From Hyphomonadaceae bacterium (GTDB taxonomy: Bacteria; Pseudomonadota; Alphaproteobacteria; Caulobacterales; Aquidulcibacteraceae): a stretch of DNA of 48,595 nucleotides. The stretch is taken from contig JAKFYF010000046.1 in the NCBI GenBank assembly GCA_021731005.1, positions 1-48,595 of the forward strand. The letters run 5' to 3'. The stretch's first letter is position 1. Each line of letters begins with the position of its first letter. Position numbers and translations under genes: made by a program. This document shows positions 1 to 48,595 of the stretch, one piece after another. The notes under the pieces are model-generated. The model saw only the letters and a list, made by a program, of their open reading frames with translations. It did no database searches and had not been told where the DNA came from.

Positions 1-203
1 AACAGGGGGAGGCGCTTTCGCTCGCTCAAATTCTTCCCTTGGCGCTCAGAGCTGTTCCGGGCGAAGTCCTGGAGGTCGAGATCGAACGCGAGCATGGGCG
101 GCTGGTCTATGAGATCGAGATTCTTGCGCGCAGCGGCCGAGTTCGCAAAGTGACGCTCGATGCGCGCACTGGCGCGCTCCTTGAAGTGGAAGACGAGCAC
201 TGA
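1..203 (+). CDS. PepSY-domain protein, C-terminal part (cut by window edge)
   Basis: Reading frame starting at base 3 gives about 66 residues that match, almost base for base, the C-terminal two thirds of the intact PepSY gene at 4195-4521, ending in a very acidic tail (VEDEH). The start and signal peptide lie outside the window. The stop codon overlaps the ATG of the response regulator (TGATG), so the two are translationally coupled. PepSY domains are small exported modules thought to bind or inhibit envelope partners; next to a two-component system it is probably an accessory or sensor-modulating protein. It is the first gene of the left copy of a tandem duplication. Partial, but the homology to the second copy leaves little doubt. 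Confidence 0.85.
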   Translation, partial: QGEALSLAQILPLALRAVPGEVLEVEIEREHGRLVYEIEILARSGRVRKVTLDARTGALLEVEDEH

Positions 204-862
204 TGCGGGTTCTGTTGGTTGAGGACGATGCCGACATCGCCGCCGATGTCGCCCTGGCGCTTCAGGGTGCGGGCTTTCTGGTTGAACAGGCCTCTGACGG
301 CGAAGCGGCATGGTTCTTGGGCGACACCGAGGATTTTGACGCCGTCATTCTTGACCTTGGGCTGCCCAAACTCGATGGACTGAGCGTACTCAGGAAGTGG
401 CGCGCGGCGGGCCGATCGTTCCCTGTCCTTATCCTTTCAGCGCGCGGCGCTTGGACCGAAAAGGTCGACGGCATTGAAGCCGGCGCCGACGATTATCTCG
501 GCAAGCCATTTGAACTGGGCGAGTTGACTGCGCGCGTGCGTGCGCTGGTGCGCCGCGCGGGCGGGCACGCAGCGCCCGTTCTGACGGTGGGCAGGCTAAC
601 CTTGGATACGCGGCGCATGAGCGTGGCGGTCGATGGCGCGCCGCAAAAGGTGTCGCCGCTGGAATACCGGATGCTCGATTATCTGGCGCACCAACAGGGC
701 CGCGTTGTCTCCGCTGGTGAATTGGCTGAACACTTGCACGGCGCCGATGGCGCCGCGGACGCCAACGCCATCGAAGCGTTGGTTGCGCGGCTGCGTCGAA
801 AGATTGGCGCCGATATCATCCAGACGCGTCGCGGTTTTGGTTATGCGTTGAGCGAGACATGA
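203..862 (+). CDS. OmpR/PhoP-type response regulator, copy 1
   Basis: 219 residues. The N-terminal receiver domain has the acidic pocket (VEDDAD), the phospho-acceptor Asp51 (VILDLGLPKLDG), the Thr/Ser position in LILSARG and the Lys in GKPF. The C-terminal winged helix (about 125-219) is of OmpR/PhoB type and ends in TRRGFGYAL. By family knowledge it is phosphorylated by the kinase encoded just downstream and binds direct repeats in promoters. Its ATG overlaps the PepSY stop and its own stop overlaps the kinase start (ATGA), so the three genes form one tight operon. It differs from copy 2 (4521-5180) at about 11 of 219 residues by manual comparison. Confidence 0.95.
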   Translation: MRVLLVEDDADIAADVALALQGAGFLVEQASDGEAAWFLGDTEDFDAVILDLGLPKLDGLSVLRKWRAAGRSFPVLILSARGAWTEKVDGIEAGADDYLGKPFELGELTARVRALVRRAGGHAAPVLTVGRLTLDTRRMSVAVDGAPQKVSPLEYRMLDYLAHQQGRVVSAGELAEHLHGADGAADANAIEALVARLRRKIGADIIQTRRGFGYALSET

Positions 863-2181
863 TCGCGCGTTCGCTGCGCTGGCGTTTGCTTGCGGGCGCT
901 GGCGCCGCAATTTTTGCCGCTCTGGCGCTCGCCTGGCTCGCGATGGGCTATTTGTTTGAGGCGCATGTTGAGCGCGGTGTCGAAGCCAATCTGATTCAGC
1001 ACGGGCGGGACATTGTAGCCGGGCTCACGCGCGGAGCGGACGGCCAGCTCGCGCTAGAGCCCGAACCATTTGATCCGCGCTTTGAACGACCATCCAGCGG
1101 GCTTTACTGGCAAGTCAGCGAAGACGCCGTCGCGCTCCGTTCCCGCTCCTTGTGGGACGAGACGATGGCGCCCAATGAGAGCGTCAGCGCCAATGCTTGG
1201 ACAACAGGCGACGTGGCCGGGCCGTTTGGCCAGAAGCTCGTGTTTGTCGCACGGGAGGTTTCACTCGGCGCAGACGGCGCGCCCATTCTTGTGATGCTGG
1301 GCGCAGATCATGAGGCGGTCACCGCGGCGCGCGGCGACTTTTCGCGCGATCTTGGACTCTTCCTTCTGCTGTTGTGGGCGGTGTTGGCGGGCGCGGCCTG
1401 GGCGCAGGTGCAACTTGGGCTGAGGCCGCTTAGCGATGTACGCGCGGCGCTCGGCGAGATGCAGGGTCATGCGGGCGCCCGCCTGCAGGAAGAGGACTAT
1501 CCAACCGAGGTCGCGCCGCTCGCGCAGGCAATCAATGCGCTCGCCGACGCGCGTCAGCGCGATACTGAACTCGCGCGCCGCCGCGCGAGTGACCTCGCGC
1601 ATTCTCTCAAGACGCCGCTGGCCGCGCTTGCGGCGCAGACAAGGCGCGCGCGCGAGGCGGGCGCAACGGACGCCGCCGATGGTCTTGACCGCGCCGTAGA
1701 AGCGGCGCGCGGCGCGGTCGAGCGGGAGCTCACACGCACCCGAATCGCCGCCGAGCACGACGCCGAGTGCAAAGCCGCGGGCCCAATCATCGATCGGCTG
1801 ATCGCGGTTGTTGAGCGCACAGAAGCGGGACAGAGACTGACTTTCGAGAATGCTATGGGCGACACAATCCTTCCGCTTGGCGAGGTCGCGCTTATGGAAC
1901 TCGCCGGCCCGTTGATGGAGAATGCAGCCCGCTATGCGCGCTTGCTCGTGCGCATCAGCGGAGATCGCACGCGCTTTTGCGTCGAGGATGACGGGCCCGG
2001 TCTAAGTGACGCCGAGATCGCTGAAGCGCTTGGTCGCGGCAAGCGATTGGACGAGGCGGCGCAGGGTGACGGTCTCGGCCTCGCCATCGCGCGCGACGTC
2101 GCGGAGGTGAGTGGCGGCGTCCTCACACTGGACCGGTCGCCCTTGGGCGGTCTGCGCGCTCAGGTGCAATGGAGGGACTGA
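859..2181 (+). CDS. PhoQ-like sensor histidine kinase, copy 1
   Basis: 440 residues. There is an N-terminal membrane helix (about 9-30), a periplasmic sensor segment of about 130 residues, a second helix (about 160-182), then the kinase core. The phospho-acceptor is His248 in SDLAHSLKTPLAAL; this HSLKTPL form of the H-box is typical of PhoQ-type kinases. N box NAARYA, G1 box EDDGPGLSD and G2 box GDGLGLAIARD of the HATPase are all intact. It starts 4 bases inside the regulator gene. About 33 of 440 residues differ from copy 2, and many of the changes lie in the periplasmic and linker parts, which could mean divergence in ligand sensing while the output stays alike. Confidence 0.95.
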   Translation: MIARSLRWRLLAGAGAAIFAALALAWLAMGYLFEAHVERGVEANLIQHGRDIVAGLTRGADGQLALEPEPFDPRFERPSSGLYWQVSEDAVALRSRSLWDETMAPNESVSANAWTTGDVAGPFGQKLVFVAREVSLGADGAPILVMLGADHEAVTAARGDFSRDLGLFLLLLWAVLAGAAWAQVQLGLRPLSDVRAALGEMQGHAGARLQEEDYPTEVAPLAQAINALADARQRDTELARRRASDLAHSLKTPLAALAAQTRRAREAGATDAADGLDRAVEAARGAVERELTRTRIAAEHDAECKAAGPIIDRLIAVVERTEAGQRLTFENAMGDTILPLGEVALMELAGPLMENAARYARLLVRISGDRTRFCVEDDGPGLSDAEIAEALGRGKRLDEAAQGDGLGLAIARDVAEVSGGVLTLDRSPLGGLRAQVQWRD

Positions 2182-2227
2182 CTGGTTGCGGCGAGATCGC
2201 GTCGTTGCCGTTTGCGCTAAGTCGCTG

Positions 2228-2286
2228 ACCGTCGTTGAGAGAGTAGGCCGGTCGCGAAAATTGACGTGATGACCTAGGTTGGCCCG
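2228..2286 (+). repeat. Interspersed intergenic repeat, copy 1 (diverged)
   Basis: After the kinase stop, the segment with GCGAAAATT and, further on, CCTAGGTTGGCCC aligns with the downstream half of the dispersed repeat seen better at 41254-41372 and 45235-45345. It occupies the convergent gap between the kinase and the leftward cytochrome b561 gene. Assignment is by eye and this copy is one of the weaker ones. Confidence 0.4.
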
Positions 2287-2295
2287 AAACGGACA

Positions 2296-3024
2296 CTAGT
2301 GATCTCCGCTTTCGAAATGCCGTTCATCGATTTCTGAACCAACCCGAACGTTCGCCGACGGTTGTGTCAGTAGTGCGAAACTGATGGCGATGCCGGCTGC
2401 CAGCGCCACGATGAGCGCAATCATGCTAGCGCGTTTGGCGTCCACGCCAGGCTCATCGGCGCGGCGGCGCTTCGATCCGGTGATCATGGCGGGCACAAGC
2501 GCATCTTTGGCCTTTAAGGATTCCACCAAGACCCCAAGCACGTGGATGATGGCCAGTCCCTGCAGCACGCGGAACAGCACTTCGTGCGCGTTGGAGAGTT
2601 CGATGCCCCAGAGGCCGGCGAAGGGCCCAGCATTACCCTCGTCGCCGCTGAACAAGCCTGTGACGACGACGCCCGCGACAATGGCGAGCAACAGAAACAC
2701 CGCAACGCCGCCGAGCGGGTTGTGCCCGAGGTAGCGTTTGGGCTGGCGCGAGAAGAGATCGCGCATGTGTGCGATGATGGCTGAAGGGCCAGCGGCGAAA
2801 TCGTCAAAGCGCGCGCGTTCGCCGCCGGCAAAGCCCCAGATTAGGCGAAAGACGATTAGGCCCGCGATCGCTTCGCCGGCATAGCGATGTACCAGGGCCG
2901 CGGCGCCTTCCTCTTCGCCGGTAAACCAGGCGACGAGGACGAGCGCGAGCAGGCTCCAGTGAAACAAGCGTGTCGGCAGGTCCCACACCTGAACCCGGCG
3001 CTCGGCGGTTTCGGAAGCAGTCAT
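2296..3024 (-). CDS. Cytochrome b561 family membrane protein
   Basis: 242 residues, starting at ATG 3024. It shows the cytochrome b561/Ni-Fe-hydrogenase-type b subunit pattern: an early VWDLPTRLFHWSL segment with a haem-ligand His, further His in LVHRYAG, NAHEVLF and AIIHVLG, and four hydrophobic helices. A fifth C-terminal helix (about 200-220) and a His/Asp-rich tail follow. The family binds haem b and passes electrons between the quinone pool and periplasmic acceptors. It is the last gene of a leftward operon of three, with 9 bases to the barrel-like gene upstream. Placed between two copies of a PepSY/two-component unit, it is a good candidate target of that system. Confidence 0.88.
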   Translation of the reverse strand: MTASETAERRVQVWDLPTRLFHWSLLALVLVAWFTGEEEGAAALVHRYAGEAIAGLIVFRLIWGFAGGERARFDDFAAGPSAIIAHMRDLFSRQPKRYLGHNPLGGVAVFLLLAIVAGVVVTGLFSGDEGNAGPFAGLWGIELSNAHEVLFRVLQGLAIIHVLGVLVESLKAKDALVPAMITGSKRRRADEPGVDAKRASMIALIVALAAGIAISFALLTQPSANVRVGSEIDERHFESGDH

Positions 3025-3033
3025 GATCAGCCC

Positions 3034-3720
3034 TTAATGTTCAAGTTCGAGAGCGATGCGGAGTTGGCTATCGGCGCCGGCCTCATCGAAGCCAGCGAGA
3101 TAGCCGAGCGCGATGCTGGCGCCGCCGAAGAGCGCACTGGCGCGCGGCCCCCAATAGTGCGCCTGCGCTTCTGGTTCGCCGAAGCCTTCAAAGCCGAAGG
3201 CCCAGCGCTCTGATGTGCGCCACATGGCGCGCGCTGCGTAGGCGTGCTCCCATTCATCGGAAACCCCGCCAATGGGCCGCTCGGCGATCAAATTGAAGCG
3301 CAGCGTCAGCGGGCCTTGCTGGCGTTCTGCGAGCAGTTTGAGCTCGAGCGCATCGTCGCGTCCGTTCTGGCCGAACGAGTATTCGACATAGCCGCCGAAG
3401 TGCACGGGCCAGGTACGGGTGGCGGTGAAGTCGAACACGTTCTCAATCGCGACCGCGGTGAGCTCCGTCGAAGCGCCAGGCGCATCGGCGGCTTTGAGCA
3501 CCAGTGCTGGACGCCACCAATCGGTGAAGGCGTAGCCTGCTTCGGCGCGATGGCGTTGCGCGCCGCCCAGACCGCCGCCATCAAAATAGGCCGCCCGATA
3601 CTCAAGCTCGCTTTCGCCGCGGTGAACAGTCGGACCATAAACATTCGAGGTCCCACCGGGTTCGGCGTGCGCCGAGCCCGATGCCGCCAGCGCCGCAAGC
3701 GCAAACAGTTTTGCTTTCAT
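3034..3720 (-). CDS. Secreted beta-barrel-like hypothetical protein
   Basis: 228 residues with a clear signal peptide (LFALAALAASGSAHA, cleavage about residue 19). The mature part is made of alternating short strands rich in Tyr, Trp, Phe and Gly (YRAAYFDGGGLGGAQRHRAEAG is one such stretch in part), and it ends in LRIALELEH, consistent with an outer-membrane barrel or barrel-like protein. No specific family recognised. It sits between a PepSY gene and the cytochrome b561 gene in a leftward operon, so it is probably an envelope partner of the electron-transfer protein. Function unknown. Confidence 0.7.
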   Translation of the reverse strand: MKAKLFALAALAASGSAHAEPGGTSNVYGPTVHRGESELEYRAAYFDGGGLGGAQRHRAEAGYAFTDWWRPALVLKAADAPGASTELTAVAIENVFDFTATRTWPVHFGGYVEYSFGQNGRDDALELKLLAERQQGPLTLRFNLIAERPIGGVSDEWEHAYAARAMWRTSERWAFGFEGFGEPEAQAHYWGPRASALFGGASIALGYLAGFDEAGADSQLRIALELEH

Positions 3721-3744
3721 CGTCTCCTCCCCCGCGCACGCTGC

Positions 3745-4065
3745 TTAGTGATCCCCACCCCGGCGATGATGATCGTCGGAACGGTCGGAGCGACCGCAAT
3801 CATCATCGCGTTCGCGGTGCAGGACTGCGCCAGTGCGTGGATCGAGATGCATCTCAATGCACTGACCAGCGCGCTCATAGCCCTTCACTTCCACCGAATT
3901 GGGATAGCGCTCGATTTCGATGACGCGGAAGCCATCGGCGGTGAGCCTCTCTTCGATCGCACTCAGTGAAAGCAACGATCCGCTGGTGGGCTGTGCTTGT
4001 GCTGCGGCGATCGAAGGCGCGGCCAGAAAAAGGCACGCAGCAGCGGCGATATGGCGAACGGTCAT
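3745..4065 (-). CDS. PepSY-domain exported protein with metal-binding-like tail
   Basis: 106 residues from ATG 4065, chosen over the longer ORF start because an AGAGGGA ribosome site stands upstream and a signal peptide (IAAAACLFLAAPSIAAAQA) begins right after it. The body has the PepSY pattern of two short strands ending in HLDPRTGAVLHRERDD. The C terminus is a run of Asp, His and Arg (SDDHHRRGGDH) that could bind divalent metal. It is the first gene of the leftward operon with the barrel-like protein and cytochrome b561, divergent from the second PepSY gene at 4195. Confidence 0.75.
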   Translation of the reverse strand: MTVRHIAAAACLFLAAPSIAAAQAQPTSGSLLSLSAIEERLTADGFRVIEIERYPNSVEVKGYERAGQCIEMHLDPRTGAVLHRERDDDCGRSDRSDDHHRRGGDH

Positions 4066-4130
4066 GATAAGGTCCCTCTTGGATGACGCCATGGGGGCGT
4101 CGGCTCGTCCCCGTCATGCGAAATGCTCAC

Positions 4131-4148
4131 TGACAGGCCCGTGACAGG
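4131..4148 (+). promoter_or_regulatory. Direct repeat TGACAGG x2 with 11-bp period, probable response-regulator site
   Basis: TGACAGG occurs at 4131-4137 and again at 4142-4148, exactly 11 bases apart, in the spacer between the divergent PepSY genes (starts at 4065 and 4195). OmpR/PhoB-family regulators bind as dimers to direct repeats spaced about one helical turn (10-11 bp). The position fits autoregulation of the PepSY-regulator-kinase operon and control of the cytochrome operon. Function is inferred. Confidence 0.5.
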
Positions 4149-4194
4149 CGCCGTCAGCATTGCGTCAGGTTCGGGAGGGCAGGATGGAAGGTCT

Positions 4195-4521
4195 ATGGGT
4201 CTCAATCGCCGCCTTCTCATTGTGGCTGCCTTTGCTGCCGCGTTGGTCCCGCCCGGGGCCGATGCGAAGCGTGGGCGCGGGCGTGGCGGGGACCATGACG
4301 AAGCGCGCGAAGCCTATGAACAGGGGGAGGCGCTTTCGCTCGCTCAAATTCTTCCCTTGGCGCTCAGAGCTGTTCCGGGCGAAGTCCTGGAGGTCGAGAT
4401 CGAACGCGAGCATGGGCGGCTGGTCTATGAGATCGAGATTCTTGCTCGTAGCGGCCGAGTTCGCAAAGTCACGCTCGATGCGCGCACTGGCGCGCTCCTT
4501 GATGTAGAAGACGAGCACTGA
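4195..4521 (+). CDS. PepSY-domain exported protein (intact copy)
   Basis: 108 residues from ATG 4195, preceded by GGAAGG at good spacing; the upstream ORF extension lacks support. Signal peptide RRLLIVAAFAAALVPPGADA is followed by a short basic stretch (KRGRGRGGDHDEAR) and one PepSY module that ends DARTGALLDVEDEH. It overlaps the following response regulator by one base (TGATG). It is the intact version of the fragment at 1-203. As an exported small domain co-transcribed with a sensor kinase, it may modulate the kinase's periplasmic domain; this is inference. Confidence 0.85.
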   Translation: MGLNRRLLIVAAFAAALVPPGADAKRGRGRGGDHDEAREAYEQGEALSLAQILPLALRAVPGEVLEVEIEREHGRLVYEIEILARSGRVRKVTLDARTGALLDVEDEH

Positions 4522-5180
4522 TGCGGATCTTGTTGGTTGAGGACGATGCTGACATCGCCGCCGATGTCGTCCTGGCGCTTCAGGACGCGGGCTTTCTGGT
4601 CGAGCAGGCCTCTGACGGCGAAGCGGCATGGTTCTTGGGCGACACCGAGGACTTTGACGCCGTCATTCTGGACCTTGGGTTGCCCAAGCTCGATGGGCTG
4701 AGCGTGCTCAAGAAGTGGCGCGCGGCTCACCGATCTTTTCCAGTGCTCATCCTGTCGGCGCGCGGCGCCTGGACCGAAAAGGTCGATGGCATCGAAGCCG
4801 GCGCCGACGACTATCTCGGCAAGCCATTTGAACTGGGCGAGTTGACTGCGCGCGTGCGCGCGCTGGTGCGCCGCGCAGGCGGGCACGTGGCGGCCGTGCT
4901 GACGGTAGGCAAGCTCACCTTGGACACGCGGCGCATGAGCGTGGCGGTCAGTGGCGCGCTACAAAAGGTGTCGCCACTTGAATACCGGATGCTCGATTAT
5001 CTGGCGCACCAAAAGGGCCGCGTTGTCTCCGCCGGTGAATTGGCTGAACACTTGCACGGCGCCGATGGCGCCGCGGACGCCAACGCCATCGAGGCTTTGG
5101 TTGCGCGCCTGCGCCGAAAGATTGGCGCTGATATCATTCAGACGCGCCGCGGTTTTGGCTATGCGTTGAGCGAGACATGA
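4521..5180 (+). CDS. OmpR/PhoP-type response regulator, copy 2
   Basis: 219 residues, same architecture as copy 1: receiver with Asp51 and an OmpR-type winged helix. Substitutions against copy 1 are scattered (for example A17V, G22D, and GGHAAP to GGHVAA in the linker), and the DNA-recognition helix region (NAIEALVARLRRKIG) is identical. The two regulators therefore probably bind the same sites and could cross-talk. It overlaps the kinase start by 4 bases (ATGA). Confidence 0.95.
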   Translation: MRILLVEDDADIAADVVLALQDAGFLVEQASDGEAAWFLGDTEDFDAVILDLGLPKLDGLSVLKKWRAAHRSFPVLILSARGAWTEKVDGIEAGADDYLGKPFELGELTARVRALVRRAGGHVAAVLTVGKLTLDTRRMSVAVSGALQKVSPLEYRMLDYLAHQKGRVVSAGELAEHLHGADGAADANAIEALVARLRRKIGADIIQTRRGFGYALSET

Positions 5181-6499
5181 TCGCGCGTTCGCTGCGCTGG
5201 CGTCTGCTTGCGGGCGCTGGCGCCGCAATTTTCGCCGCTCTGGCGCTCGCCTGGCTTGCGATGGGCTATCTGTTCGAAGCGCATGTCGAACGCGGCCTCG
5301 AAGCCAATCTGATTCAACATGGGCGGGACATTGTATCCGGGCTCACCCGCGGAGCGGACGGCCAGCTTGCGCTAGAGCTCGAGCCATTCGATCCGCGCTT
5401 TGATCGACCGTCCAGCGGGCTTTACTGGCAAGTCAGCGAAGGCGCCGCCGCGCTCCGTTCCCGCTCTTTGTGGGACGAGGCGATGGCGCCCAATGAGAGC
5501 GTCAGCGTCAATGTTTGGACAACAGGCGATGTTGGCGGGCCGTTTGGCCAGAAGCTCGTGTTCGTTGCACGGGAGGTCTCGTTGGGCGAGGGCGGGGCGC
5601 CTATACTTGTGATGCTGGGCGCAGATCACGCGGCGGTCACCGCGGCGCGCGGCGACTTTTCGCGCGATCTTGGACTCTTCCTTGTGCTGTTGTGGGCGGT
5701 GTTGGCGGGCGCGGCCTGGGCGCAGGTGCAACTTGGGTTGAGGCCGCTTGGAGATGTACGCTCGGCGCTTGGCGACATGCAGGGTCATGCGGGCGCCCGC
5801 CTGCATGAAGCGGACTATCCAACCGAAGTCGCGCCACTCGCGCAGGCAATCAATGCACTCGCCGATGCCCGTCAGCGCGATACCGAACAAGCGCGCCGCC
5901 GCGCGAGTGATCTCGCGCATTCTCTCAAGACGCCGCTGGCCGCGCTTGCTGCGCAGACGAGGCGCGCGCGCGAAGCGGGCGCGACTGACGCTGCCGATGG
6001 TCTTGATCGCGCCATCGAAGCGGCACGCGGCGCGGTCGAGCGGGAGCTCACCCGCACGCGTATCGCTGCGGAGCACGATGCAGAGCACAAGTCCGCAGGG
6101 CCGATCATCGATCGGCTGATCGCGGTTGTTGAACGCACGGAAGCGGGACAGAGACTGAGTTTTGTGAATGCTCTGGGCGGGACAATTCTTCCGCTTGGGG
6201 AGGTGGCGCTCATGGAGCTCGCCGGCCCGTTGCTGGAGAATGCAGCCCGCTATGCGCGCTTGCTCGTGCGCATCAGCGGAGATCGCACGCGCTTTTGTGT
6301 CGAGGATGACGGGCCCGGTCTAAGTGACGCCGAGATCGCCCAAGCGCTTGGTCGCGGCAAGCGATTGGACGAGTCAGCGCAGGGTGACGGTCTCGGCCTC
6401 GCCATCGCGCGCGACGTCGCGGAGGTGAGTGGCGGTGTGCTCACGCTGGACCGGTCGCCCTTGGGCGGTCTGCGCGCTCAGTTGCAATGGAGGGAGTGA
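5177..6499 (+). CDS. PhoQ-like sensor histidine kinase, copy 2
   Basis: 440 residues, collinear with copy 1 with no indels: two membrane helices, periplasmic domain, AHSLKTPLAAL H-box, and N, G1 and G2 boxes (NAARYA, DDGPGLSD, GDGLGLAIARD). About 33 residues differ from copy 1. Both copies keep all catalytic residues, so neither looks like a pseudogene. It ends within 60 bases of a repeat copy and of a truncated methyltransferase-like fragment, which probably marks the right junction of the duplicated block. Confidence 0.95.
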   Translation: MIARSLRWRLLAGAGAAIFAALALAWLAMGYLFEAHVERGLEANLIQHGRDIVSGLTRGADGQLALELEPFDPRFDRPSSGLYWQVSEGAAALRSRSLWDEAMAPNESVSVNVWTTGDVGGPFGQKLVFVAREVSLGEGGAPILVMLGADHAAVTAARGDFSRDLGLFLVLLWAVLAGAAWAQVQLGLRPLGDVRSALGDMQGHAGARLHEADYPTEVAPLAQAINALADARQRDTEQARRRASDLAHSLKTPLAALAAQTRRAREAGATDAADGLDRAIEAARGAVERELTRTRIAAEHDAEHKSAGPIIDRLIAVVERTEAGQRLSFVNALGGTILPLGEVALMELAGPLLENAARYARLLVRISGDRTRFCVEDDGPGLSDAEIAQALGRGKRLDESAQGDGLGLAIARDVAEVSGGVLTLDRSPLGGLRAQLQWRE

Positions 6500-6523
6500 C
6501 TGGTTGCAGCGATGGTGAGCCGA

Positions 6524-6706
6524 TCAAGCGAGAAGGGTACCAACGGTATGATTGCATCGACCGAGCCGCTCAGCGAAATTCGCGCTACGCCCTAGGCTGG
6601 CCCACTCCTGACCGCAGCCCACGTCCAGCAGCGTGGCGGGGGAGAGGGCGCGCACCTGATCCCGAAATACGCGCCGCGCGCCTTCTTCAAACGAAGTGTC
6701 CGGCAT
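6524..6706 (-). pseudogene. Truncated class I methyltransferase-like fragment
   Basis: The leftward reading frame begins at ATG 6706, three bases after the SRPBCC gene stop, and its first 33 residues include the SAM-binding motif I-like string LLDVGCGQ, as expected at the N terminus of a Rossmann methyltransferase. After that the frame runs into the dispersed repeat and stops (60 residues in all, against 200 or more in the family). I infer that a downstream gene of the MarR-SRPBCC operon was cut off by the duplication or repeat. Weak because only one motif is left. Confidence 0.4.
6554..6608 (+). repeat. Interspersed intergenic repeat, copy 2 (partial)
   Basis: Contains GAAATTCGCGCTACGCCC followed by GGCTGGCCCACTCC, which matches the downstream half of the copy at 45235-45345 nearly exactly. 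It lies between the copy-2 kinase and the truncated methyltransferase-like fragment. Confidence 0.5.
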
Positions 6707-6709
6707 GAG

Positions 6710-7222
6710 CTAGGTGCCTCGCTCGACGATTTCCGTCGCGCCGAGATTTTCGACGTAACTCTTCATGCTTGAGGTGTAGCCAAACACGAAGTGCGCGAAG
6801 AAGCGATAGATGGGATCGCGCACCTCGCCGTCTTCCTGAATGCGAACGCGCGTACCCGCGCCTTCGGGCGCCAGTGTGATCGTCCAGCGGCCGCCGAACG
6901 GCAGGCTGGGGTCGGTCATCGTGGTGACGAACTGGCCGTCCCGCACTGGCTCTGTCAGCCGGTAGGCGATGCGATCTTCTCCCGCCACTTCAACGTATGT
7001 GATAGCGTCTGCGTCTTCGGCGACGCCTTGCACAACGACGCCGCGCCGCCACGCCGAATAGGCGCGTACATCGCGAATGATTGCGGCGACCTCGACGGGC
7101 GACTTCATCACCACACCCTCAATGCGCGCCATGTGCGTGCGCGGCAGCATTGCGCCCGTACCGTAAATCGCCGCGCCCAGCGTCACGATGCCGCCAAACA
7201 CTATCAGAACCCACTTCAACAA
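6710..7222 (-). CDS. SRPBCC (START/polyketide-cyclase fold) membrane-anchored protein
   Basis: 170 residues. An N-terminal membrane helix (WVLIVFGGIVTLGAAIYGTG) is followed by a lipid/polyketide-cyclase type domain: a first strand and helix with VMKSPVEVAAIIRDV, central strands, and the hallmark FGGRWTITLAPEGAGTRVRIQEDG before a final long helix. Members bind hydrophobic ligands in a deep cavity; the substrate cannot be told. The reported start is TTG. It follows the MarR gene by 4 bases and is surely co-transcribed, so the regulator probably controls it. Confidence 0.8.
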   Translation of the reverse strand: MLKWVLIVFGGIVTLGAAIYGTGAMLPRTHMARIEGVVMKSPVEVAAIIRDVRAYSAWRRGVVVQGVAEDADAITYVEVAGEDRIAYRLTEPVRDGQFVTTMTDPSLPFGGRWTITLAPEGAGTRVRIQEDGEVRDPIYRFFAHFVFGYTSSMKSYVENLGATEIVERGT

Positions 7223-7226
7223 CGCC

Positions 7227-7676
7227 TTACCCCCCTTTGCTCGCGGCCTGTGCCGCGTCCGCCAACAGCTCCAGACCGCGGACGACGGCGGCGCGCTCGG
7301 GCGCGCTCAGCCGCGCGAGCGCTGCTTTCACCTTCGAAGATTCCAACACCGACGTTTGTGACAAGGCGGCGCGCCCCGCATCGGCCAAGCGAACGACCTT
7401 GGCGCGCGCATCCTTGGCTTCCGGCGCCATGGTGATGAACCCCATTGCGGTCAGCCGCTTCAAGGCCGCAGACATGGTCGATGGCGTCACCTTCAAATGC
7501 GCTGCCAACGCTTGCGGCCGCACGCCCGCATTGGGCACATGCGCCAAGATGGTTTGGTCACGCGCGCTGATTGTCGGCCCTTGCCCTCGTCGGGCGCGAT
7601 GATCGACGTGGCACGCGATATAGATGCGCGGATAGTGACGCTGTATGTCGCGCGCCATTTGCTCAATATTCGCCAT
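7227..7676 (-). CDS. MarR-family transcriptional regulator
   Basis: 149 residues if ATG 7676 (MANIEQMARDIQ) is used; an in-frame upstream ATG would add 12. The central winged helix is typical of MarR: RDQTILAHV, helix-turn-helix around RPQALAAHLKVTPSTMSAALKRL, then the wing GFITMAPEAKDARAKVVRLADAGRAAL. MarR proteins are dimeric repressors released by small phenolic or lipophilic ligands. An N-terminal segment with Cys and His (YIACHVDHRARRGQ) is less usual. First gene of the leftward operon with the SRPBCC protein. Confidence 0.88.
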   Translation of the reverse strand: MANIEQMARDIQRHYPRIYIACHVDHRARRGQGPTISARDQTILAHVPNAGVRPQALAAHLKVTPSTMSAALKRLTAMGFITMAPEAKDARAKVVRLADAGRAALSQTSVLESSKVKAALARLSAPERAAVVRGLELLADAAQAASKGG

Positions 7677-7712
7677 GGCCAAATACTGCGCGCAAATCGA
7701 ATAGTTCGTCAA

Positions 7713-8047
7713 AACGAAGCGTCGTCCTAAACGAGAACAGTTGAACTGGCCGCCCCGCCGTCACGGCGCTCCACGCCGATCCTTTGCGCACGATCACTCG
7801 CCCTAGCCGGGAGGGGTCGAGTGTCGTATCGCAGGCGACTTCGTTGTAACGTGCCTGTCGAAGCAGTCGTCGTTCACTACCTGAGTTGGGGCCCAGGATG
7901 AGCGGTTTCGGCGAGATCGCGCCGAATGAACGGCAAGGGCTCGAGAGGAAGATGTTGGGTTGATCGGACTGATCAACCTTGGCGCGTTTGCGTGTGGCCG
8001 CCCACTTCGCAATAAGCGCTGCGTTCACAAACATTATGGAGCGAGTG
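7713..8047. other. Gene-free stretch
   Basis: About 335 bases between the MarR gene and the small SANT-like gene. All ORFs called here are short, on either strand, and show no recognisable motif. I see no hairpin or repeat that stands out. Confidence 0.5.
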
Positions 8048-8218
8048 ATGGCGAATGCGCCTAAGAGAAAGCCTTGGACACCTGAAGATGTGAAGACCCT
8101 GAAGAAATTGGCCCGGCAAAAGACGGGCGCTGAGAAGATCGCCAAGACCTTGAAGCGTACTGCAGCAGCCGTTCGAAATAGGGCTGTGATCGAGCAGATA
8201 TCGCTTAGCACCCGTTGA
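8048..8218 (+). CDS. Small SANT/Myb-like helix-turn-helix protein
   Basis: 56 residues from ATG 8048. The pattern W-T-P-E-D...LKKLARQ...GAEKIAKTLKRTAAAVRNRA is a single SANT/Myb-like three-helix unit, seen as a stand-alone small protein in many alphaproteobacteria. The basic character and conserved Trp and RT-xx-AVR positions suggest DNA binding. No operon partner; a strong hairpin follows 10 bases after the stop. Family function is not known. Confidence 0.7.
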   Translation: MANAPKRKPWTPEDVKTLKKLARQKTGAEKIAKTLKRTAAAVRNRAVIEQISLSTR

Positions 8219-8227
8219 GAGAGATCA

Positions 8228-8257
8228 GGTGGCGGCGGCCCTGTTGTTGCCGCCACC
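8228..8257 (+). terminator. Perfect 9-bp stem hairpin after the SANT-like gene
   Basis: GGTGGCGGC (8228-8236) and GCCGCCACC (8249-8257) form a perfect stem with a 12-base loop, 10 bases downstream of the stop codon. There is no T-run after it, so it is either a non-canonical terminator or an RNA-stabilising hairpin. Confidence 0.55.
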
Positions 8258-8422
8258 GAGTCGCGCCGAGCGGCATTTTTCGGCGACGGCCTGCCTTAGC
8301 TCATGCAGCATTACGGGCGACAGGATTCGAGCGACCAAGCCGGTGGCGATTTTGTACGCTACGGCGTGCCGTGGCCCAGCACTTGGGTTTCGCGGCTGTC
8401 GGCGGGCGGCGGAGATGCGGCC

Positions 8423-8635
8423 TGCTTGCGCATCGAGGACGACGGCCCAGGTCTCAGCGAGGCGAGAGCGAGCGAAGCGCTCGAACGCGGCCGGCGTCTC
8501 GATGAAGCCGAACCAGGGCATGGATTGGGGCTGGCCATCGCGCGCGATGTGGCCGAGCTGAGCGGCGCCGAACTTCGCCTCGATCGCTCGCCCATCGGCG
8601 GTCTGCGCGCCGAAGTGCGCTGGGCGCGCACATGA
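8423..8635 (+). pseudogene. Remnant of a third PhoQ-like sensor kinase (ATPase end only)
   Basis: From about residue 41 of ORF 8303 the translation (RIEDDGPGLSEA, then RGRRLDEAEPGHGLGLAIARD, and LDRSPIGGLRAEVRW at the end) follows the last 70 residues of the two intact kinases at 859 and 5177. The upstream N box, H-box and sensor parts are absent; what precedes the match is unrelated sequence. It is thus the G1-G2 end of a lost paralogue that is more diverged than copies 1 and 2 are from each other, so an older event. Confidence 0.75.
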
Positions 8636-8667
8636 TTCATCAACAAGGAAAACGCGGACGTTAGCGA

Positions 8668-8961
8668 TCAGTCGCGAGGCAGCTCTCTGACTTCGACCGA
8701 ACCCCCGCATTCAAAAACGGGATTTCCTTCGACCAGTGCTTTCGCGGAAGCCAAATCCTTGGCTTTGACGCGGATATAGCCAACCAGATGGTTGCTTACT
8801 CGACCAGGGTTGCCATGCTTGCGCAGGACTTCGCCAGGACCAATTGAGCTGCCCCCTTCAAAAACATCCAAATTGCGAAGCTTGGCAAAATAAACTTCCC
8901 AAAGCTCATCCGACGCTTCACGAACGGCATCTGAGTGCATGAGCAAGATGTAGTCCGTCAT
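8668..8961 (-). CDS. YCII/DGPF-domain protein
   Basis: 97 residues from ATG 8961, which has AAGGAAGG just upstream; the longer ORF has no such site. The start MTDYILLMHSD and the ferredoxin-like pattern ending in a long helix (DLASAKALVEGNPVF) and a strand with VEVRELP fit the YCII-related/DGPF family, small dimeric alpha+beta barrels often near sigma factors or regulators. The exact role of the family is unsettled. Confidence 0.75.
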   Translation of the reverse strand: MTDYILLMHSDAVREASDELWEVYFAKLRNLDVFEGGSSIGPGEVLRKHGNPGRVSNHLVGYIRVKAKDLASAKALVEGNPVFECGGSVEVRELPRD

Positions 8962-9124
8962 CAAACGCCTTCCTTCCCTTTCGATCTGACTGAGCAATTT
9001 TTTGACACCCTGTAGCAGCAATGACAACCTCTGGGGACTAGCTGCCGTCAGCTTTTGAGTCCGACGCCAGTGGCGCTGCCTTGTCCAATTTCCGATCCGA
9101 TTTGCTCGTCCACGACCAAGGCAT

Positions 9125-9754
9125 TCAGCCGGGGGTGGCGAAGTAACCCATGACAAGGCGCGTGAGTTCGTCCTCAAACGCTGGCGAATTGAGGAAGTCG
9201 ACGCCCTCATAGGTAGCGGTGCGGATCACGCCATCGACGGCGCGCGTGAGCACGAAGAGGCCAATGTGCGAGGGGGCAGCGGCGCCCTTTGGCAGGATAT
9301 CACCGGCATGGGCCAGGATGATTTCGGCGACTTCATAAATCGGCCGCGCCATGTCTTCGCTGCCGCCGTTCGCGAACAACGTCTCCATCAGAATGCGGCG
9401 CACTTTGCTGCGCGTGCCGTAACCCTTAGTGAGCGCGCGAATCGCACGCCGCACCGGGTGCACGTCTGCTGCTCCTTCGCCGCGCGTGAGGGCCGCGAAG
9501 ACGCGATCGCGCACCTGGTCCAGTTCGCGACGCGCCATGGCGAGCAGGATCGCGTCCTTGTTGGGAAAGTACCCATAGAGGCCGCCGACGCTGATGCCGG
9601 CGACTTCGGCGATGCGGTTTGTGTTGAGCCCGGCCCGGCCATCGGATGCCAATATGCGAGCCGTGGCCTCGAAAATCACGTCCACGGTTTCCCGGGAGCC
9701 GGCACGCTGAGGCGTACGGCGCGGAATTCGTGGGGTTTTTGCGGGTCTTGTCAC
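9125..9754 (-). CDS. TetR-family transcriptional regulator
   Basis: About 209 residues if GTG 9754 is the start; the longer ORF would run across the operator-like palindrome into the divergent gene. The N-terminal helix-turn-helix is classical: ILASDGRAGLNTNRIAEVAGISVGGLYGYFPNKDAIL. The C-terminal ligand domain is all helical. It is divergent from a beta-lactamase-like hydrolase gene with a 19-bp palindrome between them, so autorepression and control of the hydrolase are likely. Confidence 0.9.
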   Translation of the reverse strand: MTRPAKTPRIPRRTPQRAGSRETVDVIFEATARILASDGRAGLNTNRIAEVAGISVGGLYGYFPNKDAILLAMARRELDQVRDRVFAALTRGEGAADVHPVRRAIRALTKGYGTRSKVRRILMETLFANGGSEDMARPIYEVAEIILAHAGDILPKGAAAPSHIGLFVLTRAVDGVIRTATYEGVDFLNSPAFEDELTRLVMGYFATPG

Positions 9755-9789
9755 GAGGGCTGTCTCCCAGAGCCCGTACGAGTACGAGA

Positions 9790-9808
9790 ATACGAGCTTT
9801 GCTCGTAT
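9790..9808. promoter_or_regulatory. Palindromic operator ATACGAGC-TTT-GCTCGTAT
   Basis: Perfect inverted repeat with 8-bp arms and a 3-bp centre, between the TetR gene and the divergent hydrolase. Two additional half-sites (GTACGAG, TACGAG) stand immediately to the left from 9774 on. Location and symmetry fit a TetR dimer site that would overlap both promoters. Confidence 0.7.
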
Positions 9809-9853
9809 ATGGTGAAACGGGCGGCGTCGAACCCTACCGCCAAGGAGGCGAAC

Positions 9854-11215
9854 ATGAGTCCGCATTTGATGGCGCCTACAGCTGCCTTGTTCTGCCTTTG
9901 CGCCTGCGCCAGCGGCCCGATCGCCTTGCTGCGCGAAGCTACGGGCTCCGTGAGCCAAAATCTCTGCACGAAAACATTGGCCTCTAGCCTTTCACCCGAT
10001 GAGGTGATGCGCGACCATCTGCTCTCGGAGCCTGGCATGGGCGCGATCGCGTGGGGCTTGCGCTATGAGGTCGACCACGAGGGCCAAGAAGTGCGCGCCA
10101 GCGTGTTCGGTGGGTGGCCGAGCCGCTCGGTGTTTCGCGAAGGCCGTGGCTGCACGCTTGTGTATCCCGGTGACGCCGCGCCGCAAGCCTTGACGCCGTT
10201 GGCTCACGCACCGGCTCTATTGCCGGATATCGCGGACGGCATTGCGCCCCAAGATGCGCGTCTCATCGCTGCGCTTGATGCTGCATTCGTAGAACCGGAG
10301 CACGGCGCGCCGCGCAATACGCAGGCGGTGGTGGTCGTGCGCGGCGGGCGCATCATCGCTGAACGCTACGCCCCGGGACTGAACGCGGAAACCGCATTGC
10401 TCAGCCACTCGGTTGCGAAGTCGGTGGTGAACGCGCTCGTCGGCGTGCTGGTGCGCGACGGAGAGATGCGCGTTGACGATCCGGCGCCGGTGGATCTCTG
10501 GCGAGGCGATGAGCGCGGCGCCATCACCATCGACAATCTCTTGCGTATGAACGCGGGGCTCGGTTTCGATGAAGGCGGCGGCGCCAGCATCGCCACGCAC
10601 ATTTGGTACACCGAGCCCGACATGGCGCTGGCCGCCGGGCGCGCCGAACTGGAAACAACGCCCGGCGCGCAATGGGGTTATTGCAGCCGTTGCTACCTCC
10701 TACTGTCGCGCGCGATTGGCGATTCCGTCGGCGGGGGGGCGCAAGGCGTTCGCGATTTTGCGCAGCGCGAAGTCTTCGATCCGCTGGGTATGCACAGCGT
10801 GACGCTTGAATTCGATGCGTCGGGTACGATGATGGGGGCCAATTCCATGTTGGCGACGCCCCGCGATTGGGCGCGGTTTGGCTTGCTCTATTTGCACGAC
10901 GGCGTTGTGGGCGAGCGACGGATCTTGCCCGAGGGCTGGGTTGAGTACTCAACACGGCCGACTGACGCTGCCGGCTACGGGGCGGGTTTCTGGCTCAACA
11001 CCACCGACGCCGAGATCGCGGATTGGCACATGCGCTGGGGCATTCCAGGCGCGCCACGCGATGCGTACATGGCGCGGGGCTACATGGGGCAATACGTTGT
11101 GATCGTGCCGTCGGAGGACGTGGTAGTGGTTCGGTTCGGCCAGTCCCACGCGCGCGCAAGTGATGTCGCCAGCGTGGGCCAGTTGGTGCGCGACGTGATC
11201 GCGGCGCAGCCCTAG
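9854..11215 (+). CDS. Serine beta-lactamase/penicillin-binding-protein-like hydrolase
   Basis: 453 residues from ATG 9854, with AAGGAGG 5 bases upstream; the ORF-track start at 9266 is antisense to the TetR gene. The N terminus is hydrophobic and Cys-rich (ALFCLCACASG), probably an export or lipoprotein signal. The class C beta-lactamase/esterase signature is present: the S-x-x-K motif SVAK with Ser186 and Lys189, the Tyr motif in WGYCSRCYLLLS, and the FDPLGM and FGLLYLHDG segments of this family. Members hydrolyse beta-lactams, D-amino peptides or esters. Regulated, in all likelihood, by the divergent TetR. Which substrate cannot be decided. Confidence 0.85.
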   Translation: MSPHLMAPTAALFCLCACASGPIALLREATGSVSQNLCTKTLASSLSPDEVMRDHLLSEPGMGAIAWGLRYEVDHEGQEVRASVFGGWPSRSVFREGRGCTLVYPGDAAPQALTPLAHAPALLPDIADGIAPQDARLIAALDAAFVEPEHGAPRNTQAVVVVRGGRIIAERYAPGLNAETALLSHSVAKSVVNALVGVLVRDGEMRVDDPAPVDLWRGDERGAITIDNLLRMNAGLGFDEGGGASIATHIWYTEPDMALAAGRAELETTPGAQWGYCSRCYLLLSRAIGDSVGGGAQGVRDFAQREVFDPLGMHSVTLEFDASGTMMGANSMLATPRDWARFGLLYLHDGVVGERRILPEGWVEYSTRPTDAAGYGAGFWLNTTDAEIADWHMRWGIPGAPRDAYMARGYMGQYVVIVPSEDVVVVRFGQSHARASDVASVGQLVRDVIAAQP

Positions 11216-11294
11216 GGTGTCCCAAACGCCAATCCAGCTGCGATCGCTGTCATCGTGGCGCTAAGCCACAGGCCGGATTGAATCGAGCAAGTCG

Positions 11295-11403
11295 CTAAAA
11301 TTCCTCCTTGTCTGAGCGATACGAGCGCTCGACTTTTCCATTCAATTGCGGGGTTCGGCCCTTGATGTAAGCGTGACGAGTGCCAGGACTTCGAGGCGAG
11401 CCA
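11295..11403 (-). pseudogene. Remnant of an IS481-family transposase (integrase core end)
   Basis: In the leftward strand, a frame not in the ORF track reads RHAYIKGRTPQLNGKV followed by ERSYRSDKEEF and then TAG. This is the block around the third acidic residue of IS481-type integrase cores (usually a Tyr follows EEF, here a stop). Nothing else of the element, such as inverted repeats or the other catalytic residues, can be recognised in 11216-11505. An old degraded insertion. Confidence 0.65.
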
Positions 11404-11505
11404 ATCCCGCGGAATCTTGAGTGACCGCTCGCGGCGCGATTTCACGCCCTTGCCGCCGGTGCTTTGATGATTGACCGACTTGGAGAGGGCCGGGTCAATC
11501 GCAAA

Positions 11506-12600
11506 TCAACCGCGCCAGGGATATTCGAGGTTGAGCGCGGCGAATCTTGCGGTTGCCGGTCCGTATCGGGCGGAGATGTCCTCTAGCGCGGCGCTCAAGC
11601 CCCGCACCGGCAGGGTGCCCGTGATTGGCGCCAACATGTGATCGATGCCCGCTATCGGGGAGGGAACAAGTTCAAGTCCGCGCATCGTCGTGATCGGAGT
11701 CTCAGCAACGGCAAAGGCGCTAGAATGATAGGTTTCGGAGTACACATCCGTCACCAGAGCGAGCGATATCTCATCGACACCATCGGCGACTGGCACGCCG
11801 AACCGTTCCTGGTTCCAGAAAACGGCGCGATTGCGGAGCGCGGTCCATATTGCGCCGCCCGACAATTGAAAGGCCGCGCTGTCATGCTCGGCGGTCCAAG
11901 TTGAGACCCCCATCTGGCCTGCAAGCGCGGACGCGGCGTCCATCCCGCCGATGGCTTCGACCAATGTCAGTGAGAATGGAATAGATGCGGATATTCCCGT
12001 CGTCGTCGCGACCCTCCGGTCAATGACGTAGCGGCGATCCCGCACCCAGCGCATGTTCGGGTTGGCGCGCTGGAGTTCGTCAATGCGATACCAGTGCGTA
12101 GTGGCGCGCCGGCCATCGATCAGGCCCGCCTTCGACAAGACCAGCGCCCCTGCGCATATGGAGCAGACGACCGCGCCTTTGCCGCTTTGCACCTTAATCC
12201 AGTCAAGGATCGCTGGATCGTCATCCCGGTGCATGGCGGGCACGATCACGTAGTCGGCGCCGTCGGGCCAACGGGCGTCGAAGCCGGCGAGATCCATCTG
12301 CGGGCGGATGTTCAAGGCAGGCATCAAGGGCATCACCGCCATCGTCGGAGAGACGACCAGCACTTCCGCCAAGCCAGACTGACGAAGCACTCCATAGGGG
12401 ACGATAAGATCGGTTGTTTCCGCGCCGCCTGGCGATCCCAGCACGGCAATCACCGGGCGAGCGCGCTTGGGCGGGCGGAGTGCGGCCAAGGTCTCGGCGC
12501 GCTCGTTTGCATCCGGCGGATCGGGCGCAGCGCCGGTTGCGGCGGCGGCGCAGGCAACAAGGCCGAGCGGGCCAGCCAGGAAGAACTCTCTGCGATGCAT
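11506..12600 (-). CDS. Exported DJ-1/PfpI-family protein
   Basis: 364 residues from ATG 12600, where a signal sequence starts (RREFFLAGPLGLVACAAAATG, with a possible lipobox Cys). The first half is a DJ-1/PfpI domain: VIAVLGSPGG start, nucleophile elbow VVCSICAGALVLSKAGLIDG with the reactive Cys, and RRATTHW. The second half (about 220-364) is a less typical extension without recognised motif. It is divergent from a GlxA-type regulator whose DJ-1 domain shares the same ICAGA/VCTGA and DGRRATTHW blocks, so the two are paralogues. Reactive-Cys proteins of this kind are hydrolases, amidases or chaperone-like; the substrate is unknown. Confidence 0.8.
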   Translation of the reverse strand: MHRREFFLAGPLGLVACAAAATGAAPDPPDANERAETLAALRPPKRARPVIAVLGSPGGAETTDLIVPYGVLRQSGLAEVLVVSPTMAVMPLMPALNIRPQMDLAGFDARWPDGADYVIVPAMHRDDDPAILDWIKVQSGKGAVVCSICAGALVLSKAGLIDGRRATTHWYRIDELQRANPNMRWVRDRRYVIDRRVATTTGISASIPFSLTLVEAIGGMDAASALAGQMGVSTWTAEHDSAAFQLSGGAIWTALRNRAVFWNQERFGVPVADGVDEISLALVTDVYSETYHSSAFAVAETPITTMRGLELVPSPIAGIDHMLAPITGTLPVRGLSAALEDISARYGPATARFAALNLEYPWRG

Positions 12601-12677
12601 GATCGCCTCCGATTTCGGTTGCCTTTTTGACACCGTCTAGACTTGACCGAAATGACAAGAACACCGCATATTCTGCC

Positions 12678-13688
12678 ATGCCCAAGAAAGCGCCGCCCAT
12701 CGTTCTGGTTGTCTTCGACGGCGTGGAGCCGCTTGATGTGTCGGGCCCCGCCAGCGTGTTCACGCGAGCGAAGCGGCACCGCCTTCAAGCGCCGGAAATC
12801 ATCATCGCTTCGCCCCGCGGCGGCGAGGTGCAGACGAGCGCTGGCTTTGCTCTGGCGAACACCAGGCGGCTCGCGAGCCTGAGAGGCCGTTTCGATACGA
12901 TTCTTGTGGCGGGCGGCGACGAAGCCTCACTCAGCCGCGCCATTCTCGACGAAGGGCTCGGCAGATGGTTGGCGCGGTCGGCGAAGTCAGCGCGCCGTAT
13001 CGGCAGCGTTTGCACCGGCGCCTTCGTGCTCGCGGCCGCAGGCTTGCTTGATGGACGCCGCGCAACGACACACTGGAACGCATGCGAAGATCTGCAACGG
13101 CGCTTCCCCAACGTGGCGGTCGAGCCGGACGCGATTCATGTGATTGACGGTGCCGTCTGTACATCCGCGGGTGTGAGCGCGGGGATCGATCTCGCACTCG
13201 CGCTGGTCGAAGCCGATTTTGGCGGCGACGTCGCCGCGCAGATCTCGCGTGAACTTGTGCTGTTTCTGCGCCGGCCGGGCGGCCAGTCGCAATTCAGCGT
13301 CGGCGCCTCTGCACAACACAACGCCGGCGACCGGATGCGGGCGGTTGTTTCATGGATCGTGGAGCATGCGCACGCGGATCTGAGCGTGCCTACATTGGCG
13401 CTGCGCGCCGGAATGAGTGAACGCAATTTCGCGCGAGTCTTTTCACGCGAGACCGGCGTGTCCCCAGCCCGGTTCGTTCTGAACGCTCGGCTGGATCACG
13501 CCAAGCTCCTGCTTGAGACCACGACATGGCCGCTCGAACGCGTCGCCGAACGCGCGGGGCTGGGCTCGATTGACAGTCTGCAGCGGCTTTTTCGCGCGAG
13601 CGTCGGCGTGACCCCCAGCGACTACCGGGCGCGCTTCGCGCGCAAGAAGCCAGCCGCCAGTTCGATCATGCGCGATTCGGTTCAATGA
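12678..13688 (+). CDS. GlxA-type AraC-family regulator with DJ-1/PfpI domain
   Basis: 336 residues from ATG 12678 (the ORF track uses a TTG 51 bases earlier). The N-terminal DJ-1/PfpI-like sensor domain (IVLVVFDGVEPLDVSGPASVF, VCTGAFVLAAAGLLDGRRAT) is followed by a C-terminal AraC double helix-turn-helix, ending with LFRASVGVTPSDYRARFA. This is the GlxA family layout, regulators often of amine or amino-acid-derivative metabolism. It points away from the exported DJ-1 protein, with 77 bases between the starts, so one likely regulates the other. Confidence 0.92.
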   Translation: MPKKAPPIVLVVFDGVEPLDVSGPASVFTRAKRHRLQAPEIIIASPRGGEVQTSAGFALANTRRLASLRGRFDTILVAGGDEASLSRAILDEGLGRWLARSAKSARRIGSVCTGAFVLAAAGLLDGRRATTHWNACEDLQRRFPNVAVEPDAIHVIDGAVCTSAGVSAGIDLALALVEADFGGDVAAQISRELVLFLRRPGGQSQFSVGASAQHNAGDRMRAVVSWIVEHAHADLSVPTLALRAGMSERNFARVFSRETGVSPARFVLNARLDHAKLLLETTTWPLERVAERAGLGSIDSLQRLFRASVGVTPSDYRARFARKKPAASSIMRDSVQ

Positions 13689-13801
13689 CCGGCTCCGGCG
13701 ATGGCGTGCCGTAGTGCCCGCGACATTGCCGAGCGCAGGATTGTACCGACACCGCCCTTCGTAACAAAATCGAGTTGGGTGTAGGTCGCCGAGTACGCAG
13801 G

Positions 13802-14092
13802 CTAGTTGAGTTTGCGCCAGGTTGTCGCCAGCGCGACCAGCGCGAGGAATAGCACAGTGATGCCGCCCAGTTGGACTGTCGCCCACGGCCCTTTGAGGCG
13901 GAGCACGACCGCGTAAAGCGCATCGCGCAAGGAGGCATTGTCTTGCGCGCCGGCGGTCACGAGTGCGCCGTAGACGCCACCGGTACTCGCAACAACGGAC
14001 GCGTCGCCGATGTTCGCAAGAACGATAAAGCCCGCACCAAGGATGGCGAGAAGCGCCAGCAAAACCAAAAGGAGCGTCCTCGTCTGGCGCAT
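13802..14092 (-). CDS. Two-helix small membrane protein, copy 1
   Basis: 96 residues: an N-terminal membrane helix (LLLVLLALLAILGAGFIVLA), a 35-residue loop with GDASVVAS and GVYGALVTAGAQDN, and a second helix (TVQLGGITVLFLALVALA). No family recognised. It is almost identical to the protein at 19324-19614, and the 30 or so bases upstream of its start (GCCGTTTTCGGTAAACG on the plus strand) are also conserved. The start has a GAGGGAG ribosome site. Confidence 0.7.
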   Translation of the reverse strand: MRQTRTLLLVLLALLAILGAGFIVLANIGDASVVASTGGVYGALVTAGAQDNASLRDALYAVVLRLKGPWATVQLGGITVLFLALVALATTWRKLN

Positions 14093-14511
14093 GCTCCCTC
14101 ACTATGCCGTTTTCGGTAAACGAATTGCTCAAGGACGGGATCGAGCTACGGGCAACGGCGGATCGCGGCGAGAGTGGGCCGTCGCTGTCTCCGAGGTTTA
14201 CATCGTCCCCGCAGATCTTAATTCCGAGCGCATTGACCCGACCACAAAACACGCTGCAAGCGCCAATTTGAGGACGAGGTGGGCAAGGCTCTGTAACCGG
14301 CCGGTGGCCAAGACAGTGGGGTGCGCGGTGCGCACCTCATAGTTCGTTCACCACGCCCTGCGGGCGGTATTTTTATGCCCTGAATGTAGAACGCGAGCCA
14401 TCTGTATCTGTTCGCTGAGTGTCCTCGCACGATGAAGAATCTCTTATTGGCGAGGCTCCAGCCCGTTGCTTGTGCCAGCGCCTGGACCCCGGGCGCTGCT
14501 GGATCGAACCC
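14093..14511. other. Gene-free spacer upstream of an orphan kinase
   Basis: About 420 bases. The first 35 bases are the conserved upstream region of the duplicated small membrane protein. The rest has only short unsupported ORFs. It must contain the promoter for the rightward kinase, but I cannot pick out an unambiguous one. Confidence 0.45.
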
Positions 14512-15930
14512 ATGAAGGCTCAGGAACTAGAGCGCCGCCACCTTGCTGCTGGGGTGCGCCGTCTGATCGAAATTGCCTGGACCGGCCACCGGCCGATGCG
14601 GGTGGCCTCGACCGTCCTTGTGCCGTTAGTGGTGGCCCTCGCGACGCCCGGTTACTGGTGGATTCTCTGCGCCGCCTCAACGCTCGCAGGCTTAGCCATG
14701 GAAGTGATCTTGTATCGCTGGTTGGGCGAGGTTGAAGCCAGCCTGGATGGCCTCAAACTAACGGCGACGCGCAAAATCCAGGCCCAGGTCATCGCCGCCA
14801 CTGCGGCCATTGTAACAGTGTATTGCCTGCCGTACGTCGGCCTCGCCTTCTCGCCTGCGCCGGGGCCAGCGGTCGGCTTCATGTTCGCCGCGGGTGCTGC
14901 GATCGTGCTTGCGAGCCAGCACGTAATGACGCGCAACATGATCTATTACACTATCCCGGTCGTTGCTGTTGGGCTTGTCGCTAACGGCGCAGCCATGGGC
15001 GGCGCCGGGCATGGCCTGTTGCTGGGCCTGATGGGCTTGATCGTCACCGGCAACGCCATCGCGCTGGCGAAAGGGGGTGCACGCTCGTTCAGCGCCCTGG
15101 TTGACGCTCAACTCGCCTCAGAGCGCGATGCCGCAGAGCTTGAGATGCGCGTTGAAGAGCGTACCGCGGAGCTGGCGACCGCGATGCAACGCGCGGAGGA
15201 CGCGAGCCGCGCCAAATCAGCGTTCCTCGCGAACATGAGTCATGAATTACGGACTCCGCTGAATGCCGTAATTGGCTATGCGGAGATTGTAGACGAGGAT
15301 TTGAAAAGTGGTGACATTGCGGAGAGCTCAGAGGATGTCCAAAAGATCCGCGGTGCTGCGCGGCATCTCTTGTTGCTTATCGAGGAGGTGCTCGATCTGT
15401 CCAAGATCGAAGCCGGCAAATTGAACGTCACGCACGAGCAGCTAGAGGCATCAATCATGGCCGGCCAGGCAATTGCGATGGTGGCGCCCGCCGCGGAGAA
15501 AAACGGCGTTGTTTGCGACCTCGTTGTTGAGCCTGACGCGAATACGTTCGTTGGCGATCCAAAGCGCGTGCAGCAGTGCCTGATGAACTTGCTCTCGAAC
15601 GCAGTGAAGTTCTCACCGAATGGGCGCGTGCTGTTGCATTTGACTCGCGCCAATTACAGAGATGCGGACGTCTTGTGCTTTGCGGTGCATGACACAGGCG
15701 TCGGCATAGGCGGGGCCGACCTCGCGCGCTTGTTCCAGCCGTTTGTGCAAGTCGACGCCAGCAAGAAACGCGCTCATGACGGCGCGGGTCTTGGTCTCGC
15801 TATCACGCGTCGGCTGGCTCGGCTGATGGGTGGGGATGTGATCGCAGAGAGTGAGTTCGGGCGTGGTTCGGTGTTTTCGCTTTATCTCCCGATCGAACTC
15901 TCGGACGGCGGCGCGCGCATCGCTGCCTGA
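14512..15930 (+). CDS. Membrane histidine kinase (orphan)
   Basis: 472 residues from ATG 14512; an in-frame GTG at 14419 would add 31 residues that look non-native. The N-terminal 180 residues contain about six hydrophobic helices. A coiled segment (LEMRVEERTAELATAMQRAEDASRAK) leads to HisKA with His244 in NMSHELRTPLNAVIGYAE, then HATPase with N box NLLSNAVKFS, VHDTGVGIG and HDGAGLGLAITRRLARLMGG. No receiver domain and no regulator gene adjacent, so its partner is elsewhere. The multi-helix input resembles membrane-embedded sensors without a periplasmic domain. Confidence 0.9.
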   Translation: MKAQELERRHLAAGVRRLIEIAWTGHRPMRVASTVLVPLVVALATPGYWWILCAASTLAGLAMEVILYRWLGEVEASLDGLKLTATRKIQAQVIAATAAIVTVYCLPYVGLAFSPAPGPAVGFMFAAGAAIVLASQHVMTRNMIYYTIPVVAVGLVANGAAMGGAGHGLLLGLMGLIVTGNAIALAKGGARSFSALVDAQLASERDAAELEMRVEERTAELATAMQRAEDASRAKSAFLANMSHELRTPLNAVIGYAEIVDEDLKSGDIAESSEDVQKIRGAARHLLLLIEEVLDLSKIEAGKLNVTHEQLEASIMAGQAIAMVAPAAEKNGVVCDLVVEPDANTFVGDPKRVQQCLMNLLSNAVKFSPNGRVLLHLTRANYRDADVLCFAVHDTGVGIGGADLARLFQPFVQVDASKKRAHDGAGLGLAITRRLARLMGGDVIAESEFGRGSVFSLYLPIELSDGGARIAA

Positions 15931-16062
15931 GTCCTGCCCAAGGTTTGCCTTCGCTGCGCAGACATGCGAACGACGACTTACGGCGATCATAGGCCGCTGA
16001 CGCTGCAGCGGCGCCACCGGCCGCTATCGAGCGAGCAGGACTATGCGAAAATTTTGCGCGCC

Positions 16063-16485
16063 TCAGTCGGCCGTGTAGGGGTGGGCGCGGATAGTTGTCA
16101 CCGGTCCCGCGAAGCACTCTGTCATGCGCGCGGTCCATCCGCTTGGGAATGCCCGTTGTTGCCACCGCATTTCGAACCGGCCCCAAGTGTAGCTTGTGGT
16201 TCCATCGACAGCGGTGAGGCCGGCAGAGCACTGGCCGGCGGCAGGCCCATCTGTCCGCACAAGCCAGTACCCGGTCATAACCCTGCGGTTCTCGATGTTG
16301 CCTGGGAGGCCCTCCACATACATTTTCACTGTCCGGCCCGTGGGCGCCTGATACGCGAAGACCGAGGTGTCGTTGACGTCGGTTTCCCAAACGATCCTGC
16401 CTACTTCGCGGGAGGTCCAAACCTCGTCCGCCATTGCGGGCGTTGCGAACAAAGCAGCAGCAATTGCTAACAAGAAACGACGCAC
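16063..16485 (-). CDS. Secreted hypothetical protein
   Basis: 140 residues with signal peptide RRFLLAIAAALFATPAMA. The start is GTG 16485 with GGAGG at ideal spacing. The mature part has two Cys and many Trp/Tyr (YWLVRTDG, TWGRFEMRWQQ) and ends in TIRAHPYTAD; it looks like a small beta-rich periplasmic or extracellular domain. No family recognised. Confidence 0.65.
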   Translation of the reverse strand: MRRFLLAIAAALFATPAMADEVWTSREVGRIVWETDVNDTSVFAYQAPTGRTVKMYVEGLPGNIENRRVMTGYWLVRTDGPAAGQCSAGLTAVDGTTSYTWGRFEMRWQQRAFPSGWTARMTECFAGPVTTIRAHPYTAD

Positions 16486-16619
16486 GCTTCCTCCACTGCG
16501 AGCTGAACTCCTGCGGCAGAGCCGACAGGAGGGACACTAGAAGGTCCCCGTGAAGCTGTCATGTCGCTCGTAAGCGGCTGGAAACGGCGATCTCCTGCCG
16601 GTCTCCGCGAAATGTGATC

Positions 16620-16690
16620 AATGTCGCGTCTTGAGCGCGCCAGTCATTCGAAGAAAGTTACAAGGGGGCGGGGCGTGGCCCTTTGCTGCC
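16620..16690 (+). repeat. Interspersed intergenic repeat, copy 3
   Basis: The block ATGTCGCGTCTTGAGCGCG followed by CCAGTCATTCGAAGAAA recurs with few changes at 30528-30600, and aligns more loosely with the copies at 31995, 41254 and 45235. It lies in the gap between two leftward genes. Confidence 0.6.
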
Positions 16691-16738
16691 CATCACGCTG
16701 AACGGCACCGTTTGCGTCGCACGGCACCTTTGAACACG

Positions 16739-17797
16739 CTAGGCCGCGGAGGCTGGTCTAACGCCAGCGTCGGCTGTGACGCGATCCCTGCCTGTGTGTT
16801 TGGACTGGTAAAGGCAGGCATCAGCGCGACCGATGAGCGTAGATGCGTCGTCGCCGGGGCTGGAGCAGGCAATGCCTAGTGAAATCGTTACACGGCCGAG
16901 TATCTCACCGGTCGATTTCCGTGACAGCGTCTTCGCTTTGATTGCGGTGCGTATGCGTTCGGCGATCTCGGCGGCAGCAGCGAGGTTCGTGCGCGGCATG
17001 ATCAGGGCGAACTCCTCGCCGCCGTATCGCGCTGCGAGAAAATCGCCTTCCACTTGCGCGCTGAGTACGGTGGCGACGTAGCGGATGACTTGGTCTCCAA
17101 TCTGATGCCCCCACGTGTCGTTCACACGTTTGAAGTGGTCGATGTCGCAGAGCAGGAGGCAGAGCCCGGCATGATCAACCTGATCTTCGGCTAATCGAGC
17201 GTTCAGGGTCTCGTCAAAATGCTTGCGGTTGGCGAGGCCGGTCAGGCCATCCGTCAGGGACTCAATTCGGACATTCTGCAGCGTCGTTTGCAGGGTCTCC
17301 ATCTGCCGGGATGAAACTTCCATCTTCTGTTCGAGTTCGCGGTTGTGCGCGGCCATTTCGCGGGTTGTCGCCGCCAAGCGTGCCACGATGGCTCGAAAAT
17401 CTGAAGGCGCTAAGCCGATGTCCATTCGCTGCGACGCCGATTCCAGTTCGCCAGCATAACTTCCCGCCTGCGCGCCCGCCCCTCGCAGAGTTGAGACGAC
17501 GCCTTCAAGTTCGCGTGCGATGCCCGCGCTCGCTTCGACCATCTGGGCAGATAAGCGCGTCTTGGCGAAATAGCGTTCAAAGAGGTCATTGTTGACTTCG
17601 TCTGTGAACGGCTCCCCTCGTAGCAGGCGCAGATCAATCTCCCGGCTAAGGTCGGGGTGTGCGCCAGTCGTATAGGCGATCCATATCTCATAGTTTGAGG
17701 GACTCGTCGGAACCGCGCGCGCCGCCAGTTCATCAACCGTTGCTCGCGCTAGCGCGAGGCCCGTGTCGCCTCGGAATCGAGCGAGTTCATCTGCCAT
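16739..17797 (-). CDS. GGDEF diguanylate cyclase
   Basis: 352 residues from ATG 17797. The N-terminal half is helical, with PTSPSNYEIWIAY and ERYF blocks and a coiled coil (NRELEQKMEVSSRQMETLQT). The C-terminal GGDEF domain is complete: LTDGLTGLANRKHFDE, CDIDHFKRVNDTWGHQIGD and the active-site loop RYGGEEF, so it should make cyclic di-GMP from two GTP. The RxxD inhibitory site that often stands five residues before GGEEF is absent. The N-terminal part has no recognised sensor. Cytoplasmic; no operon partner. Confidence 0.92.
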   Translation of the reverse strand: MADELARFRGDTGLALARATVDELAARAVPTSPSNYEIWIAYTTGAHPDLSREIDLRLLRGEPFTDEVNNDLFERYFAKTRLSAQMVEASAGIARELEGVVSTLRGAGAQAGSYAGELESASQRMDIGLAPSDFRAIVARLAATTREMAAHNRELEQKMEVSSRQMETLQTTLQNVRIESLTDGLTGLANRKHFDETLNARLAEDQVDHAGLCLLLCDIDHFKRVNDTWGHQIGDQVIRYVATVLSAQVEGDFLAARYGGEEFALIMPRTNLAAAAEIAERIRTAIKAKTLSRKSTGEILGRVTISLGIACSSPGDDASTLIGRADACLYQSKHTGRDRVTADAGVRPASAA

Positions 17798-18051
17798 GAC
17801 ATCCCCTGGATGGCGCCGGGCCACCAGGGAGGCTGATACCTGCAGCGGGTTTAATCCGGAGTTAAGCAACTTCTGCCCGCGCTTTTATTGGGAGTGCGCT
17901 CCGGAGAGGCCATTTTTGCGATCGGCGTTCTTCGGCGAGAACGCGTCATTGCTGCGTGCGCTAAGCGAGAACCTGTGCTCGGGATAAGGTGTGCTTGTGT
18001 GCGACATTGCGCATCTCGGCGCGGTGTGGTGTTGTGCCTTCCGGAGGCGGC

Positions 18052-18658
18052 ATGCGCGGGGCGCGGGCTCTGATCCTGATGGCGATGGGCGCGGCGCTTG
18101 CGGTTGCCGCTGGCGCGCAAACGCCGCTGCCGCGACAGCCCCTGCCGCAACTCACTTTGCCACAAACCAATGTGCAATTGACCGCGCCGACACGGCGCGA
18201 AGGCGCGTTCAGCGTCGGGGGCATGGATTGGCGTTGCAATGGGCTTGTGTGCTCGTCACAGAGCGTGGCTGCGCCTAGTGTGACGGCGTGCCGGGCGCTG
18301 ATGGCGGAGGCGGGACAAGTGGTTTCGTACGCGCGCGCGCGTGGCGTTGACGGCGGCGGATCTGGCGGCGTGCAATCATGCGACGTTGCCAAATCTCACG
18401 CGCGCGCCGCCCGTCGATCCGAATGCGGCGCGCGTCGTCAACACGCCGGAGCTGAACTCTGTCGGCGGCGCGACGAGCGCGCCGGCCGCTCGCGGCGGCG
18501 CTCCGGCGACAGTCGCAACAAGTGAACTGAGTTTTGTGGGCGGTGTGACGTCAACGGCGACGAGCCGGAGCGGCGCGCCGGTGGAAGTCACGACCGACGA
18601 ATTGAGCTTCGTCGGCGGATGCAGAGGTGTGACATGCGTTCCATTATCGCGGCGTTAG
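18052..18658 (+). pseudogene. Secreted repeat protein gene, frameshifted at a CG tract
   Basis: ATG 18052 follows a GGAGG site and begins a signal peptide (RALILMAMGAALAVAAGAQT). Frame 1 is sensible up to VVSYARAR at about 18342, then changes to nonsense. The next frame continues sensibly with VALTAADLAACNHATLPNLT and a tail of two 25-residue repeats plus a partial third (SELSFVGG, DELSFVGG units). The break sits in a 12-base CG run; adding one CG unit restores the frame exactly. The tail overlaps the following gene by 25 bases. Either a real slippage event (possibly reversible) or an assembly error. The function of the repeat protein is unknown. Confidence 0.7.
18329..18342 (+). repeat. CG dinucleotide tract (6 units)
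   Basis: TACGCGCGCGCGCGTGG: six CG units at the point where the two frames of the secreted repeat protein separate. One more unit would join the frames. Confidence 0.8.
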
Positions 18659-19095
18659 CTTTCGGTTTCGCCTGCGCTGGGGCGACGCCATGTATGGCGC
18701 AGGCTACACCGGATTTTGTGTTCAACGTCCCTGTGCGTATCGAAAATGCGCCGCCGCTCAGCGGACGAACGGCGCGGGTGCAATGCAATCTGCGCGCCTA
18801 TTCTCCAGCCGGCGTTTGGATAGCAAGCCCCGCGGGATCTCAGAACATCGAAGTGGGTCCGAGCGGGTATCGCGGCGCGGTTCGCGTTGAGGTGACGCTG
18901 CCGGCGACTGTCCCTCGCTCAGCCGTGCGCGACTGGAGTTGCGACCTGATCATCGCCGTAGTGACGGGTCCGTCCGGCGAGGCCGTCTCGATCTCCGCAG
19001 GGAGCCGTGAGACCCAACTGGCGCGCTACACGTCAACAACCGGACAGGTGGTCGCGTCCCACAATCTGAACGCATATGGCACGTTCCCGCCCTGA
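18634..19095 (+). CDS. Secreted hypothetical beta-rich protein
   Basis: 153 residues from ATG 18634 with signal peptide (SIIAALAFGFACAGATPCMAQ). The mature part reads as an Ig- or transthyretin-like strand series (FVFNVPVRIENAPPLSG, ARVQCNLRAYSP, GAVRVEVTLPATVP, DWSCDLIIAVVTGPSG) with a Cys pair. It overlaps the end of the repeat-protein gene, so both are probably one operon and may work together on the cell surface. No family recognised. Confidence 0.65.
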   Translation: MRSIIAALAFGFACAGATPCMAQATPDFVFNVPVRIENAPPLSGRTARVQCNLRAYSPAGVWIASPAGSQNIEVGPSGYRGAVRVEVTLPATVPRSAVRDWSCDLIIAVVTGPSGEAVSISAGSRETQLARYTSTTGQVVASHNLNAYGTFPP

Positions 19096-19323
19096 GAGTT
19101 GCATTTGTAGATGGCATCAAGGTTTGGGAAACGGAGTCAAACGGACAGCACTAGGCCGTTAGATCGTCGGGCGATCTCGACGCGCCGCGCCTAGCATTCA
19201 TCGCGACGAATGGCGGATGTCGGCGAAAGCGCGCCGTTGCTAGGACTGCTAAGCGATCGACCGCATTCGAGCGAGTTGGGCGCTCACGAAATTTGGCAAC
19301 TCGCTCGCCGAGGCGTCGCAAAT

Positions 19324-19614
19324 CTACTCTGGTGCGCGCCAAATTGTGGTCAGCGCGACCAGCGCGAGTAGTAGCACAATGACGCCGATCAGTTGGACGG
19401 TTACCCATGGGCCCTTGAGGCGGAGCACGATCGTGTAGAGGTCATCGCGCAAAGAGACATTGTCTTGCGCGCCGGCGTTCTCAAGTGCGCCATAGACGCC
19501 ACCGGAACTGGCGACGACGGACGCATCGCCGATGTTCGCAAGTACGATAAGGCCCGCACCCAGGATGGCGAGAAGCGCCAGCAAAACTAACAAGAGCGTT
19601 CGCGTTTGGCGCAT
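19324..19614 (-). CDS. Two-helix small membrane protein, copy 2
   Basis: 96 residues, collinear with the protein at 13802-14092 and differing at only about 15 positions, mostly in the loop and second helix. The upstream DNA (CTCACTATGCCGTTTTCGG on the plus strand) is conserved too, so the duplicated unit includes the promoter. It is convergent with nothing obvious on its left and divergent from the AraC gene at 19802. Confidence 0.7.
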   Translation of the reverse strand: MRQTRTLLLVLLALLAILGAGLIVLANIGDASVVASSGGVYGALENAGAQDNVSLRDDLYTIVLRLKGPWVTVQLIGVIVLLLALVALTTIWRAPE

Positions 19615-19801
19615 GTTCTCTCACTATGCCGTTTTCGGTAAACGAATTGCGCAAGGGTCGGCGATGCGATTGACGCGCGGAATTTCTGGCAAGCAGACCG
19701 TGACTTGCCCTTTCCCGATGCTTGCGCTTGCGACAGACTGCGTCTCTGTTGCGACAAGCGCACCGGAATCGTCGCACGGAACGTGGGAAGATTGGCGCCA
19801 T

Positions 19802-20683
19802 ATGCTCTTCAAGCCGCTGCCCGCTCCAGACAACCCCGGAGTCCTGAAGCATTATCTTTGGGGAGCTGAGACGATCGTCGTCCACGATCGTGCGAGCCGC
19901 GCTGCCTATAGCAGACACACCGCTCCGCTCTCCCTAAAGCTCGTCCGCAGCGGGAGCGAGCGCTACAACGTGCATGGATTTTTCGAGGCGGTTGTCCCAG
20001 GCGAGTTTCTAGTCGTCAACGAAGCTCAACCGTATGAGAGTGCGATTGATGCGGACGCGCCGGTGGAGACCATGTGCGTGTTTTTCTCGCGCCAGGAGGC
20101 GTTGGATGCCGAGCGCCTTCAATTGCAGGACGCCGCCCTGGTCGATGATCCAAGCGCCGTGGCGCCCAAGTTTGAGTTTCCCGCGGTGAAGCGTCGCGCA
20201 GATGGCGTCCTGTGGCAGATGATGGTCGCCGTTCCCAGTTTGCGCGGTGCGCCCGCTCTCGCCAGGCAGGAGTTCTCCGCGCGCCTCCTTAGCACCTTAA
20301 TTGACGATGAGCGGCCACGCTGGAGGTCCAAGGACGCACTTGATTCTCTGCGCTCATCAACGCGCGCGGAACTGTATCGGCGTTGCCTGATCGGTCGCGC
20401 TTACATCGACGCAGTCTTTGATACCGAGATCGCCCTAGAGGATATCGCAGCGGTGGCCGGACTCTCGCGCACGCATTTCCTGCGATCGTTCACCCGGTGT
20501 TTTGGTGAGACGCCCTATCAGGCGCTTCGTCGGCGTCGGTTGGAACACGCCGCAGAATTGCTGAGAGCGCGCTGCTATAGCGTTACGGATGTCGCGCTGG
20601 CGGTCGGGTACAATAATTTCAGCGCGTTTGCGCGCGCCTTCCGCGCCTTCTATGGCGTAGCGCCGTCGACATTCGTTCGCTGA
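19802..20683 (+). CDS. AraC-family transcriptional regulator
   Basis: 293 residues from ATG 19802. The N-terminal half is a cupin-like effector domain (SLKLVRSGSERYNVHG, PGEFLVVNEAQPYE). The C-terminal AraC double helix-turn-helix is intact: EDIAAVAGLSRTHFLRSFTRCFGETPYQALRRRRLEHA, then VTDVALAVGYNNFSAFARAFRAFYGVAPSTF. The effector is unknown. Nearest candidates for control are the gene run that begins at 21009 and the small membrane protein to its left. Confidence 0.88.
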   Translation: MLFKPLPAPDNPGVLKHYLWGAETIVVHDRASRAAYSRHTAPLSLKLVRSGSERYNVHGFFEAVVPGEFLVVNEAQPYESAIDADAPVETMCVFFSRQEALDAERLQLQDAALVDDPSAVAPKFEFPAVKRRADGVLWQMMVAVPSLRGAPALARQEFSARLLSTLIDDERPRWRSKDALDSLRSSTRAELYRRCLIGRAYIDAVFDTEIALEDIAAVAGLSRTHFLRSFTRCFGETPYQALRRRRLEHAAELLRARCYSVTDVALAVGYNNFSAFARAFRAFYGVAPSTFVR

Positions 20684-21008
20684 TCAAAACCCGCTGTGCT
20701 TCGAAGAGGCCTGGACTTTCCCTCGTACCCGCATCGGTCGCGCGATTATCCGAAGAGATAGGCGTCAATGCCTGCGTCATTCACGTCGCTATTGTCGATG
20801 TGGACACATCCAACGAGCCCGACCGCGTCGCACTTTTGCACCGCCGGTCAACAACGATGCCCTCGGCGATCACGTGGCTTCCGTCGGCGCATACCCGCGC
20901 GCTGGAGGGGCTTAGCAGCGGCGCCTGCGGCGCAAAATTCGAGATTCGCACTTTCTGCACAGCGCCAATAAGGCGTTCACTGATGATGCGACGGCGCGGG
21001 AGGCGAGC
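20684..21008. other. Gene-free stretch
   Basis: About 325 bases. Two overlapping ORFs in the track (20768-20971, 20800-21045) show no domain pattern and no ribosome site. It may hold the promoter of the VOC gene. I see no strong hairpin. Confidence 0.45.
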
Positions 21009-21863
21009 ATGCTCAAGCCGAGGGTCAGTCGCCGTGTCGCTCTAGGCGGCCTTGCTGGCATGGCGGCTGAATCGTCGTCCGCGAATGCAGCCGGCCGAGT
21101 GCGCCACCACGGCGTTCTGATTCGTACTTCTGATCTCGATGCCGCGCTCGGGTTTTATGGAGACGGGCTTGGGCTGGGCATCGCCGACCTCGACCCGCGT
21201 CGAGGTTGGGCGCGCCTTGTCTGCAACATGCCGATCTATCTCGAAGCAGTGGGCGACACGCGGCTTCACGCAGAGAACGTCGCCAGCGCGGAGATAACGT
21301 TCCAATCCAACGATCTCGACGCCAGTGTCGGTAGGCTTCGTGTCGCTGGCGCCCGCATCGCAACGATGGAACCCTACACTACAGCAGTGGGTCGTTCAGT
21401 CCGGTTCGCGGATCACGCCGGCGTTGTCCACCACATGATGCATTCGTCGCGGCCAGCACCAGTGTTTGCTGAGCCGCGCATCTACAATTGCGGCTTCGAT
21501 GTTCCTGTTGCGGCCGTTGCGCCTGCTAGATCGCTTCTAGAAGGCACACTCGGCTTTGTGCCTATGACCGAACGCTATTTCCCGCCCTCGGTGCCCTACC
21601 TGGAACGCGACGGTTCTTTTGCTTTCATGCTGCATCATCATCAGAACTTCGAACCGGATTTGCGCGCGCGCGAGTCGCCAGAGCGCGACGACTTAGGGGT
21701 CGCGCTCGTCTTCACCAGCACGGACTTGCGCGCGACCGCCAGAGTAGCGGAAGCGGGCGGGGCGACGCTGCTGGAGCGCCATGCACGCGCTTTCGCGCAT
21801 GGCTGGCGCATGAGCCTCGCGACGCCAGGTGGCGCGCCGTTTGAGGTCTGGAGATGGCGATGA
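21009..21863 (+). CDS. VOC (glyoxalase/dioxygenase-fold) protein with Tat-like signal
   Basis: 284 residues. The N terminus has a twin-Arg export-like sequence (SRRVALGGLAGMAAE). Two consecutive VOC modules follow: HHGVLIRTSDLDAALGFYGDGLGLGI at the start of the first, and IYNCGFDVPVAAVAPARSLL at the start of the second. VOC proteins are metal-dependent lyases, dioxygenases or antibiotic-binding proteins; the metal ligands cannot be assigned with certainty here. It overlaps the next gene by 4 bases (ATGA), giving an operon with the DUF1579-like protein and the haloalkane dehalogenase. Confidence 0.8.
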   Translation: MLKPRVSRRVALGGLAGMAAESSSANAAGRVRHHGVLIRTSDLDAALGFYGDGLGLGIADLDPRRGWARLVCNMPIYLEAVGDTRLHAENVASAEITFQSNDLDASVGRLRVAGARIATMEPYTTAVGRSVRFADHAGVVHHMMHSSRPAPVFAEPRIYNCGFDVPVAAVAPARSLLEGTLGFVPMTERYFPPSVPYLERDGSFAFMLHHHQNFEPDLRARESPERDDLGVALVFTSTDLRATARVAEAGGATLLERHARAFAHGWRMSLATPGGAPFEVWRWR

Positions 21864-22480
21864 TTTTTGTAAGAGCATTATTCGCGGTGCTGCTCCTCGC
21901 TGTCCCCGCGATGGCGAATGCGCAACAGGCGCCACCTGCGCCCAATTCGATGCGGCGACAAGCACTTGAAAGCGAGGTCACGCGCTCGCGCGCCATCATC
22001 CAAGGCGGTGCGGTACTCCCGCAACGTCCCGCTGGCTGCACCAGCGCCGAGAGCCGCCAGTTCGACTTTTGGCTGGGCGAGTGGGACGTGTCGCCAAGTC
22101 AGTCGCCGGTCGTCGTCGCAGAGAGCACGATCACCTTGCATGATCAAGGCTGCGTCATTCTTGAGAATTGGCGACCTTTCCGTAATGCGCACGGACACTC
22201 GATCAACAGCTACGATGCGGCAGAAGGCAGATGGCGTCAGACTTGGGCGGACGCGAGCGGGACGAGAACGGAATATGCCGGATCAGTCGACGCAGACGGA
22301 GTGATGCGGCTCGACAATTTGAGCCCCTCGCCGTCAGGCGCTCCGCGGGCAAGACAGCGCATGAACTTTCAGCGTGTTGACGCGAATGCCGTGCGCCAGT
22401 GGGGCGAGACTTTTGATGCCGAGCAGCAGGCTTGGACCACGACGTGGTCGTTCACTTATCGTCGCCGCGGCGCGCAGTAG
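21860..22480 (+). CDS. Secreted DUF1579-like protein
   Basis: 206 residues. I choose ATG 21860 over 21854 because GGAG is then at proper spacing and the start overlaps the upstream stop. Signal peptide FVRALFAVLLLAVPAMANAQ. The motif SRQFDFWLGEWDVSP and a following beta-barrel-like pattern (HDQGCVILENWRPF, GRWRQTWADASG, MNFQRVDANAVRQWGETFD) match the family of secreted DUF1579-type proteins with an FxWLxGxW start. Function of that family is not known. Four bases separate it from the dehalogenase. Confidence 0.75.
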   Translation: MIFVRALFAVLLLAVPAMANAQQAPPAPNSMRRQALESEVTRSRAIIQGGAVLPQRPAGCTSAESRQFDFWLGEWDVSPSQSPVVVAESTITLHDQGCVILENWRPFRNAHGHSINSYDAAEGRWRQTWADASGTRTEYAGSVDADGVMRLDNLSPSPSGAPRARQRMNFQRVDANAVRQWGETFDAEQQAWTTTWSFTYRRRGAQ

Positions 22481-22483
22481 AGC

Positions 22484-23446
22484 ATGTTGACACGTAGAGA
22501 AGCGATGGTCGCGGCGCTCGGCGCGAGCTTTGCGACGTCGTGCGCCAACTCGCCGTCTCCGCAGGGCGCGGCTGAATTTCGCGCGGCGAAGAAATTCGTG
22601 GCGACTGAAAGCGGCCTCCGCATGGCGTATTTCGAGGCGGGCCGGGGCGCGCCGATCGTGTTCTTGCACGGAAACCCCACGTCTTCTTACCTTTGGCGAA
22701 ACGTTATCCCGCATCTCGCGGGTCTCGGTCGGTGCATCGCACCCGACCTCATTGGCATGGGAGATTCCGACAAACTGCCAGATTCAGGTCCCGGCAAATA
22801 CAACTTCTTCGAACATAGTCGCCGCTTGGATGCGTTTTTCGACGCAACGGGCGTTCGCCGGGACGTCACGCTTGTTGTGCATGATTGGGGCGGCCCGCTC
22901 GGCTTTCACTGGGCGATGCGCAATGAAGCGCGGGTCAGAGCGATCGTCTTCATGGAGACGTTCGTTGTGTCGCAGAATGACCACAACACGCCGCCATTTG
23001 CGATGCAGTTCTTTTCGCGCTTTCGCACATCCGAGGCCGAGCTTGATGTTCTTTCGAACAACACTTTCGTGGAGACGGTGCTGCTGCGCCAGTTTCCGAA
23101 CATGTCCGAGGAAGACCGGGCGGAGTACCGTCGCCCCTTCGCGCAATCGGGGGAGGGACGCAGGCCCACACTCGAATGGCCAAGACAAGTACCAATCAAT
23201 GGCGATCCCGCCGATGTTCATGAAGCGACGTTGCGGTTTTTGGGCTTCATGTCGGAAACGCAGATTCCGAAATTGTTCATCCGCGCGGACCCGGGAGCGC
23301 TCATTTTGGGCGGCAGGGAGCGCGTTCCGCGTACATGGCCAAGAGTGACGGAGGCGGTCGTGCACGGTCGTCATTTTGTTCCAGAGGAATCGCCCAATGA
23401 GGTCGGCCGTATCGCCGCCGCTTGGCTCAGCGCGCTCGAGGGATAA
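22484..23446 (+). CDS. Haloalkane dehalogenase-like alpha/beta hydrolase, exported
   Basis: 320 residues. The N terminus looks like an export signal (RREAMVAALGASFATSCANS). The hydrolase core has the haloalkane dehalogenase pattern: HGNPTSSYLWRNVIPHL with halide-binding Asn64, the nucleophile Asp134 in VVHDWGGPLGFHWA with halide-binding Trp135, acid Glu in FMETFV (subfamily II position) and catalytic His297 in GRHFVPEESP. The enzymes hydrolyse carbon-halogen bonds to alcohols. Family members are often named dhaA or linB; which substrate this one takes cannot be read from the sequence. Most characterised members are not exported, so the leader is noteworthy. Confidence 0.87.
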   Translation: MLTRREAMVAALGASFATSCANSPSPQGAAEFRAAKKFVATESGLRMAYFEAGRGAPIVFLHGNPTSSYLWRNVIPHLAGLGRCIAPDLIGMGDSDKLPDSGPGKYNFFEHSRRLDAFFDATGVRRDVTLVVHDWGGPLGFHWAMRNEARVRAIVFMETFVVSQNDHNTPPFAMQFFSRFRTSEAELDVLSNNTFVETVLLRQFPNMSEEDRAEYRRPFAQSGEGRRPTLEWPRQVPINGDPADVHEATLRFLGFMSETQIPKLFIRADPGALILGGRERVPRTWPRVTEAVVHGRHFVPEESPNEVGRIAAAWLSALEG

Positions 23447-23447
23447 C

Positions 23448-24575
23448 ATGATCGCAATGCGCAGCTTCGCCTGTTGCTTGGCGCTCGCGGTCGGCGCTTG
23501 CGCGCAAAGCGGCTCCGATCGCATTCTGGAGCGCGCTGCGTCGCTCCCGCCCGGTCAGACGGAGCCGCTCGAAATCTGGCTCGCCGAGAACCCTGAAAGG
23601 AGCGCTCTACGCGCGGCGGTCTTTGGCGAACTCTGTGACGCGGAGAGCCGTGTTGGCCGCTATCGCGCAGCGGCGGACGCCTGCGCCGCAAAGGCAGATC
23701 TGCTTGGCGAAGACGTCTCAAGCGGGTTGGCGCAATCGATTGCGTTCTGGCGCGCTCTGGCGCCGCTGCCGCCCGTTGAGGTGAGCGGTGAGTTCGACCA
23801 ACCACTGACCTATGGTTGGACGGGCATGGCGGAAGTTGCGGTGGAGGCGGGCGAGACCCTTACCGGCTGGGGCGTCGATTCCGGAGCGGAAGTTTCAGTT
23901 GTTCGTGCGAGTGATGCGGCGCGGTTTGGTATTCGTATGCTTGAGGGTGACCTAGGCGTCTCCGGCTCGACCGCTGGCGTCGCGGTGGGGCGTCTCGGCA
24001 TGATCGACACCATGCGAATTGGCGCTGCCGAAATCAGGAACGTGCCGGTTCTGGTTCTGCCCGACGAGAACCTGACCTTCGAGGGACGGCAAATCCCTCC
24101 GATTCTCGGAATGCCGACGCTCTACCCCTTTGGTTCACTGGCTTTCTTCGATCACGGCGCGCGACTGCGCGCCGGTCCGCTTGACAGCGTAAGCCGGGGG
24201 AGACCGATGATTTGGAACGCCTCCGGGTTCGCAATTGAACTCCAATTTGAGAGCGGCAGTCTCCGCGTTCACCTCGACACCGGCGCAAATCGCACCGCGC
24301 TGGGAGCAGCAGCGCTCGCACTTCTGTCGTCCCAGCAGAGGCGCGCACTGAACCGGCGTACCGTTCGCGTGGCCGGCGTCTCGGGAGCAGAAGATCGAGT
24401 TGTCGCGGAATTGGCCCAGCTTGACGTCGGCGTTGCGGGTGCGGTTTGTCGACTTCAAAGCGTCTCGATTGGCGACGACGACGCCGGCGCGCAGGGCCGT
24501 GCCGGAATTGATCTCATCAAAGCATGCGACACGATCGTATTGGATTTTTCGACGATGACCTTTAGCGCGCGTTAA
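23448..24575 (+). CDS. Retropepsin-like aspartic protease lipoprotein, copy A
   Basis: 375 residues from ATG 23448, with GAGGG at good spacing. Lipobox LAVGAC gives a lipid-anchored Cys. There are two aspartyl-protease half-domains: GWGVDSGAEVSVV (Asp-Ser-Gly) and VHLDTGANRTALG (Asp-Thr-Gly), each followed by hydrophobic-hydrophobic-Gly patterns (PPILGMPTL; GRAGIDLIKA). A retropepsin-type protein with both lobes in one chain and anchored in the periplasm is likely. It follows the dehalogenase closely and is related in layout to the protein at 29203-30495. Confidence 0.8.
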   Translation: MIAMRSFACCLALAVGACAQSGSDRILERAASLPPGQTEPLEIWLAENPERSALRAAVFGELCDAESRVGRYRAAADACAAKADLLGEDVSSGLAQSIAFWRALAPLPPVEVSGEFDQPLTYGWTGMAEVAVEAGETLTGWGVDSGAEVSVVRASDAARFGIRMLEGDLGVSGSTAGVAVGRLGMIDTMRIGAAEIRNVPVLVLPDENLTFEGRQIPPILGMPTLYPFGSLAFFDHGARLRAGPLDSVSRGRPMIWNASGFAIELQFESGSLRVHLDTGANRTALGAAALALLSSQQRRALNRRTVRVAGVSGAEDRVVAELAQLDVGVAGAVCRLQSVSIGDDDAGAQGRAGIDLIKACDTIVLDFSTMTFSAR

Positions 24576-24656
24576 TGCCGCCAGTGCGCTGCCATCCCCC
24601 CTCGATGCTGCGTAGATGAATCGATTGTTGGGCGCGTTTCTCGGTTGGAGGTCCGC

Positions 24657-25070
24657 TTGCGTAACATAGATGTGGCGACAGCGTTCGTGAGCGCGATCAA
24701 CGCGCACGACGTGGGGCAGATTGCGAACCTCGCTTCGGAGGATCATGAATTCATCGACAGTTCAGGCCGATCAATTTGCGGCCGCGAAGCTGTTTGCGCG
24801 GCCTGGCGGGGATATTTTGCGTTCTGCCCAGATTATTGGGTGAAGGCCGACGAAGTCATCGGCGGCGCCAATTGTGTTGCGCTTTTCGGCGCGGCGGGTG
24901 GAACCATCATCGAGGCAGGCTGCCGGTACGCGGCGAATGAATGGCGCATTCCCGCAGCATGGCGGGCGGTGATCAGGCAGGACCTGATGGAGTGTTGGCA
25001 AGTCTATGCCGACATAAAGCCGGTTTACGACATCGTGGACCGGCTGCAACCGAGCGGTCGAGATGGGTGA
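24657..25070 (+). CDS. NTF2/SnoaL-like protein
   Basis: 137 residues if TTG 24657 is used; GGAGG lies 5 bases upstream of it, better than the ORF-track start. The pattern VATAFVSAINAHDVGQIANLASEDHEFIDSSG followed by GREAVCAAWRGYFAFCPDYWV is the standard cone-shaped NTF2-like fold for small-molecule binding or isomerisation. The rest contains several Cys. No specific function. Confidence 0.75.
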   Translation: MRNIDVATAFVSAINAHDVGQIANLASEDHEFIDSSGRSICGREAVCAAWRGYFAFCPDYWVKADEVIGGANCVALFGAAGGTIIEAGCRYAANEWRIPAAWRAVIRQDLMECWQVYADIKPVYDIVDRLQPSGRDG

Positions 25071-25113
25071 CGGGATCGAAGTCTAGCTCGGAAAATCGTT
25101 CGAGGATGCGTGG

Positions 25114-25527
25114 ATGCGATTCTTGTTTGCGTCGTTGTGCGCATATGCGGCGATGGCCGTGTGTGCAGTTTTCCTGTTTACCATCGTATTGGCGGAGCAG
25201 TTTGCTCCACTGGTTGGCTTGTTTCGATCCGCTGAAGCTCAGCAGCAGACCGCAATTTGGGCTCTTGCAGCACAATGCTTACGCGCCTTTGTCTTCGCGG
25301 GAATAGCCGTCGTGCTGCATGGGAGGAGGCGACTTCCCGTTACCACCGGCGCGACCTATGGATTTCTTGCCGGGCTGTTTGTTGGCACCTTCCATGTCGC
25401 CAACACTGCATCGCTGCCGTTGCCGTTCGAGACGGGCGTCGCGTGGGTGGCGTTCGATACTGGGCTGCAAGTGCTCGGCGGAACAGTCTTCGCAGCCGTA
25501 TATCGCCCGGTCGACGAAGCCCAATAA
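25114..25527 (+). CDS. Four-helix integral membrane protein
   Basis: 137 residues with four hydrophobic helices (about 4-28, 46-66, 77-97, 105-128). No known motif. A GAGG site precedes ATG 25114. It lies in the run of rightward genes, 43 bases after the NTF2-like gene. Function unknown. Confidence 0.65.
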   Translation: MRFLFASLCAYAAMAVCAVFLFTIVLAEQFAPLVGLFRSAEAQQQTAIWALAAQCLRAFVFAGIAVVLHGRRRLPVTTGATYGFLAGLFVGTFHVANTASLPLPFETGVAWVAFDTGLQVLGGTVFAAVYRPVDEAQ

Positions 25528-25585
25528 CTTCAAAATGAACGTGTCTGGAACTCGTAGTCCGTCAAGGCGTGCAAGGGAGGCCTCA

Positions 25586-26401
25586 ATGAAGCGTGGAACA
25601 TTTATTGCCGCGCTGGTCGCTGGGTGCACGACACCCTTATCGACGGATAGAGAAACCCACGCGGTGCGGGTGATGGGAACGCGCATTGCGTTTCAAGGAC
25701 GCCGGGGACGATCGCCAACGATCGTGTTTGAATCCGGGCTCGGGGATGGATTTGAGGTGTGGCGCGGCGTTATCGACCAGTTGGGACCCGATGCCGCTTA
25801 CTTCGCCTACAGCCGCCCTGGCTATGGAGACAGCGAGAGCCTCCAACCTCCAGCCACCGCGCGCAATGCAGGGCAAGCAGCGACGCTGCTCGACGTTGTT
25901 CTTCATGCCGCCAGCGTTCGCCCACCTTATGTGCTGGTGGGGCATTCGCTGGGCGGACTTTATATCGCACAGTTTGCGGCGCTCTATCCTGAACAAGTCG
26001 CCGGGCTTGTGTTTGTCGATGGCCGTCCGCCAACGTTTCGCGCGGCGTGCGATGCGCGCGGAATACGCTTCTGCAGCACCCTCGGCAGCGCGCCGCCGCC
26101 GCCGACCTGGCCTGCGCACATTGTCGCTGAAGTGCAAGGCATTGGCGTCTCGGAGGAAGCTGCACCCGCCATGACCGACATCGGCGCCATTCCGGCCACG
26201 ATCATCACCTCAACGAACGGCTGGCAGGGCGAGCAAGGCGACGAAGGGTTCGCGCTTTGGCTTGAGAGCCAGGAGAGTTTTGCTCAAGGCTTCAGGCGCC
26301 ATCGCCTCGTGCGCGCGGAAGGGGCTGGACACTATGTCCAACGCGATCGGCCCGCTTTGGTGGCGCGGGAAATAGAGGCGTTGGCCGCGCGGATCCGTTA
26401 G
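25586..26401 (+). CDS. Alpha/beta hydrolase lipoprotein
   Basis: 271 residues from ATG 25586, with GGGAGG upstream; the longer ORF frame is antisense-like in the previous gene. Lipobox ALVAGC suggests a lipid-anchored protein. Core motifs are PTIVFESGLGDGFEVW (oxyanion region), nucleophile Ser121 in LVGHSLGGLYIAQFAALYP, and the catalytic His in GAGHYVQRDRP. The lid region is short and holds a polyproline run. Substrate unknown, probably an ester. Confidence 0.85.
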   Translation: MKRGTFIAALVAGCTTPLSTDRETHAVRVMGTRIAFQGRRGRSPTIVFESGLGDGFEVWRGVIDQLGPDAAYFAYSRPGYGDSESLQPPATARNAGQAATLLDVVLHAASVRPPYVLVGHSLGGLYIAQFAALYPEQVAGLVFVDGRPPTFRAACDARGIRFCSTLGSAPPPPTWPAHIVAEVQGIGVSEEAAPAMTDIGAIPATIITSTNGWQGEQGDEGFALWLESQESFAQGFRRHRLVRAEGAGHYVQRDRPALVAREIEALAARIR

Positions 26402-26561
26402 AAGGAGCGAGTTCCGAATCCGCTGCGGCACAGCTCAGACCTCGCGTCGGGCCGATCAGGCTTATGCTCGGGCGTGCGGCCACTGACGAACGCAATTTCG
26501 CACTTTCAGCACAGCTCATCGCTCATGCGGCGCGAAGATGACGATGCCTGGAGGTGGGCAA

Positions 26562-28053
26562 ATGGGCGACGGGATATCGACGAGGGATAGCGATAGCACA
26601 CGATCGGCGGCGCGATGCGCCTCGATCATCAGTGCAGGGTTGGCGCGTAACGCAGTCGTGTGGCTCGCCTTCCTTGCCGTGGCTGGGTGCGTCAGTGCTG
26701 AACTTGCGGCGCAGGATCGGGTCTTGCTGGCATCGTCCTCGCAACCGACCTATCAGATTGGCGAGCGAAGGCCCGAGCTCTTGCGGGCGGGTCCCGTGGG
26801 CGATCCTTTTGTCGTCGAGGCGCCGATCGCTGAGGGGCGGCGCGAGAATGTTTGTTTCCGCGCCGCCGGCGACGAGGAGTGTTTTCCGTTGGGTGTGAGC
26901 GAGGCCGTGAGCCTTCGGATTGAGCAGGGCGGCACACACAGAAATGTACGCGTCGTCGGCGTGCTGCATGTTCCGGCGGCGCGCTTTTCTCCGGAGTATC
27001 AGGCTGCGAACCGTGGTCGTTTCCAGGTTCTACTCCCGGAGGTGTATGAGCTGGTAAACATCGGGATCGCCCTCACCGACTACGCCGCCGCGAATCCGGG
27101 ATTGGTGGCGACCGATACTGACTATTATTCACGTGCCTGGGCGCACTTTGAACCTTACCGGGGACACCCATTCGTCCAGGCGCTTAGCCGGGGGATGCAG
27201 GAGGACGTCTTCTGGTATTTCAGATACAAGATGAACGCGTTTGCGTTTGAATTCGATGCCGAGGGGCAGATCGTTCGCAGTGTGATTTATGATCGCACCG
27301 GCTTCTACGATGAGCAAACCAACGACCTCTTGCCCTTGCTGACGATGTTGCAGGATTTCGCGCAGGATACCGATTTCCGCTCATTTTACCAACAGAACCG
27401 TCCATTCTACGATGAGCAAGTCGCGTTCTTCGAGACTGACGCGGGATGTCATGACGATGTGGACGTGGCTCATGGAGCGCTTTCCCAACGTTCGAGCTTA
27501 CGATGGCGTCAAGGTTGTCTTTTCGCCGTTGGTTGGGCCAAACCAATCCGTGACGTGGATCGAAGAAGACGGCTATCGCGAGCTTCAGCCGCACATCAAT
27601 TTCCCCTACACGCAGCGAGCGGAACTGAGTGCGCAAGCTGCCGCGATCGCGCGTTCGGAGATATTGTTCACTGAGGTGAACCACGGGTTCATCAATCCGA
27701 CTGCGGACCAATATCTTGCCGACATCGAAGCGGCGCTTGGAGAGCGAAGCATTTGGGCTGACGATTCGAAGTCCGCATCCAATTACCCCAACGCCCTTTC
27801 GCTCTTCCTGGAATACATGAACTGGGGTCTGATCAGTCTTTATGAGCATGACAGAATGGTCGAGCCAGATCGAGGAGTGTCGCGCGCGCGCGTTGTGCGC
27901 GTCATGGTGGAAAGGCGGGGGTTCAAGCAGTTTGCAGCGTTCGACTCCTTTCTTGTCGATCTCTACGCGAACCGAGCCGTCGGAGAAGCGATTGCAGATC
28001 TCTATCCAAGAATTATTGCCTGGTTCGCGACGCAGTCGGTTGGAGCAGAGTAG
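26562..28053 (+). pseudogene. DUF4932-like lipoprotein gene with a frameshift
   Basis: Start chosen at ATG 26562, which has GGAGG at 7 bases. A lipoprotein signal (VVWLAFLAVAGC) follows. The first frame is meaningful through FYDEQVAFFETDAG at about 27447; the sequel VMTMWTWLMERFPNVRAYDG continues in the +1 frame, to FATQSVGAE at 28053. Removing one base near 27441-27450 joins the two. The joined protein (about 496 residues) resembles the DUF4932 family, with the block LFTEVNHGFINP carrying an ExxH pair that may bind metal. Whether the break is real or a sequencing error cannot be told. Confidence 0.7.
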
Positions 28054-28101
28054 CGACGTGCATGCGGTCGGGTGGGTGAACGTCAAGAGGGGGCATTTTG
28101 C

Positions 28102-28449
28102 ATGAACTGGATCTGGCGCGCCGGCTTGGCGCATATCCTCATAGGATCAGCGATCTTGTTCGGGACGCTGCATCCGCTCCGCGACATGCTCGAGCCCGCT
28201 GACCTTCATCTTGCGATCGTCGGCTCCGCGCTGCAGGCCATGCAGGGCTTGGGTTTGTTGATCGTGTCACAGTTGTCGAAAACAAGATGGCCCGCAGCGC
28301 TCATCGCCGTAGGCGCGGCCTGCTACGCCTCGATGCTGTACGTCATCATCTTCACCGGGCTGCATCCGTTCGACCCACTCGTGCCGGTCGGCGGCGCGGT
28401 GATGCTCGCAGGCTGGATCATGCTGCTGGTGACGCCAAGCCCCAAATAA
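28102..28449 (+). CDS. DUF423-like four-helix membrane protein
   Basis: 115 residues from ATG 28102, AGAGGGGG upstream. Four hydrophobic helices with small loops (LAHILIGSAILFGTL, AIVGSALQAMQGLGLLIV, PAALIAVGAACYASMLYVI, GGAVMLAGWIMLLVT). The HxAIVGSALQAMQGL and helix spacing resemble the DUF423 (YgdD-like) family; that match is moderate. Function unknown. Last gene of the rightward run. Confidence 0.65.
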   Translation: MNWIWRAGLAHILIGSAILFGTLHPLRDMLEPADLHLAIVGSALQAMQGLGLLIVSQLSKTRWPAALIAVGAACYASMLYVIIFTGLHPFDPLVPVGGAVMLAGWIMLLVTPSPK

Positions 28450-28566
28450 GCTCGCGCTCGCGGCGGTTTCGGCTCAAGCCGGCGGGGGCGTTCGCCGATC
28501 CCAATTGGGGTGATCGGCCTGTCGGCGGGGGCTCAGCTGATGCCATCGCGCCAAACCGGGCGGCCA

Positions 28567-29133
28567 CTAATGCGTGGTGCGCGGTGGGCGAGGGGCTGGC
28601 GCGAGTGCAACGGTGAATTCGAGTGCTTTCCCCCTGCCAGATCGCGCTTGCGCGCGTTCCAGCAAAGCGTCCAACTCGGCGTTGAACTGAATTAGCGCTT
28701 TGCGGTCGAGGCGCATCTGAATGCGACGGACGGACGTGTTTCGCATTTGTCCGTCCGTGACGGCCGCGTCGGATGAAAGCGCGGCGGCGACCGAACGGGC
28801 TGCCGCGGTGAGAAAACGCCTCGCCACTTGGGCAAGTGCAGCGCGACCAGACGCGGTCCGTGACGCTGCACGCGCGGAGAGTTGCTCCGAGATCAGTCCG
28901 TAGAGTTTTTCCGGTCTGCGAGCGCTTGGCCGTGTTGCAACGAGGCGCACCAAGCCTACGCGTTCAAGCTGGTCAATGTGGTGGTAGACGCCGCTGACAG
29001 GCTGGCCGATATGAGCCGCCATTTCGCGGGCCGAAAGTCGCCCGTGTTGGGCGAGTGCGCCGACGATCCTCGTTCTTGCTGTGGAAGCCATGACGCGCAG
29101 TTGCGCCGCCGAGAGTTCTAGTGGAGGAGCCAT
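28567..29133 (-). CDS. ArsR-like winged-helix regulator
   Basis: 188 residues from ATG 29133 (earlier in-frame ATGs at 29157 and 29181 run into the divergent promoter). The N-terminal winged helix is clear: VMASTARTRIVGALAQHGRLSAREMAAHIGQPVSGVYHHIDQLERVGLVRLV. The rest is a helical, Ala/Arg-rich domain (AALAQVARRFLTAAARSVAAALS, RLDRKALIQFNAELDALLERA), the layout of ArsR-like regulators with an effector or dimer domain. It is divergent from the retropepsin-like lipoprotein gene with an AT-rich spacer, so it probably controls that gene. Confidence 0.8.
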   Translation of the reverse strand: MAPPLELSAAQLRVMASTARTRIVGALAQHGRLSAREMAAHIGQPVSGVYHHIDQLERVGLVRLVATRPSARRPEKLYGLISEQLSARAASRTASGRAALAQVARRFLTAAARSVAAALSSDAAVTDGQMRNTSVRRIQMRLDRKALIQFNAELDALLERAQARSGRGKALEFTVALAPAPRPPRTTH

Positions 29134-29150
29134 GATGGATAATTCTAGGA

Positions 29151-29170
29151 TTGACATATTATTGAAATAT
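29151..29170. promoter_or_regulatory. AT-rich promoter/operator between ArsR-like gene and lipoprotein gene
   Basis: TTGACA at 29151-29156 is a consensus -35 box for the rightward gene; ATATT and AATAT (29156-29160 and 29166-29170) form a small inverted repeat overlapping it. The region is unusually A/T-rich for this window. The -10 box is not clear. Confidence 0.4.
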
Positions 29171-29202
29171 TGCAGAGTCATCCTCTGCTAGGAGGGTGTC
29201 AC

Positions 29203-30495
29203 ATGAAATTCACTGGGTTGGTTGCGGGTGCGGCGGTTTTGTCCGTTCTGGTGTCGGGGTGTGTGAGCGGCGCCTCACTCGAGAGTGAGACCACAGCGGC
29301 AGCGACAACAGGCGCGGCCTGGGAGGCCTGGCGTGCTGGCAATGCAACGCAGAGCGGGGCGCTTGGCGAGCGCCTTTTCGATAATCTTGCGACAACCAAC
29401 GAAGGCCGCCATGTCGCTGCTTTATCTGCGCATGTGCGCGGCGACTACAATGCCGCAATCGTTCACTACGAGGCCATCGGCCAAGACTATCCGCGCCGGC
29501 GTGAATTACGCGGTGCGATCTTTGAGTCTTATCTTCACGCTGACCGGCCGACCGATGCGCTCCGCTTCGCAACCGAAACCGAAATGTCGGCCAACGCACG
29601 AGTGCGCGCGCAAGCGCGCGTGGACAATCCTATCACCGTGAACATTCCCGGCGTGGTCGGTCTTGGATTTGAGAACGATGCGTTGACGCCCTTTATGCCC
29701 GGCGTCGAGGGTCGCTTGAACGGTCAGAGCGCGGTGTTCCGCTTCGACACTGGCGGTACATTCGTCGCCATGTCTCCAGCACTTGCGACGCGGTACAACG
29801 TGCGCTCTGCGCAATGCGCGCAGGGATTTGCCAACTTACAGGCAACCCAAGTGTGTCAAGGCGTCGCTGACATCGACTTGGGGCCCGTGCGTGTCACCAA
29901 CGCGCCAGTGGCGGTTGTGTCTTCGCTGCCGGCGGAGCAGCTCGGCGTTGAACTTGGTCCAGTGTTGGGGACCAACTTCTTGCAACTTTTTCTCGCCACG
30001 ATTGACGCCCCCAACGAACGGCTCCTTCTTTCGCCGCGCGGGAACGCTGCGGCGAACGGCCAGCACATGGCGCTCGTCGGGGGAACGCGCACCGAGATCC
30101 CGTTTTTGTTGTGGTCGGATCATTTCATCATCGCCCGGGGTGGCGCAGGATCCAGGCGCGATCTTAATTTCTTCGTCGATTCCGGGCTCGTGGCGGTTGC
30201 CGACGACGGTGTGCAGGCGGGTTTATTGCTGCCACACTCCCAAGCCTCGGTGTGGGCCGGCGTTTCAGATCCGTCTGCCGCCGGTGCGATAGTGGCGTTG
30301 GCGCCGGCCATTTGGCTGGGCGAGGCTTCGCAGATTGGACAACGCGCCATGGTGCTTCCAGACGCGGCTTGGGGGTCCTTCGGAACGTTTGGCGGGATCG
30401 ACGTGCACGGGCTGATTTCCTACGGGTTCCTCAAGCACTACGCGTGGACCTTGGATTTCGAGCGACAAGTGATCGTGCTTTCGTCCAGTGAGTGA
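29203..30495 (+). CDS. Retropepsin-like aspartic protease lipoprotein, copy B
   Basis: 430 residues from ATG 29203, with AGGAGGG upstream. Lipobox LVSGC. The N-terminal region (about 25-130) is helical and TPR-like (RLFDNLATTNEGRHVAALSAHVRGDYNAAIVHYEAIGQDYPRR contains such helices). The C-terminal part holds two aspartyl-protease-like half sites, FRFDTGGTFVAM and FFVDSGLVAVAD, with GPVLGTNFL and HGLISYGFL as flap-end motifs. It is related in plan to the protein at 23448. Likely periplasmic, lipid-anchored. Probably under control of the divergent ArsR-like regulator. Confidence 0.78.
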   Translation: MKFTGLVAGAAVLSVLVSGCVSGASLESETTAAATTGAAWEAWRAGNATQSGALGERLFDNLATTNEGRHVAALSAHVRGDYNAAIVHYEAIGQDYPRRRELRGAIFESYLHADRPTDALRFATETEMSANARVRAQARVDNPITVNIPGVVGLGFENDALTPFMPGVEGRLNGQSAVFRFDTGGTFVAMSPALATRYNVRSAQCAQGFANLQATQVCQGVADIDLGPVRVTNAPVAVVSSLPAEQLGVELGPVLGTNFLQLFLATIDAPNERLLLSPRGNAAANGQHMALVGGTRTEIPFLLWSDHFIIARGGAGSRRDLNFFVDSGLVAVADDGVQAGLLLPHSQASVWAGVSDPSAAGAIVALAPAIWLGEASQIGQRAMVLPDAAWGSFGTFGGIDVHGLISYGFLKHYAWTLDFERQVIVLSSSE

Positions 30496-30527
30496 GAGTC
30501 AATCGGCGGGGACGGGCTGCTGAGATC

Positions 30528-30600
30528 AATGTCGCTTCTTGAGCGCGCCAGCCATTCCAAGAAATTGCGAGGCGTCAGGGCGTGCCGCAAAGCGGCCAAC
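30528..30600 (+). repeat. Interspersed intergenic repeat, copy 4
   Basis: ATGTCGCTTCTTGAGCGCG then CCAGCCATTCCAAGAAA is nearly the same as the copy at 16620-16690. It lies between the retropepsin-like gene and the HExxH protein gene. Confidence 0.6.
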
Positions 30601-30679
30601 CGCGGCGGGATTGCGGGGTTTGATGGCGATCAAACCTTTGCGCCGCTGTCATGCAAAGGAGTGGCGGTGGAGGCAATGG

Positions 30680-31966
30680 ATGATGCGTGCAAGCTTGAGT
30701 ATGTTCGTGACGCTGGCATTGCTTCTATGTTCGCCGCTCGCCGCAGCGCAAGATTTCGCCTCTCAGCGTGCCGCTGCTGCAGAGCTACAGGAAATGTGCG
30801 ATCAAGACGCCGGCAGCTTGTGGGGCGTCGATCTTTGCGGGCCACTCATTGTCGTTGATGTCGAGACACGTTTAGCGTGGGCTAGTCAGGCGGACGGCCA
30901 AGGCGTTCTGCACCGGACCGCAGAGGGCTGGATTGGCGTATTGCCCCAGGATGTGGTCCTCGCAAACACCTCCGTCGAGTGGGCTGGCGTTCGATGGACG
31001 ATGTTGATTGGGCCTTTGCCAGATGACACCGTCGAGCGCCGTGTGCTCCTAGCGCACGAGGCTTGGCATCGGGTCCAAGCGGAGATTGGTCTGGCGCCGC
31101 AAGCGGCGCCTCCAAATGCTCACCTTGATACAGAACGCGGTCGCTTTCTCCTGCGCTTGGAAATGCGGGCGTTGGATCAAGCTTTGCGGTCAAGAGGGGC
31201 GGCGCGCTGGAGGGCCGCACGAGACGCATTGTCGTTTCGACGGGCGCGTTTACGCGAGTTTCCAGAAGCAGAAGTGTCGGAGACGGCGCTGGATCGCAAC
31301 GAAGGCTTCGCCGCCTATACCGGTGTGAAGCTCGGCGCGGGATCAGCAGCGGAGAGCTTTGCCTCCAGCACATTGCTCAGGTTTGACGGCCGACGTTCAC
31401 TGGGTCGTTCTTATGCCTATGCCACGGGCCCTGCGTACGGACTACTGCTTGATTCGCGCGGCGCCAAATGGCGCACGCGCCTCGCACTTGAAGCCGCCCC
31501 CGACTTGTTGAGGCGCGTCCTCGGCGGCAATCTCCGACAACGCAGCCTCGCCGATGCCGCTGACCGCTATCGCGGCGAAGCGATCGAGGCCGAGGAGGCC
31601 GAGCGGGCGGAACAAGATCGGTTCTGGATTCAACGGATCCAGGCGCAATTTGTCGACGGGCCGCGGCTAATTTTGCCGGTGACTGAACGTGGCAGTGGCG
31701 CCTTTGATCCCAACCAGGTGAGGACAATTCCCGATGTGGGCGTCTACTACGGCTACCGCGAAGTGACCGACTTTTGGGGTCAACTTCTCGCAAGCGAAGG
31801 GGCGCTGATCGTCGCCAATCCCGACCGTGTTATTGTCGCGCGCCCGGATGCTACAGGCTTAGCTGGGCCAGGTTGGACTTTGACGCTCGCTGCGGGCTTT
31901 CGCCTGAATGGCCCGGACTTATCGGGAGCGTACACGCTTGGAGAAGGCAGCGTCGCGTTGAGGTGA
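30680..31966 (+). CDS. Secreted HExxH metallopeptidase-like protein
   Basis: 428 residues from ATG 30680 (GGAGG 6 bases upstream); the ORF-track start is over 140 bases too far up and runs through a repeat. Signal peptide LSMFVTLALLLCSPLAAAQD. The zinc-type motif HEAWH is at residues 126-130 (LLAHEAWHRVQAEIG), and a gluzincin-like NEGFAAYTG with Glu208 comes 78 residues later. The C-terminal 100 residues are beta-rich (GPGWTLTLAAGFRLNGPDLSGAY in part). This looks like an M1/M61-related but divergent peptidase. I do not recognise the exact family. Confidence 0.75.
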   Translation: MMRASLSMFVTLALLLCSPLAAAQDFASQRAAAAELQEMCDQDAGSLWGVDLCGPLIVVDVETRLAWASQADGQGVLHRTAEGWIGVLPQDVVLANTSVEWAGVRWTMLIGPLPDDTVERRVLLAHEAWHRVQAEIGLAPQAAPPNAHLDTERGRFLLRLEMRALDQALRSRGAARWRAARDALSFRRARLREFPEAEVSETALDRNEGFAAYTGVKLGAGSAAESFASSTLLRFDGRRSLGRSYAYATGPAYGLLLDSRGAKWRTRLALEAAPDLLRRVLGGNLRQRSLADAADRYRGEAIEAEEAERAEQDRFWIQRIQAQFVDGPRLILPVTERGSGAFDPNQVRTIPDVGVYYGYREVTDFWGQLLASEGALIVANPDRVIVARPDATGLAGPGWTLTLAAGFRLNGPDLSGAYTLGEGSVALR

Positions 31967-31994
31967 GGAGCCTTCGCGGCGCCAACCGGCTGCA

Positions 31995-32100
31995 GTCGGC
32001 CATCTTGAGCCGAATTGACGAGCAGGGCGCAGGCGGCTTGTTTGGAGCGCTCCGGCCATTCGGATAATTTCAGTGGTGGCGCGGGTCTTGGCCAAGTTGC
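31995..32100 (+). repeat. Interspersed intergenic repeat, copy 5
   Basis: GCCGAATTGACGAGCAGGGCGC followed by TTTGGAGCGCTCCGGCCATTC aligns with the copies at 41254 (GCCGAATTGACGGGCAGGGC) and 45235. It separates the peptidase-like gene from the broken gene at 32168. Confidence 0.65.
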
Positions 32101-32167
32101 CGGTGGCGAACCGTGCATCGTAAGTGCAGATTGCACGCGGGCCAGATGCAAACCGACGAGCCGCCAA

Positions 32168-32496
32168 ATGGCTATGAAGAGCACCGATCAAGCGCTTTCG
32201 ATCACCGATGACTCGGGGCTGCTGGCGATAGTCGACGTGGCCAAGTATGCGCCCTTCGTTGGCGAAGACTGGACTTACGAACAAATGCTGGACCATTTCG
32301 CTGAAAGCACAGCCGCGAAGACAATTCTGCTGTGGGAGTGCGGCGATGGCTGCGATGAATACTGCGTAGCCATTCGTTCAGGTTTCACGACAGAGACCTG
32401 CTTTCGAGAGATGAGTGGCGCGATCGAAGCGTCCGCATCTCAGAAACACTCACGATCCAGGCGGACATCCTCGTCGCCTGGGAAGATTCAAAGTGA
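32168..32496 (+). pseudogene. Small hypothetical gene with a frameshift
   Basis: From ATG 32168 (or 32174) the frame reads a sensible small protein (SGLLAIVDVAKYAPFVGEDW, ILLWECGDGCDEYCVAIRSGF, TCFREMSG). Near 32428 the meaningful sequence moves to another frame (VRISETLTIQADILVAWEDS) and stops at 32496. Joined, it would be about 109 residues. The family name is not known to me; the pattern ends like a small immunity- or carrier-type domain. The frame change is judged by eye. Confidence 0.45.
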
Positions 32497-32632
32497 ATCC
32501 AGATCGCGGCGCATGGACAGCGCGGGATCTCTGTGTTCGGCAATCGTGGGCGGCATGCCCTCAGCATTACCGGCGCCAGGATTGGGTGAGCTCAGCCATG
32601 CGCCACAACGGCGATCTGAGCTTCGCCGCGGC

Positions 32633-32770
32633 TCATTCCGCTTCGCGCAATGTCAACAGATAGGTCGCCAGCTGTTCGGCTTGGTCGGACTCCAAATAGA
32701 AATTCATTTGGTCAGGGAAGTTGTGGGACTGACGCAGCCAGCTGCTGGCAGACGCGTGGGGACGAGCAAA
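32633..32770 (-). pseudogene. Possible cytochrome c C-terminal fragment
   Basis: On the minus strand SSWLRQSHNFPDQMNFYL followed by ESDQAEQLATYLLTLREAE resembles the end of a class I cytochrome c domain (axial Met, then a helix ending in AYLLxL). No CxxCH haem site is found upstream, and another frame holds equally coherent sequence (LDDPRVALPPYDTPLLVP), so a frame change and truncation seem to have happened. Low certainty. Confidence 0.35.
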
Positions 32771-32837
32771 GGCGTATCGTAAGGCGGCAAGGCGACGCGA
32801 GGATCGTCGAGGACAACGAGGTCGTTTGATACAATGG

Positions 32838-33530
32838 CTATTGGCCGGCAATGTTGAAACCTGAGAGAAGTAGCAAGCCCATTCCTGCGTTCGCAATCGT
32901 GTGCGCAATGATCGAAGGTGTAAGTCGCCCGGAGCCGCTGACAACAATTCCGAAAATCACTCCCAACAGAAAAGTATGGGGGAGATAGGCCGGCGTTCCT
33001 ATGTGCCAAACAGAGAACGCGAGCGCGGTGAGGCCTATGAGCAACGCTTTGGGCAGACGACTTCCGACCTTCATCAGCATGCCGCGAAAGAACAATTCCT
33101 CACAAACGCCCGGCACGAGCGCTCCAACTGTCATGAAGTATATGTGCGTTGACGCCGGAAAGAGATGCACGGGCGGCACATCCAAGTAGGGCGCCGACAT
33201 CCGTAAAGACGCGGCCGTTATGGCGATTGAGGCGATGCCCGCGACAGCGCCAACGAGAGCGTCCCTCGGCAGAGTCTTTTCAGACAAGCCAATGCGAGAC
33301 ATGACGTTGTCGCCGGCGAGTCTCAGCCTTGTCACGGCGAGTACGCCAAGGACCAGCGGAAAGGCCGGACTTACATAAATGAGGTTACGTAACACCGACG
33401 CAGGCGCGGCGGCGGGATCGCCATACATGATGCTGAGAACAAGGACGATGACGTTGCTGCTATTTGTGGCCAACAAATACGCAAAAGCTGTCCAGACGAG
33501 CACTTCGGCCAAGCCATAGATTCTGACCAT
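32838..33530 (-). CDS. CPBP-family intramembrane metalloprotease
   Basis: 230 residues from ATG 33530 (GAGGGAA upstream). Seven or so hydrophobic helices with the three CPBP/Rce1 motifs: PGVCEELFFRGMLM (Glu-Glu...Arg), FSVWHIG (His) and SIIAHTIANA (His/Asn). The family cleaves within membranes or acts in prenylation- or bacteriocin-type processing and immunity. It stands alone; the next gene upstream is the LytTR regulator, pointing the same way 260 bases off. Substrate unknown. Confidence 0.88.
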   Translation of the reverse strand: MVRIYGLAEVLVWTAFAYLLATNSSNVIVLVLSIMYGDPAAAPASVLRNLIYVSPAFPLVLGVLAVTRLRLAGDNVMSRIGLSEKTLPRDALVGAVAGIASIAITAASLRMSAPYLDVPPVHLFPASTHIYFMTVGALVPGVCEELFFRGMLMKVGSRLPKALLIGLTALAFSVWHIGTPAYLPHTFLLGVIFGIVVSGSGRLTPSIIAHTIANAGMGLLLLSGFNIAGQ

Positions 33531-33789
33531 GGTTTCCCTCAAAAGAACGTCAGCCCGATCGGGATTGCGCGATCCAGTCCTCGTCGATCATGCCTTCCCG
33601 CGAACGCGGGCATTGTCCGCAGAACCCGACCGACCCACTTCATGCCGCACTCGCTCCCACCAGCCTTCGCGCCGGAACAACGAGGATGAGGATCGCGACG
33701 CTCTTGGATGCTGGAGGCGCGATGAGGCGCGCCTTTTGCGACGAAGCCAGGAATTACGACTGCGAACGCGGAGAGCCTGAGCGGAGGCG

Positions 33790-34593
33790 CTACGGACCGT
33801 CCTCATTGCGGTTCGGGACGCTTACGCCCAACGCTTCGAGAACCGCCTTCTTGTACAAGGCTCCAAGCCGCACGACCGCACCTGTCGACAGGACGAGGTT
33901 GAGGCCGTCGCGTCCGACACGTTCGACCCCCTCGATATAGCGCTTCTGAACAATGGCGGAACGATGCGCGCGCAGCATGACCGATGGATCGAGGCGTGCG
34001 TTCAGCCCGCTCATTGTATCGCGCAGGATGAAAGTGCGGTGCGCCGTGTGGGCAAGGACGTAGTCCCGAGCCGCCTCAAGCCAGACTATGCTTTGAATGG
34101 GGATGCGAGAAACGCCTCCTGGGCGCGGCGCCCAGATTTCGGTGTCGAATTTGGGCGTGTCATTGCTAGGCGATTCTTTTTGGCGTTGCGCGTTGAGCAG
34201 GAGTTGCAACTCGTCGATCTGCTCACCTGCCTGACGAGCCGCCATGCGCCGGCGCGCGCGAGAGACAGCGGCGCGGAGCCTGTCTGTGCGCACGGGCTTC
34301 AAAAGGTAGTCCGCCGCATCAAGATCGAACGCCGTCGCAGCGAATGAATCGAAGGCGGTGACGAAAACGATCTCAAGCCCCCGCAGACTTTGTGCGACCT
34401 CGATGCCGCTCCGCCCCGGCATCTGAATGTCGAGCATGACGAGGTCTGGCAATAGTTCCTTTGCAATCCGAATCGCGTCTTCCCCGTTTCGCGCTTTGCC
34501 GATGATAGACGCGTCCTCAATGTCGGCGAACGCCACTGCGAGGCGTTCAAGGGCGAGTGGCTCATCGTCTACGATCAGAACTCTGAGCTTCAC
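33790..34593 (-). CDS. LytTR-type response regulator
   Basis: 267 residues; start codon GTG at 34593. The receiver domain has VLIVDDEPLALERL, Asp in LVMLDIQMPGRSGIEVA, and the Lys in LLKPVRTDRL. The C-terminal LytTR DNA-binding domain includes IQSIVWLEAARDYVLAHTAHRTFILRDTMSGL and MLRAHRSAIVQKRYIEGVERV. It overlaps the kinase gene upstream by 4 bases (GTGA), one transcription unit. LytTR regulators bind pairs of 9-bp direct repeats; I did not find an obvious pair. Confidence 0.95.
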   Translation of the reverse strand: MKLRVLIVDDEPLALERLAVAFADIEDASIIGKARNGEDAIRIAKELLPDLVMLDIQMPGRSGIEVAQSLRGLEIVFVTAFDSFAATAFDLDAADYLLKPVRTDRLRAAVSRARRRMAARQAGEQIDELQLLLNAQRQKESPSNDTPKFDTEIWAPRPGGVSRIPIQSIVWLEAARDYVLAHTAHRTFILRDTMSGLNARLDPSVMLRAHRSAIVQKRYIEGVERVGRDGLNLVLSTGAVVRLGALYKKAVLEALGVSVPNRNEDGP

Positions 34594-35675
34594 GTTGTCG
34601 CTCCGTCACCAAGTTGCAACTCCAGTGGAATGTCGAGATCGACGCGAAATCCGATGTCGGAACTATCGACGTGCATGCTGGCGTTAGCGCCATGCAGCGC
34701 GAGCAGGCGTTGGGCGACGTTGTCGAGCCCAACCCCTTCGCCAATCGTCGCCGCGTTCGAGGAAGCGCCCGCGCCATCGTCGATCACGGTCAGGTGTAAT
34801 CTATCAGATTCTGCATGGGCGCGGATCGTTACGCACACAGGGCGTGTAGATGGAGAGACGGCGTGCTTGACCGCGTTCTCCGCGAGCGGCTGAAGCAGAA
34901 AGCTCGGAACGCGCGCGCCCTCAAGTTCAGGTGGCAGCTCCAATCTTACGGAGAGCCTATCTGGGAAGCGAACTTGCTCGATTTGAAGATAGGATTCCAG
35001 AATTGCGAATTCTTCGCTCAACGGGATCACCGCCTCCGGTTCGCTCGCAAGCGATGATCGAAAGAACTCTGACAATCGAACGATGACTTCCTCCGCTTCG
35101 GCGTTCCGCCCGGTCGCGACCAAGGAGGCGGCGGCGTTGAGGGCGTTGAACAGGAAGTGCGGATTGATTTGCGCACGCAGCGCGCGCAACGTCGCCTTCT
35201 GAGCTTCGGACTCGGCGGCGGCGAGGCGACGCTCCTTCGCCATCATGTCCACCGACAGCTTCATCACCCATACGCATGCGGCGATGAACGCATGGATCCA
35301 AATGAGAAAACTGAACGACTGGACGCCGGACAGAAGATAGAGCAGCGGCCGGCGACGCTCCGGCGCGGACATCGCTTGTCCTAAGGTCGCGACGTCAATG
35401 ACGGCGTTTACGATCGTGACCACAAGCACGCAGGCGGTGACGATCGCCAGCCGCTGCGCGAGCGGGCGATCGACGGTTGTGAGCACCATGTTTTGCACGA
35501 CGCCGCTCAGCAGGACGCCTACGACTACGCCAAACCCAAGCCAGGCCGTTAGCTCCCACCGCGCTGCACCGCTGGCAGCGAGGATCGAGAAGAACAGGAT
35601 GTAGGAGAAGACCCAGATGACGATACGCGCCAGGAGGAAGCTGTGCGCCAGTGGAAGGCGAGGAGGAGGAGGCAT
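34590..35675 (-). CDS. LytS/YpdA-type histidine kinase
   Basis: 361 residues from ATG 35675; the first 98 residues of the ORF-track version are Arg/Pro-rich filler. Four membrane helices (about 10-145) lead to a His_kinase domain of the LytS class: ALRAQINPHFLFNALNAAASL with the phospho-acceptor His, and the HATPase with PLAENAVKHAV and IDDGAGASSN...GVGLDNVAQRLLALHG. The partner is the LytTR regulator just downstream. Such pairs react to envelope, carbon or peptide signals. Confidence 0.93.
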   Translation of the reverse strand: MPPPPRLPLAHSFLLARIVIWVFSYILFFSILAASGAARWELTAWLGFGVVVGVLLSGVVQNMVLTTVDRPLAQRLAIVTACVLVVTIVNAVIDVATLGQAMSAPERRRPLLYLLSGVQSFSFLIWIHAFIAACVWVMKLSVDMMAKERRLAAAESEAQKATLRALRAQINPHFLFNALNAAASLVATGRNAEAEEVIVRLSEFFRSSLASEPEAVIPLSEEFAILESYLQIEQVRFPDRLSVRLELPPELEGARVPSFLLQPLAENAVKHAVSPSTRPVCVTIRAHAESDRLHLTVIDDGAGASSNAATIGEGVGLDNVAQRLLALHGANASMHVDSSDIGFRVDLDIPLELQLGDGATT

Positions 35676-35875
35676 CGTGTCGCTCGGTGCTCGTGGCCGG
35701 CATCTGCTGATGAAAAGCCGCAGATTGCTACGCTCTGGACGCTTGTAGCAGATCGAGGCGCGCGCGCCTCGATCTTCGCCGGTGGGAATCCCGGGTTCGT
35801 CGCAAATTCGATGCGCCCGCGGCGGGAGTGGACGACGTAGGCCGACTGCGGTGTGTGTCGAGTCTGCGGTGCTAT

Positions 35876-37354
35876 ATGTGGGAACCAGTCTGGCGCGCCT
35901 TTGTGTTGGTTTTGGCGCTATGGGCGTCGGCCGCGACTGCGCGTGCGCAGGAAGTTTGCGAAGAAACAATCGCCCGCTACAGCGTGCGGCGCGACGGCCC
36001 CGACGGCTTCCGTGTCGAGGCGCAGTTTAACCGGCCGGTCTCGCGGCTTGACCTGTTTTATCATTCGCCGCCTGGCCGGCCCGAAGGGCAGGCCGCATCG
36101 ATCCGGAACCTGCGGGCGTTCTCGGCCCGAGGACGGGAGGTCGCCATAAATTATGTTGGCGAGGGAGGGTGGGAAGTCCCTGGGCCCGACCCGGCCTGGC
36201 GCATTGCTTATCGCATACAAGCCGATCACGACGCAGTTGACTGGACTGTGGGCGCGCCCGGCAAGGACGAGGTTGCGACACGCTTTGATCGAACGTTCTA
36301 CTTTGCCGCTCACGCCTTCTTCTTGGCGGACTTCGACTGGCCCGAATGCAAAATCGAAATCGTGTTCAACCTACCGTCCGGCTGGTTTGTTACTGCGCCA
36401 TGGTCAATGCGCGGCAACGTCGCCTGGACCTACGGGGTTCAGAACTTCGAGCGAAACGCTTTTGCAATGGGCCTGGATACGCCGCGGCGAGCGCATACTG
36501 GCGGGCTGGATCTGGAATGGCTCATCGATAGCCGCGCCCGTGCAGTCGAGCCACGCGTGCTGGAGCTGATGAACGCGATTCCTGTCGCCTATACCGAGTT
36601 TTGGGAGCGAGCGCCTTCGCGGCGTCTGACAGCATTTTTTCTTCGTGACGCAAGATCGGACGGCGGCGCGTTCGAAAACAGCTTTACGCTTGTTCTTCCC
36701 GATCCGCTTGCGGCGATCGATCAGGTCTCCTGGTCCCACACGCTGGGGCACGAACTCATGCATGTATGGTTCGGCCCTGAGGGCATCCGCGGCGACGCTG
36801 GAGGCGAACTTTCGTGGTTCAACGAGGGCTTTGCCGACTATCTCACCATAAAGCTTATGCGGCGCGCTGGCCTCATTAGCGAAGATCTTATGGCCCAGCG
36901 CGTCGCCAACATCATCCGTCGGTATGAACTCGGAAAGCGGATGTCGCCAGACATCAGCTTGGCGGCCGCCGGCGGGGACAAGCTGCGAAACTGGCAACTG
37001 ATATATGGCGGTGGCGCGCTGGTCGCTCTCCTGCTCGACGCCGAGCTGTCGATGCAGCATCCTGAGGGGTTTCGTGATATGATGCGCTCCTTGGCGCCAA
37101 TCTCGGGCAGCGCCTTCGATTTGAATAGCCTGACTTCGCAAATGAATGAATCAACCGCCGGGCTTGCCAGGCGGACACTTGCGTGGGTCGATGCGCGTCC
37201 GAGCGCCGGTGAGATTCGTGCGCGGCTTGCGCGGTCCGGCGTTGAAGTGTCGTTGTACGGGCCCGACGAAGTCTATGTCGGATTTGCGCCTTGCCCCGCT
37301 CTGTCGTGCGCGCCGGCGTTTCTCGCTGGCCCGAGTCCGTCGCCGTCCAACTGA
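35876..37354 (+). CDS. Secreted M1/M61-type gluzincin peptidase
   Basis: 492 residues from ATG 35876. Signal peptide AFVLVLALWASAATARAQ. After a beta-rich N-terminal domain, the catalytic domain contains HELMH (residues 292-296, in WSHTLGHELMHVWF) and the third zinc ligand in WFNEGFADYLT (Glu317). A GxMxN exopeptidase motif typical of M1 aminopeptidases is not evident, so an M61-like or other gluzincin is also possible. It is divergent from the LytS-type kinase and may respond to it. Periplasmic or extracellular. Confidence 0.85.
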   Translation: MWEPVWRAFVLVLALWASAATARAQEVCEETIARYSVRRDGPDGFRVEAQFNRPVSRLDLFYHSPPGRPEGQAASIRNLRAFSARGREVAINYVGEGGWEVPGPDPAWRIAYRIQADHDAVDWTVGAPGKDEVATRFDRTFYFAAHAFFLADFDWPECKIEIVFNLPSGWFVTAPWSMRGNVAWTYGVQNFERNAFAMGLDTPRRAHTGGLDLEWLIDSRARAVEPRVLELMNAIPVAYTEFWERAPSRRLTAFFLRDARSDGGAFENSFTLVLPDPLAAIDQVSWSHTLGHELMHVWFGPEGIRGDAGGELSWFNEGFADYLTIKLMRRAGLISEDLMAQRVANIIRRYELGKRMSPDISLAAAGGDKLRNWQLIYGGGALVALLLDAELSMQHPEGFRDMMRSLAPISGSAFDLNSLTSQMNESTAGLARRTLAWVDARPSAGEIRARLARSGVEVSLYGPDEVYVGFAPCPALSCAPAFLAGPSPSPSN

Positions 37355-37383
37355 ACCTACAGTGAGATGTTTTCCAGGAGTCG

Positions 37384-37938
37384 ATGATGGTTGAAACCTG
37401 CGTGTTGTCTTGGCGAGGGCTCCAAGTGCAGCTGGTACGCCTCTCGTATGTCCTTCTTGCGATCCTTTCGATCGCTGTGGCCGCGCCTGGCGGCGCCTTT
37501 GCGCAGGACGCTGTGCAGAGTGATGCGGAGCGGATTGGGCGAGCGTATATGAACGCTTACTCGGCGGCGGATTGGGAAGGGATGATCCCGTATATGGCCG
37601 ATGATTTCGTGCTTATTGACCGCACCAATACGGATCCGAACTTCGTGCCGGAGTATCACGGTCCTCGCGCGACGATTGACATGCTGAGACAATTTGGCCG
37701 TGACGGCGGCGTGATCGAGCTCGGCTTTGAGTGGTCGAGCGTTTTTTCCAGCAACAACGTGGTTGTATTTAGCGGCTTTGTGAACACGCTCTCGGCGCCA
37801 CCCGGGCGAGATTCCGCCTTTCGTTGGCGCGCGGAACAGGTGACCGCGTTGACGGTGCGCGACGGCAAGATCGTGCGTCACGAAGACTTCGCCAACTATG
37901 CCACGCCTGTCGTGTCGCGCGTACCGAGACCCAGCTAA
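37384..37938 (+). CDS. Secreted NTF2/SnoaL-like protein
   Basis: 184 residues from ATG 37384 (AGGAG upstream). A rather long leader ends in SYVLLAILSIAVAAPGGAFAQ. The mature part is an NTF2-like domain (IGRAYMNAYSAADWEGMIPYMADDFVLIDRTN, YHGPRATIDMLRQF, VTALTVRDGKIVRHEDFANY). 29 bases downstream of the gluzincin gene, likely the same operon. Ligand unknown. Confidence 0.78.
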   Translation: MMVETCVLSWRGLQVQLVRLSYVLLAILSIAVAAPGGAFAQDAVQSDAERIGRAYMNAYSAADWEGMIPYMADDFVLIDRTNTDPNFVPEYHGPRATIDMLRQFGRDGGVIELGFEWSSVFSSNNVVVFSGFVNTLSAPPGRDSAFRWRAEQVTALTVRDGKIVRHEDFANYATPVVSRVPRPS

Positions 37939-38048
37939 GTCAGATCGCTTCCAAATTTACCGTGGCCCTATCCTCGTAGAGAGAGCAAAATCCGACTGAA
38001 GCCAGTATGCCGACGATGGGCCTTTCGAAGACGAGGCCGTGCTTGCCG

Positions 38049-38921
38049 TCACCGGTGGAAATGTCGCATCCCGCTCGAAAATGCGACGGGGAATATGCTT
38101 GCGTGTGTCTCGTCGGCAAAGACGCGGCTCTCGGCTAAGAGATTTGGGTCTCCTCGCCCCTGCAGCAATGCCGCCAGTTCGGAGGCAGCGCCGACCATAT
38201 CGTGTCCAGTCTGCTCAAGCGCGCCGACGCCGAGGAATGTCTTCGTTGGCCGCGCCAAGCGCGTGGCGACGTTTTCTCGCTCGCGCGCGAAAATCCAATT
38301 GTCGGCGTACCAAAGCGATGGGCTTACGAGCAGGTATTGGTCAAACAGATCTGGTCTTGTCTCAAAGGCATAGGCGGCGAACAGGCCGCCGAATGAATGC
38401 CCGACCAGCGTGCGAGCGCTTGGGATTGTTTGGTGTCGCGCGTCAATCCGGGGAAGTATTTCCTCTTCAATGACGCGCAAGAACGTCGGCGCGCCGCCCG
38501 AATGGGCCTGAAACTCCGGTCCGTAACCGCCTTCGGCCACGCGCACAGGGGTGTAGTCGCGAGTTCTGTTCAATGCATAGCTGCGCCGGTCGGGGTAGGC
38601 GCCAGTGCAAGCGATGGAGACGACAATTGAGTGCTCCGCTTGCTGTCGGTCGGCGAGGTGTTCCAGGTGGTTGGCGCAAACCGCGAATGAGTAATCGGCA
38701 TCGAGTGTGAGGATAACGCGAAGCGGGCTGGCCGCCGCGCCGATCGGCGCGTGGATGTATAGAGAATAGGCCACGCCATTGATCGCCGATACGAACGGCA
38801 GAACGCTTGCGTGCGGCAATTGGTAGGGCTGCATCCCTCCATACTCTATGCCGCCCGATGCGCGCGCCTCGGAGGCGCCCACCAGTCCGGCCGCCAGCAG
38901 AGAACGACGAGTTCCTCGCAT
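38049..38921 (-). CDS. Exported esterase (D-type alpha/beta hydrolase)
   Basis: 290 residues from ATG 38921. The N terminus looks like a Tat/Sec signal (RGTRRSLLAAGLVGASEARA). The esterase D/Fes-like pattern is seen: VILTLDADYSFAVCANHLEHLA, nucleophile Ser in TLVGHSFGGLFAAYAF, LFDQYLLVSPSLWYADN, and a His near the end in FADETHASIFP. Related enzymes hydrolyse ferric siderophores or acyl esters. Substrate undetermined. It is divergent from the NTF2-like gene at 39092. Confidence 0.85.
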   Translation of the reverse strand: MRGTRRSLLAAGLVGASEARASGGIEYGGMQPYQLPHASVLPFVSAINGVAYSLYIHAPIGAAASPLRVILTLDADYSFAVCANHLEHLADRQQAEHSIVVSIACTGAYPDRRSYALNRTRDYTPVRVAEGGYGPEFQAHSGGAPTFLRVIEEEILPRIDARHQTIPSARTLVGHSFGGLFAAYAFETRPDLFDQYLLVSPSLWYADNWIFARERENVATRLARPTKTFLGVGALEQTGHDMVGAASELAALLQGRGDPNLLAESRVFADETHASIFPVAFSSGMRHFHR

Positions 38922-39091
38922 GTAAGTCTCCGGCGCGCAGGTCGTGCGCTCGCGATCGAACTTCTATGGCATCTCCTTCACTCTCGCGACTGTATCTGTC
39001 GGCGGATTTCCCACCTTTGTCTCAAAGTTTCCTGCGCGCCGCGACGATGCGCAAAGGTGCAGCGGACGACAATTGAGCAAGGAGCCGTACG

Positions 39092-39577
39092 ATGTTGCGT
39101 GCAGTGTTGATGTTCTGGATCGCCTTGGCGGTTGCAGCGCCAGCTGCCGCGCAGAACTCTCAAAGGGCCCATGAGGCGACGATTGCCGCCGCCACCGCCT
39201 ACCTCCACGCGTACCAGGCGTTTGATTTGGAGAGACTCGAAACGCTTTACGCCGAGGAGGCGATATTCGACGACCCGACGTCGCTTCTTCTCACCGGCGT
39301 CAATGGAGCGCCATTCGTATTCCGCGGACGGGATCCAATTCTGAACGGCATCCGCTTTTGGATGCAACAATCGGTGACTTCACTGCACTACGATGTTGAG
39401 CAGGTCTATGAATCCTCCGGGCGCGTCGTGTTCATAGGCGCCGCCACCACGAATGGACCCTCGCGGTGGAGATTTCGCATCGTGACAATTGTTACGATTG
39501 AGAACGGACTGGTCGTCGAACACCGCGATTACACAGATTATTGGGGCGCCACTCAGGCGCCATCAACCAGCCCGTGA
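39092..39577 (+). CDS. Secreted NTF2/SnoaL-like protein
   Basis: 161 residues from ATG 39092 with AAGGAG upstream. Signal peptide AVLMFWIALAVAAPAAAQ. NTF2-like body: AATAYLHAYQAFDLERLETLYAEEAIFDDPTS, FRGRDPILNGIRFWMQQ, IVTIVTIENGLVVEHRDYTDYW. Second exported NTF2-like gene of the neighbourhood (the other is at 37384), but the two are not close copies. Confidence 0.78.
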   Translation: MLRAVLMFWIALAVAAPAAAQNSQRAHEATIAAATAYLHAYQAFDLERLETLYAEEAIFDDPTSLLLTGVNGAPFVFRGRDPILNGIRFWMQQSVTSLHYDVEQVYESSGRVVFIGAATTNGPSRWRFRIVTIVTIENGLVVEHRDYTDYWGATQAPSTSP

Positions 39578-39615
39578 ACGCGAGCCGGGGCATGCACAGC
39601 TCAGGAGTTTTTCGA

Positions 39616-40182
39616 GTGCGCAAGCGGCATGTCCTCTTTGCACTGGGAGTTGCTGTGGTAGCGATGGCGGCGCTTGCGCCTGGCGGCGCTTTGGCGCAGG
39701 CGCCGCCGGCCTCCCTATCGGTTGAACTTCGCGCCGGGCGTGAGCGGCTCGATTTTCTCGCCGGCGATTGGCGCGTTGAGCAATTCACACCCGTAGAAGG
39801 TGGCGAATGGCGCTCGAACGGCGAGGGTGCTCTCCAATTCCGCTCCACCATGAACGATCTCTATCTTGAGACCAACGCGAGCTCAGGCAGATATGCCTAT
39901 CACATCGTGTTCTCGTTTGACGCCGCGCAGCAGAAATACCGCGTCACCTCGCGCGACGATCAATCGGGGCTGATTGATGTTTATGAGGGTGCGTTCGACG
40001 AACTTGGCGCACTTGTAGTGAGCAATGTTGGTCCGGGTACGCACTATGTCTACGGCGGGACGCGGTATCATAATCGGATGCGCTTCTCGCCGATCGCAGA
40101 TGGCTGGGTGTGGTTGGTGGAGGTCAGCGGAGACGATGGCCACTCTTGGCGCCCCCAGGTGCGCGTGGTCGCGCGTCGATGA
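39616..40182 (+). CDS. Secreted DUF1579-like protein
   Basis: 188 residues with a GTG start at 39616 (AGGAG 9 bases upstream), which makes a clean signal peptide (RKRHVLFALGVAVVAMAALA...GGALAQ). The mature part starts with LDFLAGDWRVEQF, then strands with LQFRSTMNDLYLETNAS, YHIVFSFDAAQQKYRVTSRD and a final WLVEVSGDDGHSWRPQVR. It resembles the secreted protein at 21860 in plan. Family function unknown. Same operon as the NTF2-like gene upstream. Confidence 0.7.
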   Translation: MRKRHVLFALGVAVVAMAALAPGGALAQAPPASLSVELRAGRERLDFLAGDWRVEQFTPVEGGEWRSNGEGALQFRSTMNDLYLETNASSGRYAYHIVFSFDAAQQKYRVTSRDDQSGLIDVYEGAFDELGALVVSNVGPGTHYVYGGTRYHNRMRFSPIADGWVWLVEVSGDDGHSWRPQVRVVARR

Positions 40183-40233
40183 GCGCGCGTCGCGGCTATG
40201 CTGGTCCGCAGTGTTTGACTTAGGAGCGCGCCG

Positions 40234-40584
40234 TTGACTGTGTCGCTATCCCTTCAAGGCGTACGCATGCGCGCCGTATCGAGTGGCGAAGCCGCAGTCG
40301 TTTCCACCGAAACTCTGTTTGAGTTTGAGCAGACCGGAGACGTGTTCTCGGCGCGATATCGAGGCGGTACGATTGCGGACGGCTATCTCGTCGGCAAACT
40401 CCGCTCGGACGGTGGGCTGGAGTTTCGCTACGTCCAAGTTGAACGCAGCGGCCGCATTGACGCGGGCGCCTCCACTGGCGAACTCAGCCGTCTTTTGGAC
40501 GGTCGGCTGCAATTGGTGGAGAACTTTCAGTGGAGCACGCGCCCGGAGTCCGGACGGAATGCCTTTGAAGAAGCGTGTAAGTGA
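40234..40584 (+). CDS. N-acetylglutamate synthase-annotated small protein
   Basis: 116 residues, TTG start at 40234 with AGGAG upstream. The strand pattern GVRMRAVSSGEAAVVSTETLFEFEQTGDVFSARYRGGTIADGYLVGKL and ...RLQLVENFQWSTRPESGRNAFEE is a recurrent small-protein family often labelled 'N-acetylglutamate synthase' without evidence; it has no acetyltransferase fold that I can see. It overlaps or adjoins the following GNAT gene, so the two are co-transcribed. Confidence 0.65.
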   Translation: MTVSLSLQGVRMRAVSSGEAAVVSTETLFEFEQTGDVFSARYRGGTIADGYLVGKLRSDGGLEFRYVQVERSGRIDAGASTGELSRLLDGRLQLVENFQWSTRPESGRNAFEEACK

Positions 40585-40598
40585 GGAAATGGCGCGCA

Positions 40599-41045
40599 AT
40601 GAACAGCACCAAAACTACAATACGACGCTATTGTCCTGAAGACCTTGAACCCGTGATGGCCGCTTGGCGGCGCGCCAATGCCCTTGCGCATCCGTTCTTG
40701 AACGAAGTCTACGTCACGCAGGTGGAGCAGGAGGTTCGAGACCTCTACGTCCCAAGCGCGGAGACCTATGTTGTCGAAGAGGAGGGCAAAGTGTTTGGCT
40801 TTGTCGCTCTGCTTGGAAACGAAATCGGCGGCTTGTTTGTGGATCCGTCAAAACACGGCAGGGGCTATGGCAAAGCGCTCGTGGACCACGCCGTCGCCAT
40901 CAAAGGTCCGCTCAAAGTTGAAGTGTTTCGGGACAATGAGGTCGGGCGGCCGTTTTACGAACGGTATGGCTTCGTTTTTGTCACGGAGCAGCAGCACGAA
41001 CCGTCGGGCCAGTGGGTCCGCAAGTTGGCGATGCCGGAGGGTTGA
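40599..41045 (+). CDS. GNAT-family N-acetyltransferase
   Basis: 148 residues from ATG 40599. GNAT motif A is intact (GNEIGGLFVDPSKHGRGYGKALVDHA), preceded by the strand YVVEEEGKVFGFVAL and followed by KVEVFRDNEVGRPFYERYGFVFV. It acetylates a small amine or N-terminus with acetyl-CoA. Close to YjaB-like members in length and layout. Partner gene directly upstream. Confidence 0.9.
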   Translation: MNSTKTTIRRYCPEDLEPVMAAWRRANALAHPFLNEVYVTQVEQEVRDLYVPSAETYVVEEEGKVFGFVALLGNEIGGLFVDPSKHGRGYGKALVDHAVAIKGPLKVEVFRDNEVGRPFYERYGFVFVTEQQHEPSGQWVRKLAMPEG

Positions 41046-41394
41046 GTTCTTCCGCCTCAGACGATCGACAAAAATCGGCGTCTAGCTCCCGTTCGCCTGA
41101 ACACGAGCGGCCTCACGCCCTCGTAGCGGAGCTCATACCTGCCGCGTTCGCTGGGAGTATTTCGAACCAGCCGTCGTGCATGGCCTGGCGCTCTGTTCAG
41201 ACGGCGTTGAAAGTGAGCGACCAACTGGCCGCGCGTCCGAGGTAGGTGAATGTCGGTTATCGGCGACAGCGCGCCGAATTGACGGGCAGGGCACCAGCGT
41301 CTCGATTGGAGCGCGCCGGACGCTCGAAAAACTTCACCGATGGCGCACCGGTGGCCCATTTGAGACTCTGGCGCTGCGCCCGTAGACTGACCCG
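41046..41394. other. Intergenic region holding a dispersed repeat
   Basis: 350 bases without a credible gene; the right half (41254-41372) is copy 6 of the dispersed repeat. The short ORFs called on both strands have no domains. Confidence 0.5.
41254..41372 (+). repeat. Interspersed intergenic repeat, copy 6
   Basis: CGGCGACAGCGCGCCGAATTG followed by GGGCAGGGCACCAGCGTCTCG, then TTGGAGCGCGCCGGACGCTCG and GATGGCGCACCGGTGGCCCA. It lines up over about 110 bases with copies at 31995 and 45235. Of all copies this one looks the most complete. Confidence 0.7.
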
Positions 41395-41974
41395 ATGAAG
41401 CGTCCCCTGGCCATTCGCGCGCTGCTTGCAGTGCTGTTGCTCGCCGGTTGCGCGTCGGGCCCAAGCGCCGATCGCCTTGAGACGCAGGAAATCCTCGGCA
41501 CTTGGTCTGGGCACGTCGCGACGACCTATGTGCCAAATTCTTCAGTGCAGCGCGAGGGTAGCCGCACAAGTGGTGGCTGGACGCTCTACCCCGATGGCTC
41601 GGTCATCACGAGCCGCGGGGTAGCTGGGCGGTGGCGGCTAAATGGCGATCGGCTTTATCTCTTGTGGGATGCTTCCGTTTGGGGGCCAAACACGCGGGGC
41701 CCTCGCAGAATTCACGCCGACGTGATTGGAGAGTCTCTCACGGCTGCGTGGAGTCAGATGAACACGACCCAACGCGAACGCTACGCCGTGAGAGCCGAAT
41801 TCCGTCGCTTGGCGCCGCCGCCTGGAATGTGTTCGCCGCCAGATGCGCCGCCCGAGGCAGTACGCCACGCTGTTCTCATCAGAACAATTGACGGCGGCAC
41901 CGAGGACATCCGCGACGTCCGGTTCTCTGGCGACGGAGAGCGTCTTGCAGTCGGGTCCAACGATGCGCGCGTCC

Positions 41975-41982
41975 GTCTATTT
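41975..41982 (+). repeat. Target-site duplication of IS66, left copy (GTCTATTT)
   Basis: GTCTATTT immediately precedes the left end of the element (GTACGCAT) and recurs immediately after the right end at 44483-44490. An 8-bp duplicate is the standard size for the IS66 family. Confidence 0.9.
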
Positions 41983-42010
41983 GTACGCATACGCCAAATA
42001 CCGCGGTTGA

Positions 42011-43624
42011 TCAGGCGGAGGCCTGCGGCTTCCAGTTCCAGGGCAGAAGTTCGGCTAGCCGCGATGCTGGCAGAGCGGCGATGCGGGCGAGCACGTCGGC
42101 GAGCCAGGCCTGCGGATCGACGTCATTGAGTTTGGCGGTTTGCAGCAGCGTGTAGATTGCCGCCGCGCGCTCGCCGCCGCGATCTGAGCCGGCGAAGGTC
42201 CAGTTGCGCCGCCCCACGGCCAGCGGGCGGATCATTCTTTCCGCCGCGTTGTTGCTGAGGCAGGCCCGCCCATCGTCGAGGAAGCGCGTGAAGGCAGGCC
42301 AGCGTTTGAGCATGTAATCCATGGCTTTAGCGATGGCGCTTTTTGCCGACACGCGCGCCCGCGCGGCAATCATCCAGGCATGGAGCGCCTCGACCAGCGG
42401 CTTGATCCGCTCGTGGCGCACCGCGCGGCGTTGTTCCGCTGGCAGACCATTGATCTCGCGCTCGATGTCGAAGATGGCGTCGATTTGCTTCACCGCCTCG
42501 ACGGCGATCGGCGAGAGCGTTATGCGCGCATCGCGCGCCAAAGACCTTTTCTTGCGGGCGACATCGGCCAGCTCGAAAAATTTGCGCCGGCCATGAGCCC
42601 AGCATGCGGCCTCAATGATGGCGTTAGGTTTTCGCTCTGGCGCATAAAGCGCGGCGAATCCGGCGAAGGCGTCGGCCTGCATCAAGCCGGTCCAATCGGC
42701 CAAATGCGATCGGGGGTGGGCGCCGCCGCGATCGGGCGAATAATAATAGATCGCCGCCGCCGGGTCCTTGCCGCCAAACGGTTTGTCGTCGCGCACATAG
42801 GTCCATAATCGGCCGGTGCGGGTCTTGCCTTTCGCCAGCACCGGGACCGGCGTGTCATCAGCGTGGATGCGTTCGGCTGCGAAGACGTGATCGCGGATCA
42901 GCTGCGTCAGCGGTTCAAGCGCGGCAGCGCACGCGCCCACCCAATCGGCCATAGTCGACACTTCGATCGCCACGCCCTCGTTCGCGAAAGCCTCACTCTG
43001 GCGGTTGAGCGGCAAATGCAAATCGTATTTGCCGGCCAGGATCATGGCGAGCAGGCTGGGTCCAGCCCGACCGCGTGCAATCACATGGAAAGGCGCTGGC
43101 GGCTGCATGATCTTTTCGCACGCCCGGCAGCTCCAGCGCTCGCGCACGGTTTGCCGCACGAAGAATTTGCGTGGGATGATCTCCAAAGTCTCGGTAATAT
43201 CTTCGCCAAGCTTGCAGAGCTTTTTCGAGCCGCAGCACGGGCATGATGTCGGCGATGCAATCACCATCCGCTCGCGCGGCAGATGCGCTGGCAGCGGCCC
43301 GCGCTTGGGCTGCCGACGCGACCCCGCAGGCTGGATCGGCGCGCCTTGCGCGGCGGCGGCCTGCGTCTCGGCCGCCATACTATTTTGCACGATGTCGCCT
43401 TCAATGTCTTCCAGCGACAATTGCAGCTGATCGATCAGATGGGCGCGGCGCTCCGAAGATTGACCGAATTGGGCGCGTTGCAGGCGCAGGAGCTCAATCT
43501 GAAGATTGGCGAGGAGCGCTTCCGCGCCCTTGTGGGCGGCGGCCATTGCCGCAATCATCGCCCGGCTTTCCAGCACCAGCGCCTTCAGCGCATCGATGTC
43601 ATCAGGGAGATCGCCGGCCTGCAT
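42011..43624 (-). CDS. tnpC: IS66 transposase TnpC
   Basis: 537 residues. An N-terminal helical leucine-rich region (DDIDALKALVLESRAMIAAMAAAHKG, LLANLQIELLRLQRAQFGQSSE), a zinc-finger region (SCPCCGSKKLCKLGED, WSCRACEKI), and the DDE integrase-like IS66 core (HADDTPVPVLAKGKTRTGRLW, EAACWAHGRRKFFELAD, NNAAERMIRPLAVGRRNWTFAGSDRGG). It ends with the small C-terminal IS66 domain (LLQTAKLNDVDPQAWLADVLARI). It executes strand transfer for the element. Full length for the family. Confidence 0.96.
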   Translation of the reverse strand: MQAGDLPDDIDALKALVLESRAMIAAMAAAHKGAEALLANLQIELLRLQRAQFGQSSERRAHLIDQLQLSLEDIEGDIVQNSMAAETQAAAAQGAPIQPAGSRRQPKRGPLPAHLPRERMVIASPTSCPCCGSKKLCKLGEDITETLEIIPRKFFVRQTVRERWSCRACEKIMQPPAPFHVIARGRAGPSLLAMILAGKYDLHLPLNRQSEAFANEGVAIEVSTMADWVGACAAALEPLTQLIRDHVFAAERIHADDTPVPVLAKGKTRTGRLWTYVRDDKPFGGKDPAAAIYYYSPDRGGAHPRSHLADWTGLMQADAFAGFAALYAPERKPNAIIEAACWAHGRRKFFELADVARKKRSLARDARITLSPIAVEAVKQIDAIFDIEREINGLPAEQRRAVRHERIKPLVEALHAWMIAARARVSAKSAIAKAMDYMLKRWPAFTRFLDDGRACLSNNAAERMIRPLAVGRRNWTFAGSDRGGERAAAIYTLLQTAKLNDVDPQAWLADVLARIAALPASRLAELLPWNWKPQASA

Positions 43625-43695
43625 CGCAAGCGATTAAACCATGCTTTGCGGCTTCTGAGGCGCCCCCGCGTACAAGCTGATTCAATCGGTCGCAC

Positions 43696-44043
43696 TTAGC
43701 CGGCGGCTTCTGGCCGCCAGGTTTCGCGCGGCGCCCTCCAGTCGAGCGCCTCCAGCAACATCGACAATTGCGCCGGACTGATCATGGCGCTGCCCTCGGT
43801 CGCATTCGGCCATTGAAAGCGCCCCTTCTCCAGGCGCTTGGAGAACAGGCAAGCGCCCTGACCGTCATGCCAAATCGCTTTCAAAAGATCGCCGCGGCGG
43901 CCGCGAAAAATGAACACATGGCCGCTGTGGGGATCGAGCTTGAGCGTCTCCTGGATTTGCAACGCAAGCCCATCCATGCCGCGGCGCATGTCGGTGCGCC
44001 CCAGCGCCAACCAGATCTTCGTGCCCGCTGGAAACTGCATCAT
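43696..44043 (-). CDS. tnpB: IS66 accessory protein TnpB
   Basis: 115 residues, the ORF2 (Orf2_IS66) type: KIWLALGRTDMRRGMDGLALQIQ, SGHVFIFRGRRGDLLKAIWHDGQGACLFSKRLEKGRF, ISPAQLSMLLEALDWR. Its start overlaps the tnpA stop (ATGA) and 71 bases separate it from tnpC. Required for transposition in the family, precise role not known. Confidence 0.95.
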   Translation of the reverse strand: MMQFPAGTKIWLALGRTDMRRGMDGLALQIQETLKLDPHSGHVFIFRGRRGDLLKAIWHDGQGACLFSKRLEKGRFQWPNATEGSAMISPAQLSMLLEALDWRAPRETWRPEAAG

Positions 44044-44423
44044 CGCCGCGCCAGCGCTGTGACGATCGCCGCCGCCAGATCGGCGCCGATGGCGCCGGTG
44101 ATGCGCAAACGCGCCCCGCCCGCCAATTCAAGCTCCAGCGTGGAAGCGCTCTCCGCCGCGACCGCCAGCGGCAGAAAACGCGGCGGCGGCGGCGCGGGCG
44201 GAGCGGGCGCAGCGCCAAATCCCAGCTCCTCGCGCATCTGCTTGCGCCAGGCGAACAACAGGCTGGTAGCCACCCCATTGCGCCGCGCCACGGCGTTGAC
44301 CTTGGCCCCCGGCGCGAACGTCTCCAGCACCAATTCCTGCTTGCGCTCCGGCGTCCAGCGCTGCCGCGCGCCAACGGAGATCACTTCAAGACGCGTCACA
44401 CGACTAGGCGTATCACTAGGCAT
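44040..44423 (-). CDS. tnpA: IS66 accessory protein TnpA
   Basis: 127 residues if ATG 44423 is used. The N-terminal helix-turn-helix (RQRWTPERKQELVLETFAPGAKVNAVARRNGVATSLLFAWRKQ) is of the transposase IS3/IS911/IS66-OrfA type; then comes a Pro-rich linker and a C-terminal beta part. An inverted repeat covers the start codon. The HTH protein probably binds the element ends. Confidence 0.93.
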   Translation of the reverse strand: MPSDTPSRVTRLEVISVGARQRWTPERKQELVLETFAPGAKVNAVARRNGVATSLLFAWRKQMREELGFGAAPAPPAPPPPRFLPLAVAAESASTLELELAGGARLRITGAIGADLAAAIVTALARR

Positions 44424-44431
44424 AAGCCTAG
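44416..44431. promoter_or_regulatory. Inverted repeat CTAGGC-ATAA-GCCTAG over the tnpA start
   Basis: A 6-bp stem with a 4-base loop that includes the tnpA start codon (44421-44423); related CTAGGC copies stand on both sides (44403-44409, 44429-44434). It may reduce translation of the transposase or be a TnpA binding site. Confidence 0.45.
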
Positions 44432-44482
44432 GCGTGCGCCTCAAACCTCAGCCCAACAAGGCGGCGCCCGCCGGGTGCGTAC

Positions 44483-44490
44483 GTCTATTT
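44483..44490 (+). repeat. Target-site duplication of IS66, right copy (GTCTATTT)
   Basis: Identical to 41975-41982; the WD40 reading frame resumes at the next base with GAT. Confidence 0.9.
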
Positions 44491-45234
44491 GATGTGGCAA
44501 GCGGCCGTTTGCTCATGCGATCGGAAGTCACTGGGGGTCCTATTTGGAATGTCGCTTTCGCGCGAGATGATCACCACGTCGTGAGCTTCGGCCCCGATGG
44601 CGGAGCGTTCGGGTACTATCTGTGGGATCCCGCGACCGCCGAAGGCGACCGCACCACGGACTACGATGCGATCTGGAACGTGGCTGAAAGTACCTTTCCA
44701 GAATCCAGAGACCAGACTCTGCGATACGAGCGCGGCGCTCTTTACAGTCGCGCGACGGGAGCCGTCGTAGCGGAGATTCCCGGGGCAAATGGAGCGGTTA
44801 CCAGCGCCGTGTTCTCATACAGCGGCAGCGCGTTGGTTGTTCGCCACGGGTATGAAACGCGCGTCTTTGATGGACGCACAGGAGCACCATTATCGCGCCT
44901 TTGCGCCACGACGAACGGCTCGAACGCGGTTCGGGTTACAGCGAACGGGGCTTATGTGGCTACACAGGAATGTGGCGCTGCAAACAGCCCCCATGTCGTT
45001 GCTGTATGGCATGCGGCTTCGGGCGCGATCGTCGCCAGGCTGCGCGCGCCATACAACTCGCTAGAGGCGCAGGATATCAGTCCGAATGCAGATCTGCTTG
45101 CGACTGGCTCCGAGGATGGGCGCGTTCGCATCTGGCGCCTGGCGCCTGGGCGTGGACCCATTCCGCTGATCGGACCATCGCTAACGCGTTAAAGTGCCCA
45201 AAGCGCTGCTTGTTTGAGCGGCTTCGAATGACCG

Positions 45235-45345
45235 CCGTCGGCGAGATCGGGCCAATTGATCGAGCAGGGCGCGAGCGTCTCGTTTGTGGAAACTGCGCCG
45301 CCTGGTGAAATTCGCGCTACGCCCGACGATGGCCCACCTTTGCCG
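45235..45345 (+). repeat. Interspersed intergenic repeat, copy 7
   Basis: CGGCGAGATCGGGCCAATTG followed by ATCGAGCAGGGCGCGAGCGTC and GAAATTCGCGCTACGCCC with GATGGCCCACC downstream. It matches copy 6 in its first half and copy 2 in its second. It stands just upstream of the TIR-STAND gene. Confidence 0.65.
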
Positions 45346-45458
45346 GTCGCTAGTTTCGCCCTGACCGGCGGGATTGAGGTCGTATCGAGCCGCTCGGTCT
45401 TGCCTCCCGCGCTTCCCGCCGCCGACAGCCTGTGGTTATCTTCCGCCGGGGACGGCGA

Positions 45459-48209
45459 ATGGGCGGCATCTTTATAAGTCATTCGAGCAAGAACAGCGCA
45501 GAGGCCGAGCGGCTGCGCGACTGGCTCGAAACCCAAGGCTGGGGGCGCTCGCAAGTTTTCCTGGACTTGCAGGACCTGAAGTCCGGCGATAGCTGGCGCG
45601 ATGTCCTCAATGCGATGGGCGACAAGGAAGCCGTTATCGTCTGCCTATCGAACGAGTGGCTCGGCTCGCATGAATGCGTGCGCGAGTTCACCCAAGCCCA
45701 AGAACGTGGCAAACCGATCCTGCCGATCTTCGTCGCGGCTGTGACCGCGCCGATACCTCGCTTCATCACCGATCTTCAAATCGGCGACGCGACGAAGGAC
45801 GACGGCTTCCAAAGCTTGCGCGATGGGCTCCTATCCAAACGCATAACGCCACAGTCCTTTCCCTGGCCGCCGCCCAATGAACCCACTCGCTCGGTCTATC
45901 GCGGTTTGCAGGCGCTCGACGTTCAGGACGCTGCGATCTTCTTTGGTCGCGATGCCGATATCGCACGCGGCCTCGATGAACTGCGAAGATTGCGCAACGG
46001 CGCGCCACAACGGCTACTGGCAATCCTGGGCGCTTCTGGCGCGGGCAAGTCGTCGTTCCTGCGCGCGGGTCTGATCGCACGCTTGAAGCGTGACGAAGAA
46101 AACTTCCTGGTGCTGCCGGTCGTACGGCCCGAACGCGCCGCGGTGAGCGGCCCGCAGGGATTAACCGCGAGCATTTCAACAGCGCAGGGCCGTGCTGTTT
46201 CGTGGGCCGGTGGTGTCGCGAACTTGGCGCAAGCCTTCGCCGATCTGCGCAAGCCCGTGATGCAGCGATTGACACGCAACGCTGAAGCGGCGCGAGAGAC
46301 TCATACTACGAAGCCGCCGACGATCATTCTGCCGCTCGATCAGGCGGAAGAATTATTTGGCGTGGAGAATACGGAGCGCGCCGCGTTCTGTGAGGCAGTA
46401 GAAGACGCCATCGCTCAGGATGGTAATGCCGTGCTTGTCGCAACTATCAGAACAGACACGTATGAGTCCCTACAGAACGGGTGGATGCGCGACCGTCAGA
46501 CGCCGTTCACGCTGCCTGCAATTGCTGCCGGCTCCTTCCAAGAAATCATCGAGGGTCCGGCGCGATTGGCGAAGCCGCCTTTGAAAATCGAGCCAGAGCT
46601 AACTCAGCAGTTGCTGAGCGATCTCAACGCTGCTGACGCGCTGCCGTTGTTGGCGTTCACTTTGGAACGGCTGCGAACCCAACTCGGCCAGCAGGGCAGA
46701 CTCTCGCTCGCCGACTATCGCGACAAACTGGGCGGCCTTTCCGGCGCGATCCAGTCGGCGGTGGATGCAGTGCTCGGCGCGGCGCCCAGCAAAGAGAAAC
46801 TGGCGCTGGCGCGGCGGCTGTTTGTGCCGGCTTTGGTGCAAGTGGATCAAGACGGGGTGAAGCGCCGCGTCGCGCGACGGGCCGACATCCCAGCGGATGC
46901 CCAAAAGCTAGCCGATCAGTTCGTCGATCAGAGGCTTTTGGTGGCGGATGCGGGCACGATTGAAGTCGCGCACGAAGCTATTCTGCGACAATGGCCAGCC
47001 TTGGCCTCATGGATCCGTGATGAATACGACGCGCTGAAGTTAGTTGGCGATCTGCAGGCTGCGACTTCGGAATGGGTTCAAGAGGGGCGCCCCGACAACT
47101 GGATGGCCCACAGTGGCGACAAGGTCGCGGACGCAGAGACGTTGCTCGAAAGGGCGGACTATTCGAAATCTTTGAATAGTGACGTGCGCGATTATGTTGC
47201 CGCTTGGAGGCGCTCAGTGCATGCAGCATTGGCGCGAGAAAGAAAGGCGCTGAGAGCTCAACGAAGAGCGCTTACAGCCCTCGTCGCGGTTGTTGGCATT
47301 CTCGTCATTGGCCTGTCTGTTATGGCCTTCGTCAATTTTCGTTCGGTCAGCGCGCTTGCTGTTGCTTACCTGGATTACGGGCGGTTCGCTGTCTCATCAT
47401 CTTCATTGGCGGCTGCGCGTCCCGGAACAACGTTTCAGGACTGCCGCGAAGACAGCGCTCTTTGCCCGGTCATGGTCATCGCCCCGGAGGGTCAGTTCCA
47501 AATGGGCTCAGCGGCTGACGATGAAGGGGCATCACTCGATGAGGGACCGACACGCGCGGTTTCGATTCAACGGTTTGCTGTCTCGCAACGTGAAATAACA
47601 TTTGCGCAGTGGCAGGCATGTGTTGCCGGTGGCGGTTGTTCCCGCAACCCCGCCCCGTCAGATAATGGCTGGGGACGCGGCAATCGACCTGTGTTTGTTT
47701 CTTGGGAAGATGCGCAGGAATATGTCGCTTGGCTGTCTCAAATGACGGGGCAACATTATCGCCTTCTCACCGAGGCGGAATGGGAATACGCGGCGCGCGG
47801 CGTCACTTCGGCTGACGATCCGCGTAACGGCGAGAGCTGGAGTTTCGGCAACGACGAAAGCCAACTGGGCGACTTCGCATGGTTCGCCTCGAACTCAGAA
47901 AATCAAACCTATCCCGTTGGGATGAAACGCGCCAATCCATTCGGCCTCTACGACATGCACGGCAATGTGTATGAGTGGGTGCAGGATTGTTACGCGGCCT
48001 ACGATCCCGCTAGGTTAGATGGCTCGGCTGTGGAGTCAGATGCTGAAGGACCGGATGTTTCCGATAGCGGAACGTCCTGCTCCTCCCGCGTGCTTCGCGG
48101 CGGTTCGTGGTCCAGCAACCCACAGGACCTCCGATCCGCGAGCCGCGTCAGGCTCAACCCAGATTACCGGGACAGCGCTATCGGGTTCCGCGTCGCCAGG
48201 ACCCTTTAG
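45459..48209 (+). CDS. TIR-STAND ATPase-FGE-fold membrane sensor protein
   Basis: 916 residues from ATG 45459, where the TIR domain starts directly. TIR (1-125): GGIFISHSSKNSAEAERL, VFLDLQDLKSGDSW, and the helix SNEWLGSHECVREF with Glu76 at the NADase catalytic place. STAND-type P-loop ATPase (about 155-560): Walker A GASGAGKSS at 191-199, Walker B ILPLDQAEELF with Asp294, then a winged-helix-like end (DAGTIEVAHEAILRQWPAL). Basic stretch and membrane helix (about 603-630). FGE-sulfatase/C-type-lectin fold (669-916): FQMGS, ITFAQWQACV, PVFVSWEDAQEYVAWLS, RLLTEAEWEYAARG, NPFGLYDMHGNVYEWVQDC, RVLRGGSW. The two catalytic Cys of true formylglycine enzymes are missing at GSWSSN, so this end probably binds rather than oxidises. 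The positive-inside rule puts TIR and ATPase in the cytosol and the FGE fold outside. Immune-type sensor is my inference. Confidence 0.9.
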   Translation: MGGIFISHSSKNSAEAERLRDWLETQGWGRSQVFLDLQDLKSGDSWRDVLNAMGDKEAVIVCLSNEWLGSHECVREFTQAQERGKPILPIFVAAVTAPIPRFITDLQIGDATKDDGFQSLRDGLLSKRITPQSFPWPPPNEPTRSVYRGLQALDVQDAAIFFGRDADIARGLDELRRLRNGAPQRLLAILGASGAGKSSFLRAGLIARLKRDEENFLVLPVVRPERAAVSGPQGLTASISTAQGRAVSWAGGVANLAQAFADLRKPVMQRLTRNAEAARETHTTKPPTIILPLDQAEELFGVENTERAAFCEAVEDAIAQDGNAVLVATIRTDTYESLQNGWMRDRQTPFTLPAIAAGSFQEIIEGPARLAKPPLKIEPELTQQLLSDLNAADALPLLAFTLERLRTQLGQQGRLSLADYRDKLGGLSGAIQSAVDAVLGAAPSKEKLALARRLFVPALVQVDQDGVKRRVARRADIPADAQKLADQFVDQRLLVADAGTIEVAHEAILRQWPALASWIRDEYDALKLVGDLQAATSEWVQEGRPDNWMAHSGDKVADAETLLERADYSKSLNSDVRDYVAAWRRSVHAALARERKALRAQRRALTALVAVVGILVIGLSVMAFVNFRSVSALAVAYLDYGRFAVSSSSLAAARPGTTFQDCREDSALCPVMVIAPEGQFQMGSAADDEGASLDEGPTRAVSIQRFAVSQREITFAQWQACVAGGGCSRNPAPSDNGWGRGNRPVFVSWEDAQEYVAWLSQMTGQHYRLLTEAEWEYAARGVTSADDPRNGESWSFGNDESQLGDFAWFASNSENQTYPVGMKRANPFGLYDMHGNVYEWVQDCYAAYDPARLDGSAVESDAEGPDVSDSGTSCSSRVLRGGSWSSNPQDLRSASRVRLNPDYRDSAIGFRVARTL
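48087..48206 (+). other. Candidate DGR variable region (C-terminal 40 codons)
   Basis: Known DGR target proteins with an FGE fold end in RGGSW, a run of Asn-rich positions, R-A-R blocks and GFRVAR; template repeats carry AAC there. Here the codons at those places are TCC, AGC, AAC, GAC, AGC, GTC, CTC, AAC, TAC, GAC, AGC and GCT: eleven of twelve keep the final C, and all follow from AAC or AAT by changes at A only. Fixed codons between them (CCA, CAG, CGA, AGG, CCA, GAT, CGG) would be unchanged. No template repeat or reverse transcriptase is visible in the rest of the window. Confidence 0.65.
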
Positions 48210-48595
48210 AATCGTTTCGCTTTAGCGCTTTACCTCCTGCATCCTGAACTCTTGGCCCTTTACAGGGTCTGGGGTGTAAGCCCTGCAGGTTCTTACTTCT
48301 CGACGAAGCCTAGTTGCGTTCTGGGCATCTCGAACGACTGTTTCCCAGCGCTTCCCAGTCATTCGTGATGCGCGATGATGTGGCAGCAATCGGCGAAAGG
48401 CTTCCGGTGCGATGGCGGCGGTGTATGTCCGTTGTCGGGCGGATTCTCGCCGGTCCCTTGGAGCGTCGGCTTCTGGGATGAAACGCCGAAAACGCGCGGG
48501 CGGCATGATCGGCAGGGGTAGGGGGCGATCACGCCGTAGGTGGGCCGGTTACTGCCATTCGTCCTTGGATCCGCGCGCCGCGCCTTGCCCCTGAC
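48210..48595. other. Unassigned end of window
   Basis: 386 bases after the TIR-STAND gene. The leftward ORF 48222-48506 and rightward ORF 48412-48594 are Arg-rich, lack ribosome sites and match nothing I know; in particular I see neither an Avd-like helical protein nor a second copy of the variable region. Confidence 0.45.
48256..48296. promoter_or_regulatory. Two small hairpins downstream of the variable region
   Basis: CCCT-TTAC-AGGG (48256-48267) and GTAAG...CTTAC (48276-48296) around the palindrome CCTGCAGG. In the model DGR a hairpin next to the variable region helps homing, so a role is possible; they could also be a weak terminator. Confidence 0.3.

Follow-up and report, generated by a model that had tools for sequence, protein, structure and literature searches.

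A reading frame broken at a short CG tract in a secreted-repeat gene of a Hyphomonadaceae bacterium

The reading frame of a secreted-repeat gene is broken at positions 18330-18341 of the stretch of DNA analysed here (the window, 48,595 nucleotides long), at a tract of six CG units. The best account of this loss of frame, which the spacing of conserved residues supports, would be that one CG unit is missing, (CG)7 having become (CG)6. According to the proposed course of events, a CC_3452-family gene with a tail of 25-residue repeats would have headed an accessory cassette of two genes; replication slippage would then recently have removed one CG, cutting the product to 157 residues with a wrong tail and thereby costing it the end of the CC_3452 domain, including the final conserved cysteine, along with the entire repeat tail. 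We infer that seven units are ancestral, that the event is both real and recent, that the protein is secreted and that its function has been lost. The reading as a whole, of a recent and ordinary one-unit slippage loss that inactivated a dispensable accessory gene as opposed to an evolved reversible switch, is given an even chance of being right. The features of the locus are as follows.

18043..18047, plus strand: SD-like GGAGG, read from the sequence, 4 nt 5' of the ATG at 18052.
18052..18525, plus strand: frame 1 as it stands, 157 aa, with a signal peptide, the larger N-terminal part of the CC_3452-family domain and an out-of-frame tail.
18330..18341, plus strand: the (CG)6 tract, site of the frame change, from the sequence and a test of unit number in silico.
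18341..18658, plus strand: frame 2, with the rest of the CC_3452 domain (VALTAADLAACN), the repeat tail and the stop TAG at 18656-18658.
18449..18469, plus strand: repeat motif 1, ELNSVGG, from the sequence.
18524..18544, plus strand: repeat motif 2, ELSFVGG, from the sequence.
18599..18619, plus strand: repeat motif 3, ELSFVGG, from the sequence.
18620..18622, plus strand: a TGC codon, a possible stop loss, where the homologue in genome G018 has the stop TAA (DNA compared by eye).
18634..19095, plus strand: downstream partner gene, 153 aa with a signal peptide, which also adjoins repeat-bearing CC_3452 genes in other genomes.

Frame 1 starts at the ATG at 18052 with what is, by eye, a typical signal peptide (MRGARALILMAMGAALAVAAGAQ), passes through the tract, whose letters at 18330-18341 are CGCGCGCGCGCG, and stops at the TGA at 18523-18525. 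Frame 2 is already open on the 5' side of the tract and continues to its TAG, and it contains the three repeat motifs at a spacing of exactly 75 nt, or 25 codons. With codon usage trained on this genome, frame 1 is preferred 5' of the tract and frame 2 is preferred 3' of it: the mean log-odds are +0.018 for frame 1 before the tract and -0.010 for frame 2 after it, compared with -0.21 to -0.61 for the other frames and +0.012 for the downstream gene, so that both halves of the broken gene are at the level of a neighboring gene. The initial annotation had placed the meeting point of the two frames in this 12-base CG tract, and the coordinates, the open frames, the codon usage and the 75-nt spacing of the motifs all agree with it. 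An open stretch of 104 codons has a chance probability of 0.21, and its openness is weak evidence for frame 2; it is homology that makes the join of the two frames convincing.

When the two frames are joined, with X at the uncertain residues, the resulting protein matches the NCBIfam model NF047636 (the CC_3452 family) over residues 16-110 with 46.1-50.1 bits, above the curated cut-off of 40 bits. Frame 1 alone reaches 33.1 bits, below that cut-off, and its match ends at the tract, at position 77 of the 92 in the profile. The conserved cysteine pattern and its spacing to the CN pair are found in the seven-unit form, and only across the joint. The window gene thus appears to belong to the CC_3452 family and to encode a small protein whose secretion is predicted from the signal peptide, and since no intact frame covers the whole of the CC_3452 domain it is filed as a broken member of the family. 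With the family, known from Caulobacter crescentus CC_3452, it shares the signal peptide, the W-x-C...C...C...CN pattern and the length of the domain; it differs in having a C-terminal tail of 25-residue repeats, a downstream partner and a broken frame. In C. crescentus, CC_3452 changes about 2.5-fold when iron is limiting, and likewise in a fur mutant (PMC3751524). Genes of this family, mostly without repeats, occur in 29 of 30 genomes of the genus, and among 14 control genomes the family is found only in Caulobacter vibrioides, which hints at a Caulobacter-like group without establishing it. A search of this genome found no second intact copy elsewhere, the next matches being repeat-less paralogues.

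How many CG units the intact gene may have carried was considered by trying three to eight units in silico, and a through-frame arises only with seven units (202 aa) or four (200 aa). The two forms differ in the distance to the last conserved cysteine, where the count begins directly behind the C..[LMFV] motif and ends at the cysteine of the final CN. All repeat-bearing homologues show a distance of 25 residues, and the 39 sequences listed all lie in the range 25-28; in the window gene the distance is 25 residues with seven units and 23 with four. The four-unit form was accordingly rejected as the ancestral state, as its spacing falls outside the range of the homologues, and the loss of one CG is the best account because seven units give the homologues' spacing of 25. 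This account is drawn from length, and a close sister sequence of the gene was not found. The proposal in the initial annotation that one added CG joins the frames into a single protein with 25-residue repeats is borne out by the family match across the joint, by an intact homologue and by the spacing of 25.

The intact frame, which the initial annotation had thought to seek in orthologues, is present together with the repeats in two genomes of the same genus. G018 encodes an intact homologue of 203 aa with three ELSFVG motifs, which is followed by a relative, 50% identical, of the next gene in the window, and G020 encodes three more intact repeat-bearing homologues, each followed by a partner gene. 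The downstream partner protein has no family match in Pfam or NCBIfam; its predicted structure is all-beta at low confidence (mean pLDDT 63) and has no significant match in the PDB. Partner genes are found in 3 of 30 genomes of the genus, and in the order as a whole 7 of the 398 genomes proved by a profile search to carry partner-like genes. The repeat-bearing form of the CC_3452 gene, along with its partner, is rare and accessory, and a two-protein secreted function at the cell surface would be a guess. At the matching end of the G018 gene there is a stop codon; with TGC at 18620-18622, frame 2 of the window runs 12 codons further and into the downstream gene. The broken frame might possibly also have entailed a loss of translational coupling to that gene (ATG 18634).

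A two-gene cassette recurs at other loci, and comprises a CC_3452-domain protein with a variable tail, usually of V.T..L(S/T)..G repeats, and a beta-rich secreted protein (DF.L.VPV.I..LP). The loci are listed below.

Window, 18052-19095, plus strand: cassette.
L054, 4394-5480, minus strand: cassette.
L055, 3959-5009, minus strand: cassette.
L056, 3989-5133: cassette.
L057, 3993-5074: cassette.
L026, 303-2019, minus strand: cassette.
L092, 833-1956: cassette.

In G047 (L026, 811-2019, minus strand) the tail of the CC_3452 protein seems to hold a partner-like segment, FIDVPLNFRALPQAVVSLTISC, and may represent a fusion, and in G109 (L093) a repeat protein lacking an evident CC_3452 domain lies beside a similar partner.

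The frame of the window gene is disrupted relative to its intact homologues, as in a pseudogene. Codon usage is normal in both halves, and the one additional lesion would be the possible stop loss at 18620; because neither half carries further frame damage the event is either recent or not real. The scant further decay counts against plain inactivation, being what a switchable gene or an assembly error would leave as well. A slippage loss is nonetheless ranked first, a place that it holds with middling confidence, ahead of an error in the consensus and of phase variation.

An error in the consensus or in sequencing, or a mixture of strains in the draft assembly, such that the true sequence would contain seven units and the gene would be whole, is a serious rival and the least unlikely of the alternatives. 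The assembly, G000, is fragmented into 373 contigs and is 91% complete with 4.8% contamination, and the absence of other damage in the two halves is as this explanation would have it. There is, moreover, a second frame-breaking difference of a single base in the window. A stretch of 8.6 kb (21922-30483) is 96.7% identical to the corresponding DNA of another species of the genus (G009; C2, L168-L169), while the matching flanks are about 70-79% identical, a pattern suggestive of recent homologous transfer from one species to another. Within this stretch lies a DUF4932 gene (26538-28053) whose frame is split in the window by one extra G at about 27445 (GGG); G009 has GG there and an intact, single 504-codon frame. 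A single T difference at 25365 (window 25114-25527) gives a short membrane-protein-like frame in the window and a fused frame of 428 codons in G009; this break is probably on the G009 side, as the short frame in the window looks natural. Frame-changing indels thus occur in the window away from CG tracts, be they true mutations or errors in the sequence, and those at 27445 and 25365 therefore give more weight both to a plain pseudogene and to a consensus error. Against an error, an indel in a 12-bp dinucleotide tract is atypical for short reads, if short reads were used, and none of the approximately 45 other tracts of CG or GC units, 12-16 bp long, breaks a same-strand frame in this assembly. 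What a crude scan of codon usage for other breaks picked up was mostly the normal overlap of genes; apart from 27443 in the window, the only candidate with a switch point far from both ends of the overlap was near 2461 in L161, which is away from the CG tract of that locus at 1536-1549. Elsewhere in the window, an IS66 TnpB-like gene (43699-44043, minus strand) lies beside a 537-codon frame (42011-43624, minus strand), and the region 42011-44043 is probably an IS66-type insertion element.

Reversible phase variation, which the initial annotation had favored, would have CG units gained and lost within the population, turning the repeat protein on and off and perhaps also affecting downstream translation. 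Several features are in keeping with it: the tract falls within the sequence that codes for a repeat protein predicted to be secreted, exactly at the frame joint, the intact state is one unit away, loss of units from a CG tract does occur in one alphaproteobacterium (PMC5829832), and six units reaches the threshold that is usual in dinucleotide searches, as applied in a phasome survey (PMC6321876). The authors of that survey also point out that mutation may be too slow for switching in tracts close to the cut-off. By the criteria for phase-variable SSRs, the (CG)6 tract lies in a coding region and reaches the length threshold (dinucleotide, 6 units), while its length does not go beyond composition and it is not kept in the homologue (G018 only). 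The window contains two (CG)6 tracts where about 0.7-1.2 are expected, and the genome contains 80 where the reversed control contains 97; the tract was therefore rejected as statistically exceptional, with counts at chance level in window and genome alike. The intact gene of G018 lacks a CG tract at the corresponding codons (one homologue, its DNA read by eye), and the other (CG)6 in the window, at 27881-27892, has the same length in G009, within a stretch that is about 97% identical. Among 46 tracts of CG or GC units, each of 12-16 bases, that were examined in this genome, the coding frame mostly continues unchanged across the tract; the remainder show a change of strand, often with a weak coding signal on one side, and a same-strand change of frame was found at none of the approximately 45 others. 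Hence tracts of equal or greater length keep their frames, and the DUF4932 gene, broken at a point away from the CG tract, indicates that broken genes here need no switch. With an ordinary tract length, no tract in G018 and an unchanged (CG)6 in G009, phase variation is not supported, and we consider it unlikely, placing it after a consensus error. The fuller form of the idea, in which slippage between (CG)6 and (CG)7 would turn the repeat-bearing gene of a secreted two-gene cassette on and off in an alphaproteobacterium from the environment, is doubtful and stands a step lower again.

Recoding, in which ribosomes would slip by -2 on the alternating GCG/CGC codons and so translate the six-unit sequence into the full-length protein, is very improbable: on the sequence, a -2 shift would allow GCG to pair anew with GCG, and CGT with CGC, and the spacing would come to exactly 25 residues, but GC-rich codons are poor slippery sites, the downstream RNA structure is not unusual (z -0.6 to -1.3) and the frame of the homologue in G018 is simply open. 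The presence of two separate genes is likewise barely credible, for although both frames have possible start codons, the CC_3452 domain would be cut mid-way and intact homologues join both parts; we take the locus to be one broken gene because the family match spans the joint and because intact homologues exist in G018 and G020.

A frameshift at a short repeat is in itself ordinary. Were the tract to vary within a clone, it would be a rare example of phase variation driven by repeats among free-living alphaproteobacteria, in which few such loci have been described. Of more lasting value may be the two-gene cassette that recurs across genomes, the second gene of which lacks a family description in Pfam or NCBIfam.

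Among the known repeat systems, the hifA/hifB tract of Haemophilus influenzae, (TA)9-11, is one in which the number of dinucleotide units decides expression and for which variation has been documented (PMC2651432), and the mod gene of Mycoplasma mycoides, with (AG)12, is of the phase-variable type in which the number of dinucleotide repeat units likewise decides expression (PMC3498834). The hif and mod tracts have at least nine units, whereas the tract in the window has six, is at chance level and is known from one assembly. A different comparison is offered by copA of Rhodobacter sphaeroides, where four suppressor isolates had independently lost one CG from a (CG)5 tract (PMC5829832). Those suppressors arose repeatedly under laboratory selection, whereas the window presents one allele, from one assembly, of an unrelated gene. 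The two cases are nevertheless alike in the loss of one CG, as proposed here for the window gene, from a short tract within a coding region of a GC-rich alphaproteobacterium, with a frameshift as the outcome, and the copA precedent thus allows the mutation to be explained without requiring a switch.

What the first reader, a model, noticed from the sequence alone, without database searches (positions are those of the whole stretch)
48087..48206. Diversity-generating retroelement signature at the end of a TIR-STAND protein
Seen: the last 40 codons have the layout RGGSW / SSN / PQDL / RSAS / RVRLN / PDYRDSA / GFRVAR. In DGR template repeats the matching string is Asn-rich (AAC codons). Here eleven of the twelve matching codons are NNC, and every difference from AAC/AAT falls on an A. 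Between them, codons without A at the relevant place are as in typical templates. Known: DGRs mutate adenines during reverse transcription and often target this C-type-lectin (FGE) fold at the very C terminus. Inference: the ligand-binding face of this immune-type receptor is diversified, a bacterial analogue of a somatically variable receptor. The template/RT would be beyond the right edge or elsewhere in the genome.
Basis: partly seen in the sequence, partly recalled or inferred. Interest (0 to 1): 0.95.

Follow-up and report, generated by a model that had tools for sequence, protein, structure and literature searches.

The report
Orphan DGR target in TIR-nSTAND1 receptor
The last 40 codons of this bacterial immune-type receptor carry the fingerprint of a mutation machine that rewrites a gene's tail from an adenine-rich template, but the template and its reverse transcriptase are not in the assembled genome, so the tail is either served by a missing piece or a leftover of a lost machine.

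Summary
The gene at 45459-48209 is TIR - nSTAND1 - FGE/C-type-lectin, and its tail looks like a diversity-generating-retroelement (DGR) variable repeat (VR). I aligned it to real template repeats (TRs) found in relatives. At the 11 template-Asn codons it is NNY 11/11 and NNC 10/11 (gene background 0.52, 0.33). It has 9/51 non-adenine mismatches to the nearest foreign TR, like genuine VRs against foreign TRs; most other FGE tails have 12-34. A 70%-identical orthologue matches at 24/29 constant tail positions but only 2/11 template-Asn positions. The noncoding 3' flank resembles only flanks of VR-type tails. DGR ancestry is therefore well supported.

What fails: the 91%-complete MAG has no DGR reverse transcriptase (its only RT is a retron-TIR) and no TR, and the 3' flank lacks the GC hairpin that most relatives keep. 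The contig ends 386 bp past the stop. Current diversification is unproven; a relic is about as likely as a cassette missing from the assembly. DGR-diversified nSTAND1-FGE sensors, some with TIR effectors, are already published (Dore 2024; Kaur 2020). Verdict: real, a new member of a known kind, orphaned in this assembly.

The parts
45459..48209 (+). TIR - nSTAND1 - FGE receptor gene, 916 aa
   Evidence: ORF; Pfam
45468..45815 (+). TIR_2 domain, likely NADase effector; keeps the SxxW..S..C..E-type segment (SNEWLGSHECVREF)
   Evidence: PF13676 E=5e-17; catalytic role is general knowledge, not tested
45897..47096 (+). nSTAND1 NTPase with P-loop GASGAGKSS
   Evidence: PF20703 E=3e-74
47463..48200 (+). 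FGE/C-type-lectin-fold domain
   Evidence: PF03781 E=5e-49; model pLDDT 86.4, pTM 0.88; nearest solved folds PvdO and then TvpA, a DGR variable protein
48096..48203 (+). DGR-type variable repeat; the 11 template-Asn codons start at 48111, 48114, 48117, 48126, 48141, 48147, 48153, 48165, 48171, 48174 and 48177
   Evidence: 9/51 non-A and 19/30 A mismatches to the nearest foreign TR; NNY 11/11, NNC 10/11; 2/11 identical to the orthologue at these positions against 24/29 elsewhere in the tail
48226..48267 (+). VR-type noncoding 3' flank GCGCTTTACCTCCTGCATCCTGAACTCTTGGCCCTTTACAGGG (linear tract kept, hairpin absent)
   Evidence: local alignment score 25-28 to six VR-type flanks, at most 18 to all other flanks; no hairpin of 6 bp or more; fold z = 0

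Best explanation
The gene encodes a TIR - nSTAND1 - FGE/C-type-lectin receptor whose last ~36 codons are a DGR variable repeat. An adenine-rich template RNA was copied by a DGR reverse transcriptase with errors at adenines, and the cDNA replaced the gene's 3' end, randomising about 11 AAY codons on the lectin's ligand face. Most likely working (inferred from published STAND and TIR biology): ligand binding by the lectin releases the NTPase to oligomerise, and the TIR domain then consumes NAD+ to stop the infected cell. Shown here: domain layout, template-type codon signature, hypervariability against the orthologue, DGR-type 3' flank, and RT+TR+VR sets in relatives of the same family and order. 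Inferred: that a DGR wrote this very tail, that the variable residues face a ligand, and the signalling steps. Not shown: that diversification still happens. RT and TR are absent from the assembly and the target-site hairpin is gone, so the VR is an orphan in this assembly.
For: Non-A mismatches to the nearest foreign TR: window 9/51; genuine VRs against foreign TRs 1, 8, 9, 9, 12, 12 and 15; TR against TR 7-13; other FGE tails mostly 12-34. NNY 11/11 and NNC 10/11, p = 8e-4 and 1.3e-4. Constant codons match the DGR core at nucleotide level: in the order-wide search all four genomes with a DGR RT of this type also ring for the core pattern with 1-2 mismatches. Orthologue L093: tail 24/29 identical at constant positions, 2/11 at template-Asn positions, Fisher p = 3e-4. 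The 3' noncoding flank matches six of the VR-type flanks and none of 40 other FGE flanks, Fisher p = 2e-4. DGR targets of the same family are TIR...FGE proteins: G014 with adjacent TR and RT, and G024. C-type-lectin fold with TvpA among the closest solved structures. Published precedent: nSTAND1/NACHT-FGE DGR targets, some with TIR (PMC10907252).
Against: No DGR RT at E<=0.01 and no TR in the 91%-complete MAG. No GC hairpin after the VR, which is required in BPP-1 (PMC3240598). The orthologue L093 has ordinary codons (NNY 7/11) and its 100%-complete genome has no RT. The grouping of tails into VR-type and ordinary was drawn after seeing the data, and some VR-type tails lie in RT-less genomes.
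Confidence: 0.84

Rival explanations
1. Relic (sub-case of the best explanation): the tail was written by a DGR in the past, but the lineage has lost RT and TR. The VR is now an ordinary, slowly drifting ligand-binding tail.
For: No RT or TR in the assembly; hairpin lost; none of the other 29 genomes of the genus has a DGR RT of this type; orthologue already reverted to ordinary codons; other VR-type tails in RT-less near-complete genomes, e.g. G012 and G030.
Against: Non-A distance to TRs is not larger than the TR-TR distance, so no decay is measurable; NNC still 10/11; the assembly is incomplete and the contig ends 386 bp downstream.
Confidence: 0.46
2. Live cassette missed by the assembly (the other sub-case): TR and RT lie beyond the right edge or on an unassembled or unbinned contig and still diversify the tail, in cis or in trans.
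For: Contig ends 386 bp past the stop (0.8% chance in a contig of that length); VR-type genes in G007, G037 and G014:C171 also end 193-563 bp from a contig edge; the DGR of G024 is broken over several contigs; G027 has its VR on a different contig from TR and RT yet matches that TR at 53/54 non-A sites; Dore et al. saw RT/TR missing from a reference but present in structural variants.
Against: The MAG is about 91% complete, so absence by chance is about 9% a priori; hairpin missing; the last 355 bp of the contig hold no RT or TR remnant. The edge distances in short contigs are not significant one by one.
Confidence: 0.38
3. Ordinary FGE-domain tail with no DGR history; the resemblance comes from family consensus plus C-ending codon preference.
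For: The amino-acid frame is generic FGE consensus; N, D and Y codons are NNY by necessity; no RT or TR in the genome.
Against: NNC is only 33% in this gene; ordinary FGE tails of the same genus have NNY 3-9 and mostly 16 or more non-A mismatches; the noncoding 3' flank match cannot come from protein consensus.
Confidence: 0.12
4. Mis-binned contig: C2 belongs to another organism, so the absence of RT and TR from this MAG says nothing.
For: Reported contamination is 4.8%.
Against: The best full-length relative by far (70% overall, TIR 95%) is in a genome of the same genus.
Confidence: 0.04

Closest known systems
DGR-diversified nSTAND1/NACHT-CLec(FGE) antigen-sensor targets, DGR clade 5D (Dore et al. 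2024, PMC10907252)
   Same: Central STAND NTPase, C-terminal FGE/CLec with the VR, N-terminal effector; TIR effectors are mentioned there
   Different: Here neither RT nor TR is assembled; the paper's text does not mention Alphaproteobacteria; no population variation measured
DGR-linked NTP-dependent conflict systems (Kaur et al. 2020, PMC7159879)
   Same: FGE-type ('FGS') variable effector/sensor domain in a conflict protein linked to a DGR; TIR and STAND modules
   Different: Those are MoxR-vWA or iSTAND ternary systems; here a single three-domain protein was found and no ternary partner was looked for
TIR-FGE DGR targets of G014:C44 and G024:C90 (L148, L151)
   Same: TIR N terminus, FGE C terminus, VR signature; same taxonomic family; RT and TR present in the genome
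   Different: About 570 aa, without a detected nSTAND1 domain
TvpA, Treponema denticola DGR variable protein (PDB 2y3c)
   Same: C-type-lectin/FGE fold with the tail aligned to its VR region
   Different: No TIR or STAND domain; 26% identity
PvdO (PDB 5hha)
   Same: Closest solved fold and sequence (E = 2.6e-33; Foldseek E = 1.5e-22)
   Different: Stand-alone protein; not a DGR target as far as I know

Membership tests
Diversity-generating retroelement, target gene / variable repeat | VR differs from a TR almost only at template adenines | tested here: inconclusive
   No own TR exists in the assembly. Against foreign TRs 19/30 A and 9/51 non-A mismatches, as for genuine VRs against foreign TRs
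Diversity-generating retroelement, target gene / variable repeat | AAY-derived codons (NNY) at template-Asn positions | tested here: met
   11/11 NNY, 10/11 NNC
Diversity-generating retroelement, target gene / variable repeat | VR at the C terminus of a C-type-lectin-fold domain | tested here: met
   PF03781, AlphaFold model and Foldseek match to TvpA
Diversity-generating retroelement, target gene / variable repeat | GC-rich hairpin just downstream of the VR | tested here: not met
   No stem of 6 bp or more with a loop of 12 or less in 170 nt; most VR-type relatives have one, G027's VR has only a distant weak one
Diversity-generating retroelement, complete system | Template repeat in the genome | tested here: not met
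   assembly about 91% complete
Diversity-generating retroelement, complete system | DGR-type reverse transcriptase (GxxxSQ motif) | tested here: not met
   Only RT is a retron-TIR with GxxxSP; DGR RT profile finds nothing at E<=0.01; assembly about 91% complete
Diversity-generating retroelement, complete system | Avd/accessory protein | not tested
   Not searched
Diversity-generating retroelement, complete system | Adenine-specific variation in the population | not testable with these tools
   Needs reads or many strains
nSTAND1 immune-type sensor (TIR effector, C-terminal sensor) | TIR + nSTAND1 + C-terminal sensor domain in one protein | tested here: met
nSTAND1 immune-type sensor (TIR effector, C-terminal sensor) | Anti-phage or NADase function | not testable with these tools
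   Needs experiment
Formylglycine-generating enzyme | Catalytic Cys pair in the C-terminal segment | tested here: not met
   No Cys in 48087-48206 (sequence); the Cys requirement is general knowledge of FGE

The most novel reading that the evidence does not exclude
VR-type tails without an RT in the genome recur in this family (G000, G007, G012, G030, G037), some with intact target hairpins in near-complete genomes. Such sensors could be diversified in trans by a DGR carried on a mobile element or by a subpopulation, i.e. a shared mutator serving resident immune receptors.
Probability: 0.1. Interest if true: 0.75.

Novelty: new member of a known kind. Interest (0 to 1): 0.45.

Why it matters
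If live, this is a bacterial TIR-STAND receptor whose sensor face is actively randomised, in a lineage little discussed for DGRs. If a relic, it suggests that such receptors outlive their mutator and that a fixed allele can be kept as an ordinary innate sensor. Either way, orphan VRs are invisible to RT-centred DGR surveys; the codon and 3'-flank test used here could find them.

Tried and rejected
(1) The only RT in the genome (C8) as DGR RT: rejected, it is a retron-TIR type XII protein, E = 2e-162. (2) TR in the own genome by pattern, blastn and TR-specific pattern: none. (3) Predicted own TR core in 385 genomes of the class and in IMG/VR: no hits. (4) RT or TR remnants in the last 355 bp of the contig: only chance-level matches. 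(5) 3' hairpin: not found. (6) The amino-acid frame alone as evidence: rejected, it is generic FGE consensus. (7) Contig-edge clustering as proof of a missing cassette: too weak. (8) A first codon-by-codon comparison with L093 was out of register by one codon and was not used; one search replaces it.

Full report
WHAT IS THERE. The window is contig C2 of a 373-contig, 91%-complete MAG and ends at 48595. The gene at 45459-48209 encodes TIR_2, nSTAND1 and FGE-sulfatase domains in that order. The quoted tail is at 48087-48206. One genome of the same order (G122) carries a DGR RT 100% identical to that of the Parvularculaceae MAG OFTM378, and the next full-length homologue by name is a Hyphomonas MAG, so the host is probably a member of Caulobacterales (inference).

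SEARCH FOR THE MACHINE. The only reverse transcriptase in the assembly is a retron-TIR type XII. A DGR RT profile built from three relatives finds nothing at E<=0.01 in the own genome, while it finds G027 at 1e-221. The FGE gene is the only one in the genome. No near copy of the tail exists, and a TR-specific pattern that rings in each of the three RT-bearing genomes of the family is silent here.

CONTROLS THAT RESCUE THE OBSERVATION. Relatives supply real DGRs. L020 has two TRs and two VRs differing almost only at A. G014, G024, G027 and G122 have RT and TR. Against these TRs the window's tail has 9 of 51 non-A mismatches and 19 of 30 A mismatches. Genuine VRs measured fairly, against TRs of other genomes, have 1, 8, 9, 9, 12, 12 and 15, the last being a VR that has also decayed against its own TR. 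TRs differ from one another by 7-13. Other FGE tails mostly have 12-34. At the 11 codons that are Asn in TRs the window is NNY 11/11 and NNC 10/11 over a gene background of 0.52 and 0.33; ordinary FGE tails of the same genus have NNY 3-9. The line between the two groups was drawn after seeing the data, and eight tails not paired here with their own TR (L018, L130, L102, L149, L122, L131, L015, L110) fall on the VR side; some of these lie in genomes where no RT was found.

THE ORTHOLOGUE. L093 (G034) is the only close full-length relative. Identity is TIR 95%, nSTAND1 73%, FGE before the tail 68%, constant tail positions 24/29, template-Asn positions 2/11 (Fisher p = 3e-4). Its own tail has ordinary codons (NNY 7/11, 18 non-A mismatches), so the signature is not a property of the gene family as such.

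THE 3' FLANK. Beyond the stop, the window's noncoding flank matches (score 25-28) the flanks of six VR-type genes: three in genomes or cassettes with a DGR RT (L020 twice, G024) and three orphans (G007, G030, G037). The other 49 flanks score at most 18. Such a match has no protein-level cause. However, the GC hairpin that follows this tract in most of the others is absent in the window. In BPP-1 that hairpin is required for homing (PMC3240598). The VR of G027, nearly perfect against its TR, also lacks a nearby one, so the absence weighs against activity without settling it.

LIVE OR RELIC. For relic: no RT or TR, no hairpin, no DGR RT of this type in the other 29 genomes of the genus. For live: the contig ends 386 bp past the stop, VR-type genes of some other fragmented genomes also end near contig edges, the DGR of G024 is broken over several contigs, and G027 shows a VR on a different contig from its TR and RT. 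Dore et al. report loci lacking RT or TR in the reference but present in structural variants. I put relic and live at about 46 and 38 percent.

STRUCTURE AND MECHANISM. The FGE domain models well (pLDDT 86, pTM 0.88). Its nearest solved folds are PvdO and then TvpA, a DGR variable protein. The tail has no cysteine, so it is more likely a binder than a formylglycine-generating enzyme. The inferred mechanism is sensor lectin, STAND switch, TIR effector; no step of signalling was tested.

COMPARISON WITH WHAT IS KNOWN. nSTAND1-FGE DGR targets, some with TIR effectors, are described by Dore et al. 2024 (PMC10907252). DGRs in conflict systems are described by Kaur et al. 2020 (PMC7159879). Roux et al. 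2021 note that their contig-based mining misses remote targets (PMC8144416). The window gene works like such a target and meets the codon, fold and architecture tests for a VR, but not the hairpin test. It does not meet the tests for a complete DGR, because TR and RT were searched for and not found.

Noticed in passing
L001 (G000:C8:19711-20337): The genome's only reverse transcriptase is a retron-TIR fusion (PADLOC RT-TIR_XII, E=2e-162), a separate candidate defence system.
   Followed up: partly
G007:C185, G030:C60, G037:C78, G012:C2 (L122/L166, L130/L167, L131/L165, L110): VR-type FGE tails in genomes without a detectable DGR RT, three of them with intact 7-13 bp target hairpins.
   Followed up: partly
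L151 (G024:C90) against L148 (G014:C44) and L152 (G024:C140): The G024 VR matches the TR of another genus (G014) with 1 non-A mismatch but the TR on its own contig C140 with 9, which suggests a second TR or transfer of a DGR between genera.
   Followed up: no
L144 (G014:C44), L145 (G024:C90): DGR RT reading frames with one in-frame TAG each: decay, or assembly error.
   Followed up: no
L019 8640 and 10311: A VR with 13/54 non-A mismatches to its neighbouring TR although RT and TR are present: a decayed VR beside an intact cassette.
   Followed up: no
window 41395-45192: An IS66-type transposase gene set (42011-44444, minus strand) seems to split a repeat-type lipoprotein gene just upstream of the receptor; no terminal inverted repeats were found by a simple scan.
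   Followed up: partly
window 133-2194 and 4451-6512: Near-tandem duplicate of a response regulator plus sensor kinase pair, 91.8% identical over 2062 bp.
   Followed up: no
window 45459-48206 against L093: Mosaic conservation: TIR 95%, nSTAND1 73%, middle segment 38%, FGE 68% identical to the orthologue.
   Followed up: no
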